Source: Microcaldota archaeon (GTDB taxonomy: Archaea; Micrarchaeota; Micrarchaeia; Micrarchaeales; CABMGC01). From it: 64,000 nt of DNA. The stretch's first letter is position 1. Each line of letters opens with the position of its first letter. The position numbers were made by a program, and so were the translations under genes. The stretch is taken from NCBI GenBank assembly GCA_021802765.1, contig JAJZRI010000004.1, positions 1 through 64,000 on the forward strand, written 5' to 3'. The notes beneath the pieces are model-generated. The model did not search any database, was not told where the DNA came from, and saw only the letters and a program-made list of their open reading frames with translations. Shown here one piece after another: positions 1 through 64,000 of the stretch.

Positions 1-1
1 C

Positions 2-139
2 TGCTACCAGGTCGGAGGCAGTCTGGCCAAAGGAACGCTCGGATCCCAGTTCTCTGGGTACCTCTGGCTCAACTATACCATACCTAACTACGGAACGCAG
101 GTCGAAAGGATAGCAACATTTACTATAACTTACACTTAG
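2..139 (+). CDS. C-terminal fragment of a pilin-like/secreted protein (truncated by window start)
   Basis: Frame 2 reads CYQVGGSLAKGTLGSQFSGYLWLNYTIPNYGTQVERIATFTITYT*; resembles the C-terminus of the pilin at 41675 (GQIFSGYLIVNYTSAYTNFPSTIYGTLRVAVSS). Confidence 0.55.
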   Translation, partial: CYQVGGSLAKGTLGSQFSGYLWLNYTIPNYGTQVERIATFTITYT

Positions 140-167
140 AGCCTTGCATCGCCCGCATATTTGAATG

Positions 168-836
168 CTATCTTGATTCGGCTTTGCTTAGCAAGGTTTC
201 TGCAACCTTGGTGGATATTGTATTATTTAGATTGTTAGTGTATCCGTCTGTTATTACTGTGCCAACAAGATTTCCATATGAAAATATGCTAGTATATTGA
301 TAATCTGGCAATGGCATTATGAAATTTGGAGATTTTATTACACTAGTATTGAATACAGCTATGGATCTGACAGTATATATTTTTGTATTCCCATACTGGC
401 TGTAATTCGAAGGGGATTTGTTATTTGCCATATACCATTGCACTGATTGATTTGCATTATTGCTAAATATCATGCTATTTACCGCTTCAGAAGCAGAACT
501 GCTGTTATCCATAAGAAACACAATTATGGCTATGGTCTTAGGGAAGGTGGTGAAATTGTTAAGTGTTCCAGTAAAATTAAATAATGAAGAGGATGACTCA
601 ACATAGCCTAATCCTCTAAGCTGCTGTAAAAATGTAGCATTTTTCTCTGTGTAAATCACCGTATAGTCTGGACTATTTGCTATTGCACGCACTTCAGTCA
701 CATTTAGGGTTGGCAAGGCCCGTGCATTCGTGTTAAATATATTTACCTGCCCTCCAGCTGGCCTAAAAGCCACCAATATAACAATAATTATTAAGTAATC
801 TATTATTTCTGCTTTTTTTTGCAATCCATATCTCAT
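168..836 (-). CDS. Membrane-anchored, sequon-rich surface protein; distant paralog of the 36.7-39.7 kb family
   Basis: Intact ORF, N-terminal hydrophobic segment, many N-x-S/T; C-terminal YGNLVGTVITDGYTNNLNNTISTKVAETLL matches the family pattern. Confidence 0.6.
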   Translation of the reverse strand: MRYGLQKKAEIIDYLIIIVILVAFRPAGGQVNIFNTNARALPTLNVTEVRAIANSPDYTVIYTEKNATFLQQLRGLGYVESSSSLFNFTGTLNNFTTFPKTIAIIVFLMDNSSSASEAVNSMIFSNNANQSVQWYMANNKSPSNYSQYGNTKIYTVRSIAVFNTSVIKSPNFIMPLPDYQYTSIFSYGNLVGTVITDGYTNNLNNTISTKVAETLLSKAESR

Positions 837-910
837 TATTAAAACCGACTATACAATATGTTTAAAGCAAAACTCTATAAATACTTGTAGAATACAAATA
901 CGTTCGTAAA

Positions 911-2851
911 TTGGCTGATAAAATGGGTATTAAATTCCAACAGCTCATTCTGTTCCTGTTCTTATTAGTGTTAGTCGTTCCTGTAATCAATGCCAAGTCG
1001 ATACAGATGAGATGCGGTGGCGTAATGAATCTTTCGAATACTTTATACATTTATCCTAACAATTCATGCTTATCTGGAGCGAGGATAATATTTGCAAGTA
1101 ACACGTACAACATCTCCCTAGAATGCCTTTCAGGGCAATTAATCTCAAACACACAATCCATAATTGCAGGAGACCTAGCCACATCCGCCGGAATATACAA
1201 TTGCACTTTAAAAAATCCTACAGTGTATGTCGGTAATGGCTCGAGCCTCTACTTGATGGGCAATTCAATTAACTCGACAAAAATAAATGTAAAACAAGGC
1301 TCTAACGTTATCATAGGGCATTATCTGAGGATAAATGTATTTGCACCAAACGGTTTCAATTCCACAAAGCTATTTGGGCATAGGGTGGCCGGATTCTCAT
1401 ATGTATTCCCGCTAATTAATCATACTGTGGACTATAACGACACCGAACTGCAAATGGGTGGGTTTTACATTAGGGGCTTTCCACAAAAGTTCAAAGATCT
1501 ACAAAAAACCATTCCATTTGGGGCTTACAATATGAATGGAAGTCAGATATTTGAAAACTTCTCACATGTGAACTACGGCCAGCTTGAAGGATGGAAAATA
1601 TTGCCAGTAGTGCAATATTTTATAACTAACAATTCAATAATAAATTTTAATCCTTATGCAGTAGATTATTCATTTTTAGCTTTCGATCAACTAGTTATGT
1701 ATCGGTTAAACATAACAAGAGACGTAAATCTTACGCCCATATACATACAGCCGATATACCCCACATTTAACTGGAATATTATACCTGACAATTTCAGCAA
1801 CATAGTAAAAATACGTTATATTGTAAGTATACCTCCATCCGATGCAAATTGGAACTTTACCGACTATTTATATAGGTATTCTCCTTTGGAATTTGTGCTA
1901 AATCCAGTTTCAGGAGGAATAGGGCCCCACTCTATACTTTACAGGGCATTTACCTTTCCAAATAAAAATTATTACCAAAATCTTAATGGTTCTCTTACTT
2001 ATCTGATAAATTATACAGAAAAGCTTGCAATAGGACTTAATTCATCAATTATGACAGCGCAAGGAACAATACCTGGTCTGGGTTCTTTCATACAGGACTC
2101 TACAACGCCTTCTTTTAGTATTGGGATTGGATTTTGTGCAGTGCCATACAACATGTCCGCGCAAAACATAAATTACATAACCGTAAGCAATCCTGGAGAA
2201 TACCAGATGGCTTCTAATCTTCGTCCTCTTGCAGAACCAGCACTTCCCCAACTTGTCAATGCGCCATGCAACACGGGCATTGTTATATCTGGAAATGACA
2301 TCCAAATAAATTGCAATAATTGGTCCATTAATGATACTGTAAGTGGCATATTGATAGAAAATTCAAGCAACATCCTTATTAGGGATTGCAAAATAAATGG
2401 AAATGGGATAATGATAAACAACTCCAAAGGGATTTCATTATACAACGTAACCCTTACACCAACAGCTGCGAATCATTCAGGGATATCAATAAATGACGCG
2501 TTAGGCGTAACCTTATACAATCTTACCCTAAATAACGGATATAAATATCCATTTTCAGTATTCTCATCTTCCGGCACTCCCTTCTCAGAGGCGATTCAAA
2601 TACACAATCTTATGATGTGCGGATCAGATAATATCTCTGCAATAAGCCACTTTGCATTCATATACAATTCAAAATCTACTTGCCCATCACAATTCGAAAG
2701 TATATTATATAAATTAGATCTCAATTCCAAAAAGGAACTAATAATCCTTTCTCTCGTCATTGCAATAATATACATTTTACTTGCAGTCAAGCATATTTCA
2801 CGCAAGCAAAATAAGGAACCAAAGGCCAAAAGAAAAGCCGCAAAAAATTAA
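911..2851 (+). CDS. Secreted surface protein with beta-helix-like repeats and C-terminal TM anchor
   Basis: Signal peptide; repeats such as NSSNILIRDCKINGNGIMINNSKGISLYNVTL; C-terminal hydrophobic segment and Lys-rich tail. Confidence 0.65.
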   Translation: MADKMGIKFQQLILFLFLLVLVVPVINAKSIQMRCGGVMNLSNTLYIYPNNSCLSGARIIFASNTYNISLECLSGQLISNTQSIIAGDLATSAGIYNCTLKNPTVYVGNGSSLYLMGNSINSTKINVKQGSNVIIGHYLRINVFAPNGFNSTKLFGHRVAGFSYVFPLINHTVDYNDTELQMGGFYIRGFPQKFKDLQKTIPFGAYNMNGSQIFENFSHVNYGQLEGWKILPVVQYFITNNSIINFNPYAVDYSFLAFDQLVMYRLNITRDVNLTPIYIQPIYPTFNWNIIPDNFSNIVKIRYIVSIPPSDANWNFTDYLYRYSPLEFVLNPVSGGIGPHSILYRAFTFPNKNYYQNLNGSLTYLINYTEKLAIGLNSSIMTAQGTIPGLGSFIQDSTTPSFSIGIGFCAVPYNMSAQNINYITVSNPGEYQMASNLRPLAEPALPQLVNAPCNTGIVISGNDIQINCNNWSINDTVSGILIENSSNILIRDCKINGNGIMINNSKGISLYNVTLTPTAANHSGISINDALGVTLYNLTLNNGYKYPFSVFSSSGTPFSEAIQIHNLMMCGSDNISAISHFAFIYNSKSTCPSQFESILYKLDLNSKKELIILSLVIAIIYILLAVKHISRKQNKEPKAKRKAAKN

Positions 2852-2894
2852 TATAAAAATACCAACCAGATATGTCTGTGATCAGGTTTTAATA

Positions 2895-4331
2895 ATGCCC
2901 AGCAAAATAAAAACGCAAAAAGCAGTGCAATGGAACTTGATAATTGTTGCTTCCGCTTTGCTTCTATTTGTATTCGGCTACGTGGTCTATCTGCATTCCA
3001 TTAGTACATCAACCATTACCCTAGGGTATCCTGTAGTGCAATACGATGCCGGTCCAACTCATACCTATTTTATAAATAGTTCTATCGCTCCCCTAAATAT
3101 AAGCGTACATGCGGCCATATATGGTACACCTACCATCTACAACAACGTTCTATATGTAACTACCATGGGCAATCTTACCCAACTCCAGCAGAGTAGATAC
3201 GATCTGACAAATGGTACGGTATCTGCAATAGACATGAGCACTGGCGTTCTTTTGTGGAAGGATACTTTTCCAAATCAGATAATGACCCAGCCGATAACTG
3301 CAAAGGGGCTAATAGTGGTGGGAGTGAGCAACAACGGAGAGGTGCCTCCGCAATATTACAATACTGCAGAAGCAATAGTAGGAATAAACATGACTACTGG
3401 AAAGGTCATATGGAATGATGCGAACGGGGGCGGGTCTCCAACAGGAACAGACCTTGCAACTCCTGCATATTACAATGGTCTCATAATAGAGCCCGGAATG
3501 GGTGTTGCAACCATATATAATGCTTCAACCGGGGTAGTAGTTAATACTATAAATACATATCTTCCGGATTTACTTTCTTCACCACTGTTAGTAAACGGCA
3601 CTGCGTATTTCGGCGCAGGATATGCAAGCGTGTATGGGTTTAATTCTTTCAGTAGGAACATATCTGGCGTGCCAATGAACATAACCTCTGACGAAAGACT
3701 ATTTGCAGTGAAAATAGATTCTGGAAAAATTATTTGGCAAACGCGTTTCTTAAATGCAGGCGCCGGTCTCAATGATATCTGCGCGGCATTCTCAAACGGA
3801 ACGATAGTTGCTGCTTATCTTTATCAAAGCGACTACAGCAATCCTACCTTGGTGGCCCTTAACTCATCCACAGGAAACACAATATGGAAATTAAATGAGA
3901 CAAAGTATGTGCAATATAGTCACCGTGCAATGGAGAACATCCCTTCGATGTACTATGGTCTTAACTACACCCAGAACACCTTATCTCCAATAACTTTATG
4001 GAATGGCACTGCGTACTCCGATTCAAATTATCTTGGATATTTATTTGCTGTCAACATATCTACTGGAAAAGTGCTCTGGGCTACACAAACGGGCCAGGAG
4101 GAAGGAAATCCGAATGTGTTCCTTGGCCATTATCTGATAGCGATTACGGATGGAGGCATGATTATAATACTGAATGCAACCAATGGCAATATAATAAATC
4201 AGAAGTACATAGGTCTGCCGCATTTAGCATCCCAGCCCATAATAACAAAGAATTATGCTATTCTTTCCGGAATGAATGGCAGGATATTTACCGTACCGCT
4301 TAAATCATTAATAACCCCAAATAATAGTTGA
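2895..4331 (+). CDS. Membrane-anchored PQQ-like beta-propeller protein
   Basis: Repeated blades (SAIDMSTGVLLWKDTF, VGINMTTGKVIWND, FAVKIDSGKIIWQT, FAVNISTGKVLWAT); start MPSKIKTQ chosen so the TM segment is N-terminal. Confidence 0.8.
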   Translation: MPSKIKTQKAVQWNLIIVASALLLFVFGYVVYLHSISTSTITLGYPVVQYDAGPTHTYFINSSIAPLNISVHAAIYGTPTIYNNVLYVTTMGNLTQLQQSRYDLTNGTVSAIDMSTGVLLWKDTFPNQIMTQPITAKGLIVVGVSNNGEVPPQYYNTAEAIVGINMTTGKVIWNDANGGGSPTGTDLATPAYYNGLIIEPGMGVATIYNASTGVVVNTINTYLPDLLSSPLLVNGTAYFGAGYASVYGFNSFSRNISGVPMNITSDERLFAVKIDSGKIIWQTRFLNAGAGLNDICAAFSNGTIVAAYLYQSDYSNPTLVALNSSTGNTIWKLNETKYVQYSHRAMENIPSMYYGLNYTQNTLSPITLWNGTAYSDSNYLGYLFAVNISTGKVLWATQTGQEEGNPNVFLGHYLIAITDGGMIIILNATNGNIINQKYIGLPHLASQPIITKNYAILSGMNGRIFTVPLKSLITPNNS

Positions 4332-4353
4332 TATTCTGCCAGGCAAAAACAAA

Positions 4354-6009
4354 GTGAAAACACCATCATTTAACAAAATAGCCCTAGCAGCAATATTCCT
4401 CTTTGGACTTGTTCTATCGCTACTGTTATTCAAAGGGATGAGTTTTTACGGCGACGATGCCTCATACACGCAGTACATTCCTTCGATATTGTCAGGCACC
4501 TTTAGCGAAAGCATAAACATCTTCTCAATACGACTTCTCATGGACCTACCACTTGCCTTATTTGTTGGTATATTTGGATATACGGACCTAGGCGCAGGTG
4601 CTTGGGCCCTAATATCCTATCTTATCATAATACCGCTCATTTACCTTATAGGGAAAGAGCTTGGCAATGAAAAAGGAGGGCTGCTTGCTGCGTTTCTGTT
4701 CTCGTTCTACCCTCTAATAATACACTTTAACACTTCTCCAGATCCAATGCTGCCAATGGCCCTTTTCCTCACCGCATCCCTTCTTTTTTTCGTAAAAGGC
4801 ATGAATAAATCAAGCAGCATTGATTACTGGATCGCCGGATTTCTTGCATTCCTAGCAACACTTGCAAATCCACTAGCATATCTTTATCTGCTGTTCTATG
4901 GGTTCTATTTTGTTGCAGATTCCGCATACCAGTCGATTAAAAAACGCACTGCCATAATAGAATTTAAAATCTTATATGTATTTCTTGGAGTTGCGACTGC
5001 AATAGCTTTATTGGGATATGTTAATATGACAATTGCAAATGGCAACCCATTCTTTGAACTTAATATGACCAACAACTATTACAGCGCCGCCGGGGGTCCA
5101 GACCAGATCTTCTATACAAATCCAAGCCTAACCTACTATATAGATGGCTATTTCCCATATGGCATAATTCCATTTATAACAAATTCCACAGGCACCGTCA
5201 TAAATCCGCAGTCCGTAATGCAGCACCTGTTTTCAATTAATCAACTTTGGGCAAATGATGTTGGGTTCTTCGGCTACGTTGCCGTGCTTCTTGGGATATA
5301 CCTTCTCGTAGATGGCAGAAAAAGGTCCCGGTTCACTCTTATTATTGCCGCATTCATAATAGGCTACATGGAATTCGGAAGTATGAGTATCACACATTAT
5401 TTCCCCATATACAAGCTGATGCGATTTACAGTTGTTGCAGCCGTTCCAATACTGCTGGTTATGGGATTTGCACTTTCTGAATTTGTATGGGGCAAGAATC
5501 ATATAAGCGATCTGACAAAGAAACAGAGGGTCGCCATTGCCGCTATCATCTTCATATTCCTGCTGTCAACATCCCTTCCAATCAATTATTTCTACTATAT
5601 CTATAATCACAACACAATGGCCTTCATAAAACAGGCGGCCCACAGCCTAAGCACAGCGAACCTTAGCGGAGCTAGCGTACTTACAACTGCAGAAGCGCCA
5701 GGATATCTAGCATATTATCTTGGCTACCCTAAAAATACCGTCATATCGCTGTATGATAACGGCGCCTACGGGGGCATGTTTATCCCCACATGTGCAAGCA
5801 TACCGCACAATACCTATGTAATAATACCAACTCCAGAAGGAATAGCTGCAGTAAACAGTTACAATTTATGGGTAATAAATGAGACGTGGGCCTACAACCC
5901 TTCAGAGTGCAATCTCTCCCTATATGCAAATACGTCAAGCATACCCGGGATAAACAACAATTCCATATACAATCCCGCATATGTTGGAAATATCTACTTC
6001 AACAAGTAA
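4354..6009 (+). CDS. GT-C (GT39/PMT/ArnT-like) membrane glycosyltransferase
   Basis: Multi-TM protein with N-terminal GDDASYTQY loop typical of dolichyl-phosphate-sugar glycosyltransferases; GTG start. Confidence 0.7.
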   Translation: MKTPSFNKIALAAIFLFGLVLSLLLFKGMSFYGDDASYTQYIPSILSGTFSESINIFSIRLLMDLPLALFVGIFGYTDLGAGAWALISYLIIIPLIYLIGKELGNEKGGLLAAFLFSFYPLIIHFNTSPDPMLPMALFLTASLLFFVKGMNKSSSIDYWIAGFLAFLATLANPLAYLYLLFYGFYFVADSAYQSIKKRTAIIEFKILYVFLGVATAIALLGYVNMTIANGNPFFELNMTNNYYSAAGGPDQIFYTNPSLTYYIDGYFPYGIIPFITNSTGTVINPQSVMQHLFSINQLWANDVGFFGYVAVLLGIYLLVDGRKRSRFTLIIAAFIIGYMEFGSMSITHYFPIYKLMRFTVVAAVPILLVMGFALSEFVWGKNHISDLTKKQRVAIAAIIFIFLLSTSLPINYFYYIYNHNTMAFIKQAAHSLSTANLSGASVLTTAEAPGYLAYYLGYPKNTVISLYDNGAYGGMFIPTCASIPHNTYVIIPTPEGIAAVNSYNLWVINETWAYNPSECNLSLYANTSSIPGINNNSIYNPAYVGNIYFNK

Positions 6010-6018
6010 GCAGTATTT

Positions 6019-6723
6019 TTAGAAAACACCAAACCTCCTCCTATTATCCTTACCTGCATTATCCGATTTTTCTGCCTTAATCCTAAACCTTTCAGTAACA
6101 AGTATCTTTCCATTGCCCCTGCACACATGGCAAGCCTTTTCAAAGATCTTCTTCCTGCCCATGCACCTATCGCACGTGGTCATCATCTCAAAGCTTCCAA
6201 GAAATGTATTCTGCCTCACATGGCGCATTCCCGTTCCATTGCATGCCGGGCATCGCACCTCCCTGGATCCCGGTTCTCCGCCGCTTCCACCGCAATTCCC
6301 ACATGTTTTGTATCTTTGCACCTCAAATTCACGTTCGACGCCCCTTTCTATGTCGTCAAACGAGAGATTTATGTTTACACCCTGCGCCTCCCCTCCAAAA
6401 CCCCCAAATCCTTCACCTCCGAGGTTGGAATACATGTTGCTCTGCATGTCCTGGAATATGTCTTCAAAGTTGAACCCGCGGAATATGTCCTCCTGGCTGA
6501 ACTTCCTGCCGAATCCTTCTGGACCATACGCATCGTATTCCCTTCTTTTTTCAGGATTGCTCAAGACCGCGTAGGCGGCGTTTATCTCCTTAAACTTCTC
6601 TTCAGCCTCTTTGCTCTTATTTTTGTCCGGATGGTACTTCAGGGCAAGTTCCCTATATGCCTTCTTTATCTGGTCGGCACTGGCATTTTTTGGAACTCCT
6701 AATATTGAATAGTAATCTACCAT
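6019..6723 (-). CDS. dnaJ: Short DnaJ: J-domain, G-rich linker and zinc-finger region only
   Basis: [32 protein letters not shown] with HPD; four CxxCxG-type repeats; stops soon after the last one. Confidence 0.93.
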
Positions 6724-6733
6724 CTAAGACACG

Positions 6734-8581
6734 TCATGTTCCTGTATTTGCGCCATTCTTGTCTTCCCCGCCACTTTCCGGTCCGCTAGGGCCTTCAGAT
6801 CCAGAAGAATTTGCCGCTCCTGCGCCATCCTTGCCGTACATGCTCGATCCTATCTCCTGCGCAGCTTCCTTGAGGCCGTCAAGCGCGATCTTCATCTTAA
6901 CGTAATCCTCGCCTTTCAGGATCTCGTCGACTTCTGCCCTGGCTTTCTCTACCTTGTCGTAGACCTCCTTGGGTATCTTCTCCTTGTACTCCTTAAGGGT
7001 CTTATCAGTAGTGTAGACCAGACTTTCGGCTTCGTTTCTTAGCTGTGCATTCTCAAGATTCACCTTGTCCTCTTCGGCATGCGCTTCGGCCTCCTTGACC
7101 ATCCTGTCAATATCCTCTCTCTTCATCTTGTTAGGCGCGATTACCTCCATTTTCTGTTCCTTTCCTGTAGCCTTGTCCTTTGCGCTTACGTGCAGGATCC
7201 CGTTTGCATCTATATCGAATGTAACTTCTATCTGTGGGGTTCCCCTAGCTGCAGGCGGTATGCCTGTAAGCTCAAATCGACCAAGTTCCACATTGTCTCC
7301 AGACCTGGGCCTTTCCCCCTGCAATATATGTATGTCAACAGCCGGTTGGTTGTCCTGCGCCGTAGTGAAGGTCTGAGTCTTCTTTATCGGAATAGTGGTA
7401 TTTTTCTCTATTATCTTGGTCATAAGGCCACCAAGAGTCTCTATTCCAAGGGAGAGCGGAGTCACATCCAGCAGAACTATATCCTTTACCTCTCCAGTAA
7501 GCACTCCTGCCTGTATTGCCGCTCCAAATGCCACTGCCTCCATCGGATCCACGCCGCGCTCTATCTTCTTGCCAAGAAGCTGCTCTACATATCTCTGTAC
7601 TATTGGCATCCTTGTCGGTCCGCCAACGAGTATAACCTTGTCCACCTGTCCAGGCTCGAGTCCGGCGTCCTTGAGAGCCTGTATGACCGGCTTTGTAGTC
7701 CTTTCCACTATTGGCAGGACTATCTCCTCAAGCTTTGCTCGTGTTAGCTTATAAGTGAAGTGCACAGGAGCGTTTCCAGGTCCCATCGTAAGGAACGGCA
7801 GGCTTATCTCGCTTGCCAGTGTGGTGGATAACTCTATCTTTGCCTTCTCCCCAGCCTCGCGTATTCTCTGCACGCCCTGCTTGTCCTTTGAGACATCCAC
7901 TCCGGAGCTCTTCTTTATTTCACTTAATAGGAAAGAGACAAGTGAGTTGTCCATGTCTGTACCTCCAAGCTGCGTATCCCCGTTAGTCGATTTTACTTCG
8001 AATACGCCGTTGCCAAACTCCATTATGGTAACGTCAAGCGTTCCTCCTCCAAAGTCGTAAACAAGCACTTTCATGTCCTTTCCTGCCTTATCAAGCCCAT
8101 AAGCAAGCGCAGCAGCCGTAGGTTCATTAACAAGCCTTACAACCTCAAGCCCGGCAATTTCTCCAGCATCCTTTGTTGCCTGCCTTTGGTTGTCATTGAA
8201 GTATGCCGGCACAGTTATTACTGCCTTCTTTACCTCTTCGCCAAGGAAGGCTTCTGCATCCTTCTTTATCTTCTGAAGAAGCATTGCCGATAGTTCTTGT
8301 GGCGTGTAATCCTTCCCATATATCTTGTACTTGTAATCTGTGCCCATCTTCCTCTTGAATGCATTTACCGTACCTTCCGCATTTGCCACTGCCTGTCTCT
8401 TTGCTGGCTCTCCAACAAGCCTGTCACCATCCTTTGTGAAAGCCACGAAGCTTGGAAATGACTTTCCGTAAACTGATGTGCCCTCCGCACTAGGGACGAG
8501 CACCGGCCGTCCTCCTTCAAGCACAGCAGCCGCAGAGTTCGAAGTTCCTAAATCTATTCCTATTATTTTTGCCATATTCAT
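6734..8581 (-). CDS. dnaK: Molecular chaperone DnaK (Hsp70)
   Basis: [41 protein letters not shown]. Confidence 0.98.
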
Positions 8582-9078
8582 TCACCTTTTTGTTTTTCCT
8601 CTTCATGCTCCGCCTTCGATACTATGACCGAAGCGGGCCTAAGCATAATGTTGTTAAGCATGTATCCTTTTCTTACAACCTCTATTATTTCCCCATCCTC
8701 CTTCCCGTCGTTTCGCGTGAGCACTATTTCGTGCCTGTACGGGTCGAACTTGCCATCAACCCTTATTTCCGTAAGTCCGAATCCTTTCAGCGTTGACATT
8801 AGGTTTGAAAAAATGAGCCCTATTCCTTTCTCATTATCGCTTCCCTTTCCAAATGCCTTCATGGCCAGCTCAAACTCGTCTACCGTAGGCAACACCTTAG
8901 AGATCACCTCCGATCTGCCTATCTCGCGCGAATTTTCTAGGTCCTTTGCCATTCTCTTCTTGTAATTGTCAAACTCCGCAGCAAGCCTAAGCAGCCTATC
9001 CCTTACCTCTGCCAGCTCATCCTTGCCATCATCCTTTGCAACGTGTGCATCATTATTTTCTTGCTCTTTTTCTGCCAT
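8578..9078 (-). CDS. grpE: GrpE nucleotide exchange factor
   Basis: Coiled-coil followed by [17 protein letters not shown] and [21 protein letters not shown]...FDPYRHE; start at MAEKEQ preferred over the longer ORF. Confidence 0.92.
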
Positions 9079-9478
9079 AAATATCAGATTCAAACATCGC
9101 ATCCATTTTCTGCGCAAATTCGATCATTCTCATGAATTCTCGTTGCATATCTGCCTGAAGTTCCTCAAGCGTGCTAGCCATATCTGTGGACCTTAGGTAA
9201 TACTTCCTTCCCTTCCTAACCACTATGCCTGAGTATATCATCCTGTTTAGGTGGTATATGATTGTCGTCCTAGGGGTCCCGAGCCTCACCTTTAGCTCCA
9301 TGCTGGTTACTCCATTGCCTTTTATGCTCTTATCTATTATCTCCTTGAGCATGGTCGGCTCCAGGCTGTCCTTGTCAGACAAGTCCAGCGACTCGCAGAA
9401 CCATGTGACAAGCGTGTCAACGCTCTCCTTCTGAGGCCTGTTCACTTGCTTTATAGCTATGCGCTCTTCGGTTACCAT
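9053..9478 (-). CDS. Winged-helix/ArsR-like transcriptional regulator, first gene of the grpE-dnaK-dnaJ operon
   Basis: MELKVRLGTPRTTIIYHLNRMIYSGIVVRKGRKYYLRS winged-helix pattern; overlaps grpE. Confidence 0.75.
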   Translation of the reverse strand: MVTEERIAIKQVNRPQKESVDTLVTWFCESLDLSDKDSLEPTMLKEIIDKSIKGNGVTSMELKVRLGTPRTTIIYHLNRMIYSGIVVRKGRKYYLRSTDMASTLEELQADMQREFMRMIEFAQKMDAMFESDIYGRKRARK

Positions 9479-9520
9479 ATTCTAACTTATATCCAAACAA
9501 ATATATAAATATTTGCTTTT

Positions 9521-9549
9521 TTTCAATAAAAAGTTGAATATTCAATAAA
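9521..9549. promoter_or_regulatory. Inverted-repeat half-site array upstream of the heat-shock operon TATA-like box
   Basis: TTCAAT-AAAAAG-TTGAATATTCAAT with perfect palindrome TTGAATATTCAA (9534-9545); AT-rich TATA-like stretch at about 9499-9516. Confidence 0.45.
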
Positions 9550-9569
9550 ATAAGTATATATTTACATTT

Positions 9570-10145
9570 TCATAGGTGTTTTGTCAGTTCCTTATACCTA
9601 AAGCAATATGTCACGTGATCATTTACCATTCCTGCTGCCTGCATGAATGCGTAGCATATGGTGCTTCCAACAAAAGAGAATCCCCGTGACCTGAGGTCTT
9701 TGCTCATCCTGTCAGACTCAATGCTGTTCGCAGGTATCATATTTAGCACTGGCCATTTATTGATTATGGGTTTTCCTCCGACAAAACTCCATATGTAATC
9801 ATCAAAGCTGCCAAATTCCTCCTTTACTCTCATGAATGCCTTTGCATTGTTTATTGCTGCATTTATCTTTAGCCTGTTTCTTATTATGCCGGAGTCGTGC
9901 ATCAGTGACCCGACTCGTTCATTTCCATATCTAGATATCTTGATTGGATCAAAACCGTCAAATGCCTTCCTGTAATTCTCCCTCTTCCTGAGCACTGTGA
10001 GCCAGCTCAGGCCCGCCTGCATTCCATCAAGCATCAAGAATTCAAATAACCTGCCATCAGAGTGCAACGGCACACCCCACTCTTTGTCATGGTACTTTAT
10101 ATAAATGGGATCGGATCCTGACCACTCGCACCTTTTCAAAGCCAC
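9570..10145 (-). CDS. tag: DNA-3-methyladenine glycosylase I
   Basis: RCEWSGSDPIYIKYHDKEWGVPLHSDGRLFEFLMLDGMQAGLSWLTVLRKRE; C-terminal GSTICYAFMQAAGMVNDH. Confidence 0.95.
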   Translation of the reverse strand: MALKRCEWSGSDPIYIKYHDKEWGVPLHSDGRLFEFLMLDGMQAGLSWLTVLRKRENYRKAFDGFDPIKISRYGNERVGSLMHDSGIIRNRLKINAAINNAKAFMRVKEEFGSFDDYIWSFVGGKPIINKWPVLNMIPANSIESDRMSKDLRSRGFSFVGSTICYAFMQAAGMVNDHVTYCFRYKELTKHL

Positions 10146-10149
10146 AATA

Positions 10150-10941
10150 TCACCGCATATTCAATTCATCGTATATATTGTCTATGGAGCTTGCACCTAT
10201 TCGAAAGCTTCCCGGCTCAGCCTTCCTGCCCGATGCCCGCAGAAGATCTAGTATCTGCCCCGCGCTGCGTATCCCTCCAGAAGCCTTTATTCCTACGCTA
10301 TCCTTTTTCATTCTTTTGCTAACTGCTGCTATAAGCTTCACATCATCCACCGTCGCTCCTGTGCTTGTATTTCCCATCCGCACAGTATAATCCTTCTCAG
10401 CATATCCACTACTTGTCTTGATGAAATCGACTCCGGCTTCAAGGGCCATTTCACAGGCCCTCAATTTTTCCTTTTCGGTAAGATACGCTGTTTCAATTAT
10501 CATCTTGATCCTCATGTCACCAGAATGTGCCATCTGGGTAAGTGCAACCATGTCATTCTCCACTTCTTTAAACCTTCTTGATTTAAGGGCGCCGATTCGC
10601 ATCATAGCGTCAATTTCGTCTGCAATTCCAATAAGCGATTTTATCTCTCCAATCCTTCCATCCTCTAAGCCCCCTCCTAACGGGTAGTCTACAGTGACGG
10701 CAAGTTTGAGATTCAACTTGCCGCGCTCTATCTCATTCCTTGCAAGCAGGGCGTGTTCTGGCAATATACACACCGCGTATGTTCCAAGCCTTGCTGCCCG
10801 GTTAACAAGCTCCTTTATCTGTTCATCTGTACTAAATGCCCTTAGATTAGTATAGTCTATCAGACCCATCACGTCCGCAGCACTAAGGCGGGCTTTCTTT
10901 CTAGATTCATTCCCCATAATAAAGTATTTATCCAAAGCCAT
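10150..10941 (-). CDS. deoC: Deoxyribose-phosphate aldolase
   Basis: LIDYTNLRAF, VDFIKTSSGY, VGIKASGGIRS; internal start MALDKYF preferred. Confidence 0.93.
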   Translation of the reverse strand: MALDKYFIMGNESRKKARLSAADVMGLIDYTNLRAFSTDEQIKELVNRAARLGTYAVCILPEHALLARNEIERGKLNLKLAVTVDYPLGGGLEDGRIGEIKSLIGIADEIDAMMRIGALKSRRFKEVENDMVALTQMAHSGDMRIKMIIETAYLTEKEKLRACEMALEAGVDFIKTSSGYAEKDYTVRMGNTSTGATVDDVKLIAAVSKRMKKDSVGIKASGGIRSAGQILDLLRASGRKAEPGSFRIGASSIDNIYDELNMR

Positions 10942-11011
10942 ATTTATTTCATGCACTTTGCGAAACGTTTGCAACATTTTAAATAATCTAAGGAACATCT
11001 AGTACTTGATC

Positions 11012-12028
11012 CTTATGCCTTCAAAGAGATCCATAAAAACCGATCAGCTGCATGTATTGAAGATTGTATCATACAGCGCATTCGTACTGGCAGTCCTGGC
11101 ACTTATGTCATCTCTTGTGATACTCTACACACTTGCACCCATAGCATTCAAAGCCTCAAACCAGTCTTCATCAGCTCCGCAGCAGGTAAATGCTGGGCAT
11201 ACTGGTACTCTGGCAGGGATAGACAATCCGCTCAACGGTTCATCCCTTTCAATAATAAACAATGCGCCAAATGCGTACTTCGAGAAGGCCGGAGAGATGT
11301 ATCTCAACGGAACCCTATCCGACCCTGTGTTTCTTAGCTCCGCAAAGATAACACCATTTAACCTTAATGACGGAAAGGCAACTGTTTTGTATTTCGGCTC
11401 AATAACCTGTGTGTTCTGCGGCGAAAACAGATGGGCAATGGCTCTTGCACTGTCAAGATTTGGGAGTTTTTCGCAGCTGTTCACGGGATATTCCTCCCTT
11501 GGAGACGGTGATTTGCCTACGCTCTACTGGAACAAAGTAAACTACAACGGCTCATCCGATTCTCTTGGAAATTACTATTCGAGCAGTACGCTGAATTTTA
11601 TGTCGATAGAGGATACGCATCCAATAACTGGCGGCTTTGCTCTGAATTCCATGCCCCAAATAAAGGCAAACATCAATGCCCAGAACAACACCGCATATTC
11701 TGCCGCATTTGATTACATACTTAATTTGAGCAACAACAAGACTACCGCATTTCAAGGCACACCATACACTATATGGGGTAATTACCTCTTCTCCGGCGCA
11801 GATGCCGAGGTGTTTGGAAATACGACACCAAGCGGGAGCACTCTACCACTCACCTACATGACGCACGGCCAGGTGTTTGCGCAGCTTGCAAACCCATCCG
11901 ATCAATTCGCATATGGAGAATACGCCGCCGCTGATGTATACGTCGCTGCAATATGCAAGTCAATAAACAACACTGCCAGTGTCTGCTCGCTCCCTGCTAT
12001 AAATGCGCTTGAGGCTTCGTACAAGTGA
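11012..12028 (+). CDS. DUF929-like membrane-anchored thioredoxin-fold protein
   Basis: N-terminal TM then GKATVLYFGSITCVFCGENRWAMALALSRFGSF, a CxxC-type motif in thioredoxin-like context. Confidence 0.75.
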   Translation, partial: LMPSKRSIKTDQLHVLKIVSYSAFVLAVLALMSSLVILYTLAPIAFKASNQSSSAPQQVNAGHTGTLAGIDNPLNGSSLSIINNAPNAYFEKAGEMYLNGTLSDPVFLSSAKITPFNLNDGKATVLYFGSITCVFCGENRWAMALALSRFGSFSQLFTGYSSLGDGDLPTLYWNKVNYNGSSDSLGNYYSSSTLNFMSIEDTHPITGGFALNSMPQIKANINAQNNTAYSAAFDYILNLSNNKTTAFQGTPYTIWGNYLFSGADAEVFGNTTPSGSTLPLTYMTHGQVFAQLANPSDQFAYGEYAAADVYVAAICKSINNTASVCSLPAINALEASYK

Positions 12029-12034
12029 ATATAA

Positions 12035-12538
12035 ATGCGACTAAAGAGTGCAAGGCTCCTTACTGCGCTGAGGATATACTCCAATTTGAAGTATCTTCTA
12101 CTGGCCCTTGCCAGTTCGGCCGCCTTCTTCTACCTGTTCAGGTACCTGATAGCATCAAATAATCACGGGATCTTCCTAGTGCTGATGCCCATCTACATCA
12201 TCTATGCGCTAGTTGCAACTTCTGGCATCCTCTTTTCCATAAGCGTATTCACAATGTTATCCTCAATAGCATCTCGCAGGATCGGTGCGATAGGTGGCAT
12301 AGAAGGAGTCATAGCGCCATCGATAGGCGGCCTGGTGGCAAGCTGCGCGTGCACATTTCCGCTTCTTGAATCCGTTTTGTTATTCCTGGGAGTCAATACA
12401 TTTGACGCAATAGGAATAGTCTCCGCCATAGACGGCTACCAGGTCTGGATAATAAGTGCAATGACACTTATAAACCTAGGACTAATCTATTACTATCTTG
12501 GAAAGATATCCGTTCCTCCTAGGAGAAAAAAGAAATAA
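12035..12538 (+). CDS. Polytopic membrane protein, possible partner of the DUF929-like protein
   Basis: Multiple TM segments; SCACTFPLLES motif; starts 6 bp after the upstream gene. Confidence 0.65.
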   Translation: MRLKSARLLTALRIYSNLKYLLLALASSAAFFYLFRYLIASNNHGIFLVLMPIYIIYALVATSGILFSISVFTMLSSIASRRIGAIGGIEGVIAPSIGGLVASCACTFPLLESVLLFLGVNTFDAIGIVSAIDGYQVWIISAMTLINLGLIYYYLGKISVPPRRKKK

Positions 12539-15289
12539 TCAGTTCCTTGCCTTCATTGCAGCCTTCTTTTGAGGCTGCGAAACCTTATCTCCCTGCAGCG
12601 GTATGTCGTACGTCCTCCTATCCCTTAGGAACTGTGTGAATAGCTCATCCTTGACATTGAGCTGCGACCTAAGGCGCGGTTCATATGTGAGCTCTGAAAT
12701 CTCGCCATCCTTGACGCCTATGTCCAGATGCAGATATCCTGTAAATATATTTGTAGGAGATACTGGAACTTGAATCGTCTTTACGAATGGATCTGTATTT
12801 GTGGCCTGCATCGTGGGTCCCTGCACTACTTCAGTATTATTGTTGTTGACCTCCCTTATTGAGTGAAGATGCCCGGTTATGACCAAAGAGGCATTGCTTC
12901 TCTTGCTTGTCATGGCTTGTGCTACTTTTGCGTCATCCTGAGCAAGTCCATGCCTTATCTCAACATCAAGTCCATTTATCATAAACGTCTCCGCCGCTAT
13001 GTCGCTTCCGCTACCCTTCTTTAGCTGCCTTCTCCAGTCTGCAGGTATTGACTTGCTGCCAGATTTTACTGCGCCATCTAGCATCATCTCTATGTGCGCA
13101 GCAAGTATCGAAGCTTCGTCATGCTGTGAATCACCATGTGTCTTGTTGTAGTGGTTTCCAGAGACTATCGCGATCATTCCTCCCCGCGATATCACGTCAA
13201 AGACCAGATCGCTTATCGCATCAACGAACACCTTTGGCTGGTTATCTATGTTAGATATAGCATTGCTGCGCAGCTTCTTGAGCGCGCCCAGCACTTCGGC
13301 ATTCACCTTTGCCGATTTGTAGCCTTTGTCCTTTAGCCATTTCTCATATTCCTCTACTATCGAGACATCATTCTCGGGTCTTGCCGTGTACTTATAATTC
13401 CTCAGATTACCCTCTATGTTATCTCCGTCTAGCACAAGAAGATTGGGTTTTCTAGCAAGCGCGTCCTTTGCGGCTGCCTTAAGCATCTCTAAGTTTCCAT
13501 GGTTCCCTATATGCACGTCAGTGAACTCCACAACGCTAAGTCTCATTGCCTCCTCAGGAACTCTATCATCAGCTCCTGGCGCAAGTCCCCTGAGCAATCC
13601 TTCTGTGGCGTGAGTTAACTCCCTATCCTTCACCTCCGAAGGTCTCCTAGACCTTATAACTGCCTTTGCAAGAAGCGCATTCTCAGCCTTCACGGCTCCA
13701 AGATCCTCTGCGCCAGTGTCTACCTTTACGCCTCCCTTGAACTTTGCGATAAGCCCCTTAAGTGCGCCTGCTTCTTTAATGTCATCCCTTATCCTTTCAT
13801 CATTTAGCCTCTTGCCCTTTAGCGTCTCGTGCAGTACGCTTCCGTCAGGAAGTATCTTTATGATGCTTGCGCTTGAATCAACGACTCCACGAGGTACCAG
13901 CCTGGTCTCGTCAGTCCTTATGTTATTGAGGTATGCAAGCGTGTTCTTCTGCACATCGAGGAATGGCCCCTGCGATAATGCAACTGCAACTGTGTTTTTC
14001 TGATCCGTCCACGGATCCATTGCAAACGATGTAAACATGTTCCTTCCGCGTATGAACACATTCAACTGGGCAGAATCCAAAGTCGACTTCTCTTTTAGCG
14101 AGCGTGTGACTATGAAAGCGGTCTTGAGGAACTGGGCGTTGCTGTTTACTTTGTAGGCATCCGTCCCACCAAGTCCATCTGTAACAACCACATTGAATTC
14201 CAATCCATTTAGCTTCTTTTCGTAAACTTGCAGTGAGCTCTCCTGTATTGTGACCTCCCGTTTCCTTCCCAATGCATCCTTGAGGTTAGACATGTAGTAT
14301 GATTTTGCGAGAAGGTCTATTACTTCGTTAGCATTCTTTGGAAGTGGAATATTGCCTGTGAACTTGTAAATCCTTGCATGCCTTGCAAGCAGATCCCTTG
14401 CCGTCTCCCCATCCGCGCTCTCGTTATATCTCTTCATTAGCGCCCTAACCCGATTTCCGAGCCTCTTGGCCTCCTTCTCAAGCCGTTCATACTCCGGAGT
14501 TCCGCTCGCCGCCTCCTTCATCAGGTCATTTGTCTTGTTCATCTCCTTCTTTGCCTGTTCAACTTTGTTGCTTATGACCTCCCTTGGGGTGTTTGCAAGC
14601 ACAAGCTGGTTAAGTATGTTCAGGAGGTCTTTTCTCTCCTCAAACTCCTTTAGCTCCTCCCTGTTAAGCCGCATGTTGAGCGTTACATTCTTGAGATCTT
14701 CTTTGAACTTTGCTGCTTGCACTTCGTCCGAGGCCTCGGAGATTCTTTTGATGAGATCGGTCTCCGCCCTCTTAAGAGACTCTACTATGGCCTTTCTGCT
14801 CTCTATATCCATATCTACTGCGTTGATTTTGGGTTCAAAAGGATACGACTTCTCGTCATCCTTATCTTTGAGTATGCCCCTGACTCCATCAAGATAGAGA
14901 TTGCTCAGATCCAGCTTTATCGTGTCGATATTCTTCTGGTCGGCTCTTCCCATCACGTATATAAATTCAGAGCTTTCCGCAAGCGCATTTAGTAGTCTCT
15001 CCATATGTGGTTTCATTACGGCGGCGGCTCCCTCTATATTGGTGACTCCTTCAACCACCATTCTAAGCTGGTCCTTGTTCCTTTCCCCTCCACGGTTAAC
15101 CGGCATCTCTGGAAGAAGCCCACCATTTACTACAAATAGGTTCGGCCGGTCTACTTCAGGAAGGTTCCTTATGTAGTGGGCAAGTCCTATAAGTCCGTTT
15201 TCATACATTGACTTCTTTGCTCCGTTAATCTCTGACACGACGAGTATGTTGTAAGCTCCCTTATCTGTATCAGACATCCTATCTCCCAC
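12539..15289 (-). CDS. Large metallophosphoesterase-domain protein with coiled coil and possible second degenerate phosphoesterase domain
   Basis: C-terminal calcineurin-like motifs FTDVHIGNHGN, LDGDNIEGN, VSGNHYNKTHG, ITGHLHS; N-terminal ILVVSEING...LFVVNGGLLPE...FIYVMGRAD; Lys/Glu-rich middle. Confidence 0.75.
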   Translation of the reverse strand: MGDRMSDTDKGAYNILVVSEINGAKKSMYENGLIGLAHYIRNLPEVDRPNLFVVNGGLLPEMPVNRGGERNKDQLRMVVEGVTNIEGAAAVMKPHMERLLNALAESSEFIYVMGRADQKNIDTIKLDLSNLYLDGVRGILKDKDDEKSYPFEPKINAVDMDIESRKAIVESLKRAETDLIKRISEASDEVQAAKFKEDLKNVTLNMRLNREELKEFEERKDLLNILNQLVLANTPREVISNKVEQAKKEMNKTNDLMKEAASGTPEYERLEKEAKRLGNRVRALMKRYNESADGETARDLLARHARIYKFTGNIPLPKNANEVIDLLAKSYYMSNLKDALGRKREVTIQESSLQVYEKKLNGLEFNVVVTDGLGGTDAYKVNSNAQFLKTAFIVTRSLKEKSTLDSAQLNVFIRGRNMFTSFAMDPWTDQKNTVAVALSQGPFLDVQKNTLAYLNNIRTDETRLVPRGVVDSSASIIKILPDGSVLHETLKGKRLNDERIRDDIKEAGALKGLIAKFKGGVKVDTGAEDLGAVKAENALLAKAVIRSRRPSEVKDRELTHATEGLLRGLAPGADDRVPEEAMRLSVVEFTDVHIGNHGNLEMLKAAAKDALARKPNLLVLDGDNIEGNLRNYKYTARPENDVSIVEEYEKWLKDKGYKSAKVNAEVLGALKKLRSNAISNIDNQPKVFVDAISDLVFDVISRGGMIAIVSGNHYNKTHGDSQHDEASILAAHIEMMLDGAVKSGSKSIPADWRRQLKKGSGSDIAAETFMINGLDVEIRHGLAQDDAKVAQAMTSKRSNASLVITGHLHSIREVNNNNTEVVQGPTMQATNTDPFVKTIQVPVSPTNIFTGYLHLDIGVKDGEISELTYEPRLRSQLNVKDELFTQFLRDRRTYDIPLQGDKVSQPQKKAAMKARN

Positions 15290-15484
15290 AATTTACCCTT
15301 AAGACTTCTGGTATTTAAATCTGCTCTACAACAAAAACATCTTAAGCCTTGATGGTGATATAACTATCTCTGTGCAGCTCATTTTTGCAGATTTATGGAA
15401 AATCAATCCGCAAGCCCGTCTCCTAAGCGTTTGTCGTTGAACAAAACATATAATTAAAAGCTTTATTCTATCATATAAATCGGT

Positions 15485-15967
15485 ATGGAAGATCTTTTTC
15501 CTCTAGGTACCGGTATTGGTAGAGTAAGAGGCATAATAAACATAATGAAACAACACAAGGGTCACATCGGCATGTCCGAACTTGCGGAGGAAGCCGAGGA
15601 GCACGTCGACGACCTTCTGCCTCTAATAGAGGCATGCAAGCTTCTGGGACTGGTCTTAATAGACGACTCCGAACTTAGGCTTACCGAAGCAGGATCAAAG
15701 GTCACATTTTCAAACTTTTCGAAGATCATACACGAGAAGCTCTCCAAGGTGGAGCCATTCAAGTCTGCCCTAAAAGTAATGGGCGATGGGGAGATTTCCA
15801 CAAAGGAGCTCTTCGAGACGCTCCGGGACAGGGGAATAATCCTCCACGGCGATGAAGCAACGAACGACATGCTGCTCAAGAACCTCTTCATAAGGTGGGG
15901 AGTGCGCGGAAAGCTGATGAGCTATGATCCTGATACGGACTACTGGAAGAAGCTTCGACAGGGCTAG
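15485..15967 (+). CDS. Stand-alone AAA-associated C-terminal domain protein (ABC-transporter associated)
   Basis: FPLGTGIGRVRGIINIMKQHKG...ADDLLPL-type sequence ending in WGVRGKLMSYDPDTDYW; beside the nitrate/taurine-type ABC genes. Confidence 0.75.
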   Translation: MEDLFPLGTGIGRVRGIINIMKQHKGHIGMSELAEEAEEHVDDLLPLIEACKLLGLVLIDDSELRLTEAGSKVTFSNFSKIIHEKLSKVEPFKSALKVMGDGEISTKELFETLRDRGIILHGDEATNDMLLKNLFIRWGVRGKLMSYDPDTDYWKKLRQG

Positions 15968-16728
15968 TCCTGTGCAAGCACCGAATATATCCTGTCAACG
16001 TAATCTGCAAACTGTTTTGATCTTTTGTCCCTAGGCCGCGTTCCATTCACTTTTATTATCTCCTTCACGCGTGAAGGTTTATCGGATAGCACAACTATCT
16101 TGTCCGACAGCTCTACAGCCTCCTCCACGTTATGCGTAACCATTATTACTGCGTTTACAGATATGTTCTTGTTTTCCAGCATGTATATGATGTCTGATCT
16201 GAGCGAGTTTGCGGTCAGTTCATCAAGCGAGCTAAACGGCTCGTCCATTAGAAGGACCTGCGGATCAGAGGCTATGGACCTTGCTATTCCCACCCGCTGC
16301 TTCATGCCGCCGCTAAGTGCATTCGGGTAATACTCCTCAAAGCCGCTCAGTCCGAACCGGTCAAGCAGCTCAGAAGCCTTCTTGTCCTTGGCTTCGTCGC
16401 TCATCTCAGACCTGGATAGGCCGATCTTCACATTATCTTGATTGGTAAGCCACGGCAGCAGCGCGAAATCCTGGAAGACAAATGCTATCTTCCTATTGGG
16501 CTCAGTTATCTCCTTATTCCCGAATAACACCCTGCCGGAGGTTGGTGTTATGAGCCCAGCTATTATCCTAAGAAGCGTACTCTTTCCGCACCCGGAGGGC
16601 CCCACAACAGATATGAATTCCCCTTTGTTGGTCTGGAATGATATGCTGTCTATTATCTCTAGGTTGCTGTTTTTGAATAGAAATGAGACCTTTTCTAGCG
16701 TTATCATCTTCATGTGCTCAGCCCGCAT
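15964..16728 (-). CDS. ABC transporter ATP-binding protein, nitrate/sulfonate/taurine type
   Basis: Walker A GPSGCGKST, LSGGMKQRVGIARS, Walker B VLLMDEPFSSLDELT. Confidence 0.95.
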   Translation of the reverse strand: MRAEHMKMITLEKVSFLFKNSNLEIIDSISFQTNKGEFISVVGPSGCGKSTLLRIIAGLITPTSGRVLFGNKEITEPNRKIAFVFQDFALLPWLTNQDNVKIGLSRSEMSDEAKDKKASELLDRFGLSGFEEYYPNALSGGMKQRVGIARSIASDPQVLLMDEPFSSLDELTANSLRSDIIYMLENKNISVNAVIMVTHNVEEAVELSDKIVVLSDKPSRVKEIIKVNGTRPRDKRSKQFADYVDRIYSVLAQD

Positions 16729-18283
16729 ATACTTTCGTTACCTTATTGTAAAGCCTCTTCCAAACGAATGTATTCACTAACAATATCATCACTACAAGAT
16801 TTAAAAGAGCGACCATCATAAGTCCTATCCCCTGTCCTCCGGGGGCGAGCGAGAGGTCAAGCAGCTTGCCCAGTCCCACACCAACGCTGCTCACAACATT
16901 TGTAGTGCCCGTAACCCCTGACGTGGTGAAGTATTCTGCAACTATGCTTGCATTCCATTCTGCAGCTATGCCCGTAAGCGCTCCTGTGACAAGCCCGGGA
17001 AGTATCGCCTTTAGGTATATATTCTTCCATGCATTCTTGCCCTTCACGCCGAAGATTCTTCTCACCTCAAAGACATTCTGCGGCATGGTCTTCACGCTTG
17101 CCATTATGCTGAATATAAGATACCATATCCCGCTAAGTATGAAAACTACCATCGCCACCAATTCTCCCTGTTTTATAGTCACAGCTATGGCTGGGAGCAA
17201 TATCGTAGCCGGTATCGACGCAACTATCTGGAAAAGGAGCATGTACTCACGTCCGCGCTTTGACATGAATATTAGGTATACGCACAGAGGCACCGATACT
17301 GCAAGCATTATTGCAAATGCTAGCCACACACGCGCAAATGATGCGGCAAGAGCGGGAAGCACCTGCGCCTCATAACCAAGCAGCACCGGATTGGAAGCAA
17401 ACGTATAGAGTGCGCCAGCAATAAGAAGCACAACAACCGCATATCCAAGCATCTTCAAATCCCTGCGCTCTTCCACCACTGGCACTCTGCTTATATGCTT
17501 TCTTCCCTTTACTATCCTATTGGATTTTATTATCATTGGCGCGCTCGATATTCTCCTTGATACCCATCCTAGCAGAACCCGTTCATATCTCGGTGCATTG
17601 CCCTGCTGCACCTTCTGCTGGCTCCTAATGTGCCTTGTTGAGTAATCCTCAAGCGGCCTAAAGAACAGGAATCTTGTTGCAATTACAAACGCCACAAATA
17701 CGGCTATTCCGGTAAGATATGGGCCCGCGCCCTGATATGCCAGGCTGGCAAACGCAACTCCTATTCCGTACTTAACTTGCTCATTCGAAGCACCAACAGA
17801 AAATATCTCACTAGTGACAAGATAAAACAGCCCTATTGACCACGAAAGTATCGACTGCTCGACTATCCTGGGCAGCGCTGCAGGTATGTATATCTTCTTT
17901 AGCCTCTCAAACCTGTCAAAGTCGTACAGGTCGGAAACTTCCAGAAACTCACGGGGTATGGTCTTTATCGATTCATAAACTCCGAATATTATGTTCCATA
18001 CCATGCTTGTTACGATCAAGAATATTACTGCCGCATTGATGCCTATGTACCCCGGAAGTATTACTACAAAGACGAACAGCGCGAAAGGAAAGAAGGCAAG
18101 TATGGGTATGGTCTGCAGTATGTCCACTATTGGAAGTATTATTTTCTCAGCCTTTGGGGAAACGGCGGCATAGATGCCCACAACAATGCTAATAAGCACT
18201 GAAATCCCAAGAGCTATGAACATCCTTACCCATGAGGCTGAGGTGTCAAGCACAAGCCGTAGGACAAGGGCAATGAAGTCCAT
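16718..18283 (-). CDS. ABC transporter permease, duplicated BPD_transp domains in one chain
   Basis: Two EAA-like loops (FLEVSDLYDFDRFERLKKIYIPAALPRIV and VFEVRRIFGVKGKNAWKNIYLKAILPGLV). Confidence 0.92.
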   Translation of the reverse strand: MDFIALVLRLVLDTSASWVRMFIALGISVLISIVVGIYAAVSPKAEKIILPIVDILQTIPILAFFPFALFVFVVILPGYIGINAAVIFLIVTSMVWNIIFGVYESIKTIPREFLEVSDLYDFDRFERLKKIYIPAALPRIVEQSILSWSIGLFYLVTSEIFSVGASNEQVKYGIGVAFASLAYQGAGPYLTGIAVFVAFVIATRFLFFRPLEDYSTRHIRSQQKVQQGNAPRYERVLLGWVSRRISSAPMIIKSNRIVKGRKHISRVPVVEERRDLKMLGYAVVVLLIAGALYTFASNPVLLGYEAQVLPALAASFARVWLAFAIMLAVSVPLCVYLIFMSKRGREYMLLFQIVASIPATILLPAIAVTIKQGELVAMVVFILSGIWYLIFSIMASVKTMPQNVFEVRRIFGVKGKNAWKNIYLKAILPGLVTGALTGIAAEWNASIVAEYFTTSGVTGTTNVVSSVGVGLGKLLDLSLAPGGQGIGLMMVALLNLVVMILLVNTFVWKRLYNKVTKVYAG

Positions 18284-18355
18284 ACAATATTTGGGCCTAA
18301 AGAGATAATATAAGTCTTTGTGTAAAATTTACTATAGAGAGGAAAAGGAAGGCAT

Positions 18356-19351
18356 ATGCCAGTAGCAAAAATAAAGAAAAAGGCCCAAAGGCCATCAGTG
18401 AAAAGAAAGCCGCGGCGGGCAAAGAAGCAGGCAATGAGCAAGATACAGCAAGCCGCATCATATGACCTTGAGGACCTGCTAGTTGAGATGGTAATTAACA
18501 GCAAGGAGAAGGCCCTCAACGGCACCGACATAGAGAATCTCATCTACGGCGCAACTGGCGGCCTTGCCCTGATGGGCTATGGATTTGGCTTCTCTGTCGG
18601 AAGAGCGCTCACACTAAAACTCGGGCCAACGACCCCGCTTAATGCAATACTGGACAGGATAGGACTGCACGATTCACTGTATTACCCGCTAAAGGAAAAG
18701 GTCATAATAACATCCAGGCCAAACGCGTCGAAAAACCTGCCCAGTATGGGAAAGGGCGTACATTTATACGAGGCAGGCGTCATATCCGGCTATCTTTCAA
18801 CGTCAACAGGCGTGCACGTTAATGCGTATGAGAAAAGATGCGTGTATAATGGCGCAGAAAAGTGCATGTTCGAGGCCTCTCCATCGAGCAAGAAACCCGA
18901 ATTTGCAGGAAACGGCATAAATAACACTACACGAGCAATAGCCCTGGCACTGACAAGAAGCAGGTACCACAAGCTGAAAAACGAGTACTATCGCGTTCTT
19001 GCATACCTGCCATTGATGGATTCGCGTATATCCGAGCAGATAACGAAGCTGATGATCATATCCGGCGAGCGCATAGGTGAGATCCAGGAAGATGCAAAAC
19101 CCGACAGCCTGGCATCAAATCTAGCAAACTACTTCGGTGCAAAGGACGCAGGCGTGGAAAAGAAAGGCATCAAAACCATTATAAAATTGAGATATGAAAG
19201 CTATAATTCGTTACAGGCCTTCATTGCGATGCCTGCTGCGGTCATGTCTGGCTTCGCGAAGTCCACCGGGAGGTCATCTGATGTGCACTTCACCACGAAC
19301 AAGGATGGCACCTATACAATAGTGATAGCCCTTTACAAAAAGAGGATATAA
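18356..19351 (+). CDS. V4R-domain-like protein with basic N-terminal tail
   Basis: VHLYEAGVISGYLSTSTGVHVNAYEKRCVYNGAEKCMFEASP fits the V4R pattern; N-terminus KIKKKAQRPSVKRKPRRAKK. Confidence 0.65.
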   Translation: MPVAKIKKKAQRPSVKRKPRRAKKQAMSKIQQAASYDLEDLLVEMVINSKEKALNGTDIENLIYGATGGLALMGYGFGFSVGRALTLKLGPTTPLNAILDRIGLHDSLYYPLKEKVIITSRPNASKNLPSMGKGVHLYEAGVISGYLSTSTGVHVNAYEKRCVYNGAEKCMFEASPSSKKPEFAGNGINNTTRAIALALTRSRYHKLKNEYYRVLAYLPLMDSRISEQITKLMIISGERIGEIQEDAKPDSLASNLANYFGAKDAGVEKKGIKTIIKLRYESYNSLQAFIAMPAAVMSGFAKSTGRSSDVHFTTNKDGTYTIVIALYKKRI

Positions 19352-20824
19352 ATGGGAATAGTAGACTCAATTGCCGATTCGATAGCCAACGTCATACCGC
19401 AGGTTAAAGGACCGGCCACTCCGCTCTCATTTAGGGACAAGCTTAAATGGACTGCAATAATAATGGCAGTCTACTTTGCAATGTTTAGCACACCAGCAAT
19501 AGGTGTTAACATAAAGACCCTGCAGCAGCCTGTGCTCCAGCTGATCAACATAATATTCGCCGCAAGGACCGGGACGCTAATAACCGTTGGTATAGGGCCG
19601 ATAGTGCTCTCCAGCATAGTCCTGCAGCTAATCCAGGGCACCGGGCTCATAAATATCGACACCAACGACCCGCAGCAGAAAGGCAAGTTCCAGAGCATAC
19701 AGAAATCGGCTGCAATACTCATAGCAATAGTCGAAGCCACAATATTCACGGCGACCGGGTACGTCCCGCTAATAGGTCCAAGCTATTTCGGAATAGTCGT
19801 TCTCCAGCTTGCTCTAAGTGCCATAGTGGTGATCTTCCTGGACGAAGCGATGGTAAAGTACGGCCTTACCTCAGGAATAAATCTGTTCATAGCGGGAGGC
19901 GTAGCGTACTCTATAATCGGAGGCACTGTAAACATACTCATACCTGAAGCCGCCGCCGCGCTCTCTGCCGGAGGCGCATCGGCGCTTCCAAACGCGCTGC
20001 TTGCCTTCGGACCGCTGTTCTTTGCAATAATCGTCATGTTCATCAGCATATATGCCTATGACATGAAGGTGGAACTGCCACTTGCATTCAGTCAGTTCAG
20101 GGGTGTAGGCGGAAGGTTACCTATACCTTTCCTGTATGTCAGTGTTCTTCCGGTCATACTTACGACCTCACTTGTAGTCTCCATGACCGTATGGTTCCAA
20201 TTCCTAGCCGGAACTACGGGATCCTTTGCAGCAATCGCCCATTTCATAGCGCTTTACCAGAAGATACCCACCTCCGCGGGAGGAGTATCTACAACGCTAA
20301 CTGGTGGCATTCTGTATCTAATCTCCCCCAACTTCCCTCTTCCATATTCCGCGCCTTACGGCATCGGCGGCTACGGTCCCTACGTTTCATACCTTCTTAC
20401 AGGCACAAGCACACTTGATCTTCCATGGGGAGGGTTTGTTCTTGTGCCAGAGTGGGTGCACATAATAACTTACACGCTGGTACTTGTCCTGCTCTGCGTG
20501 GTGTTCGGGAGCTTCTGGATAGAGATGACCGGCCAGAGCCCGAAGAACGTGGCCGACCAGCTGCAAAGCATAGGATGGCAAATACCTGGATTTAGAAGGG
20601 ATCCAAGGATAATAGAGAGCGTGCTAAACAAGTACATTCCGTCAATAACTGTGCTAGGAAGCATATTCGTTGCACTACTTGCAGCACTTGCAACCCTTAC
20701 CGGCGCCATAGGCAGCGGCATGGGCGTACTACTTACTGTAGGAATAATGTACATGCTCTATCAGCAGATAGAAAAGGACCACATGCTCGAAGGCATGCCA
20801 GCAGTCGACAACATGCTCAAGTGA
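19352..20824 (+). CDS. secY: Preprotein translocase subunit SecY
   Basis: Ten-TM protein; IMAVYFAMFSTPAIG, GTGLINIDTNDPQQKGKFQSIQK, LPLAFSQFRGVGGRLPIPFLYVSVLPVIL. Confidence 0.96.
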   Translation: MGIVDSIADSIANVIPQVKGPATPLSFRDKLKWTAIIMAVYFAMFSTPAIGVNIKTLQQPVLQLINIIFAARTGTLITVGIGPIVLSSIVLQLIQGTGLINIDTNDPQQKGKFQSIQKSAAILIAIVEATIFTATGYVPLIGPSYFGIVVLQLALSAIVVIFLDEAMVKYGLTSGINLFIAGGVAYSIIGGTVNILIPEAAAALSAGGASALPNALLAFGPLFFAIIVMFISIYAYDMKVELPLAFSQFRGVGGRLPIPFLYVSVLPVILTTSLVVSMTVWFQFLAGTTGSFAAIAHFIALYQKIPTSAGGVSTTLTGGILYLISPNFPLPYSAPYGIGGYGPYVSYLLTGTSTLDLPWGGFVLVPEWVHIITYTLVLVLLCVVFGSFWIEMTGQSPKNVADQLQSIGWQIPGFRRDPRIIESVLNKYIPSITVLGSIFVALLAALATLTGAIGSGMGVLLTVGIMYMLYQQIEKDHMLEGMPAVDNMLK

Positions 20825-20828
20825 TTTA

Positions 20829-22031
20829 TTGAAGGCGATGATGGCTACTCTCTACCTGCTTGTCATCTCTCTATTAATTCAGTCTGCACATGCATCACCG
20901 GGATTATACCTGAGCCACTATTCAAACACCACGGCATATCCTACCAACGTGTCCGGAGAGGCCTGCGCCGCGTATAATTCATACATCTACTGCATAGGGG
21001 GGTTTAATGGCACTGTTCTGACAAACAGCACATATTTTGCGCAGATAACCTCCTCTGGAATAGGAAACTGGTCCACTTCTACTCCATATCCGTTCAAGGT
21101 TACTGGCAACTCATGCGTTGCATTCCAGGGCTACCTGTACTGCATAGGTGGATTTGCAGGCGAGACAGTATCCAACAGAAGCGTATATGCACGTATCGGA
21201 TCATCTGGAATAGGCAACTGGTCTAACACGACATCCTATCCCATACTTACGTCCATGCAGAGCTGCAATGTGTATAACGGATATATCTACTGCGTCGGAG
21301 GCGCAAGCCCCCTAGGTTTTACAAATTCGGTATACTTTGCAAGTCTAAGCAAGGGCGGAATTGGCAGATGGATATCAACCAATCCCTATCCCACCAAAAT
21401 AAATTCCAACTCCTGCGTAGTTAATAGTAACTACCTATACTGCATTGCGGGTTCTCTTGGAGCAAACCTCACGTCATCAAGTTATTATGCGCCGCTGTCC
21501 CAAGCCGGCGTGTCCGGATGGGTTATAACCACCCAATACCCCAATGCAACTTCGGGACTCACCTGCTTTACAATTAGCAGCAGCGTATTCTGCACGGGAG
21601 GTTGGGTTGGCAACGCATATAACGGCATACGCAACAACACTGCTGCAACATATACTGCCACGCTGGGCTCCTCTGGAATAGGTAACTGGTCGCCTACATC
21701 AAGTTATCCATATCCTGCATCAGGAATGAGCTGCGCAGTTGAGGGTGATAATGCATATTGCGTCGGAGGCGCACTGTACAACATAAATTCGAACATGTCT
21801 GTTATCTACCGCGCGGTAAATCCCGCCGTACCACAAACGTCATCACCAACTACCCTGCAGGTGCAGACTTCAAATTCTAGTTCCGGCGCGAGTCCTACAC
21901 CTCCGCCGCCGCAGCAAAATTTGTCTGGCGGCTCCTATCTTTTGGTCATGATTATAGTCGTACTGATAATTCTCATGCTACTGGCGCTCTATCTTTTTAA
22001 CAGGAAACCTCCGCAGAAGTCGCAGGTATGA
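20829..22031 (+). CDS. Secreted Kelch-like beta-propeller with C-terminal TM anchor
   Basis: Six repeats of C-x8-C around Y(I/L)YC(I/V)GG; signal peptide; TM near C-terminus. Confidence 0.85.
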   Translation: MKAMMATLYLLVISLLIQSAHASPGLYLSHYSNTTAYPTNVSGEACAAYNSYIYCIGGFNGTVLTNSTYFAQITSSGIGNWSTSTPYPFKVTGNSCVAFQGYLYCIGGFAGETVSNRSVYARIGSSGIGNWSNTTSYPILTSMQSCNVYNGYIYCVGGASPLGFTNSVYFASLSKGGIGRWISTNPYPTKINSNSCVVNSNYLYCIAGSLGANLTSSSYYAPLSQAGVSGWVITTQYPNATSGLTCFTISSSVFCTGGWVGNAYNGIRNNTAATYTATLGSSGIGNWSPTSSYPYPASGMSCAVEGDNAYCVGGALYNINSNMSVIYRAVNPAVPQTSSPTTLQVQTSNSSSGASPTPPPPQQNLSGGSYLLVMIIVVLIILMLLALYLFNRKPPQKSQV

Positions 22032-22073
22032 CATATATATTAATGTTGCTACATTAAAGTACATTATGATTAT

Positions 22074-22880
22074 ATGCTGGACCCAATCACGATGATTGGT
22101 CTAATCGCGCTGGGTTTCGTGGTGAGCATGCTTGTGGGCCTTACGAGCGTGGGCTCGGGGGCGCTGATGACCCCTATACTTTACCTCGACTACAGCGGCA
22201 TCATAAGCCATTCAGTCGCAATAGGCACATCCACGACGCAGGGAAGTATAACAAAATCAATAGGCAGTCTTCACAACTGGCTCAGGAAGTCATTATACAG
22301 CACCTACGCATTTACTATAGCAATAACTGGCGTCCCCTTTGCGGCGATAGGCGCATTCTTCACCAAGACAGCAACCTCGTTTGCAGCCTTCCAGCTGTTC
22401 ATGGCAGCAATATTGCTAATCGCAGCTGCCCTAGTGGTCTTCCAAGCCAACATATATGGTAAATCAAAAGTTAAAAAAGATCCAAAGATGGACCTGGTTT
22501 TCAGGATAAAAGCCGCTACGATAGGTATTTACATAGGTCTTATCGCCGGCGTCACAGGAATATCTACTGGATCTCTTGCCATAGCCTCGATACTGCTCTT
22601 TTTAGACATGCAGCCCCACACTGCTGTGGACCTAGCGATATTCGAGGGCTTCGTAATACTCCTAGCAGCCACCATAGTTCAGATTTCCCTTGGCAATGTA
22701 AGCCTTCCAATAACTGGCCTTCTAGCTCTGGGCGGCATACCCGGAATAATAGCCGGATCGCGCCTCAAGCGCCGACTCAATACTTCCGTGCTCACTTACC
22801 TGATAGCCGCGGTAATAATTTTTGAGTCTGCAAGGATAATAGTCAATTATTTCTTCCCAAGATTGTTTTTCATTATTTAA
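22074..22880 (+). CDS. TauE/SafE family (sulfite-exporter-like) permease
   Basis: GLTSVGSGALMTPILYL...HSVAIGTSTTQGSITKSIGSLHNW and repeat IAGVTGISTGSLAIASILLF. Confidence 0.9.
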   Translation: MLDPITMIGLIALGFVVSMLVGLTSVGSGALMTPILYLDYSGIISHSVAIGTSTTQGSITKSIGSLHNWLRKSLYSTYAFTIAITGVPFAAIGAFFTKTATSFAAFQLFMAAILLIAAALVVFQANIYGKSKVKKDPKMDLVFRIKAATIGIYIGLIAGVTGISTGSLAIASILLFLDMQPHTAVDLAIFEGFVILLAATIVQISLGNVSLPITGLLALGGIPGIIAGSRLKRRLNTSVLTYLIAAVIIFESARIIVNYFFPRLFFII

Positions 22881-22891
22881 ACATAACAAGC

Positions 22892-22965
22892 GGGCATGGC
22901 GGGATTTGAACCCGCAACTAGCAGCTCCGGAAGCTGCCGTGCTATCCAGGTTACACTACATGCCC
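22892..22965 (-). tRNA. tRNA-Arg(CCG)
   Basis: Reverse complement folds as GGGCATG...GCAGC-TTCCGGA-GCTGC...GCGGG-TTCAAAT-CCCGC-CATGCCC. Confidence 0.95.
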
Positions 22966-22975
22966 AATGCTCAGC

Positions 22976-23049
22976 GGGCATGACGGGATTTGAACCCGCA
23001 ACCCCCTGGTCCGAAGCCAGGTGCGCTATCCAAGTTACGCCACATGCCC
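22976..23049 (-). tRNA. tRNA-Arg(TCG)
   Basis: Reverse complement GGGCATG...CCTGG-CTTCGGA-CCAGG...GCGGG-TTCAAAT-CCCGT-CATGCCC. Confidence 0.95.
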
Positions 23050-23146
23050 ACAATAATGATTGTACAACAACCTTAAACTACATTATGATTACGTCGTTTC
23101 GGAAAGGATTATAAATGCTATTTCGCATAATAGAAACAGTGATTTT

Positions 23147-23563
23147 ATGATAACTAACATAGATGTTAGCAAGATAGAAGCAACAAGAGGGAGCAAGGAG
23201 CTCATATCAAACATGAAGTTCAATGTAGCATTTGATGGAGTCACGGTTGATAAGGAAAATGTTCACGTTGATTTCACATTCTCAGCATTCTACGAGGGGG
23301 AGACAGCCTCAAAAGAAGTGGGCAAGCTCACAATAACCGGAAAGGTCTCTTCAAAGGAGGAAAAGGCAGTAGCCGACGATGTGCAGAAGACTTGGACGTC
23401 AAAGAAGACACTGCCTCTCAAGTTCGCAGAGGATGTTCTTAACATAATAACCTTTGAGTGCGGATCAAGGGGAACCCTTATCGCATATTCGATGGGATTC
23501 ATAGCCCCATTGCCTATGTCTAGAACAAAGCTGCAGGAAGGCAGCTCAGGCAGTTCTGCCTAA
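23147..23563 (+). CDS. Conserved archaeal hypothetical protein, possibly SecB-like fold
   Basis: MITNIDVSKIEATRGS... beta-rich then KFAEDVLNIITFECGSRGTLIAYSMGFIAPLPMSR; start chosen after the upstream tRNA. Confidence 0.55.
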   Translation: MITNIDVSKIEATRGSKELISNMKFNVAFDGVTVDKENVHVDFTFSAFYEGETASKEVGKLTITGKVSSKEEKAVADDVQKTWTSKKTLPLKFAEDVLNIITFECGSRGTLIAYSMGFIAPLPMSRTKLQEGSSGSSA

Positions 23564-23602
23564 ATTCATAGACGGGCCCGCTAATCATACAGTTGAGTAT
23601 TC

Positions 23603-26011
23603 ATGGATCACATCGAGTTAGAGGGCGTAATAGTAGATATAGACTACGTCTCCTTTGGGGACAGGAGCATAATACGCATGTCGCTTAAGTCAGGGGATAA
23701 GGTCTACAGACTCCTAGATCCTAATTTTTACCCATATTTTTACCTTAATCCTTTCAACAAGGATATAGATCCATCAACAATATCCCAAATGAAGATAGTG
23801 AGCGAAGGCGAGAACGTAGTAATACATTCTGCTGAGAAGATGCAGATGTCAATTCGGGGCAAGCAGGAGAATCTGATAAGGATATCCGCAAACAACACCC
23901 GCAGTATACCCAGGCTAAGCGAGCACCTCTCCGAGTTCGGTCAAAGGTACGAATACGATATACTGTTCTGGAAGAGATATCTTATAGATAAGCACATATC
24001 TCCACTCTCCGGAGTCGCCGTCAAGGCGCATGAGGACAAAGGCGAGCTGATAATAGACGAGATAGTGCATAAGAATATCGAGCCAAAGCTCACTCACTTA
24101 TGCTTTGACATAGAGACCTACAACCCAAATATAGCTCCAAGACCAGATATAGATCCATGCATAATGATCAGCTACGAAACAGACACGCAGCGCGGGGTGC
24201 TAACCACAAAAAAGATAGACAAGCCATTCATTACATACTGTCCTGATGAGAAGAGCATGATACTTAAGTTTGTGGAGATAATAAAGCGAAATGACCCTGA
24301 CATAATAGCAGGATACAATTCATCAAATTTCGATGTACCATATCTTATGAAGCGATCCAAGAAGCTAGGAATACATTTTGACATAACACGGTATGGTGAG
24401 GAAGCTAAGGAGGAGAACCACGGCCTGATAAAGGCAGTAAAGATACCTGGAAGGATAAATCTTGACGTATACAATGTGGCTAGATTCGTCTCAATAGTCG
24501 GAGCTTCAGAAACGCTCCTCAAGATAACCCGATTCACCCTTTACGATGTTTACAGAGCAATAACTGGAGATACTAAGATAACTGTTGACAAGAAGAACAT
24601 CTGGCAGCAATGGGACGGCACCAAAGCCGACCTCGAGAACCTCGCCGAGTACTCCCTTAGCGATTCTATATCGCTTAATGCTCTTTACCATTTCTTCATG
24701 CCTCTAGAAGTAGAGGTCGCCAAGGTCGCCGGAACAACGCTTGCAGAAACATCCATATCCACAACAGGACAGCTTGTAGAGTATTTGCTCATGAAATATG
24801 CAACGTGGAACAAGGAAATAATATCAAACAAGCCAAGCGATAGCGATATCTATGCAAGGAATGCGAATCCCATAGAGGGCGCATATGTGAAGACGCCGGA
24901 AGCTGGGATATATGATAGGATAACTGTATTCGACTTCAGGGGCCTCTATCCGTCCATAATCATAGCAAACAATATAGATCCATCAACACTGACCAAGCAG
25001 GAAGGGGATGTTTATGTCTCTCCAGAAGGATCGCGTTTCCTCAAGTCACCGCAGGGAATAGTCCCCAAGGTTCTTGAGCTTCTAATCTCAGAGAGATCAG
25101 AGGTGAAGAAGAAGTACAAAAAGGAGCCAGATAACAAGTATCTTGCGGCAAGATCGCAGGCGCTGAAAATACTTGCAAATTCGTTTTACGGTTATCTGGG
25201 ATATGCAAGGTCGCGCTGGTATTCACGGGATTGTGCGGCAAGCGTCACTGCGTTCGGAAGGGAGACTATATCAAACACGATAAAGGAAGCAGAATCAGCA
25301 GGGTTCAAGGTGATATATGCGGACACCGATAGCGTATTTCTGCTAATGCAGAGCAAGTCCAAGGAAGACGCGCATAATTTCATGACATCCATAAACAAGA
25401 AGCTACCCGGAGCGATGGAACTCGAGCTTGAAGACTTCTACGTCCGCGGCGTGTTCGTCGGAAAGAAAGGAAAATCCGAGGCAGGGGCGAAGAAGAAGTA
25501 CGCCCTACTATCAGAGTCCGGCAGGATAAAGATAAAAGGATTCGAGCTTGTCAGGAGGGATTGGTCCAACATATCAAGAGAGACGCAGCGTAAAGTTCTC
25601 GAGGCAATACTCAAGGATGGAAGCAAAGAGAAGGCCATGGCAATAGTCAAGGACGTGGTGAAGGATTTGCGCGATGGCAACGTCAATCTCAAGGACCTTG
25701 TAATATACACTCAGATAAAGAAGAAGATAGACAGTTACGACTCAAAGTCGCCGGAGCTGCATGCCGCAAAGAAGGCACTTGCAGACGGAGTGAAGAGAAA
25801 GGACGAGCTGGACAACGCGACAATAGGGTATGTGATAACAAAGAACGGGGATTCTATATCTGAAAAGGCCGAGATAGAGGACACAGCAAAGACCTATGAC
25901 CCCGATTATTACATAAACCACCAGGTTCTTCCAGCAACATTGAAAATACTCAAAGAGCTTGGGTTCAGCGAGGATGAGCTCAAGAACACTGGGTCGCAGA
26001 AAAGACTTTGA
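23603..26011 (+). CDS. polB: DNA polymerase family B
   Basis: Exo motifs FDIETYNP, YNSSNFDVPYL, YSLSDS; polymerase motifs DFRGLYPSIII, KILANSFYGYLGY, YADTDSVFL. Confidence 0.98.
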   Translation: MDHIELEGVIVDIDYVSFGDRSIIRMSLKSGDKVYRLLDPNFYPYFYLNPFNKDIDPSTISQMKIVSEGENVVIHSAEKMQMSIRGKQENLIRISANNTRSIPRLSEHLSEFGQRYEYDILFWKRYLIDKHISPLSGVAVKAHEDKGELIIDEIVHKNIEPKLTHLCFDIETYNPNIAPRPDIDPCIMISYETDTQRGVLTTKKIDKPFITYCPDEKSMILKFVEIIKRNDPDIIAGYNSSNFDVPYLMKRSKKLGIHFDITRYGEEAKEENHGLIKAVKIPGRINLDVYNVARFVSIVGASETLLKITRFTLYDVYRAITGDTKITVDKKNIWQQWDGTKADLENLAEYSLSDSISLNALYHFFMPLEVEVAKVAGTTLAETSISTTGQLVEYLLMKYATWNKEIISNKPSDSDIYARNANPIEGAYVKTPEAGIYDRITVFDFRGLYPSIIIANNIDPSTLTKQEGDVYVSPEGSRFLKSPQGIVPKVLELLISERSEVKKKYKKEPDNKYLAARSQALKILANSFYGYLGYARSRWYSRDCAASVTAFGRETISNTIKEAESAGFKVIYADTDSVFLLMQSKSKEDAHNFMTSINKKLPGAMELELEDFYVRGVFVGKKGKSEAGAKKKYALLSESGRIKIKGFELVRRDWSNISRETQRKVLEAILKDGSKEKAMAIVKDVVKDLRDGNVNLKDLVIYTQIKKKIDSYDSKSPELHAAKKALADGVKRKDELDNATIGYVITKNGDSISEKAEIEDTAKTYDPDYYINHQVLPATLKILKELGFSEDELKNTGSQKRL

Positions 26012-26040
26012 TACCTTCGCAATATAATTGATATGATATT

Positions 26041-26931
26041 ATGGAGTACGATTACGAAAAGCTTAAGTCAGCAGGAAGAGTATCAAAAGATGCGCTATTA
26101 TATGCTAGGACTGTGATTAAACCTGGCCGCAGGCTTATAGACGCCGCCGAGCAGATAGAGAAATTCATAGCCGACAAAGGGTGCAAACATGCATTCCCCG
26201 TCAATCTCTCAACAAATGAACAGGCTGCGCACTACACGCCAGAGTTCGACGACGCGCGCATCATAGGGGAGAAAGACGTGATAAAGGTGGATCTTGGTGC
26301 GCGTAAGGACACGTATCTCACCGATTGCGCCGTTACAGTATGCTTGGATAGCGAATATTCTAGCCTTGTCGATGCGAGTGAAAAGGCACTTGAAAATGCC
26401 ATAAGCATGGTGAAGGCAGGCAGGAAGGTAACTGAGATAGGCGCAGAGATAGAGAAGACGGCAAAGCAGTCAGGGTTCAAGGTGATAAGGAATCTCGGCG
26501 GTCATGGAATTAGCCAGGAAGACCTCCATGCAAACGTCTTCATACCTAATTTTGCAAACGGTGACAACACAGCTCTTGAGGAAGGCAGCGTAATAGCAAT
26601 AGAACCATTCATCACAACCGGCATAGGCTCCGTCACAGACGGCAGCTTTCTTCAGATATTTCAGCTTGCAAGCGACAATACCCCAAGGTCTACGGATGCA
26701 AGAGAGGCACAGGCAATAATAGAAAGGGAGTTCAGCACGTATCCTTTTGCAATGCGCTGGATGATAAAGCAGATGGGACAGGAATTCAGGGCAAGGAAGG
26801 CGGTGGCGGAGCTGATAACAATAGGAAATCTAGACACATTCCCAGTTCTTGTGGAAAAGGGAAACGGAATGGTGGCCCAGTCCGAGAAGACGCTCATAGT
26901 TACGAAGGACGCCTGCGAGATAGTCACATAG
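26041..26931 (+). CDS. map: Methionine aminopeptidase, type II
   Basis: FPVNLSTNEQAAHYTP, DVIKVDLGARKDTYLTDCAVTV, NLGGHGISQEDLHA, AIEPFITTG. Confidence 0.97.
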   Translation: MEYDYEKLKSAGRVSKDALLYARTVIKPGRRLIDAAEQIEKFIADKGCKHAFPVNLSTNEQAAHYTPEFDDARIIGEKDVIKVDLGARKDTYLTDCAVTVCLDSEYSSLVDASEKALENAISMVKAGRKVTEIGAEIEKTAKQSGFKVIRNLGGHGISQEDLHANVFIPNFANGDNTALEEGSVIAIEPFITTGIGSVTDGSFLQIFQLASDNTPRSTDAREAQAIIEREFSTYPFAMRWMIKQMGQEFRARKAVAELITIGNLDTFPVLVEKGNGMVAQSEKTLIVTKDACEIVT

Positions 26932-26934
26932 AAC

Positions 26935-29900
26935 TCATACGAACTTGAGCAGGCTGAACTGCTGCTTATCACTCGTTCCGGATGCCTCTAGCTCATTCCC
27001 AACGAATATCTCGTTTATCTCATCCTTTATGAGGTAAAGTCTCTGCCTTATGTAATTGTCCAGACCATACTTTTCGGCAAGATTTATCGCAACAGTAAGG
27101 TATTTCTCTATTCCCCCCTTGGATATCGTAAGCAGCAGCTTGCCCTGGTCGCGCTGGCATACTCCTGAGAGTGGCACCCGCCTGTAGTTTGCATTGCACA
27201 CAGCGCATCTGAATCTCTGCTTTGAGAAAGAGTGTAGGTTGCCTATCAGGTCTGGTATGAAGTGGCTGATTATGACTTTCCTTGCCGCGTCGGCTATCTC
27301 TACAGACTCAAGTTTTTCCATCAGTGCGAACTCTGCATCCAGCTTCTCCTGCATCGTCTTTAGCTTGGTGTACGTGCTTCTTCTGGGCGACGCAGATAGC
27401 GCTCCTGCAGATGACGCATGGCTAAAAATTAATCCCTGATAAATATCTTTGGTGTTGAGCCTGTCCTCAACAGAGCTGATCTTCACTTCTGATGGCGGGG
27501 AGTTCAAGTAGGTCTTCTCATAAAACTCTAGCGGATAACTATTTACGGTCTCCATAACGTGGACCTCGTCGTCGACCTCTTCCGGCTTCACGTTTATTGT
27601 CAGTATAAGCGGCGTATCCATTGTACCTCCGACCGTATGTGGTAGGTAGTCCCTAGAGAAGTTTATGAGTGCATCAAGCAGCAGCATCGTCGTGTCCTCA
27701 TCTCCGTCGCAATTCCTTCTCCTTGCCGATATCGTATAAGGGTGGGCGAATCCTATATTGGCATCGGTAAAGCCTATTATCCTGCCAAGAACCCCGCATG
27801 ATGTGTGCGGCGAAAGCGTTATCACAAGCTTTCCCACCATATCCTTTGCATCTTGCGCATTGTAGAACGGCTCCAAGCCATATATCTTTTCAAGAGAGTC
27901 GTCAACAAACTTCGATACCCTGAACAGGTAATCGGAGCACCTCCTGTTTACTATGACGTCCTGATGCCTCAACTCAACAAGCTGCGATTCGCTTGTAAGA
28001 TCGTTTCCCATATAATCCTTGGTATATCCAAGACTGCGCAGCTTTTCAATGCCGACGCCTATCTCTTCCGGATAAAAGTGCGTTATCGGAACGTCTGTCG
28101 CATCGAACCTTGCAGTTCCATCCTTGAATATGTATACTCCACGAAGTGATCTGAGTATCCCCTTCTCTATGGGTTCTATCGTCTTTTCGCTGCTCATCAT
28201 CCCCTTCACCCCCTTTATCACAGGAGGCAACTTGTTTATCTGGAGATTCTTCATAGCCTCGGTCATGATCTTTGCAAGGTCTACTGATCTTTTTTCGAAG
28301 GCTACTGTTTCCATGTTGCACCTCTCGCACTTCGGTCCTGATATCACCGCTTTGCAGTTTGGGCATATCCTCTCAACATGCGTCCTCTGATTGCAGTCCT
28401 TGCAGAATTGCGAAGACATTATTCTCTTGCAGCTTGAGCACCTATATCTTGCAATTTCCATCTCTATATTTCCACTGAACTTCTTTGATACTGCAGAATA
28501 TGCCGAAGAGACGTTCCTGTCTCTGCCACCAGCCGCGCCAAGAGGAAAGAGCACATTCGGCGCAGGTTTCATCAATCTCTCCTTCGCCTTCTCGGGCCTT
28601 CCTATCCTTGCCGCTATGTATGTAGACCTTTTCGGTATCCTGAAGGCAGAGATGCTGTTGAGAAGCGCGAGCGTATCTGCAGATCCGGCAATGCCATAAT
28701 TGTCAACTACAAGCTCGTTTATCTTCAGGCTCTTCCTATCCGAATCCACAAATCCAAGTGAGCACAAAAGGCTCTTTGCAGAATCCCTTTCCACAAGTAT
28801 CATCTCTTTTGATGTTTTGTGCGGCACATTCAGAAGATCCAAAGTTCTGCATATGGCCTCGCTACCCTGCATCTCGATTTTTTCCAGGTCATCTATGGAG
28901 TTGCCATAAGCTTTCGAGTTCCTTATCATATGCATTGCAAGTTCCACTATGGCATTCCTGTCAACTGCTTGGAATTCAAACAGGAATTTGGGATGTATGG
29001 GCACAGAATACCGCAGCGAAAGACCGTAGGCCAGGTCAAACCCGATTTTGGCATGATCTAAATCGCCGTCAAATCCGGCTTTCCTCAGCTGCGCTTCCCA
29101 TAATTCTTCAACATAACTGGTCGGTTTTAGCATCGAATTCGATTTCCTGAAGTCCCCGAATGTTATCAGCATATCTCCAAGGGAGAGTATCTTCTCAACA
29201 TCATCCTTGTACCTCATCGCAGTCTTTGCGTCGTTTATTCTTAGCGATTCTCCGCTCTTTAGCTTAACAAATGGTCCCTCTAGCGAGTCCACAGGGACCG
29301 CCACGCACCCCTTCCCTGCAGAATCCATCTTGAGCTGCGTTCCTATGGCTATGAATTCGCCGGCAATTATCATTGTCGCAGGGCTGAATCCTTTCGATGC
29401 TATTCCAGTGAACCTGCTTCTCCCATATCTGAGTCTGAATCCCCCAACATGGTTAGGATATCCAAGTATGGGCCTGCCAGCTACAAGCTCATCAAGGAAT
29501 CCCGGGCCATCCTTCTGGGACGGATCCGACTTCTTTATATCCACTTTTATGATGCCATTAAGCCACTCCCAATCAAGACCGAACGGCTTGACTTCCTTAA
29601 GCAGCTTCTTGGCCTTCTGGGCTATTCCTTCGCACAGAACCAGCGGCACGCCGCCCCTCACACGGTTTGATATCGGGATCTCCTTGCCATCGTAACCTAT
29701 CCTCTTGAGATTCGCATGCACTCCCACTTCAATGACCTCCGAAGGCACCCCGTCAACGCACACTGGGCAATTGCTTACTATGGTCCTTAAGTCATCATCT
29801 GGTGGTTTGTACTGGAGTCTTGCGCATCTGGTGTGGTAAAGCTCAGCCTCCTCAAGATATCTCTCGACGTCTTCAAGCCCGGGCTTGTACTGGCCTATGT

Positions 29901-30402
29901 TGAATATTCTTCTTGCATAATCAGCAAGCGCGACAGACAATGCAGCCGCAGTGCCTCCTGCGCCTCTTATTGGGCCGGCATAGAGTACTGATATGTAATC
30001 CGTGCCATCTGGATTCCTGTATCTCCTTATGCCTGTTATCCCTTCGGTAGGTGCTACTAGAACTCCCTCTGTCAATATGGCTGCGCCAACCCTGACAGCA
30101 AGCTCTATCCTCTTCACGGTCTCCAGATTGTCAAACCTGCTGTTCTTGCACATCTCCTCGACCACGTTGAAGGCAAGCTTGCTCCTTGACTGTCCTTTTG
30201 AAAGTTTCCTTATCATATCCGCAAGGCCCTGCATGTTTATCAGCCCCTCCACCCTGCTTGGAAGGTCAGGCGCCGGGAATATCTCAACCTCCTCTTTAGG
30301 GTCGATTCCCTTGGCTCTGGCGGATTTTGCAATAGAGTAAGCCTTGTCGAATTCCACGGCCAGAGAACCAAAGTATTCCTCAATTTCCATAAGCACCATC
30401 AA
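26935..30402 (-). CDS. polC: DNA polymerase II (PolD) large subunit DP2, no intein
   Basis: 1155 aa; GPIRGAGGTAAALSVALADYAR, VHANLKRIGYDGKEIPISNRVRGGVPLVLCEGIAQKA, NCDGDEDTTMLLLDALINFSRDYLP; zinc ribbons. Confidence 0.98.
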   Translation of the reverse strand: MMVLMEIEEYFGSLAVEFDKAYSIAKSARAKGIDPKEEVEIFPAPDLPSRVEGLINMQGLADMIRKLSKGQSRSKLAFNVVEEMCKNSRFDNLETVKRIELAVRVGAAILTEGVLVAPTEGITGIRRYRNPDGTDYISVLYAGPIRGAGGTAAALSVALADYARRIFNIGQYKPGLEDVERYLEEAELYHTRCARLQYKPPDDDLRTIVSNCPVCVDGVPSEVIEVGVHANLKRIGYDGKEIPISNRVRGGVPLVLCEGIAQKAKKLLKEVKPFGLDWEWLNGIIKVDIKKSDPSQKDGPGFLDELVAGRPILGYPNHVGGFRLRYGRSRFTGIASKGFSPATMIIAGEFIAIGTQLKMDSAGKGCVAVPVDSLEGPFVKLKSGESLRINDAKTAMRYKDDVEKILSLGDMLITFGDFRKSNSMLKPTSYVEELWEAQLRKAGFDGDLDHAKIGFDLAYGLSLRYSVPIHPKFLFEFQAVDRNAIVELAMHMIRNSKAYGNSIDDLEKIEMQGSEAICRTLDLLNVPHKTSKEMILVERDSAKSLLCSLGFVDSDRKSLKINELVVDNYGIAGSADTLALLNSISAFRIPKRSTYIAARIGRPEKAKERLMKPAPNVLFPLGAAGGRDRNVSSAYSAVSKKFSGNIEMEIARYRCSSCKRIMSSQFCKDCNQRTHVERICPNCKAVISGPKCERCNMETVAFEKRSVDLAKIMTEAMKNLQINKLPPVIKGVKGMMSSEKTIEPIEKGILRSLRGVYIFKDGTARFDATDVPITHFYPEEIGVGIEKLRSLGYTKDYMGNDLTSESQLVELRHQDVIVNRRCSDYLFRVSKFVDDSLEKIYGLEPFYNAQDAKDMVGKLVITLSPHTSCGVLGRIIGFTDANIGFAHPYTISARRRNCDGDEDTTMLLLDALINFSRDYLPHTVGGTMDTPLILTINVKPEEVDDEVHVMETVNSYPLEFYEKTYLNSPPSEVKISSVEDRLNTKDIYQGLIFSHASSAGALSASPRRSTYTKLKTMQEKLDAEFALMEKLESVEIADAARKVIISHFIPDLIGNLHSFSKQRFRCAVCNANYRRVPLSGVCQRDQGKLLLTISKGGIEKYLTVAINLAEKYGLDNYIRQRLYLIKDEINEIFVGNELEASGTSDKQQFSLLKFV

Positions 30403-31922
30403 CTAAATGAATTATTGAAGTCAACAATCGACATCTCTCCCCTCTTCGCATCGTGCACCGGCAGCATCGCAGGCGTAGGTATATGTCCCATCCTCACCTG
30501 GAACCCGGTCCTTGCCTGCCATGTCCCGCTGTTGACTATGAGCGTTCCATGATACTCAGCATATCCGTTTTTATGCAGGTGGCCCATGTGCATTATGTCA
30601 GGTACTTTGTCGATTACCATCGAGTCGTTCTTTGATGGAACTATCGGGTTATCGCCATATATCGGCGAGAGATGCCTTCTCTTGAGAACTTCTAGCATCG
30701 CTCCTTCGGGCTTTGAATAGCTGCATCCTGGTATCCCTTGTATGACCGAATCTAGAGAAGTGCCATGGTATCCAAGTATCCTCATGCCATTTAGGGTCAC
30801 GTATCCTGGGTTTGACACCAAATGTATGTTGCTGAGCTTAAAGTCCTTGTAGAATTCCTGCGGAAGAGTCGGCTGCGGCTCGGCTCTTTGCACTGCATCA
30901 TGGTTTCCAGTAAGTAAAAATACGTGTATATACTCTGGAACCTTGGAAAAGAGAGTGAACATCTCCGAATATTGTTTGTATATATCATCTATAGCAAGCT
31001 CTTTCTCCTGGTTCGGATACACCCCTATTCCATCCACTAAATCTCCGCTCACCACGATGTACTTGAGCTTTCCCGCAATCTCCTTCTTGTAATCGTATTT
31101 TCCATTCACCCATTCAAGGAACCTGTCAAACTGCTTCTGCATGAAGAGCTTGCTGCCCACATGCACATCCGACATGAATGCTATACCAAAATCCTCCTCT
31201 GTTCTTTTGCGCTGCCTGATTGGTATGTCTGGATAAATAAGCGAATTGGCTATTACAAAAGGTCCCGATATCTTACCACGAACCGCGACAACCTCATCAC
31301 TTACTATCTTCAATGCGCTGCCAAACAGCTCATTATACTGCGCTGCTGCATCCTTCTGCGGTTTGTAGAAAAGTACGTTTGCAGTACCTGTCTCATCCTC
31401 AAGCCTTAGCAGTACATGCCCTTTCTGTGTTATCCTCTTCTCATAAACCATCCCGGCTATGACTACCTCCCTTCCTCCAGCGTACTGCTTTATGCTCTCT
31501 ATGCTGTGCGCCATGCCTGCCACCCTGCTGCTGTTGCTGTCTGATATTATTGCCTTTATCCTACGAAGCCTGTCATTGAACAGGTCCGCAAAGTCAGATA
31601 CCTTTCCATAGGTCTTCTCCGTGGCAACATTCCTTATCTCAAAGTCCTCCTTCATCTCTCTTGCCGCAGGCTTGAAGTCCGGTGACCGTATTATCTCGAC
31701 CTTCTCTTGCTCTGGATATTCCTCATTGTCCTTCATCAGGTCGATTAGCATCTCCTTTGTAAGTACCTGCATGCCCTCTTCAGACCCAAATCTGTCGCGC
31801 GCATGTGCGATGATGGACTCGAGGTCCACTCCTGCAAGGTCCCAATCAGTAATCTCCGAGCTCACTATGGCTATTCCGGCGAGCCTCCTTGCAAGTTCTT
31901 TGACGAGTTCATCATTAGCCAT
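30399..31922 (-). CDS. DNA polymerase II (PolD) small subunit DP1
   Basis: OB-fold plus phosphoesterase domain: FMSDVHVGSKLF, VSGDLVDGIG, LTGNHDAVQRAEPQP, MHMGHLHKNGY; 4-bp overlap with DP2. Confidence 0.96.
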   Translation of the reverse strand: MANDELVKELARRLAGIAIVSSEITDWDLAGVDLESIIAHARDRFGSEEGMQVLTKEMLIDLMKDNEEYPEQEKVEIIRSPDFKPAAREMKEDFEIRNVATEKTYGKVSDFADLFNDRLRRIKAIISDSNSSRVAGMAHSIESIKQYAGGREVVIAGMVYEKRITQKGHVLLRLEDETGTANVLFYKPQKDAAAQYNELFGSALKIVSDEVVAVRGKISGPFVIANSLIYPDIPIRQRKRTEEDFGIAFMSDVHVGSKLFMQKQFDRFLEWVNGKYDYKKEIAGKLKYIVVSGDLVDGIGVYPNQEKELAIDDIYKQYSEMFTLFSKVPEYIHVFLLTGNHDAVQRAEPQPTLPQEFYKDFKLSNIHLVSNPGYVTLNGMRILGYHGTSLDSVIQGIPGCSYSKPEGAMLEVLKRRHLSPIYGDNPIVPSKNDSMVIDKVPDIMHMGHLHKNGYAEYHGTLIVNSGTWQARTGFQVRMGHIPTPAMLPVHDAKRGEMSIVDFNNSFS

Positions 31923-32042
31923 AAGAAGTCACCGCAGCCCCCAGAATATTAAACTGGCTATCTTTATAAAATTGCCACAAAAAAGCGTGTAAAATAGTTA
32001 ATCAGAATATAGGCCAATGCTATTTAAGTGGCAAAATGGCCT

Positions 32043-32312
32043 TCACTCCTTTATTGATTCAAGATCGCTAAGCAGGTTCCAGACTACGGTCCTTGCATAT
32101 GGCGGCAGGTTTATGTCGTTGCTTATCTCGTCTATCTTGTAAGTTGCAGCCGAAGACCTAACAGAATACCCTGCTTCTGGCTGATCCAATGCCTTCCTCG
32201 CATCGCTAAGAGCGCTCTTCACGTTCCTTGGGACGCTGTTGTCATTAAGTAGCATGTCTATCTGCTGCTTTATTTGCACGATCTTCGCGTCAAATTCCTT
32301 GTTAGCTTCCAT
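32043..32312 (-). CDS. UPF0147 family protein
   Basis: IDMLLNDNSVPRNVKSALSDARKAL...INLPPYARTVVWNLLSDLESI; start moved to MEANKEF because the longer ORF runs through a tRNA. Confidence 0.9.
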   Translation of the reverse strand: MEANKEFDAKIVQIKQQIDMLLNDNSVPRNVKSALSDARKALDQPEAGYSVRSSAATYKIDEISNDINLPPYARTVVWNLLSDLESIKE

Positions 32313-32327
32313 GTAAACCACACAACC

Positions 32328-32401
32328 GGGCCCGACGGGATTTGAACCCGCGACCATCACCTTAGAAGGGTGCTGCTCTATCCAAGCTGAGCTACGGGCC
32401 C
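32328..32401 (-). tRNA. tRNA-Arg(TCT)
   Basis: GGGCCCG...GCACC-CTTCTAA-GGTGA...GCGGG-TTCAAAT-CCCGT-CGGGCCC on the reverse strand. Confidence 0.95.
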
Positions 32402-32410
32402 AACAGCTTA

Positions 32411-33166
32411 TCATAGGGAAAAGAGCTTTTTAACGTTTTCCGTTATCCGCGCCGACGTTTCATTGAATGGCAATCCCTTGAGCTCGGATATCCACTCCAC
32501 AGTCCTTATGACGTCAAGCGGGCTCTTTCCCACTACCGGCGAGTCCGTCTCAACTGATATGTTACTTATGTTAAGTGCATTTATAACCCTTTTCCTCCTC
32601 GATGACTCCGTTGGCGGTATCGATATAAGATAACCAAGCCCTGCAAGCTCTTTGGCCACGGTCTCATCCCCCTCAAAGAAGTGAAACATCGCTTTACTAA
32701 CCGCGTGCCTCTTAACAATCTCAATCACATCCGCAATCGCCCCACGCGAATGGACAACTATCGGCATGTCAAGTGACTTTGCCAGTTCTATCTGGCGCTC
32801 GAAAACGCGTTTTTGGAGCGCCTTTTCAGGCCCTACTTTGTAATCTAGACCTATTTCGCCTATTCCAATGATCTTCTTGTTAGCCTTTACGAAGCCGGTT
32901 ATATCATCTATAAAGTCTTCGTCTGTAGCTGCGCTTTGCGGATCGATCCCTATGACCGCAAATACCATTTCACCGTCAGCTATCCTTATGGCAGCTAGGC
33001 TTGACGCCCTGCTGCCTCCAGCGGTTATTATGGTACTTAAACCGCCAAACTTAGAGTCCTTTTTTATTATCTCAGGATCAGGAAACATGTCCAGATGGCA
33101 ATGTGCGTCTATTAGCTCATTTCCAATGAGAATGGGCTCTTTGTTCTCCGTAACCTGCTTTAGCAT
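32411..33166 (-). CDS. TatD-family metal-dependent hydrolase
   Basis: LIDAHCHLDMFPDP, GIGEIGLDYK, MPIVVHSRGA, ISVETDSPVVG. Confidence 0.92.
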   Translation of the reverse strand: MLKQVTENKEPILIGNELIDAHCHLDMFPDPEIIKKDSKFGGLSTIITAGGSRASSLAAIRIADGEMVFAVIGIDPQSAATDEDFIDDITGFVKANKKIIGIGEIGLDYKVGPEKALQKRVFERQIELAKSLDMPIVVHSRGAIADVIEIVKRHAVSKAMFHFFEGDETVAKELAGLGYLISIPPTESSRRKRVINALNISNISVETDSPVVGKSPLDVIRTVEWISELKGLPFNETSARITENVKKLFSL

Positions 33167-33181
33167 CAGACCACCCGAAAA

Positions 33182-34237
33182 TCATTCTCTCCTAACCTTT
33201 ATCAGCTCGGCCTTCTTGTCAAAATCCTCAATGTTTATATCTATCCTGCTCCTTCCATCGCTCTCAATCTTCACATGGACGTCATCTACCCGGTTATTTA
33301 TGAAATCCTTTAACGCTTCCCTCATATGATGCTTCCATAACGCCACATCGCTCTGATTTGGCACGGCTCCTTTGCCCATCCTTATCTTGGGCATGCGCCA
33401 CAGCTCATCTACCTTGTCAGGATATCTGCCATACATACCCACTTCCTCGTAATGGTTTCTCGGACTGATCTCATATCCTGTGACTAGTATATAGTAGAAA
33501 CGGTCGCCATGCAGCTCTCTGAAACTGCCGGCCCTGCCTATGCTAAAATCATCTTCTGAATGGAGCTCTATAATCGCCTGTTTTCCATTTACGAAGAACG
33601 GGGTGATAATGTCTGGAGGATAAGTGTGACGTCCTCCAGCGCGCAGCTGCCTGAGGAATTCCTCTTCCCGTGCAGCATCTGATTCCTGTTCAAACCTTCT
33701 AATCGTGCTCTTTATCTTGCCTTCTTGTTGCGGGCTAAACTTTCTTACATATGCAAGCACCGTCTTCCACCCAAGCTCCTTCGCAGCCTTCAGGCTGTAA
33801 TTTCCATCCACTACCTCGTATTTATCACTTTCAATTAGTTCGGTTATCTGCCCTTTGCCTCTGCCCGAATGCTCTCCGTCTGTTTTCGTCTGCGCTGATT
33901 CTATCCGTTTTACTATTATCGGGTCTAACTGGCCCCTGGCAATGAAATCTCTCTTAAGCGCATCAAGCTTGGCCTGGTCGATGTCCCTAGGCGACCAAGT
34001 CCCATAGTCTATCTTGTCAACGCCAATTCTATGTGTCTTCGTTATGTCGAAGGTGATTGCTTCATACCATACTGGCGCAATCCTCATATCAAGTAGCAGT
34101 TCTTTCATGGCAAGCTCATACTGGCCGCTGACCTCGGTCCTCCCATTTAGCAAATGTCTATCCCTAAGCACTATGCTCTCCCCGGAGCGCACTATGTCGC
34201 TTGGGATGTGGTGTACGGTTTCACCATGATGCAACAA
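33182..34237 (-). CDS. ParB/sulfiredoxin-like domain protein
   Basis: YGTWSPRDIDQAKLDALKRDFIARGQLDPIIVKRI...YEVVDGNYSLKAAKELGWKTVLAYV. Confidence 0.75.
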   Translation of the reverse strand: MLHHGETVHHIPSDIVRSGESIVLRDRHLLNGRTEVSGQYELAMKELLLDMRIAPVWYEAITFDITKTHRIGVDKIDYGTWSPRDIDQAKLDALKRDFIARGQLDPIIVKRIESAQTKTDGEHSGRGKGQITELIESDKYEVVDGNYSLKAAKELGWKTVLAYVRKFSPQQEGKIKSTIRRFEQESDAAREEEFLRQLRAGGRHTYPPDIITPFFVNGKQAIIELHSEDDFSIGRAGSFRELHGDRFYYILVTGYEISPRNHYEEVGMYGRYPDKVDELWRMPKIRMGKGAVPNQSDVALWKHHMREALKDFINNRVDDVHVKIESDGRSRIDINIEDFDKKAELIKVRRE

Positions 34238-34330
34238 ACTCTCCCCAAAAGATTGGAAATTAACTCCTATTTATATCTTCTATACAGGAAAAAGGCAAGC
34301 GCAGCTTGGCTAGCAAAGAAAAATGATAGT

Positions 34331-34419
34331 GGACTCCGCGGGATTTTCGAAACATAGTTTATTCGAACCCGCAACCTCCTGCATGCCATGCAGGCGCGCT
34401 ACCGTTGCGCCAGGAGCCC
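34331..34419 (-). tRNA. tRNA-Ala(GGC) with an intron in the T-loop
   Basis: Reverse strand GGGCTCC-TG-GCGC-AACGGTA-GCGC-G-CCTGC-ATGGCAT-GCAGG-AGGTT-GCGGG-TTCGAA[18 nt]T-CCCGC-GGAGTCC; all stems pair (one G-U). Confidence 0.93.
34344..34361 (-). other. 18-nt BHB tRNA intron at position 59/60 of tRNA-Ala(GGC)
   Basis: GCGGG-TTCG-AAT-AAAC-TAT-GTTT-CGAA-AAT-CCCGC: 4-bp central helix TTCG/CGAA, two AAT bulges, AAAC/GTTT inner helix; cutting AA|T restores TTCGAAT. Confidence 0.9.
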
Positions 34420-34425
34420 ACCTTT

Positions 34426-34650
34426 TCAGACAGGAGACAGGAAAAGTATGTTACCTCCGCGAAGAAGTATGGTTCCGAGCTTGGTCTTGAGCGTTCCTTC
34501 ATCAAGCTCCTCCGCACCCTCTATCACTATGTTCATATGTGCATCGAAAGAGACCACTTTTCCGCGTATATCTATCCCATTCTTGAGCCTGATCATTACC
34601 TGCTGTCCTATGGACTTATTTATAAGGTCAAAAGGTCTTTCCTGCGTCAT
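34426..34650 (-). CDS. LSm/Sm-like archaeal protein
   Basis: RPFDLINKSIGQQVMIRLKNGIDIRGKVVSFDAHMNIVIEGAEEL...LRGGNILFLSPV; Sm1 and Sm2 motifs. Confidence 0.95.
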   Translation of the reverse strand: MTQERPFDLINKSIGQQVMIRLKNGIDIRGKVVSFDAHMNIVIEGAEELDEGTLKTKLGTILLRGGNILFLSPV

Positions 34651-34763
34651 ATAAAACACCAAAACGACAGTATATACTCATTGCATAAGTATTAATAACT
34701 GCCGTGCCCGTCATTTCCAGTAATGCATAAGCTATATCTATCTTTATATTTTCAATTATTAAC

Positions 34764-36749
34764 ATGAAGCGCCAAAGTAGCATGAAGCACCAGAGCGCCA
34801 TAGAATATCTAACAACCTATGGTTGGGTGGTTTTGGTAATAGCGATAGTCCTCGTGTCAATGATACGTCTCAACATATTCAATTCTGCCTATCTTACGCC
34901 AAAAATGCCTCCAGGGTCATGCAGCGTATCAAGGAATGTCTATGGCGGTGCAACATTCGGCTCCGGATGCACCAACGGCTTGCCGCAGTTCGTTACACAA
35001 CTGAACGGCCAAAGCTCGGTCAACGTGCCAAATACCAACCTGCTAAATCCCAACTCAATGACCATAACAGCATGGTTTGAGCTAACAAATCCTTCAGTCA
35101 ACCAGCGCATACTCTCAAAAGCGGCCATTTCGGGAACTGACGAATACAGCATGTATTACAATTATCCTTACTTTGGTGGCAGTTTAACTACATCTTCCGG
35201 ATCAGGATACCTGCAGGCCAATTATATTATTCAGGCAAACGTGCTCTACTTTGGTGCTGTAACCTACAGCAGCTCGACCAATACAATCTCATTATACTTG
35301 AATGGGGCTTTACGGGCATCTTCAATATCAATAGTTAATGGCCCGATATCTCCCTCTACTAACCCGCTAACCCTCGGATTTGCAAGTGGGACAGGTCAGG
35401 GCGGTAACCTCAACGGATATCTTTCAAACGTCCAAGTGTACAACACGACACTTTCCGCTGCATCCATACAGTCCTTATACCTAGAAGGAATCGGAGGCAT
35501 GCCCGTAAATCTTCAGCATCTTGTAGGATGGTGGCCGCTAAATGGAAATACGACCGACTATTCAGGAAATGGAGACAATGGCGCGACAACATCTAATTCA
35601 CAATATGTAAGTTCTTGGTACAACTCCTATTACTCACCAGAAGTCGCAACATCAACAACTACTGAGCAGTCCACTACTACTGTATCTACAAACGCTGCAA
35701 CAAATGCTGCAACAAACGCTGCAACAAACGCCGCTACAAACGCTGCATCATCAACGTCGACATCAACCTCCACTTCTACATCCTCCACATCCACTTCTAC
35801 CTCTACGTCTACCTCAACTGTTTCAACAAATGCCGCCACCAACGGAGCCACCAACGGCGCAACCAATGCTGGAACCAACTCCGCGACCAACTCCGCAACC
35901 AACGCAGCCACCAACGCCGCATCTTCGGCAACTGGATGCAGCGGATCGGTCTACGGCAGCGCCAACATCACGCTTGCAGATGGCACTACAATACCTGCAG
36001 ACCAGATAACGGCGGGCACAACGATACTCTCTTACAACCTCGTCACGCACTCCCTGCAGCCGTCATTAGTTTCAGGAGTGTTCAGTCTAGTTTCGAACAA
36101 CACTTATGTCTTTAACCACAACTTGAAGGTGGACGGAAGCGAGATAATGCTGATAAACGGCGTCTGGGCGAGGGCACGCAGTGCAAAGGTCGGCGATAGT
36201 CTATTCAACCCACTCATCAACAAAAGTATAGTTATAACTGACATAAATGTTACTAACATCGGAGGAACAGTATACGATCTATTAGGGTCTCCCATAAACA
36301 ATTACATAGCTAACGGATACCTTATTGACAAAGATACAACTGCAGGAGAAGATAGCTGCGCGTCTACTGCCGGTGCTTCACAGATAACTCTCGCCGACGG
36401 TTCGACCGAACCTGTAAGCAGCGTGAGCACGGGCACGCTTGTGCTAGGTTACAATATGCTCACAAAAACGCTCGAGCCAACAATAGTGATCTCAAGTGAT
36501 TTCCACAATACCACAACCGAGTACATAATCAACGGAAACCTGAAGGTCGACGCCAACGAACAACTCATAGTCAACGGAACAGATGTTCATGCAGCAAACC
36601 TGAAAATTGGAGATCACCTATTCAATCCACTTACAAATCAGAACATTGTCGTATCCAGTATAAAGATAATCAAAGGCAACTTCACTCTCTACGACATAAA
36701 CACTGCACCTGTTGATGATTATGTGGTTAACGGATACTTGGTAACATGA
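34764..36749 (+). CDS. Class III signal-peptide pilin-like protein with LamG-like domain, T/N/A/S-rich linker and two C-terminal Hint-like modules
   Basis: QSAIEYLTTYGWVVLVIAIVLVSMI; LVGWWPLNGNTTDYSGNGDNG; NAATNAATNAAT and STSTST linker; ITLADGTTIPADQITAGTTILSYN and ITLADGSTEPVSSVSTGTLVLGYN each followed by NGYL at the end. Confidence 0.75.
   Translation: MKRQSSMKHQSAIEYLTTYGWVVLVIAIVLVSMIRLNIFNSAYLTPKMPPGSCSVSRNVYGGATFGSGCTNGLPQFVTQLNGQSSVNVPNTNLLNPNSMTITAWFELTNPSVNQRILSKAAISGTDEYSMYYNYPYFGGSLTTSSGSGYLQANYIIQANVLYFGAVTYSSSTNTISLYLNGALRASSISIVNGPISPSTNPLTLGFASGTGQGGNLNGYLSNVQVYNTTLSAASIQSLYLEGIGGMPVNLQHLVGWWPLNGNTTDYSGNGDNGATTSNSQYVSSWYNSYYSPEVATSTTTEQSTTTVSTNAATNAATNAATNAATNAASSTSTSTSTSTSSTSTSTSTSTSTVSTNAATNGATNGATNAGTNSATNSATNAATNAASSATGCSGSVYGSANITLADGTTIPADQITAGTTILSYNLVTHSLQPSLVSGVFSLVSNNTYVFNHNLKVDGSEIMLINGVWARARSAKVGDSLFNPLINKSIVITDINVTNIGGTVYDLLGSPINNYIANGYLIDKDTTAGEDSCASTAGASQITLADGSTEPVSSVSTGTLVLGYNMLTKTLEPTIVISSDFHNTTTEYIINGNLKVDANEQLIVNGTDVHAANLKIGDHLFNPLTNQNIVVSSIKIIKGNFTLYDINTAPVDDYVVNGYLVT
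35685..35933 (+). repeat. Coding low-complexity tandem repeats (12-bp period ACAAACGCTGCA-like; 6-bp Ser/Thr units)
   Basis: Repeats of ACAAACGCTGCA, TCNACNTCNACN and ACCAACGGAGCC encoding (TNAA)n, (ST)n, (TNGA)n. Confidence 0.9.
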
Positions 36750-36758
36750 GGTGGAAAG

Positions 36759-37772
36759 ATGATTGCGCAATTAAGTCCCGAACAACAAATACCCACCTCA
36801 GCTCCAGGTCTGTCCGAAAGTGCGCCCGCGCAGCAGCTTCCGTCCGAACCATCAAGCAAAAAATCCCATCTCCTAATGATATCTATCTTGATAGTTGCAG
36901 TGCTTGTGGTGGCAGCATTCATCTATTCTTATGCCACTACGCAACGGGCAAGCTCTACACAAACCACTACACCCACAACAATATCGACACTTCCAACAAC
37001 CATTACTTTTGTAGTAAAGCCCATATTGCATTTTAGCACCCTAGTAAATAGGTCAAATGCCCTTTTCGGCATACCTAATACCTCTTCATTCGCGCTCTCA
37101 TACAACTTCAGTGAATCACCACCACCACACCACAACAATTACACCACTGAAGGCACGCTGCTTTTTGAAAGCAGGTCATATGGTATGGGATTCACCGAAC
37201 CAATAATCAACTACTCTGCACCAACATCACCATTCAATTATGTTGTTCATGCTAGCGATTTCAAGGGTAATTATCCATTATCCGTCATTGTATATGTGTG
37301 GAAGTACGGAACGGACAGCAATGCAACGTCACGTTATTTAGGCCTACTGCACAACAGTATGGGTGAAGGCTACAACTATTCAAACCACCTCAACATACTT
37401 AACTACAGCAATCATGAGGGCAGCATAAATTACAGTTATCCGACAATATATTTCTTGGAAAATGGAACCCTTATCCAAGTAAATGGCACAAATGCCTCAA
37501 AAATAATAGCTGCAAACACCTCCCTGTCCACCTACATCGCGGCAAGTCTATTGCCTTTTAAATCGGGGGTTAACATGACAATACCTCACCTATTTTCATG
37601 TGTTGTATATCCAGTGTATGGCGACCTTATACAGACCCAAGAGACTGTCGGATATGGCCAGTATGTAGTATCTGTGTACGCCATAAATCCTATCGGTCAG
37701 TACAACCAGAGTTATGTCAGAAACATAGCCCTGCATTATGCGGACCTTCTCCAGAACGACACATTCATCTGA
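36759..37772 (+). CDS. Surface protein with cytoplasmic Pro-rich N-terminus, one TM and sequon-rich ectodomain (family A)
   Basis: SKKSHLLMISILIVAVLVVAAFIYSY TM; NRSNALFGIPNTSSFALSYNFSE; YGQYVVSVYAINPIGQYNQSY. Confidence 0.75.
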   Translation: MIAQLSPEQQIPTSAPGLSESAPAQQLPSEPSSKKSHLLMISILIVAVLVVAAFIYSYATTQRASSTQTTTPTTISTLPTTITFVVKPILHFSTLVNRSNALFGIPNTSSFALSYNFSESPPPHHNNYTTEGTLLFESRSYGMGFTEPIINYSAPTSPFNYVVHASDFKGNYPLSVIVYVWKYGTDSNATSRYLGLLHNSMGEGYNYSNHLNILNYSNHEGSINYSYPTIYFLENGTLIQVNGTNASKIIAANTSLSTYIAASLLPFKSGVNMTIPHLFSCVVYPVYGDLIQTQETVGYGQYVVSVYAINPIGQYNQSYVRNIALHYADLLQNDTFI

Positions 37773-37862
37773 GCGCAAAATTGACTGCGCAATTAGCAGA
37801 CAGAAAGGTTTAAAGTTTGTTAAGTTCCTTTTAAAATTAAATTACAAAAGAATATGTCTTAA

Positions 37863-38924
37863 ATGGTTATTTCCGTGATGTTCCAAACAGATATTAAAAC
37901 GCAGCCGGAGAGTGAGCAAAACAAGGAAACGGTTACCACTGACAAAATCGTAGTTAATCCAGAACCAGCCCCTTCAACTCCTGCGCCTACTATAACCGAA
38001 CAGCAACCGAAAGTCAGCCATAAACTATTATTTATGGCCGCAATCGTTATTTTAGTAGCAATATCTGCATTTTTGTATATTGGATCTAATCGCTCAAATT
38101 ATAATAGTAACAGTTCCTATCCAAAATCAACGGCGTTAACAACAATTACAAGCAACTCCTCGGCACAAAACTTAACTCCAAACACAACAATTAAAAGTTA
38201 TAGTGCAAACGCACTGATAAACAGTTCAAGTGTACTTTTTGGAGTACCAGATTCCGACTTATTCGTGCAATCTTATGCCGAACTAATATCAACGCCGCCT
38301 AATTTAGGTATAAGCACCGCTTATGGGATGAATTTTATGGACGAAATAATAAATTATTCATCCACGGCATCTGCATATAGCTACAACGTATCTATACCAA
38401 GCGCGTACTTGTACGCAAATTCACCTCTTGCTGTGACTATAGTCCTATGGAAGTCAAAAGATATTAGCAATTCGACGTCAAGATACCTGCAACTTCTAAG
38501 GGATTCGCTCGGTGAATCTTACAATTATACACATCATTTAAATGTACTTAACTATAGCAATAGGCTTGGTACTATAACCTATAGTCCGGTAAGAGTTTAT
38601 TATATTAGCAATGGCACTGCTGTGAATGCGACTGGGTTATATTCAAACTCATTGTCAGAATATCTATCCGGATTCTTGACTCCCTACTCTAGCAGCATAA
38701 ACATAAGTGCAGCACCGTCTTTCTCAACTAAGATCTTCCCAGTATATAAAAGTCTTGAGCAAAGCCAAGTGGCATTCATGTACAATGATTATGTAGTATC
38801 TGTATATGCCTGGGGCGAGCTAGGTACATATAACACTAACTATACGCGTATGATTGCAAAGCACTTATTCACATTACTGAAATCCAATAATTATAATTAT
38901 CCTGCATCTACCTGGCCGAATTAA
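37863..38924 (+). CDS. Surface protein, family A paralog
   Basis: Same architecture; NSSSVLFGVPDSDLFVQSYAE, TSRYLQLLRDSLGESYNYTHHLNVLNYSN, YNDYVVSVYAWGELGTYNTNY. Confidence 0.75.
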   Translation: MVISVMFQTDIKTQPESEQNKETVTTDKIVVNPEPAPSTPAPTITEQQPKVSHKLLFMAAIVILVAISAFLYIGSNRSNYNSNSSYPKSTALTTITSNSSAQNLTPNTTIKSYSANALINSSSVLFGVPDSDLFVQSYAELISTPPNLGISTAYGMNFMDEIINYSSTASAYSYNVSIPSAYLYANSPLAVTIVLWKSKDISNSTSRYLQLLRDSLGESYNYTHHLNVLNYSNRLGTITYSPVRVYYISNGTAVNATGLYSNSLSEYLSGFLTPYSSSINISAAPSFSTKIFPVYKSLEQSQVAFMYNDYVVSVYAWGELGTYNTNYTRMIAKHLFTLLKSNNYNYPASTWPN

Positions 38925-38990
38925 GTATCTCAGAATAATTGCGGCATTTGTAATAAATTTGATATCATACGGTTAGCTCGGCCCAATACA

Positions 38991-39707
38991 TCAGACGTTC
39001 TGTAATCTATAATAAATATTTTTCCCAATGTTTAGCGTGTAATTTTCATTATACTTGTTTCTTATTCCAAACACTGCCACGGCGACCAAATAATTCTTAT
39101 ATATTATATTAAGCTGATTTAGTTCAAGATTGACATAAGCTGGCGAAAGCGTAGTTATGTACGCCGTTGCATTTTGCATGCGTATGTCTTCTGTAGTGGC
39201 CTGCACACTAAAATTATAGCTGTTTTTTGTGGCAAAATAATTATCATTATAAAAATAGATTGTTCCATTCAAGTGCCTAGGATACTGTATGGAGCTTGCG
39301 TTTGAATATTCAGATACAGATACCAGCATTGCCACAGGCGCAGAAGTATTATTGAGATATGGCGGCGGGATTAATGGATAATCAAAAGGCGGTTCGGTGT
39401 TCCCTGCCATTACTGGTGAAGTAAAGTTTAGCCCATATTCGCTAGCAAAATAATACAATACGCCTTGGCTTTTATTTGAATTTGGTCCCATATTCATAAA
39501 TAACACATATGAATTAGGATTAGGGATCCCATATAATGCATTTGTTCTGTTAGTTAGCGTAGTTAGGTTTGTATTTGTATTATCAATATTTGTCGGTTTT
39601 AATATTAAAAGTAGTGCAATTACAATAATGGCAATTGCGATAGCCCTCAATTTTTCATTGTGCCGGATTTCATTTTTTTTATTTTTTTTGCGCATTAATG
39701 TCGGCAT
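38991..39707 (-). CDS. Surface protein, family A paralog in opposite orientation
   Basis: NRTNALYGIPNPNSYVLFMN; YKNYLVAVAVFGIRNKYNENYTLNIGKNIYYRLQN. Confidence 0.75.
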   Translation of the reverse strand: MPTLMRKKNKKNEIRHNEKLRAIAIAIIVIALLLILKPTNIDNTNTNLTTLTNRTNALYGIPNPNSYVLFMNMGPNSNKSQGVLYYFASEYGLNFTSPVMAGNTEPPFDYPLIPPPYLNNTSAPVAMLVSVSEYSNASSIQYPRHLNGTIYFYNDNYFATKNSYNFSVQATTEDIRMQNATAYITTLSPAYVNLELNQLNIIYKNYLVAVAVFGIRNKYNENYTLNIGKNIYYRLQNV

Positions 39708-39881
39708 ACTGTTTAAAGGTCCCTGAAGATTTATAATACTGGTGCATTTTCAAAGACTAGTAAACTGGTTCGTCCCTATTTTTGGGTAAAATCCAAATCT
39801 CTAAAAATAAATTGCCTCACATGACTGTTTTCAAATTAAATAATACACTAGCCTTATATATGCTAATCCTAAAAATAAATC

Positions 39882-40745
39882 ATGAAGCTTCAAGCGGCAT
39901 TAGAATACTTAAATACTTATATCTGGGCCATTCTTATAATAGCCGTCGTATTTATTGTAATGATTCAACTTAATGTATTCAATCCAAATTTCTGGGCAGC
40001 AAAGCAGTCACCGGGATCCTGTACCATACTAAGAATACAGCTCGGCGGCGCCACGCTTCATTGCACTGGAAAGTCGCTAATCCCAGAGTTTACTGCGAGT
40101 TTTTCACAACAAAGTGCTACAATCGATTCTGCAATAGAAGCTTCAGTAGGTAGCCAGCCAATAACAAGTCAGATAACTATAACTTTCTGGGCAGATAACA
40201 GTCCCGCATGTACCAGCGCCAATGCCTGTACCTATCTTCATCTATCTGGATCAGGTGGTGCGTCATGCTCTGGCTATAGCGGGTTATGGATAACAGCAGG
40301 GCAATCAAACCTTTGCACTTCTGCTGGAAGTACTTCGCTGGTTTATCCCAGCCCACATACTTGGGCATTTTATGCAATAACAATAAGTCCAGTCATCGCA
40401 ATAGCTTATGAAAATGCCGTTGCAACACAGCAATCAGGCACAATAGGAAGTATCAGTATATCTAACATTGTAATGGGTGACTACAATTATCCCGGTTCAA
40501 ATAATTGGGATTCATACAACGGCCATCTTGCTAATGTTCAAATCTACAACACATCACTATCTGCAAACCAGATAAATAGTCTTTACCTTGAAGGAATAGG
40601 CGGTTCACCAATAGACCTGCGCTATTTGGTGGGATGGTGGCCATTGAATGGGGATTCCGTCGACTATTCTGGATATGGCAATACTGGAACCTCCGCGAAT
40701 GTGATATTCACAGACAACTGGTACAACAACTACGCGCAACCATAA
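39882..40745 (+). CDS. Class III signal-peptide pilin-like protein with LamG-like domain
   Basis: MKLQAALEYLNTYIWAILIIAVVFIVMIQLNVFNPNFW; LVGWWPLNGDSVDYSGYGNTGTS. Confidence 0.8.
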   Translation: MKLQAALEYLNTYIWAILIIAVVFIVMIQLNVFNPNFWAAKQSPGSCTILRIQLGGATLHCTGKSLIPEFTASFSQQSATIDSAIEASVGSQPITSQITITFWADNSPACTSANACTYLHLSGSGGASCSGYSGLWITAGQSNLCTSAGSTSLVYPSPHTWAFYAITISPVIAIAYENAVATQQSGTIGSISISNIVMGDYNYPGSNNWDSYNGHLANVQIYNTSLSANQINSLYLEGIGGSPIDLRYLVGWWPLNGDSVDYSGYGNTGTSANVIFTDNWYNNYAQP

Positions 40746-40791
40746 ATTGGGCCCTAACAGCCTTTATATAATTAGACAGCAATATCTAACC

Positions 40792-41634
40792 ATGAAGTCG
40801 CAGGCGGCGCTTGAATACCTGACCACTTATGGCTGGGCTTTACTTATCATAGCCGTAGTAATAATTCTGCTTGCAGAGCTAAACGTATTCAATCCAATTT
40901 TTTGGACCGCAAAGCAGCAGCCAGGAATGTGCACGGTTCTGCGAAGCCAGTTCGGAAGTGCATCCCTCTCCTGCTCCGGCACGTCCCTGCTTCCAGAGTT
41001 TGTGATGCAGCTAAATGGAAATGGTAATGTTAGCATACCTTATTCTGCGCTGATCGATTCTGGGAATCAGTATACCGTCGCCGCATGGATAAAGACGGCA
41101 TACACCGGCAATGAGATAATTTGGACCGCGGGCGACGGACGGACAAGCGGGTATCAATTATACTTATATGATGGCCATCCGACCATATGGACACCGTTAG
41201 GTTCTATAATCTCACCGAAACTGGTCAATGACAATTCCTGGCACCAAATTGTAGGAGTATTCTCTTCAACGGGCACCGGATCCGTATATGTGGATGGGGC
41301 AATCTTAACCAGCAATTCTATAGGCTCAATAGTTACAAGCAGCAACAATCTTATCGGGGTCCAACCCGTATCCGGTTTTAACCTTTATTATTATGGCAAC
41401 ATATCAAACGTGCAGGTCTACAATACATCGCTCTCCTCCAATGTGATACAAGAGCTTTACGTAAAAGGCATAGGTGGGGCACCAATAACCTTGCAGAATC
41501 TGGTGGGTTGGTGGCCATTAAACGGAAACACCAACGATTATTCTGGCACCGGGCCGTTTGGCAAAGGCGACAGTGGTACAGCCACAAATGCGATATATAC
41601 CAGTAATTGGTACAGCAATTACGTTACCCCATAG
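40792..41634 (+). CDS. Class III signal-peptide pilin-like protein with LamG-like domain
   Basis: MKSQAALEYLTTYGWALLIIAVVIILLAELNVFNPIFW; WIKTAYTGNEIIWTAGDGRTSGYQLYLYDG; LVGWWPLNGNTNDYSGTG. Confidence 0.82.
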   Translation: MKSQAALEYLTTYGWALLIIAVVIILLAELNVFNPIFWTAKQQPGMCTVLRSQFGSASLSCSGTSLLPEFVMQLNGNGNVSIPYSALIDSGNQYTVAAWIKTAYTGNEIIWTAGDGRTSGYQLYLYDGHPTIWTPLGSIISPKLVNDNSWHQIVGVFSSTGTGSVYVDGAILTSNSIGSIVTSSNNLIGVQPVSGFNLYYYGNISNVQVYNTSLSSNVIQELYVKGIGGAPITLQNLVGWWPLNGNTNDYSGTGPFGKGDSGTATNAIYTSNWYSNYVTP

Positions 41635-41674
41635 CCAACGGCATTTATATAGTTTAATCTGACTAGATATTAAC

Positions 41675-42157
41675 ATGGCCATAAAGCTTCAAAGCGCCAT
41701 GGAATACCTGACCACCTATGGTTGGGCCATTTTGATAATTGCAATAGTTCTAGTGGCACTTTTCCAGATAATAAATTCGGCCCCGTCACAACTGCAGACG
41801 TGCCTCATGCCTGCTGGATTTGCATGCCCCGCATTCTATTTGGCTTCAAATGGCGTGCTATTCGTAAATCTCATACAGACCACTCAGTATCCGATAACTG
41901 TAACTGCCTTAGGCTGTGTAAATCCAGAGTCCTTCAACAACATGTACGATGCCAACCAGATTACCCCGTACAATTCGATATCCATGCCGATAGGATCAAA
42001 TTACACTTTCAGCATACCTTGCTGGTCAAACAGCACCCAGTATTCTGGCACAGTCGGACAGATATTCTCTGGCTATTTGATAGTTAACTATACAAGCGCC
42101 TACACTAATTTCCCAAGCACCATTTATGGAACCTTGCGGGTGGCAGTCTCGAGCTGA
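41675..42157 (+). CDS. Short class III signal-peptide pilin-like protein
   Basis: MAIKLQSAMEYLTTYGWAILIIAIVLVALFQI followed by a beta-rich secreted domain. Confidence 0.8.
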   Translation: MAIKLQSAMEYLTTYGWAILIIAIVLVALFQIINSAPSQLQTCLMPAGFACPAFYLASNGVLFVNLIQTTQYPITVTALGCVNPESFNNMYDANQITPYNSISMPIGSNYTFSIPCWSNSTQYSGTVGQIFSGYLIVNYTSAYTNFPSTIYGTLRVAVSS

Positions 42158-42163
42158 TTTCTG

Positions 42164-42634
42164 ATGAGATGCCCATTTTGCAAAAGCAGCAACACCGAGG
42201 TTCTTGACTCAAGGGAGGTGCTAAACGGAGCAAGCATAAGAAGGAGGAGGGAATGCGAATCCTGCGGAAAGAGGTTCACTACCTATGAAAAAGTGGACCT
42301 TGAAGAGATAATAGTGATCAAGAAGGACAATACACGGGAGCCGTTTGACAGGAACAAGATACTTCACGGAATAGTTATTGCGGGCCAGAAGCGTAACATA
42401 AGCCGGGAGCGTATGGAGCAGATAGTGGAAAAGATAGAGTCAAGGATACGCGCAAAAGGCACCAAGGAGATAGAGAGCAGAAAGATAGGGGACATGGTAG
42501 TCAGGGAACTCTTTAGCATAGACCCTGTGGCCTACATAAGATTCGCAAGCGTCTACAACAACTTCGATTCTCCTGACGAGTTCAGGAAGCACATACGTAT
42601 GTTTCGAAAGTCCTCAAAAAAGAGGGCAAAGTAA
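42164..42634 (+). CDS. nrdR: Transcriptional repressor NrdR
   Basis: MRCPFCKSSNTEVLDSREVLNGASIRRRRECESCGKRFTTYEKV zinc ribbon and ATP-cone domain. Confidence 0.97.
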   Translation: MRCPFCKSSNTEVLDSREVLNGASIRRRRECESCGKRFTTYEKVDLEEIIVIKKDNTREPFDRNKILHGIVIAGQKRNISRERMEQIVEKIESRIRAKGTKEIESRKIGDMVVRELFSIDPVAYIRFASVYNNFDSPDEFRKHIRMFRKSSKKRAK

Positions 42635-42642
42635 CCAGCCGG

Positions 42643-45048
42643 TTACTCACACTTCGTATATCCGCATTCCCTGCAAATGATGCACCCATTCTCATTCACC
42701 AGTGACATCTCCTTGCACTGCGGGCACTTTTCAGGGTTTATCTTCTTTCCTTCATGTACGCTAGCCGGAATGGGCATCTGCTTGCCCATGCTGGTCTTGG
42801 CTATCTCATCCTTTTCCTGTTCTGGCTTGAGCAGCGCAGCAGCAGTGGATGGCGTAACTATCCCTGCCATTATCTCCAAAGCCTTTGCTATCCCATCAGG
42901 TACGCTGTAAACTTTCATTCCCCTGTCCCAGACTATGGATGAGCTTGACTTTATGCCTTTTAGGCTCGCGACTACCTCTTCAACGCTCCCGCCAAGTTGC
43001 AGATACTTGCTTACCAACCGGCCTATGGCCTCGGTGTAGCTCTTCTCGTCCTCTCCGCTCTTGCCGAGGTTTATGAAGACCTCCCTCATTGACACTGAAT
43101 CGAAGTTGGCTGTCACATAGAGAGCCCCGTTTGGCATCTTAACCTTCATCGTCTGCCCGGTAAGCAGCCTGTCCCTCCTCCATTCCTCGTTCTTGGCCTC
43201 TTCTGCAGTTGTGTCAGGGGCAGTTAGCCTTCTTTGCTGTTCATCGTCAGTTATCAGTATGCCCTCTCTTGAGCCCTCTCTATAAACTGTTATCCCCTTG
43301 CATCCAGCTTCCCAAGCTTTGAAGTATATTTCGCTGACCTCTTCAACCGTGGCCTCTCTAGGGAGGTTAACAGTAGACGATATCGCGCTGTCTATGTGTT
43401 TTTGTATCGTTCCCTGCATCCTTACCCTGAACTCCGCCTTTATCTTATGTGCGGGCACGAAAAATTCTGGAAGCTCCCCTTCATCAGCCACATTGAACAG
43501 CTTCATGTACTCCATAGCAAGCGGATGGTACACCTTAAAATACTCCTGGCTTAGGGATTCAGACCTTCTAGTGTAACTGAAGGCGAATATCGGCTCTATG
43601 CCGCTTGATGTTCCGGCAAGCACGGATATGCTTCCCGTAGGAGGGACAGTCAGTATGGCTACATTCCTTAGCCCCTTTGTTGCTATGTTCTCCCTGAGCT
43701 CCTTCTGCAGTCCCTTTATGAACTCCATCGAGAGGTGCTTTTCAGCGTCAAATAGTGGGAAGGACCCCTTCTCCTTTGCTATGTTCGAGCTCTCATCGTA
43801 TGATATGTATTTTATCCTATTGAATAGATCGTCTATGTAAGCAAGCGCGCTGTCGCTGTCATATTTTACCTTGAGCTTTACGAGCATGTCCCCGAGCCCC
43901 GTTATGCCTACGCCTATTCTCCTACTCTTTCTTCCTGCATCTGCCTGTTCCTTTAGAGGATGCCTGTCGCTGTTGTAATCAAGCACATCATCAAGGAATC
44001 TTACCGCATACCTGACTGTCTTCTCCAAAGCCTGCCAGTCCAGCGCAGCCCCATCGCTGAAAGGATTCTGCACAAAAGCAGAGAGATTTATGCTTCCAAG
44101 GTCGCAAGCGCCATATGGCTGCAGCGGCTGCTCCGAGCACGGGTTCGTGCTTACGACGTCCATTCCATTGTACTCGCTAGGGGAGTATCTCTTTACAGTG
44201 TCCCAGAAGATAAGTCCCGGTTCTGCCCAGTCCCTTGCAGACCTCACCAGCTCATTCCATATGTCTAGCGCCTTAGCCGTCCTCTCTATCCTCCCAACTA
44301 CCTTGTTCTCGAATCTTAGGGTGAACTCCTTATTCTCCCTTACCGCATTCATGAATTCGTCAGTTATCCTCACGCTTATGTTTGCATACCTTACATTGGC
44401 AAGATTCCTCTTCACTGTTATGAACTGCATTATGTCAGGGTGGTCAACGCTCATTGTTATCATGAGCGCTCCACGACGTCCATTTTGCCCTATGGTGTGC
44501 GTTGTCTCACTAAATAGGTTCATGAACGACACCGCTCCGCTGGACACTATCGCAGAATTGTTGACCGGAGCCTTAGCGGGCCTAAGGACGCTTATATCAG
44601 TGCCTACTCCCCCTCCATAACTATAAGTCCTTCCGGCTTCCTTGCACCAATCGAATATCGCCTCCAGTGTGTCGTCTTTTATGGGCACAACGTAGCAATT
44701 CAAGAGCGTCGACCTTCTTGCCTGTCCCGCCCCAAAAAGTATCCTGCCTCCTGGCAGAAATCTAAAATCTCCAAGAAGCCATCTGAATTTTTCCGCCCAT
44801 TCCCTTTTCTTGTCATCCGATGCCTCGACTCCGGCTATCTCCCGGGCAACCCTATCCCACATCTCCGAAGGGAGCTTTTCAATCGGCTTTCCTGACTCAT
44901 CCTTGAGTGCATATTTCTCAAAGAACACCCTAGCCCGTATCTCATCTCCCCTAAAGAAGTCCAGCGTCTCATGGGGCAGGACTACCTGCTCCGTCTTCAA
45001 AGTCTCACTTTTCTCTACTGCTTTAGCCTCATTCTTGTTCTCTTCCAT
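42643..45048 (-). CDS. nrdJ: Adenosylcobalamin-dependent (class II) ribonucleoside-diphosphate reductase
   Basis: RFLPGGRILFGAGQ...LLNCYVVPI, SYGGGVGTDISVLRP, NPCSEQPLQPYGACDLGSINLSAFV, C-terminal zinc-ribbon CPQCKEMSLVNENGCIICRECGYTKCE; start set at MEENKNEA because NrdR boxes occupy upstream DNA. Confidence 0.94.
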   Translation of the reverse strand: MEENKNEAKAVEKSETLKTEQVVLPHETLDFFRGDEIRARVFFEKYALKDESGKPIEKLPSEMWDRVAREIAGVEASDDKKREWAEKFRWLLGDFRFLPGGRILFGAGQARRSTLLNCYVVPIKDDTLEAIFDWCKEAGRTYSYGGGVGTDISVLRPAKAPVNNSAIVSSGAVSFMNLFSETTHTIGQNGRRGALMITMSVDHPDIMQFITVKRNLANVRYANISVRITDEFMNAVRENKEFTLRFENKVVGRIERTAKALDIWNELVRSARDWAEPGLIFWDTVKRYSPSEYNGMDVVSTNPCSEQPLQPYGACDLGSINLSAFVQNPFSDGAALDWQALEKTVRYAVRFLDDVLDYNSDRHPLKEQADAGRKSRRIGVGITGLGDMLVKLKVKYDSDSALAYIDDLFNRIKYISYDESSNIAKEKGSFPLFDAEKHLSMEFIKGLQKELRENIATKGLRNVAILTVPPTGSISVLAGTSSGIEPIFAFSYTRRSESLSQEYFKVYHPLAMEYMKLFNVADEGELPEFFVPAHKIKAEFRVRMQGTIQKHIDSAISSTVNLPREATVEEVSEIYFKAWEAGCKGITVYREGSREGILITDDEQQRRLTAPDTTAEEAKNEEWRRDRLLTGQTMKVKMPNGALYVTANFDSVSMREVFINLGKSGEDEKSYTEAIGRLVSKYLQLGGSVEEVVASLKGIKSSSSIVWDRGMKVYSVPDGIAKALEIMAGIVTPSTAAALLKPEQEKDEIAKTSMGKQMPIPASVHEGKKINPEKCPQCKEMSLVNENGCIICRECGYTKCE

Positions 45049-45061
45049 ATAAATCGCCCAT

Positions 45062-45077
45062 ATACAACATGTTGTGC
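45062..45077. promoter_or_regulatory. NrdR-box-like palindrome, start-codon-proximal
   Basis: ATACAACATGTTGTGC, core perfect palindrome ACAACATGTTGT; 12 of 16 positions match ACACWATATWTWGTGT. Confidence 0.75.
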
Positions 45078-45093
45078 TCTCCAGCAATACCCA

Positions 45094-45109
45094 ACACTAC
45101 TTGTAGTGT
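45094..45109. promoter_or_regulatory. NrdR-box-like palindrome, TATA-proximal
   Basis: ACACTACTTGTAGTGT, perfect 7-bp arms with 2-bp spacer; 13 of 16 match ACACWATATWTWGTGT. Confidence 0.8.
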
Positions 45110-45114
45110 AATAA

Positions 45115-45126
45115 GGTATTTAAACC
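45115..45126 (-). promoter_or_regulatory. TATA-box-like element of the nrdJ promoter
   Basis: GGTTTAAATACC on the minus strand, about 70 bp upstream of the ATG. Confidence 0.6.
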
Positions 45127-45301
45127 AAACTCGGGCAGCTCTGTTCCATTCCTCCATCCCAAACTCCAGAAAGCATATTAAAGCTATCCATTCTGACCTA
45201 AATTTCAGAGGTAAAAAATCTCCCGCGCAAAACTTTCATATCAGTCAAAACTCCCTCCACGGAATCGCTTAAGGAACCAATCATCTGAAATAAGCTTAAA
45301 G

Positions 45302-45374
45302 GGCCTCGGCCGGGAGTCGAACCCGGTCCAAGAGATCCACAGTCTCCTATGCGAGCCGTTACACTACCAAGGCC
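45302..45374 (-). tRNA. tRNA-His(GTG)
   Basis: GGCCTTG...GGAGA-CTGTGGA-TCTCT...CCGGG-TTCGACT-CCCGG-CGAGGCC; discriminator C73. Confidence 0.93.
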
Positions 45375-45455
45375 ATTGGGATGTGGTAACTCTATAAGTA
45401 GCCAAACTCAATTATAAACCTTCATTCATAAGTCGCAAAAGTGGGTCAAATCAAA

Positions 45456-46013
45456 TTATGGCAAGCGCCCGGTTTTCCTGTGTATGACTTCTGCTGTAGC
45501 CTGAGGGACAAGGTGCTCCCAGGATCTTCCATCTCTTAGCAGCGACCTGATTTCCGATGCATGTATCCCGACCTCACGTTCACTGCCATAGGTCTTTACT
45601 TGCCTGCCTTTCCTCTTTAACACTATCTTGAGATACTTGGATAATTTCTCATGGCTGGCGACAAGATAGGTATTTTGGTCATTGTCTTTTCTGTGCAGTC
45701 CAAGCAAATACTTTGTGAATGGCTGTATTGAAAACTTATCACTGCTTATGTGGGCGTCTTCTTCGAGCGCTCCGGCTATCATCTCCTTCCTCTCGCCATA
45801 GCTGAACGGGTTCTCCTTAGCCGAGAAAAACTTCGGCGCGCGCCTATAATTAAGCCGTGGCAGGTCTGAAACTAGGATTATAAGCTTATCCACGCCTTCA
45901 AGATCCCTCTCAAGGCTTGATAGATGGCTTAGGTGGAATGGCTGGAACCTGCCCATTACCACTCCGATTGTCTTAGGTTCAGACTGCGTAGTGCAATTAC
46001 TGGTCTTGATCAT
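45456..46013 (-). CDS. nadM: Nicotinamide-nucleotide adenylyltransferase, archaeal NadM type
   Basis: IGVVMGRFQPFHLSHLSSLERDLEGVDKLIILVSD...NPFSYGERKEMI; SEIRSLLRDGRSWEHLVP. Confidence 0.85.
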   Translation of the reverse strand: MIKTSNCTTQSEPKTIGVVMGRFQPFHLSHLSSLERDLEGVDKLIILVSDLPRLNYRRAPKFFSAKENPFSYGERKEMIAGALEEDAHISSDKFSIQPFTKYLLGLHRKDNDQNTYLVASHEKLSKYLKIVLKRKGRQVKTYGSEREVGIHASEIRSLLRDGRSWEHLVPQATAEVIHRKTGRLP

Positions 46014-46122
46014 ACTAATCCTACATGCAACTCCAAGCGGCGCTTAGAGGACTCTGGTCAGGCCTGATATTTAAACGACCTACATTAACTTTAAAAACAA
46101 GTTCAAATCAATAAATCATGAT

Positions 46123-46246
46123 GGCGGGGTAGCTCAGCCTGGTTAGAGCGCTAGACTCATATGCTAAGCTTTTATGAGTGATGAGCATTTATTGCGATGA
46201 CTGCTAAGAAATCTAGAGATCGGGTGTTCAAATCTCCCCCTCGCCA
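46123..46246 (+). tRNA. Elongator-type tRNA-Met(CAT) with intron
   Basis: GGCGGGG-TA-GCTC-AGCCTGGTTA-GAGC-G-CTAGA-CTCATA[intron]A-TCTAG-AGATC-GGGTG-TTCAAAT-CTCCC-CCTCGCC-A; one U-U mismatch in the T-stem. Confidence 0.88.
46162..46210 (+). other. 49-nt tRNA intron at canonical 37/38
   Basis: Removal leaves anticodon loop CTCATAA; boundary ambiguous by 1 nt; bulges TAT/AAA flank CTCA/TAAG (3 bp plus one C-A mismatch). Confidence 0.78.
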
Positions 46247-46283
46247 TCCATCTCAATACAGAACTCACCTATTGCCGCAGATT

Positions 46284-46802
46284 TTAGCTCTGCGCGAGCA
46301 ATTCATTTATCTTAGATCCCTTGTCGTAGCGCATTATGATGAGTCCGACAAGCACAAGGTATATCCACGTAAGCGAGAGTATGAAGTTGAATCCGTGGCT
46401 TCCCAAAGATCCAAGCGGATTTATGTCGCTGCCTGCCCCGAGGTAGAGGTTTATGAATGCGCTAAGCAAAAGGAAAGCCACATTCAGACCATACCACATC
46501 CGCAGACCGAGCAGGTAAACGACGGCTATTATTATGTATCCTGCTTCAACCAGCCCGAACCAGAGGCTTAGATAGTTTGCATAGTTCCAGACAGGGCTTC
46601 CAAGTGCGACTGCAGAAAAGTCAAGCAGGGCAAGCACAACCAGTGAAAATCTAATTATCTTTATCCTGCTATATCCTCCAGCAAACCATGACTTTGGGGT
46701 ATTGCTCCTTGCAGAGAGCCAAAGCGGCAGTGACCAGAGCCATATCTTAAGTCTTCTCAGCCTCTCATTAAGCGTAACTATGACCATGATACCATCTTTC
46801 AT
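46284..46802 (-). CDS. Polytopic membrane protein, unknown function
   Basis: 172-aa ORF with several hydrophobic segments, no recognised family. Confidence 0.6.
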   Translation of the reverse strand: MKDGIMVIVTLNERLRRLKIWLWSLPLWLSARSNTPKSWFAGGYSRIKIIRFSLVVLALLDFSAVALGSPVWNYANYLSLWFGLVEAGYIIIAVVYLLGLRMWYGLNVAFLLLSAFINLYLGAGSDINPLGSLGSHGFNFILSLTWIYLVLVGLIIMRYDKGSKINELLAQS

Positions 46803-46879
46803 ATAACCCTTAAAAACATGTGCGACAATATCTCCGCCTCCCTAATCGTTATTTTAAGCTTCCCATGCAATCTTAAAAC

Positions 46880-47788
46880 ATGCAATACATAGTTACCGGA
46901 GGCGCAGGATTCGTCGGCAGCCACCTGGTAGATAACCTAATATCAAAGAAATCCGATGTAATAGTCATCGATGACCTGTCAACCGGAAAGTACGTCAATT
47001 CCAAGTCAAAATTCGTAAAGTTTGACCTAAGGCGGCCAGTAAGTTTAAGCATGCCGAAGGGGGCAGGCATCTTCCACCTAGCCGCGAATCCAAATGTGCG
47101 GGAATCGATGCAAGACACGCAAGAGCATTTCGATAGGGATGTAAAGGCCACATTCAATGTTATGGAGATGGCAAGGAAGGCAGACTGCCAGTTCGTAATA
47201 TTCTTATCAACTTCCGCAGTTTACGGCGACCCAAAGAGGATGCCATCAAAGGAGTCAGATCCAGTAGCCCCAATATCCAATTATGCGCACTTCAAGCTTA
47301 TCGGAGAAGGCCTGCTGGAGTTTTACGCCCGCGCGTACGGACTTAAGACGGTATCCCTACGCATGGCAAACATAATAGGGAAGAGGTCGGATCACGGAGT
47401 AATAGTCGACTTCAAGAAGAAGCTTAGCCACAATCCCGACATCCTCGAGCTCCTTGGCGACGGAACGCAGAAGAAGAGTTATATCTACATATCAGATGCG
47501 ATTGACGCCATAACTGTTGCCGCAAGGAAGTCTCGCGCCGGATACAGCGTGCTCAACGTAGGCAGCACTGATAATATCTCTGTAAGGGAGATTGCAGCAA
47601 TACTTGAAAAGAAGATGGGTCTGCACCCAAAACACATATTCAAGGACGCCGGCGGCGGCCGCGGGTGGAAGGGCGACGTAAAACTCATGCAGCTTGACAT
47701 ATCAAGGATCAAAGCGCTTGGCTGGAAGCCAAAGTTCAATTCAAAGCAATCCGTGGAGCGGGCAGTAGACGACATCCTCTCCGACTGA
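46880..47788 (+). CDS. NAD-dependent sugar epimerase/dehydratase (GalE-like)
   Basis: YIVTGGAGFVGSHLVDNL, FHLAANPNVR, STSAVYGD, Y-x-x-x-K as YAHFK. Confidence 0.93.
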   Translation: MQYIVTGGAGFVGSHLVDNLISKKSDVIVIDDLSTGKYVNSKSKFVKFDLRRPVSLSMPKGAGIFHLAANPNVRESMQDTQEHFDRDVKATFNVMEMARKADCQFVIFLSTSAVYGDPKRMPSKESDPVAPISNYAHFKLIGEGLLEFYARAYGLKTVSLRMANIIGKRSDHGVIVDFKKKLSHNPDILELLGDGTQKKSYIYISDAIDAITVAARKSRAGYSVLNVGSTDNISVREIAAILEKKMGLHPKHIFKDAGGGRGWKGDVKLMQLDISRIKALGWKPKFNSKQSVERAVDDILSD

Positions 47789-47789
47789 T

Positions 47790-48236
47790 TTAGCCGACGA
47801 ACTCTGATTTGATTTCGAGCAGCGAACTTAGCGTCTGCGTCCTATCTATTCCACGTATGAGCAGCGCCTTCTTTGAGAATTCGTAGTACTCCTCAATGTC
47901 CTTTGTTCTCACCTTGACAATCAGCTCCCATCCTCCAGTTATTATATCTACGCTCTCCACCTGCTGGTACTTCGCAAGCATCTTTCCTACCTCCTCCGGA
48001 GTCTTGTATTCCCTCCGGTCAAGGTTTATCAGCACAAAAGTGCAGAATCCCTCCTTGATCTTGCTATGGTCAAAAACAGCCTTGTAGGTCTTCACTACCC
48101 CATCCTCCTCCATCTGCTTTATGTTGTAGTGTATTGTCGTAGCCTTAGATCCGGTCTTCGCTGCAAGGCGACTAAGCCTCGGTGTGCAGTATCCTTTCTT
48201 GAGCAGCTCTATGAGCTCTGGCCTGAGATTCTTCAT
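47790..48236 (-). CDS. Lrp/AsnC family transcriptional regulator
   Basis: MKNLRPELIELLKKGYCTPRLSRLAAKTGSKATTIHYNIKQMEEDGVVKTYKAVF...GGWELIVKVRTKDIEEYYEF; start set at the ATG after the TATA-like box. Confidence 0.88.
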   Translation of the reverse strand: MKNLRPELIELLKKGYCTPRLSRLAAKTGSKATTIHYNIKQMEEDGVVKTYKAVFDHSKIKEGFCTFVLINLDRREYKTPEEVGKMLAKYQQVESVDIITGGWELIVKVRTKDIEEYYEFSKKALLIRGIDRTQTLSSLLEIKSEFVG

Positions 48237-48238
48237 GA

Positions 48239-48255
48239 TTTGAATTATATTCAAA
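48239..48255. promoter_or_regulatory. Inverted repeat TTTGAA-TTATA-TTCAAA between Lrp start and its TATA-like box
   Basis: Perfect 6-bp arms; TATA-like CTATTTAAAT lies just upstream on the minus strand. Confidence 0.5.
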
Positions 48256-48337
48256 AATTTAAATAGTTTTTGCTTTATTTTTGAAAATAAATCAATAACC
48301 ATTTAATAGACCAACAGGTCCTATACTAAGCGGTTTT

Positions 48338-49363
48338 ATGATAATAATGAAGCCCGCAGCCAAAGCCAGCGAGATCCAAGCAGTGATATCACGGATAGGT
48401 TCAGCTGGCCTGAGGGCCGATGTGTCAAAGGGCGAAGGCCAGACTGTCATAGGGATAATCGGCGACGAGAGCAGGGTCGATTTCGACAGGCTGCGCGCAA
48501 TGAGGGGCGTCGAGTCAGCGCGGCACATACAGGCGCCGTACAAGCTCATGACCAAGGAGTATCTTCAGGAAGATAGCATTTCAATAGATGCCAATGGAAT
48601 AAGGGTTGGGGGGAATGAAATGGTTTACATAGCCGGTCCGTGCTCAGTTGAGAGCTATGATCAGCTCGCAAGGATAGCCGCGCAGGTAAAGGATGCAGGA
48701 GCGCAGGTGCTCAGAGGAGGCACCTTCAAGCCGCGCACCTCAGTCCACTCGTTCCAGGGCCTGGGAGAATTGGGTCTCAAACACCTGCAGAAGGTCGGAA
48801 ATGATCTCGGCATGGCCACCATTACGGAGGTAAGGAGCGAGAGCCACGCCGAGCTCGTAGCCTCATACGTGGACATACTCCAGATCGGGATGAGGAACAT
48901 GTACAACCAGGATCTTCTTGAGGCGGTGGCCAGGCAGAACAAGCCTATACTATTCAAGAGGGGCAACTCGGCGCAGATACAGGAATTCCTAAGTTATGGG
49001 CAATATATCATAGCTGCAGGAAACAGGCAGATAATGCTCTGCGAGAGAGGCATACTTCCACTTGGGGGTTCATTCGAGCCGGAGACAAGGAATACGCTGG
49101 ACCTTGCAGCCATACCAGTTCTCAATTCAAAGACCCCCTTTCCAGTAATAGCCGACCCAAGCCATGCAACTGGACGTAAGGATTTGATACTTCCAATGAG
49201 CATGGCAGCAGTCGCAGCAGGTGCAAAAGGGCTGATAATAGAGGTGCATGACAGGCCGGAAGAGGCCCTTAGTGACGGGCCTCAGGCGCTGCTTCCTTCA
49301 CAACTCAAGGAGCTAATAAGGAAATGCGACGAAATACACGAACTTGTTAGAAGAAGCGACTGA
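48338..49363 (+). CDS. aroF: 3-deoxy-7-phosphoheptulonate synthase (DAHP synthase, type I beta with ferredoxin-like N-terminus)
   Basis: YIAGPCSVES, LRGGTFKPRTSVHSFQGLGELGL, LQIGMRNMYNQDLLE, PVIADPSHATGRKDLI. Confidence 0.96.
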   Translation: MIIMKPAAKASEIQAVISRIGSAGLRADVSKGEGQTVIGIIGDESRVDFDRLRAMRGVESARHIQAPYKLMTKEYLQEDSISIDANGIRVGGNEMVYIAGPCSVESYDQLARIAAQVKDAGAQVLRGGTFKPRTSVHSFQGLGELGLKHLQKVGNDLGMATITEVRSESHAELVASYVDILQIGMRNMYNQDLLEAVARQNKPILFKRGNSAQIQEFLSYGQYIIAAGNRQIMLCERGILPLGGSFEPETRNTLDLAAIPVLNSKTPFPVIADPSHATGRKDLILPMSMAAVAAGAKGLIIEVHDRPEEALSDGPQALLPSQLKELIRKCDEIHELVRRSD

Positions 49364-49385
49364 ATAATGAATATAGATAAGCAAA

Positions 49386-49422
49386 AAGATTTTATCTAGC
49401 TAAAAAGCTAGATAAAAATCTT
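49386..49422. terminator. Strong hairpin between convergent aroF and the 58-aa ORF (possible terminator or RNA element)
   Basis: AAGATTTTATCTAGCT-AAAA-AGCTAGATAAAAATCTT, 16-bp stem with one bulged A. Confidence 0.45.
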
Positions 49423-49432
49423 CCTCTCGGCC

Positions 49433-49609
49433 TTACCTTGAACTAGGCAACCCTGCTCTCCTGCCGGTCGATCCGTCACGCTTGGCAGCCTGAAGAGCTT
49501 CTTGCCTTACCCTGATCTCCCACTCTCTTGTGTGGTGCTCGGGTACTTTGCTTTTAGGTGAGGCCGGTTCTTCCCTTTCTGCTTTATTTTCTTTCATTTT
49601 AGGGTTCAT
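49433..49609 (-). CDS. Small basic hypothetical protein, 58 aa (absent from ORF track)
   Basis: MNPKMKENKAEREEPASPKSKVPEHHTREWEIRVRQEALQAAKRDGSTGRRAGLPSSR*; AGGTGA SD-like motif and TATA-like TTAAATAG upstream. Confidence 0.6.
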   Translation of the reverse strand: MNPKMKENKAEREEPASPKSKVPEHHTREWEIRVRQEALQAAKRDGSTGRRAGLPSSR

Positions 49610-49617
49610 TTTTTCAC

Positions 49618-49634
49618 CTATAACTAGGTTATAG
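49618..49634. promoter_or_regulatory. Operator-like palindrome CTATAAC-TAG-GTTATAG upstream of the 58-aa ORF
   Basis: Perfect 7-bp inverted arms between the TATA-like element and the ATG. Confidence 0.5.
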
Positions 49635-49737
49635 CGCGCTACTATTTAAGGATTATGCAAATGATCCATTATAACAATAGTTATTCAATAATTGTAAATA
49701 CCAGACGATTAAAATATCTTAATACGGTTAAAAAATC

Positions 49738-50133
49738 ATGGACAACACCGATCAAATAATACTTAGCAAACTGCGCAGCGACGGAAGGAAGTCCTTCATA
49801 GAGATAGGTAGGGAGGTCGGCCTGACAGAAGGGGCGGTGAGGGCAAGGATCGGCAAGATGGTCAGAAGCGGCGCGATAAAGAGGTTCACGGTCGAGACAA
49901 AGGATGAGGTCAAGGCAATAGTAATGGTGGCTACCTCCAGGTCCGTCTCCACTACTAATGTGGCTGAAGCTATACGCAAGCTCGGCGTCGACCGTGCATA
50001 TGAAATATCTGGCAACTTCGACATAATCTGTTTTGTCGAGTCAAATGCCATGGAGGACGTAAACGAAACGGTAGAGCGTATACGCGCAATAAACGGCGTT
50101 ACCGATACCACAACAAGCCTTGTACTCAAATAA
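49738..50133 (+). CDS. Lrp/AsnC (LysM-like) family transcriptional regulator
   Basis: ILSKLRSDGRKSFIEIGREVGLTEGAVRARIGKMVRSGAIKRFTVE plus RAM-like C-terminus. Confidence 0.92.
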   Translation: MDNTDQIILSKLRSDGRKSFIEIGREVGLTEGAVRARIGKMVRSGAIKRFTVETKDEVKAIVMVATSRSVSTTNVAEAIRKLGVDRAYEISGNFDIICFVESNAMEDVNETVERIRAINGVTDTTTSLVLK

Positions 50134-50149
50134 TTACGATATTCGTAAT
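50133..50149. promoter_or_regulatory. Palindromic site 1 ATTACGA-TAT-TCGTAAT
   Basis: Perfect 17-bp inverted repeat immediately after the Lrp gene. Confidence 0.6.
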
Positions 50150-50202
50150 AAAAGCAAAAAATTATTTGAATGGCGGGTGCGCATATCGTCGTATAAACTA
50201 AT

Positions 50203-50219
50203 TCTACGATATTCGTAAT
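50203..50219. promoter_or_regulatory. Palindromic site 2 TCTACGA-TAT-TCGTAAT
   Basis: Same element with 2 mismatches, centre 70 bp from site 1, just upstream of TATA-like TTTAAATA at about 50232. Confidence 0.6.
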
Positions 50220-50263
50220 TTTATTGAAAAGATTTAAATAGCATAAACCCTCCTAATCATAGT

Positions 50264-51355
50264 GTGAATACAGTGTCCTTAATTGCGAGGAATAGGAGAT
50301 CTGTGCCAAGAGCCGTAATGGACTCTATCTTTAGCCCAGCCTATGACTCAAGCAGTTTTGGATCTGTGGGAACCATATCAATGGCCAGCGCCAATAGGTT
50401 GAAAGGGTTTATAGGGTACGTTGAGGGTGGGGAAGGAACAGAAGGCACCATAACCCCGATATCGACCTCAAGGCATGCAAGGTTTATCGGGGAGGTGGTG
50501 GCCGAGGGAATAACAAGGCTGCAAACAACAGGAAACAGCAGGCTCTCTATAAGGACCATAGTGGAAAACAATACGCTCAACGCCCTTACCGGGGCGGTCG
50601 TGCGCGCAGGTGCTTCTGTAGAAGCCGTTATGCCCGCAAATGGAGATTACAGCATAGTCTACATAGGATACAATACCCCAGAAAGGGAGATCAGCACCCT
50701 AATGAGGAATGGCGATGCTCCAATATCCAGCAGAATCTCCTCATACCGCAACGATAGCGAAGAGCTGGCCAGTGTAGCTATGGATCTGGTAAGGAACATG
50801 AATGATTACAGCATAAGGATAATGGACGGAAATGCAAGAAGCTTTACGGAAAGCGAGCGCCGCGATGTAAATGCCCTTCTGTCAACTTTCGGATACAACG
50901 AAAGCGAATCTATTGCAGCTGTATCAAACGCGCAGAACATAATCGGGCTCGCATACAACGGAGATCAGATCGTCGGCATATCAATAACGGAGAGGAGGAT
51001 GCTTGCATTATCAAACGGGCAGCACATAAACATAGCAGAGCTCACTGACGGCACTGTGGCCGAATCTGCAAATGGAAGGAACCTTTATTCAGGAATACTT
51101 TTCAATGTCTTCAACCACATAGCAAGAAACTATCCTGATCTTGGGCTTGTTTATGCAGAGTCAAATATCGGCAGCCAAGCACTTCTCAAAAGCGCGCTTG
51201 GGTGGCAGAACCGGCAGGTCGGAGGAGTGCTCTATAGCCACACGAGGATAAATAACAGGCCAAAAGATTTTCTTGTGACATACCTTACAAGGGAGCTCAT
51301 GGCAGAATCAGTATCAAGGCTAAATAGATCTGCAGTAGACAGCCTTAGAGAATAA
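50264..51355 (+). CDS. Putative GNAT-fold acyltransferase (C-terminal half), unknown N-terminal half
   Basis: FTESERRDVNALLSTFGY...IVGISITERRM...LYSGILFNVFNHIARNYPDLGLVYAESNIGSQALLKSALGWQNRQVGGVLYSHTRI; GTG start about 25-30 bp from TATA-like box. Confidence 0.55.
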   Translation: MNTVSLIARNRRSVPRAVMDSIFSPAYDSSSFGSVGTISMASANRLKGFIGYVEGGEGTEGTITPISTSRHARFIGEVVAEGITRLQTTGNSRLSIRTIVENNTLNALTGAVVRAGASVEAVMPANGDYSIVYIGYNTPEREISTLMRNGDAPISSRISSYRNDSEELASVAMDLVRNMNDYSIRIMDGNARSFTESERRDVNALLSTFGYNESESIAAVSNAQNIIGLAYNGDQIVGISITERRMLALSNGQHINIAELTDGTVAESANGRNLYSGILFNVFNHIARNYPDLGLVYAESNIGSQALLKSALGWQNRQVGGVLYSHTRINNRPKDFLVTYLTRELMAESVSRLNRSAVDSLRE

Positions 51356-51388
51356 TAAGCTAATACTGCATAATCTAATGGTAATCTC

Positions 51389-52531
51389 ATGGAGGTCGAA
51401 GAGATACTTAAAAAACTAGTCAGCATAAATTCGGTATTCGGCAGCGAGCAGAGCATAGGCGAATATCTAGATGCCTATCTGAAAAGAATGGGATTTCGGA
51501 CGAGGCGCCAGCAGATTGCTCCTGGAAGATTCAACATACTTGCTCAGCGCGGCCAGGGCAGCGAATCTCTCCTATTCTACGGCCATATGGACACTGTAAC
51601 GGCGCACGGCGCCTGGAAGAGAGGGCCATTCGAACTAAGGAAAGAGGGCGACAAACTCTACGGTCTTGGTGCCTGCGACATGAAAGGCGGACTTGCTGCA
51701 ATGCTAAAAGTACTCGAATCCGAGCCTGCCAGCAGGAGAAAGATAAAGGTGCTGCTCTGCCCAGATGAGGAGAACATATCCGAAGGCGCATGGAATGCGA
51801 TAAAAGAGAGGGAATGGTTTAGGGATGTAAACTTCATAGTCTCCTGCGAGCCAGGCGATTCAAAGAGGCATAATGGCGGCGCAAACGTGGTTACTGTGGG
51901 AAGGCGAGGGAGGGTGGTGATATCTGCAGATGTACACGGACTCTCATCCCACGGCGCCAATCCGCAGCGCGGAGTGAATGCCATAGACGAAGCCGCCAAG
52001 ATAATTCTTGCATCTCATCATTTCAAGCTAAGGAATCATGCGCGCCTGGGAAGGGAGAACATATTTGTAAGGAGCATAACTGGAAAATCGGACAGCGCAC
52101 TGGACCTCCCCGACGCAGTGCACCTGGAATTCGACATACAACTAGTCCCACCAAGCACGGTTAATGATGCAAAGTCCAGGATATCTGAAATGGCGGCGCA
52201 ACTGCAGATGCGCGGCAAACTCAATCCAAAGACGCGAGTGAACATAAGGGTAAAGGAGAGGAAGACGCCCTACATAGAGCCCTACATGGATGATCTTTCG
52301 GATAAGAGCATAAGAAAACTGCTGAATCTTATAGAGAAAAATCTAAGGCCTCCAGCGTTAAATTACGGAAGCTCCGTTGCTGATGACAACATACTTGCAA
52401 ACGCCTTCCACAAGCCGATAGTTACCATAGGACCAAAAGCAGGCAATCTGCATGCACCAGAGGAATGGACCTCCCTAAGCAGCTTAAAGGAGCTAGTAAA
52501 AGTATACGGACTTATAATCCGCGAAATTTAA
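51389..52531 (+). CDS. M20 family metallopeptidase/deacylase (ArgE/LysK/DapE-like)
   Basis: LLFYGHMDTVTAHGAWKRGPFEL...LYGLGACDMKGGLAAML; CPDEENISEGA; SSHGANPQRGVNAIDEAAKII. Confidence 0.92.
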   Translation: MEVEEILKKLVSINSVFGSEQSIGEYLDAYLKRMGFRTRRQQIAPGRFNILAQRGQGSESLLFYGHMDTVTAHGAWKRGPFELRKEGDKLYGLGACDMKGGLAAMLKVLESEPASRRKIKVLLCPDEENISEGAWNAIKEREWFRDVNFIVSCEPGDSKRHNGGANVVTVGRRGRVVISADVHGLSSHGANPQRGVNAIDEAAKIILASHHFKLRNHARLGRENIFVRSITGKSDSALDLPDAVHLEFDIQLVPPSTVNDAKSRISEMAAQLQMRGKLNPKTRVNIRVKERKTPYIEPYMDDLSDKSIRKLLNLIEKNLRPPALNYGSSVADDNILANAFHKPIVTIGPKAGNLHAPEEWTSLSSLKELVKVYGLIIREI

Positions 52532-52541
52532 ATTCTCATGA

Positions 52542-53306
52542 TTACTTGAAGTGGGAATCAAAGACCTTCTTGTAGGTGTCAATCGTGCCTATGTCATACC
52601 ATTTGTCGCTATATACGACCCCCTCCACGGACTCTTTTCCTATGAGCCACTGCAGGAAGTAGCCCGGCGCATCGGGATTATTGCCGTCAGACATGTACTC
52701 ATGAAATTTTTTTAGCATGACTGCAGGGAAAAGATACACGCCAGTACTTATCAATGTTGACCTAGGATTCGAGGGCTTTTCATCAAAACCGACAACCCGA
52801 CTGCCGTCCAGATGCACCACTCCAAACCTGCGGGCCTCATCAACAGATTTCACGTCGTGCACCGCTATTGTAGTCTTGCCGCTCTTCCTAAACGCATCAA
52901 CCATCCTGTTAAGATCAAAAGTGTAGAAGTTGTCCCCGGCTATTATCAGGAGATCATCCCTAAATCCCGCCTTTTCGACAGTATAGTCTATGCCCTTTAT
53001 CGCGCCAAACTTCTCTCCGTGATACATGGTCGGCTCAACCACTATCTCTATTGGCATCTTGAATCCGGAAGCAGTCTTGTTTTCCGCCCAGTACTTAAAC
53101 TGGTCGCTGAACTTTTTGTTGGTTGAGAGGACTATTCTATTGACTCCCAAAATCGCAACCCCATCAAGTATGTGGTCAAGGATCGGCCTGCCCTCCACGG
53201 GTAGGAGCGGCTTTGGAACGAAAAGCGTTATTGGTTCAAGGCGCGTGGCAAAACCACCGCACAGTATTAAAGCATCCAAACATTCACCAAGAATACGAAT
53301 AAACAT
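52542..53306 (-). CDS. Sugar-phosphate nucleotidyltransferase
   Basis: LDALILCGGFATRLEPITLFVPKPLLPVEGRPILDHIL; LIIAGDNFYTFD; start moved inward. Confidence 0.92.
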   Translation of the reverse strand: MFIRILGECLDALILCGGFATRLEPITLFVPKPLLPVEGRPILDHILDGVAILGVNRIVLSTNKKFSDQFKYWAENKTASGFKMPIEIVVEPTMYHGEKFGAIKGIDYTVEKAGFRDDLLIIAGDNFYTFDLNRMVDAFRKSGKTTIAVHDVKSVDEARRFGVVHLDGSRVVGFDEKPSNPRSTLISTGVYLFPAVMLKKFHEYMSDGNNPDAPGYFLQWLIGKESVEGVVYSDKWYDIGTIDTYKKVFDSHFK

Positions 53307-53405
53307 AACTCTCAAAACAATTTTAAGCCTATTTGTAGCTTGCCATCCAGGTCGCAAAAATTTACGTAAATAATAAATTCTTAACTTACCATATATCATA
53401 CGGGT

Positions 53406-54485
53406 TTGTTTTTGATAAATGAGGCATTTGAAGGAAAGATAGAATACCTGCAGGTGATGGACGAGCAGGGCAATGTCGATGCCACCCTTATGCCGTCAGA
53501 ACTGACTGACGACAAACTTGTCGAAATGCTCAAACTGATGCTCTTTACAAGAAACGTCGACGCAAAGGCAGTAAGCTTGCAAAGGCAGGGCCGCGCGGCA
53601 ACCTACGCACCAACTCTCGGGGAGGAAGCGGTAAACATAGGCACTGCAGCGGCGATGAGAAAATCTGACATATTCGTACCGGCCTTCAGGCAGCACGGCG
53701 TCTACATAGCGCGCGGCCTGCCGCTGGATCTCTTCTACCTATACTGGATGGGCTTCGAAGAAGGGAATAAGATACCTAAAGAGGTGCGCGGCCTGCCGAT
53801 GTCCGTCCCTGTCGGGACGCAGATGCCACATGCTGCCGGTATGGCATTCGCGCAGAAATACAAAAAAACCGGCGCAGCAGTAATAGCCTATATCGGCGAC
53901 GGAGGTACTTCCGAAGGCGATTTTTATGAGGCCATAAACTTCGCAGGAGAATGGAAAGTTCCGCTGGTTGTGATAATACAGAATAATCAATGGGCAATAT
54001 CCATACCGCGTTCCAAGCAGACCGCGGCGCAAACGCTAGCACAAAAGGCAATTGCTGCAGGCATTCCGGGAATTCAGGTCGACGGTAATGATTCCATAGC
54101 CGTATTCAAGGCAACTTCAGATGCGATAAGGAATTCTCAGGACGGGCCTTCGGTCATAGAGTGCATAACCTATAGGATGGGAATGCACACCACTTCAGAT
54201 GACCCAAACAAGTATCGCGATCCAAAGGATGTAGAAGAATGGGCCACGCGCGATCCGATACTGCGCCTTAGATTATATCTAACCAAAAAAGGGCTATGGA
54301 GCGATCAGATCGAACAGCAGGTCGTTGCAGACCAGATGAAGCAGATAGATGCGGCTGTGGAGAAAGCAGAAGCCTTCAAGCCGGATCCGAAGTCCATGTT
54401 CGAGAACCTCTACAGCTACGTTCCGGAATCTCTTGGCGCAGAACTCAAGGATGCAGAGGAAAACGACTTCTGGCAGGGTGAATGA
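53406..54485 (+). CDS. pdhA: Pyruvate/2-oxoacid dehydrogenase E1 alpha
   Basis: TPP motif IGDGGTSEGDFYEAINFAGEWKVPLVVIIQNNQWAIS; YRMGMHTTSDDPNKYR. Confidence 0.96.
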   Translation: MFLINEAFEGKIEYLQVMDEQGNVDATLMPSELTDDKLVEMLKLMLFTRNVDAKAVSLQRQGRAATYAPTLGEEAVNIGTAAAMRKSDIFVPAFRQHGVYIARGLPLDLFYLYWMGFEEGNKIPKEVRGLPMSVPVGTQMPHAAGMAFAQKYKKTGAAVIAYIGDGGTSEGDFYEAINFAGEWKVPLVVIIQNNQWAISIPRSKQTAAQTLAQKAIAAGIPGIQVDGNDSIAVFKATSDAIRNSQDGPSVIECITYRMGMHTTSDDPNKYRDPKDVEEWATRDPILRLRLYLTKKGLWSDQIEQQVVADQMKQIDAAVEKAEAFKPDPKSMFENLYSYVPESLGAELKDAEENDFWQGE

Positions 54486-55451
54486 ATGTTAGTCAATATG
54501 GTTACAGCTATAAACAATGCAATAGAACTTAGCATGAAAGAGAATAATGACGTAGTACTTCTTGGTGAGGATGTAGGGAAGGATGGCGGGGTGTTCAGGG
54601 TAACTGAGGGTCTCTTTGACAAGTTCGGTCCAGACCGTGTCATAGACACCCCTCTTGCCGAGTCAGGGATAGTCGGAACTTCGATAGGCATGGCGCTAGC
54701 AGGCATGCATCCAATAGCTGAGATACAATTCGCAGGATTCATGTTCCTCTCGTTCAGCCAGATAGTAAACCACGCAGCAAGATACCGCTCAAGAAGCAGA
54801 TCCACATTCAGTGTGCCCATGGTGATAAGAACTCCAGTAAGCGGAGGGGTAAGGACTCTAGAGCACCATTCCGAAAGCCCAGAAGTCCTATATGCCCACA
54901 TAGGCGGTCTTATAGTGGTCGAGCCATCAACGCCATACGATGCAAAGGGACTTCTCATAAAGGCCATGCACACGCCCGATCCAGTGCTATTTCTTGAGCC
55001 TACACGCCTCTATAGGCTATTCAAGCAGGAGATACCTGAGGAGGCCTATGAAGTGCCAATAGGCAAGGCCAGCGTTGTCAGGGAGGGCAATGACCTCACC
55101 ATAGTCACATATGGAACAATGGTGCACATTGTCAAAGACACTGTGGAAAAGAAGAAAGTGGACGCAGAGATAATAGACCTTAGGACCATAAATCCTCTAG
55201 ATGAGAAGGCGATCCTTGACAGTGCGAAGAAGACTGGAAGGGTGATAGTGGTGCATGAGGCTCCAGCAAGCTTCGGGTTAGGCGCAGAGATATCTGCACT
55301 TATAGCCGAGAAGGACATATTCGAGCTCAAGGCTCCAATATTGAGGGTGGCCTCAGATAGCCTTCCATATCCTTTCCCAGGATATGAAAAATTCTACATA
55401 CCAAATGAGAAGAAGGTTGCGGCTGCGATAGACAGGATAATGTCAGTGTGA
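54486..55451 (+). CDS. pdhB: Pyruvate/2-oxoacid dehydrogenase E1 beta
   Basis: VVLLGEDVGKDGGVFRVTEGLFDKFGPDRVIDTPLAESGIVG; HHSESPEVLYAHIGGL. Confidence 0.97.
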   Translation: MLVNMVTAINNAIELSMKENNDVVLLGEDVGKDGGVFRVTEGLFDKFGPDRVIDTPLAESGIVGTSIGMALAGMHPIAEIQFAGFMFLSFSQIVNHAARYRSRSRSTFSVPMVIRTPVSGGVRTLEHHSESPEVLYAHIGGLIVVEPSTPYDAKGLLIKAMHTPDPVLFLEPTRLYRLFKQEIPEEAYEVPIGKASVVREGNDLTIVTYGTMVHIVKDTVEKKKVDAEIIDLRTINPLDEKAILDSAKKTGRVIVVHEAPASFGLGAEISALIAEKDIFELKAPILRVASDSLPYPFPGYEKFYIPNEKKVAAAIDRIMSV

Positions 55452-55455
55452 TTTT

Positions 55456-56694
55456 TTGAAGGATATACGATTCGTCGATGTTGGAGAAGGAATAACAGAA
55501 GGGAAGGTGCAGAAGTGGCTTGTCAAGGATGGCGACCAGGTTAAAGAGGACCAGCCAGTGGTTCAGGTAGAGACTGACAAGGCTGTCGTCAATGCCCCAT
55601 CACCTATAACTGGTAAGATAAAGCTTAATGTCAAGGAAGGTGCGATAGTCCATGTGGGGGACACACTTGCGTACATTGGCGACGAATCGGAAATAGCCAC
55701 TGCAGGAGCGCAGAAAACTACCGAATCAAAACCGACCCCGCAAACAACACCGCAGCAAGCACAACAGCAGGCTCGTCAAGAGCCATCGCAGCGGCAACCC
55801 GAGCACGAGATAATCGCAACGCCTTATGTCAGAAAGCTTGCCAGGGACAGCAATCTGGACCTGTCAACAGTCACCGGAACCGGTCCAGGCGGAAGGATAC
55901 TTGAAAATGATGTCAGGAACGCCATGAACACATCTGTTGCCCCACAAAAGCAGCCGGCAAAATTCTCCGAACTTTTAGAGGAGACCCATGGGGAGGAGGT
56001 GGAGAGAGTTCCGATGTCGCAGACCCGCAAAGCCATAGCCAAGAATGTAGAGCTCTCGCTTTCTATACCAACCTTCACGCACATGGAGAAGATAGATGCA
56101 ACAAAACTCTATGATATTGTCGCAAAGGAAAAGGCCAATGCCGAGAAGATTGGCGTCAAATTGACCTTCCTGCCATTCGTAATAAAGGCCACTGTAGAGG
56201 CCCTGAAGGAGAATCCAATGGCGAACTCAAGCTACGATCGCGAGCGCCAGGAGATAATAGTAAAGAAATATTACAACGTCGGTCTTGCTGCAGAGGCTCC
56301 AGATGGCCTGAAGGTCGTCGTCATAAAGCAAGCCGACAAGAAGAGCATAGTCCAGATAGCAAAAGAGATACAGGACCTGCATGAAAAGATAAACAGCATG
56401 ACCATATCTATAGATGAGATGCGTGATACTACATTCACCATAACAAACGTTGGCAGCCTTGGCGGAGGTTATTTCTCAGTACCGATAATCAACCATCCGG
56501 ACGTCGGAATACTTGGGCTAGGGCGAATGCGCGATGAGCCCATAGTGATAGACGGCCAGATAAAGATAGCAAAGATGCTGCCATTCTCGCTAGTTTTTGA
56601 CCATCGCGTAGTAGACGGCGCAGAGGCTGTAAAGTTCGGCCTTGCTCTTACAAAATACATAGAAGATCCAGACCTGCTCGATATACTTGGATGA
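55456..56694 (+). CDS. pdhC: Dihydrolipoamide acyltransferase E2
   Basis: Lipoyl VQVETDKAVVNAPSPITGKI; E3-binding TPYVRKLARDSNLDLSTVTGTGPGGRILENDV; catalytic FSLVFDHRVVDGAEA. Confidence 0.97.
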   Translation: MKDIRFVDVGEGITEGKVQKWLVKDGDQVKEDQPVVQVETDKAVVNAPSPITGKIKLNVKEGAIVHVGDTLAYIGDESEIATAGAQKTTESKPTPQTTPQQAQQQARQEPSQRQPEHEIIATPYVRKLARDSNLDLSTVTGTGPGGRILENDVRNAMNTSVAPQKQPAKFSELLEETHGEEVERVPMSQTRKAIAKNVELSLSIPTFTHMEKIDATKLYDIVAKEKANAEKIGVKLTFLPFVIKATVEALKENPMANSSYDRERQEIIVKKYYNVGLAAEAPDGLKVVVIKQADKKSIVQIAKEIQDLHEKINSMTISIDEMRDTTFTITNVGSLGGGYFSVPIINHPDVGILGLGRMRDEPIVIDGQIKIAKMLPFSLVFDHRVVDGAEAVKFGLALTKYIEDPDLLDILG

Positions 56695-56700
56695 TCCTGC

Positions 56701-57273
56701 TTGTTTTTCACTGACATCTACTACTGCATATTCGGAATAGCAATGGGTTTATCGCTAGCAGCGCCTCCCGGCCCCGTAAATGCTATGATAGCCACAGAGG
56801 CAACAAGGTCCAAAATTCACGGACTCAGTGTTGGCCTAGGCGCAACAAGCGCAGATTTCACATACCTTATAATAATGTTGATCTTCGGCTCGGTCATACC
56901 TGCCACCGTTATTAACTATCTTTACATGGTAGGCGGCATACTCATGCTGTATCTTGCATATCGGCTAAGCAAGCCCATAAAACTCAGGACAAAGCCGCAC
57001 GGAAATTACCTAATAGGATACGTTCTAGCCATCTCAAGCCCGTTTAATCTTGCATGGTGGCTTACCGCCGGACTATTTATGCTCAAGACCGCCAGCGCGT
57101 ATTCGATACTCGGCCTTTTCCTTGGAATACTGGCCTGGATATTAATATTTTCATCCATGATATCTCGGCTCAACAATGCCTCCTATGCAAAATGGATCCG
57201 GTATGCATCAGCTGTTCTATTTGCTGCGTTTGGCATATTCATGCTATATCACAGTCTGGCAATCGCAGCGTGA
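56701..57273 (+). CDS. LysE/RhtB-like transporter
   Basis: SLAAPPGPVNAMIATEATRSKIHGLSVGLGATSADFTYL; multi-TM. Confidence 0.82.
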   Translation: MFFTDIYYCIFGIAMGLSLAAPPGPVNAMIATEATRSKIHGLSVGLGATSADFTYLIIMLIFGSVIPATVINYLYMVGGILMLYLAYRLSKPIKLRTKPHGNYLIGYVLAISSPFNLAWWLTAGLFMLKTASAYSILGLFLGILAWILIFSSMISRLNNASYAKWIRYASAVLFAAFGIFMLYHSLAIAA

Positions 57274-57332
57274 CCATCTGATAATTATTTATGTTCTTTG
57301 AGCCAAATCAATAATGTTGATATATCATGGTA

Positions 57333-58688
57333 ATGGGATCGCTTCCTGAAGATGTGGATCTGGCCATAATCGGCGGCGGCGTGGGAGGCTATGTCTCTGC
57401 GATAAGGGCATCACAGCTCGGCATGAATGTAGCCATAGTCGAAAAGAACAAGATGGGCGGCCACTGTCTAAACTACGCCTGCATACCCTCGAAGACGCTT
57501 ATACACATAGCTGACATATTTTATGAGATGACCCACTCAGAAAAATTCGGCATCCATGCCGAAGGTGCCAGCATAGATCCCAAAAAAATGCTCGAATGGC
57601 GCATGGGAGTCTCAAAGAAACTAGAGCAAGGAGTCGAGTATCTGTGCAAATCCAACAGCATAGAGATAATCAAGGACCAGGGAACTTTCATATCATCAAA
57701 GGCAATACAGCTCACTAACGGCGAAGAGCTTGATTTCAAGAAGGCCATAATAGCAACTGGGTCGGTGCCAAGATCAATACCTGGTTTTGATTTTGGTTCG
57801 GAAGTGATGGACTACAAATCTGCACTGATGCTAGATAGAGTCCCCAAAAATATGGTAATAATAGGAGCAGGCTATGTCGCTGTCGAGATAGGTACTCTCT
57901 ACGCCAAGTTCGGAACAAAAGTCGACATACTTGCTCATTCAGATCTCCTTTCAAGATTCGATCAGGACGCCGTCTCTCTTGTCAAATCAAGGCTACAGGA
58001 ACTGGGCGTTACCATACACCCAAATACTGTCCCCTTATCGCACGGCAAGGATTCTGTGAGGCTATCTGACGGCACCGAACTTGCTGCAGACGCAATTGTC
58101 TCTGCAGTGGGCCTTGTACCATATACACAGAACCTTGGATTAGAGAACACCAAAGTCAGTGTAGACGGAAAAGGTTTTGTTAATGTTGATCGGTCTCTTA
58201 CTACATCTGATCCAAATATACTTGCCATAGGAGACGTCATAGGCGAGCCGATGCTGGCGCACAAGGCGATACGACAAGGCGAAATTGCTGCAGAAGTGGC
58301 TGCTGGCAACAAGGACGCATTCGACAACACCGTGATACCCGCAGTAATATTTTCCGATCCAGAAATTGCCATAGCCGGTAGCCTGGAAGGTGAAGGCATA
58401 AGTGTCAAAAAATTCCCGCTAACTGCCCTTGGACGGGGCATAGCCATCGGCGAGACACGCGGATTCATAAAAATAGCCTATGACTCAAACCAGATGATCA
58501 AAGGAGTTGAGATGGTGTCCACAGATGCGAATGCAATGATATCCGAGGCTGCGCTTGCTATAGAAATGGGCGCCACGCTTGAAGATGTGGCAGACACAAT
58601 ACACCCTCACCCTACTTTCTCTGAACTCATGCAGGAAGTCGCAGAGGCAGCCCTCGGCCGGCCGGTGCACTTCTACTATGGCAAATAA
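57333..58688 (+). CDS. lpdA: Dihydrolipoamide dehydrogenase E3
   Basis: IIGGGVGGYVSAIRASQLGMNVAIVEKNKMGGHCLNYACIPSKTLI; HPHPTFSELMQEVAEAALG. Confidence 0.97.
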   Translation: MGSLPEDVDLAIIGGGVGGYVSAIRASQLGMNVAIVEKNKMGGHCLNYACIPSKTLIHIADIFYEMTHSEKFGIHAEGASIDPKKMLEWRMGVSKKLEQGVEYLCKSNSIEIIKDQGTFISSKAIQLTNGEELDFKKAIIATGSVPRSIPGFDFGSEVMDYKSALMLDRVPKNMVIIGAGYVAVEIGTLYAKFGTKVDILAHSDLLSRFDQDAVSLVKSRLQELGVTIHPNTVPLSHGKDSVRLSDGTELAADAIVSAVGLVPYTQNLGLENTKVSVDGKGFVNVDRSLTTSDPNILAIGDVIGEPMLAHKAIRQGEIAAEVAAGNKDAFDNTVIPAVIFSDPEIAIAGSLEGEGISVKKFPLTALGRGIAIGETRGFIKIAYDSNQMIKGVEMVSTDANAMISEAALAIEMGATLEDVADTIHPHPTFSELMQEVAEAALGRPVHFYYGK

Positions 58689-58697
58689 GATGGTTGA

Positions 58698-59459
58698 ATG
58701 AAAATAAAGATAGTCAGCAAGAAGAACTACCGTCAGCTCAAAGAGATTTATGCGTCATTCGATGTATCCTCCAAAGGAAGCATATGCCTTGCGGTAGGGG
58801 GCGACGGTACATTCGTAAGGGCTGCAAAGCAGTATGAAGGCCCGATACTTCCAATACGAAGCGAAGAGAGCGGAAGCATAGGGTATTACTCCGATGTCAG
58901 TCTAAACGACATCGATTTTGTCATAAAGTCCCTCAAGTCAGGATCCTACTACATAGAAAAATTGGAGAACAAGATGGAGGTGTCCTTCAATGGCAAGAGA
59001 TACTACGCTGTAAACGAGGCCCTTCTCCATAACACCCTTGAAGAGGTGAGCTTCAAGATATATGAGCTCAGGGGCGGCAAGAGGTATGAGATATACCCAT
59101 ATGTAATGAGTGGAGATGGAATACTTATAACAAGTTCAATAGGATCTACTGCGTATAACAAATCCGCAGGGGGGCCAATAATGCTCATACCCAATGCAAT
59201 GTGCCTTACCTTTCTAAACGTAGACGGTCCTTATAAAAATCCAATAGTAGTGGACTCGTCTAGAGTCATAGAGGTCGAAGTGGTCAAGTACAACGGCCAG
59301 CTGCGATACGACGGAGAAGTGATAAAGACCCTCAAACCCAAAGACTCGTTTCGGGTGAGGGTTTCGGAGAAAGAGCTTAAGATAGTTCGTTTCAAGAAGA
59401 GAAGGGAGGAACTAGCCAGAAAGCTTGACAGGATAATTAGAAGCAGGATGGCTGTATAA
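58698..59459 (+). CDS. nadK: NAD kinase
   Basis: LAVGGDGTFVRAAK, NEALLHNT, GDGILITSSIGSTAYNKSAGGPIM. Confidence 0.94.
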   Translation: MKIKIVSKKNYRQLKEIYASFDVSSKGSICLAVGGDGTFVRAAKQYEGPILPIRSEESGSIGYYSDVSLNDIDFVIKSLKSGSYYIEKLENKMEVSFNGKRYYAVNEALLHNTLEEVSFKIYELRGGKRYEIYPYVMSGDGILITSSIGSTAYNKSAGGPIMLIPNAMCLTFLNVDGPYKNPIVVDSSRVIEVEVVKYNGQLRYDGEVIKTLKPKDSFRVRVSEKELKIVRFKKRREELARKLDRIIRSRMAV

Positions 59460-59468
59460 GGTATAGAC

Positions 59469-60092
59469 GTGCATGTCAAAAATGCAAGCCAGGAGCAGGA
59501 AAGAAAGCGTCTAGGGCTGCTTAAGAACGTATTTCGGAAAAAGGAGATATCCTTATGGCATATGGCAGAGCGCCACATCAACAACGCAGAGGCGCTTTAT
59601 GATCTCGCGCATGGGAAATTCAGCTTAAGGGGCTCATTGTATCCGCGAAACAAAGATCCAGTCCTGGAAGCCGCAAACCTTTACCATGCAGTTGCAATTG
59701 ATTTTATCGTCTCAGGCCATCCTCTGCGGGCCGCAGAGAGCTTTGAGAAATCTGCAGACCTGCTCATAGAGTATTGCAACGACAGTGCCGCAAAGCTGTA
59801 TTTGATCAGAAGCAATACTGGAGTAATGCCCCGCATCTTCCCGGCAGACCATAATGCTGGAGAAACCATCAAGACAAGCCCATTCGCCTCCATCCTCAAC
59901 TATGCAGCATGGGACTATCTTACTGCATCCATACTGTATGGGGAAGGTCACAGGCGAGGTGGGTCTAGGAGCTACGAAGCCGCGCTCAAGGTCTTCATCG
60001 ATCTCGGTTTTAATGAGAATTGGATGCCAAAAGCCATCTCGCGCCTGGAGGGTTTTGTTTCCAGAGTGGCAAATCAGGTGCAACAAAGCTAA
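59469..60092 (+). CDS. Hypothetical helical (TPR-like) protein
   Basis: Helical repeats AANLYHAVAIDFIVSGHPLRAAESFEKSADLLIEYC; GTG start. Confidence 0.55.
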   Translation: MHVKNASQEQERKRLGLLKNVFRKKEISLWHMAERHINNAEALYDLAHGKFSLRGSLYPRNKDPVLEAANLYHAVAIDFIVSGHPLRAAESFEKSADLLIEYCNDSAAKLYLIRSNTGVMPRIFPADHNAGETIKTSPFASILNYAAWDYLTASILYGEGHRRGGSRSYEAALKVFIDLGFNENWMPKAISRLEGFVSRVANQVQQS

Positions 60093-60147
60093 TGCCTACT
60101 TAATAAAAGTAGAAAAATATAAAAGAGAGAATTACGTCTTATAAACG

Positions 60148-61179
60148 GTGAAATGGTTGAAATCTGGTAATCACCTCAAGTCGAAGATAAAGCATATAGA
60201 CATAGGCACAAGGAGTCTTACTGAACTTGTCGACTCATTCTCTTCAATGTCCTTCCAGTCAAGAAACCTGGCCAACGCAGCGAAGATATATGGAAAAATG
60301 GTCTCTGACACTGATTGCACAATAATCCTGTGCCTTGCCGGATCTCTATTCAGCTCTGGGCTTAAGAGACTTGTTTACCAGATGGTCAAAAACAATATGG
60401 TGGATGTTATAGTCTCAACCGGCGCGATAATAGTTGATCAGGACTTCTTTGAGGCTATAGGCTTCAATCACTATTCCGGGTCACCGCTTGCTGACGACGA
60501 GGAGCTCCGAGCCAAGGCAATAGATAGGATATATGATACCTACATACGAGAGGATGAACTTAGGGTATGCGATGATACAGTGTGGAAAATAGCAGAGGGA
60601 CTTGAAAGAAGGCCTTATTCATCAAGGGAGTTTATAGCCGAAATGGGAAAATACCTATCAAAACACGCAAAGAAGCAGGACTCAGTTGTTCTTGAAGCCT
60701 ATAAGAAGGGCGTACCGATATTTGTCCCAGCATTTTCTGATTGCAGCGCAGGCTTCGGTCTTGTAAAACACCAGTGGAAAAACCCCGATGATCACGTCTC
60801 GATAGATTCTGCAAAGGACTTTCTCGAGCTCACAAAGATAAAAATGGGCGCGAAGCAGAGCGGACTACTAATGATAGGTGGCGGAGTTCCAAAGAATTTT
60901 GCCCAGGATACTGTTGTCGCCGCAGACATGCTCGGCATCGACGTGCCAATGCACAAATACGCAGTGCAGATAACGGTGGCAGACGAGCGGGACGGGGCTT
61001 TGTCAGGCTCGACACTAAAGGAGGCCCATTCTTGGGGAAAAGTTGATACCGGCAACACCCAGATGGTATTCTCGGAAGCGACGATAGCACTACCAATACT
61101 TGCGTCATACGTTTACAATAAAGGGGACTGGAAGAAGCGAAAGCCCAAGAACCTCAATTCAAGATTAGCCAAGCAGTGA
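60148..61179 (+). CDS. dys: Deoxyhypusine synthase or DHS-like enzyme
   Basis: LCLAGSLFSSGLKRLVYQMVKNNMVDVIVSTGAIIVDQDF; VPAFSDCSAGFGL; GALSGSTLKEAHSWGKVD with the conserved SWGK Lys. Confidence 0.85.
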   Translation: MKWLKSGNHLKSKIKHIDIGTRSLTELVDSFSSMSFQSRNLANAAKIYGKMVSDTDCTIILCLAGSLFSSGLKRLVYQMVKNNMVDVIVSTGAIIVDQDFFEAIGFNHYSGSPLADDEELRAKAIDRIYDTYIREDELRVCDDTVWKIAEGLERRPYSSREFIAEMGKYLSKHAKKQDSVVLEAYKKGVPIFVPAFSDCSAGFGLVKHQWKNPDDHVSIDSAKDFLELTKIKMGAKQSGLLMIGGGVPKNFAQDTVVAADMLGIDVPMHKYAVQITVADERDGALSGSTLKEAHSWGKVDTGNTQMVFSEATIALPILASYVYNKGDWKKRKPKNLNSRLAKQ

Positions 61180-61183
61180 TTTC

Positions 61184-62062
61184 ATGTCGAAAAATGTTAA
61201 AAAAGACGAGATTACGATAGGACTGGTGCAGATGAGCATGGGCCTAGACACGAAGGCAAATTTGGAAAAAGCGATAAGTAGGATAAAAGAGGCCGCATCA
61301 AAAGGAGCCCAGGTCGTCTGCCTTCCAGAGCTTTTCATGTCACAGTATTTCTGCCAGGAGGAAGATCCCGAGAACTTCAATCTAGCAGAGCCAATACCCG
61401 GGCCCACCACCGATGCTATATCAAAAGCCGCGCGCGAGAACAATGTGGCAGTAATAGCCGGAATATTCGAGAAGCGTGCGCGCGGGCTTTACCACAATTC
61501 CGCAGTGGTGGTAGATAAATCTGGCAAGCTTCTTGGAGTGTACCGTAAGATGCACATACCTGACGACCCCCACTACTATGAGAAGTTTTATTTCGCGCCT
61601 GGCGACCTCGGTTTCAAGGCTTTTGACACGGAGCACGGCAAACTAGGCACACTTATCTGCTGGGATCAATGGTATCCAGAGGCTGCGCGGCTCACTGCGC
61701 TTCTTGGCGCGCAAATATTATTTTATCCTACTGCAATAGGCTGGTTCCCTGAGGAAGAAGAGTCTACTAAAGAGATGCAGGACGCATGGGAGACCATCCA
61801 GCGTGCCCACGGCATTGCAAACGGCGTATTTGTAGTCGCGGTGAACAGGGTTGGAAAGGAAGGGAAGATAAACTTCTGGGGCTCATCATTTGTGTCCGGG
61901 CCTTTCGGCGAGATTATAGCCAAAGCAAGCCCAGGAAAGGAAGAGGTTCTGGTGGTCAAATGTGACCTTGGCAAGATAGATACTACAAGGCAAGGATGGC
62001 CTTTCCTTAGAGACAGAAGAATAGATGCATACAAGGGCGTGTCATCAAGATTTCTTGACTGA
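61184..62062 (+). CDS. aguB: N-carbamoylputrescine amidase (nitrilase superfamily)
   Basis: VVCLPELFMSQYFCQ, YRKMHIPDDPHYYEKFYFAPGD, GTLICWDQWYPEAARLTALLGAQILFYPTAIGW. Confidence 0.94.
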   Translation: MSKNVKKDEITIGLVQMSMGLDTKANLEKAISRIKEAASKGAQVVCLPELFMSQYFCQEEDPENFNLAEPIPGPTTDAISKAARENNVAVIAGIFEKRARGLYHNSAVVVDKSGKLLGVYRKMHIPDDPHYYEKFYFAPGDLGFKAFDTEHGKLGTLICWDQWYPEAARLTALLGAQILFYPTAIGWFPEEEESTKEMQDAWETIQRAHGIANGVFVVAVNRVGKEGKINFWGSSFVSGPFGEIIAKASPGKEEVLVVKCDLGKIDTTRQGWPFLRDRRIDAYKGVSSRFLD

Positions 62063-62117
62063 TTCTGGTGGGGACTTGACCGATCAAAAAGAGACGCCAC
62101 ACCAACTTGGATACCGA

Positions 62118-63140
62118 ATGCCTGCCGAATGGGAACTGCACGAAGGCACATGGATTGCATGGCCGAAAAATCCAGATTCTTTTCCAAAGGAGCTTCTTCC
62201 AGAAGTGGAAAAGACCTATGTGGAGATCATACGCGCCCTAATCCCAAACGAAAATGTAAATCTGCTTGTCGACGACTCCAGGGAGGAAAGGCGTATCATT
62301 AAGGCGCTTAACGCTGCAGGAATAAACGTTGCGAACCTTTCAATTCACAAAATTAGGACTGCCGACGTATGGTTTAGGGACTACGGCCCAATATTTATTG
62401 CAAGGAACAGTGGCAAAGGCAAGGAGGTCGCATGCACTCACTGGATATTCAATGCCTGGGGCAACAAATACGACGAGCTAAAAGCAGACACCAATATACC
62501 TAACCTAATGCCAAAAGGGGACTGCCAAAGCTTTGAGGTCCCAATGGTGCTTGAGGGCGGGTCAATAGATACAAATGGCAAAGGCACATTTCTCACAACT
62601 GAGCAGTGCCTCCTCAACAAGAACAGGAACCCATCCCTTTCGCGAACACAGATAGAAAAATACCTTTCAGATTACCTAGGCGCATCAAAAATAATATGGC
62701 TAAAGTATGGCATAGAGGGTGACGACACGGATGGCCACGTCGACGATCTAGCACGATTTGTCAACGACAACACCGTCCTATGCTCCTTTGAAGAGAATTC
62801 ACATGACACAAATAGCACTGCGCTTAGGGAGAACTTCAACCTGCTCAAGAATGCAACAGACCAGGACGGGAATAAGTTAAATATTGTCACGCTTCCAATG
62901 CCAGCGCAAGTAAAATACAATGGAATAAGGCTTCCTGCAAGTTATTCAAATTTCTATATCGCAAACAACGTAGTCTTGGTGCCCATCTTCGGAGATAAGA
63001 ATGACACACTGGCACTGAATACAATAAGCAGATTCTTTCAAGGCCGAAAGATAATTGGGATCAACTGCCGTGCGCTAGTTTACGGCTTCGGCGCGATTCA
63101 TTGCGTGACGCAGCAGCAACCGGCCAAGAGTGATATTTAA
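62118..63140 (+). CDS. aguA: Agmatine deiminase
   Basis: MPAEWELHEGTWIAWPKNPDSFP, TADVWFRDYGPIFI, EGGSIDTNGKGTFLTTEQCLLNKNRNP, GIEGDDTDGHVDDLARF, GFGAIHCVTQQQP; true start may lie slightly upstream. Confidence 0.95.
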   Translation: MPAEWELHEGTWIAWPKNPDSFPKELLPEVEKTYVEIIRALIPNENVNLLVDDSREERRIIKALNAAGINVANLSIHKIRTADVWFRDYGPIFIARNSGKGKEVACTHWIFNAWGNKYDELKADTNIPNLMPKGDCQSFEVPMVLEGGSIDTNGKGTFLTTEQCLLNKNRNPSLSRTQIEKYLSDYLGASKIIWLKYGIEGDDTDGHVDDLARFVNDNTVLCSFEENSHDTNSTALRENFNLLKNATDQDGNKLNIVTLPMPAQVKYNGIRLPASYSNFYIANNVVLVPIFGDKNDTLALNTISRFFQGRKIIGINCRALVYGFGAIHCVTQQQPAKSDI

Positions 63141-63276
63141 CTAACATCAGTCATAACCCTATAACCGTTCATTGCTACAAACACCCCAATGCCACATATT
63201 TGATCAAAGCCAAACAATCCAGGCTACATTATATATAACTGCGACTAGAAATCCCTAATGCTGCAAGGCGTTTTAT

Positions 63277-64000
63277 ATGGAGTTTATAGAGGAGCTCAAG
63301 CTGCTCAAGGAGCAGCTCAGATTCACAGAAAAGATAGACGTGCCAGAGGGCATAGACAACATAGTAATAGCTGGAATGGGCGGTTCTGGAATTGCAGGAA
63401 AGATCTTTAGTGAGTTTTATACAAAATTGCCAGTCTATATCGCAGACGACTATAACATCCCAGACTACGTCTCAAAAACCACTCTGCTTGTCGGCATGAG
63501 CTACTCTGGAAATACAGAAGAGACCATCTCTGCAGTGAAGCAAGGAATAGAAAAGGGTGCATATGTAGTTACCGTAGGCACGGGCGGAGAAATAAAAAAA
63601 TACGGAAAACAGCACGTGCAGATCCCGGATATGGGCATACAGCCCAGATCCGCAACGGGGTGGATGCTAATGCCGCTGATAAATGGCTTTGGCGCAGTTA
63701 AAAAAGAGGATATAGAAGAAGCGATAAGTGTTATAGAAGCACTAGACATTAATAACAACGAATGCCTTGAAGTTGCAAATGAGATAGCACGAGGCGACCA
63801 CATACCTGTAATATATGGCGCAGCGCCGTTCAAGACTGTTGCATACAGATGGAAGATGCAGTTCAATGAAAATGCAAAGGTTCTAGCATATCCTGCCAGT
63901 TTCCCGGAGCTAAATCACAGCGATACGATGGCCCTTGCCAAGACCTACAGGAAGGACAATCTCTACTTCATAGTATTCGGGTCACGAACAGGCAAGATAA
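63277..64000 (+). CDS. Bifunctional phosphoglucose/phosphomannose isomerase, N-terminal part (runs off window)
   Basis: MEFIEELKLLKEQLRFTEKIDVPEGIDNIVIAGMGGSGIAGKIFSEFY...VGMSYSGNTEETISAVKQG...FNENAKVLAYPASFPELNHSD. Confidence 0.9.
   Translation, partial: MEFIEELKLLKEQLRFTEKIDVPEGIDNIVIAGMGGSGIAGKIFSEFYTKLPVYIADDYNIPDYVSKTTLLVGMSYSGNTEETISAVKQGIEKGAYVVTVGTGGEIKKYGKQHVQIPDMGIQPRSATGWMLMPLINGFGAVKKEDIEEAISVIEALDINNNECLEVANEIARGDHIPVIYGAAPFKTVAYRWKMQFNENAKVLAYPASFPELNHSDTMALAKTYRKDNLYFIVFGSRTGKI

Follow-up and report, generated by a model that had tools for sequence, protein, structure and literature searches.

Fujishima 2011 and Hirata 2012 are said to describe the tRNA introns of ARMAN-1 and ARMAN-2 and their epsilon2 endonuclease. 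Intron position 59/60, T-loop introns with a bulge-helix-bulge (BHB) motif, the non-canonical introns of ARMAN-1 and ARMAN-2, and the epsilon2 enzyme itself have all been published (PMC4090602, PMC4033280, PMC6379350, PMC12397907). Among archaea, non-canonical tRNA introns located at 59/60 are known from Thermoproteales and others through the work of Sugahara, Fujishima and Kanai (reviewed in PMC4090602, PMC4033280). The locus described here, which lies in a 64,000-nt stretch of DNA (hereafter the window), resembles these introns in position, in its BHB-type motif and in its short length, and also in that other tRNAs carry unusual introns and that similar introns are common to tRNAs of one genome. 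Unlike the Thermoproteales introns, it belongs to a different phylum with a different endonuclease type, and it recurs in a single isoacceptor across an entire order, with frequent switches between presence and absence, beside an lsm gene. It is like ARMAN-2 in that the splicing endonuclease (EndA) is a full-length homologue with the same catalytic and ARMAN-specific-loop (ASL) residues, and in that Ca. Micrarchaeum sp. A_DKE, named as the same genus, has a tRNA-Ala(GGC) intron. The introns of nucleomorphs and Cyanidioschyzon merolae share the T-arm location and removal by a BHB-recognising endonuclease, but they occur in eukaryotic genomes, with other tRNAs and enzymes (PMC4090602). The literature searched, to which Fujishima 2011 did not belong, contained no description of a 59/60 tRNA-Ala(GGC) intron, an order-wide hypervariable pattern or a link to lsm, and the splicing-endonuclease literature searched contained no mention of a tRNA-Ala(GGC) intron in Micrarchaeum.

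We concluded, with a probability of roughly 94%, that the tRNA-Ala(GGC) gene in the window, from an archaeon of the Micrarchaeota, is functional, and that its T-loop is interrupted at position 59/60 by a BHB-type intron of 18 nt, which EndA would excise before RtcB joins the exons.

The tRNA-Ala(GGC) gene

The reverse strand of the locus (Table 1) reads GCGGG-TTCG-AAT-AAAC-TAT-GTTT-CGAA-AAT-CCCGC, letter for letter the decomposition into stem, helices and bulges given in an earlier note on this DNA; the span of 34331-34419 assigned there located the gene but omitted the discriminator base A73 at 34330. Excision of the intron in silico gives GGGCTCC TG GCGC AACGGTA GCGC G CCTGC ATGGCAT GCAGG AGGTT GCGGG TTCGAAT CCCGC GGAGTCC A, a full 72-nt cloverleaf with a GGC anticodon, the pairs G1:C72, G2:C71 and G3:U70, and A73. 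G3:U70 is the alanine identity pair. Compared with the intact tRNA-Ala(TGC) of the same genome, 66 of 72 positions of the spliced sequence were identical and all six mismatches fell within the anticodon arm, so that excision restores the form of a tRNA-Ala everywhere outside that arm.

Table 1. Features of the tRNA-Ala(GGC) locus in window coordinates
Feature	Position	Strand	Remarks
tRNA-Ala(GGC) gene	34330..34419	-	90 nt with intron, 72 nt spliced; G3:U70 and A73
5' exon, tRNA positions 1-59	34362..34419	-	acceptor 5' strand, D arm, GGC anticodon arm, variable loop, T stem 5' strand, TTCGAA
Intron, 18 nt, TAAACTATGTTTCGAAAA	34344..34361	-	T-loop position 59/60; bounds if both bulges are cut AA/T
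3' exon	34330..34343	-	T60, T stem CCCGC, acceptor GGAGTCC, A73
Central helix, exon strand TTCG (T54-T55-C56-G57)	34364..34367	-	pairs with CGAA at 34346-34349
Central helix, intron strand CGAA	34346..34349	-	base facing R57 covaries with R57 in relatives
5' bulge AAT, putative 5' splice site AA/T	34361..34363	-	initial AA in 68/68 unique introns
3' bulge AAT, putative 3' splice site AA/T	34343..34345	-	AAT in 54/68 unique introns; the rest retain the final T
Inner intron hairpin AAAC-TAT-GTTT	34350..34360	-	inner helix length varies among relatives
Lsm/SmAP protein gene, upstream of tRNA-Ala(GGC)	34426..34662	-	78 aa; PF01423, E 4e-21

As in archaeal BHB motifs, two 3-nt bulges with a 4-bp helix between them are located at the exon-intron borders, and a 4-bp central helix together with a 4-bp inner helix and 3-nt bulges arose in only 0.05% of random 18-nt inserts. 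Nearest-neighbour folding of the window pre-tRNA gave -37.3 kcal/mol for the strict BHB versus -40.4 kcal/mol for an alternative in which a 6-bp TTCGAA/TTCGAA helix forms, because TTCGAA is self-complementary, and hides the 5' bulge. The 'perfect' BHB fold claimed previously was thus borne out in the letters of the motif and in the fold conserved among relatives, but it is not the minimum-energy fold of the naked RNA; since the competing helix is favoured by 3.1 kcal/mol, the naked pre-tRNA may, in this model, resemble a relaxed motif. The spliced product is identical for both geometries.

The insertion across the order

In a DNA search of 80 relatives, the tRNA-Ala(GGC) matches of most genomes broke off at position 58 or 59. 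The parsed matches of these relatives were combined with 80 named contigs (almost all titled Ca. Micrarchaeota, with some Ca. Marsarchaeota, a single Ca. Mancarchaeum and a single Ca. Micrarchaeum sp. A_DKE) and 60 further genomes, so that 132 genomes of the order were scored. The search patterns applied to these contigs and additional genomes stop short of the insertion site, and therefore did not select for an insertion. An insertion of 13-48 nt was found at the same T-loop site in 77 of the 132 genomes, including the single-contig A_DKE, and the T-loop was exactly 7 nt long in the remaining 55.

Among the 68 unique intron-bearing T-loops, the 5' bulge began with AA in all, and the central helix had four of four pairs in 55 and three of four in 13. 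Position R57 covaried with its intronic partner (G-C 13, G-U 2, A-U 44, A-C 0; Fisher p 3e-11 with the sequences treated as independent and kinship ignored). R57 was A in most relatives, where the exon is non-palindromic, no TTCGAA palindrome exists and the 3-nt bulges flanking the 4-bp helix are still kept. The rest of the intron was hypervariable and mostly unalignable between genera, with an inner helix of 0 to 12 bp that was contiguous over only 0-1 bp in 26 of the 68. Such conserved bulges and a covarying central helix amid otherwise hypervariable introns provide strong evolutionary evidence, at the sequence level, that the insertions of the order are spliced introns. The non-canonical 59/60 BHB intron proposed for this gene accordingly gained a motif conserved in relatives and a restored tRNA in its favour, while its splicing is what these two features imply.

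Splicing enzymes

A single splicing endonuclease gene was found in the genome, encoding 388 aa with two PF01974 and two PF02778 stretches. It matches ARMAN-2 EndA (4FZ2, residues 11-387; E 6.8e-147) over its full length, and also 9W2K, and has the architecture of an epsilon2 enzyme, a single chain of about 390 aa with three fused units (alphaN-alpha-betaC); an ARMAN-type host with such an endonuclease had been anticipated. In the alignment to 4FZ2, the catalytic residues Y236, H251 and K282 and the ASL residues Y160 and K161 were all conserved, and the roles of these residues in ARMAN-2 EndA have been described (PMC12397907). The ARMAN-2 enzyme cuts both BHB and BHL pre-tRNAs in vitro and requires the ASL loop for the BHL substrates, and by analogy the EndA studied here is likely to have broad substrate specificity (PMC12397907). 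RtcB is also encoded in the genome (E 4e-163).

The gene, its intron, the conserved motif and both enzymes are thus present in the sequence, and we infer transcription, cleavage positions and ligation as follows. The tRNA would be transcribed, perhaps at the 3' end of a joint transcript with lsm, and TTCG of the T-loop would pair with the intronic CGAA in the pre-tRNA. The epsilon2 endonuclease would then cut both bulges as AA/T, and ligation of the exons by RtcB would bring back the intact T-loop TTCGAAT.

Detection by tRNA finders and the alanine tRNA set

The earlier note's expectation that standard finders may miss the gene proved right. ARAGORN listed four tRNAs in the window without tRNA-Ala(GGC), and Rfam RF00005 scored the locus at 21.1 bits, under the gathering score of 29, with the 3' half misplaced and TTCG taken as a false 3' end. 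The genome searched comprises 872 kb in 17 contigs and is about 81% complete. It yielded 37 tRNA matches, including Ala(TGC) and Ala(CGC), among which there was no second Ala(GGC), and a pattern search from anticodon to T-stem hit the window locus as the single place in the genome. The intact Ala(GGC) elsewhere that could have spoken against the gene was therefore not found at this level of completeness, and a second copy could sit in the missing part. In five genes nearby, 58 of the 157 Ala codons are GCU or GCC, and tRNA-Ala(GGC) is therefore needed; the gene is probably essential.

In the same genome, Ala(GGC) and Ser(GGA) both fell below the calling threshold of the tRNA tools used because of their T-loop introns. 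Many of the tRNA sets that are reported as incomplete in Micrarchaeota may thus be complete but hidden.

Introns in other tRNAs

The T-loop intron pattern gave candidates in 59 of the 80 relatives versus about two control matches, and in 85 of 147 sampled genomes across the phylum, counted as pattern matches. The candidates that were checked by splicing in silico belonged to tRNAs for Arg, Ser, Ala and Cys, among others. In the genome under study, tRNA-Ser(GGA) (contig C11:20031-20072, reverse strand), which the genome-wide Rfam tRNA search did not report, has two introns, one of about 12 nt in its anticodon loop and another of 31 nt in its T-loop; an insertion of 14 nt lies in the T-loop of tRNA-Leu(CAA) (contig C2:26572-26670), and tRNA-Leu(TAA) (contig C8:1963-2029) has a D-loop intron of ~20 nt that forms a BHB (UCUG/CAGA, GUU bulge, UGGC/GCCA).

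Similar introns were also found in different tRNAs of one genome. In A_DKE the T-loop introns of Ala(GGC) and Cys(GCA) were alike at 12 of 13 nt, in one relative (G059) those of Arg(CCT) and Arg(TCT) were identical, and in another (G022) Ala(GGC) and Ala(TGC) were alike at 26 of 32 loop nucleotides. Judging from the likeness in A_DKE, introns appear to be mobile among tRNA genes, and this sharing parallels the intron transposition of Thermoproteales (PMC4090602, PMC4033280).

Two further tRNA loci were observed in this genome. The elongator tRNA-Met(CAT) in the window (46123-46246, forward strand) has an anticodon-loop insertion of about 50 nt, and was missed by ARAGORN and called Ser(CGA) once introns were allowed. 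On contig C6, an intact tRNA-Asn (255049-255120) is accompanied by an identical 3' fragment (246060-246114) in the same orientation, an arrangement characteristic of integration of an element into tRNA-Asn.

Alternative explanations and intron history

The window locus is known from a single contig of one assembly, and a pseudogene, or a sequencing or assembly error that added 18 nt to a normal tRNA-Ala gene, could in principle account for it. Such an error was named beforehand as a refutation and is excluded by the insertion at the same site in the 77 separately assembled relatives, A_DKE among them, with bulges and helix preserved; apart from the 18 nt, the tRNA is also perfect and the genome offers no replacement Ala(GGC), so we rejected error and pseudogene alike as scarcely credible. 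Whether a real intron is instead cut as a relaxed motif, with the TTCGAA/TTCGAA helix formed, only the 3' bulge free and the broad specificity of the epsilon2 enzyme sufficing, is a different matter. The 3.1 kcal/mol advantage of that helix, the near-absent contiguous inner helix in the 26 introns mentioned above and the ASL-dependent cutting of BHL substrates by ARMAN-2 EndA (PMC12397907) all point that way, but in most relatives the A57 exon is non-palindromic and the 4-bp helix is still flanked on either side by a 3-nt bulge, and the spliced product is the same from either geometry; we regard a relaxed cut as unlikely, though worth keeping in mind beside the strict BHB that we prefer. The intron might also persist because it breaks up the 3' half of the tRNA, which integrating viruses and plasmids could otherwise use for attachment, as in the Randau-Soll hypothesis. 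T-loops and 3' halves are the usual attachment sites (PMC4090602), and the 54-nt 3' copy of tRNA-Asn located 9 kb from the intact gene is what an integrated element would leave, but no Ala attachment-site copy was noticed in the genome, intron loss is frequent and many other tRNAs have no intron, which makes this purpose quite improbable.

The history of the intron was evaluated on a tree of a single gene, DNA polymerase DP2 (64 rows, quick search), on which 62 genomes were scored for the intron. Presence and absence required 13 changes, and state was weakly clustered, with 47 of 2000 label shuffles reaching 13 changes or fewer, so the intron behaves as a fast-switching trait for which gain and loss are not separable. 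The shared 59/60 introns could have arisen recently and independently of one another, by copying from one tRNA gene into a hot spot of another, and the mostly unalignable sequences between genera, the near-identical introns in different tRNAs of A_DKE, G059 and G022 and the large-scale tRNA intron transposition in Thermoproteales (PMC4090602, PMC4033280) give this reading real weight. On the other hand, 13 losses from an intron-bearing ancestor are a most parsimonious history, while an intronless ancestor costs 14 changes, or 16 with gains at double weight, and we hold independent insertion to be a serious contender on the lesser side of even odds. The tRNA-Ala(GGC) intron is probably a shared hypervariable element of the order, present early and precisely lost many times, with gains possible. 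The order offers a large natural series of gain or loss at one exact tRNA site, together with a single-chain, structurally solved endonuclease, and through this series models of tRNA intron turnover become testable.

Spacing from the lsm gene

Lsm proteins are RNA chaperones. In the window, the end of the lsm stop codon is 6 nt from tRNA-Ala(GGC), and lsm was located upstream of this tRNA within 150 nt in 96 of the 132 genomes. In the first set of genomes, the gap was 30 nt or less in 30 of 47 intron-bearing versus 4 of 25 intronless cases, where the cut-off was chosen on this same set after the pattern had been noticed without prior plan; in 60 held-out genomes fetched later, the corresponding counts were 21 of 30 and 2 of 30. 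Intronless genes had longer gaps or a different neighbour. A genus-stratified test over the six genera with both states gave p=0.0016, with one genus (g2) as the exception in that its one intronless member was also short-gapped, and an independent-pairs control on the DP2 tree gave a median p of 0.125 one way and a weakly positive 0.031 the other. A scan with a crude motif detected no clear difference in TATA occurrence between loci that have the intron and loci that lack it (24/69 vs 22/48, p=0.25).

Either the intron matters for processing of a shared transcript, or intron loss often accompanies replacement or relocation of the gene. A more specific and speculative proposal, to which we assign a low probability, is that the T-loop intron, like a lock, fixes the order of processing of the lsm-tRNA transcript, selected in tight loci and lost with the acquisition of an own promoter or with relocation. 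The tRNA would then have no promoter of its own and be made as the trailing part of the lsm mRNA, and the intron would block T-loop formation and with it any cutting by RNase P or tRNase Z before EndA splicing. Blocking release of the tRNA would avoid truncation of the lsm message, and selection would keep the intron in tightly coupled loci until the tRNA gained a promoter or moved. If the spacing link is causal, this would be an archaeal tRNA intron with a function in processing.

Directly downstream of tRNA-Ala(GGC) is a gene for a 351-aa protein with a ParB N-terminal-like domain (33182-34237, reverse strand), and past it a TatD DNase gene, tRNA-Arg(TCT) and both DNA polymerase D subunits follow. 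Divergent from lsm is a gene for a 661-aa protein (34764-36749, forward strand). This protein has a LamG-like domain and repeats rich in Thr, Ser and Asn, and two blocks near its C-terminus, similar to each other, had no Pfam match and appeared Hint-like by eye.
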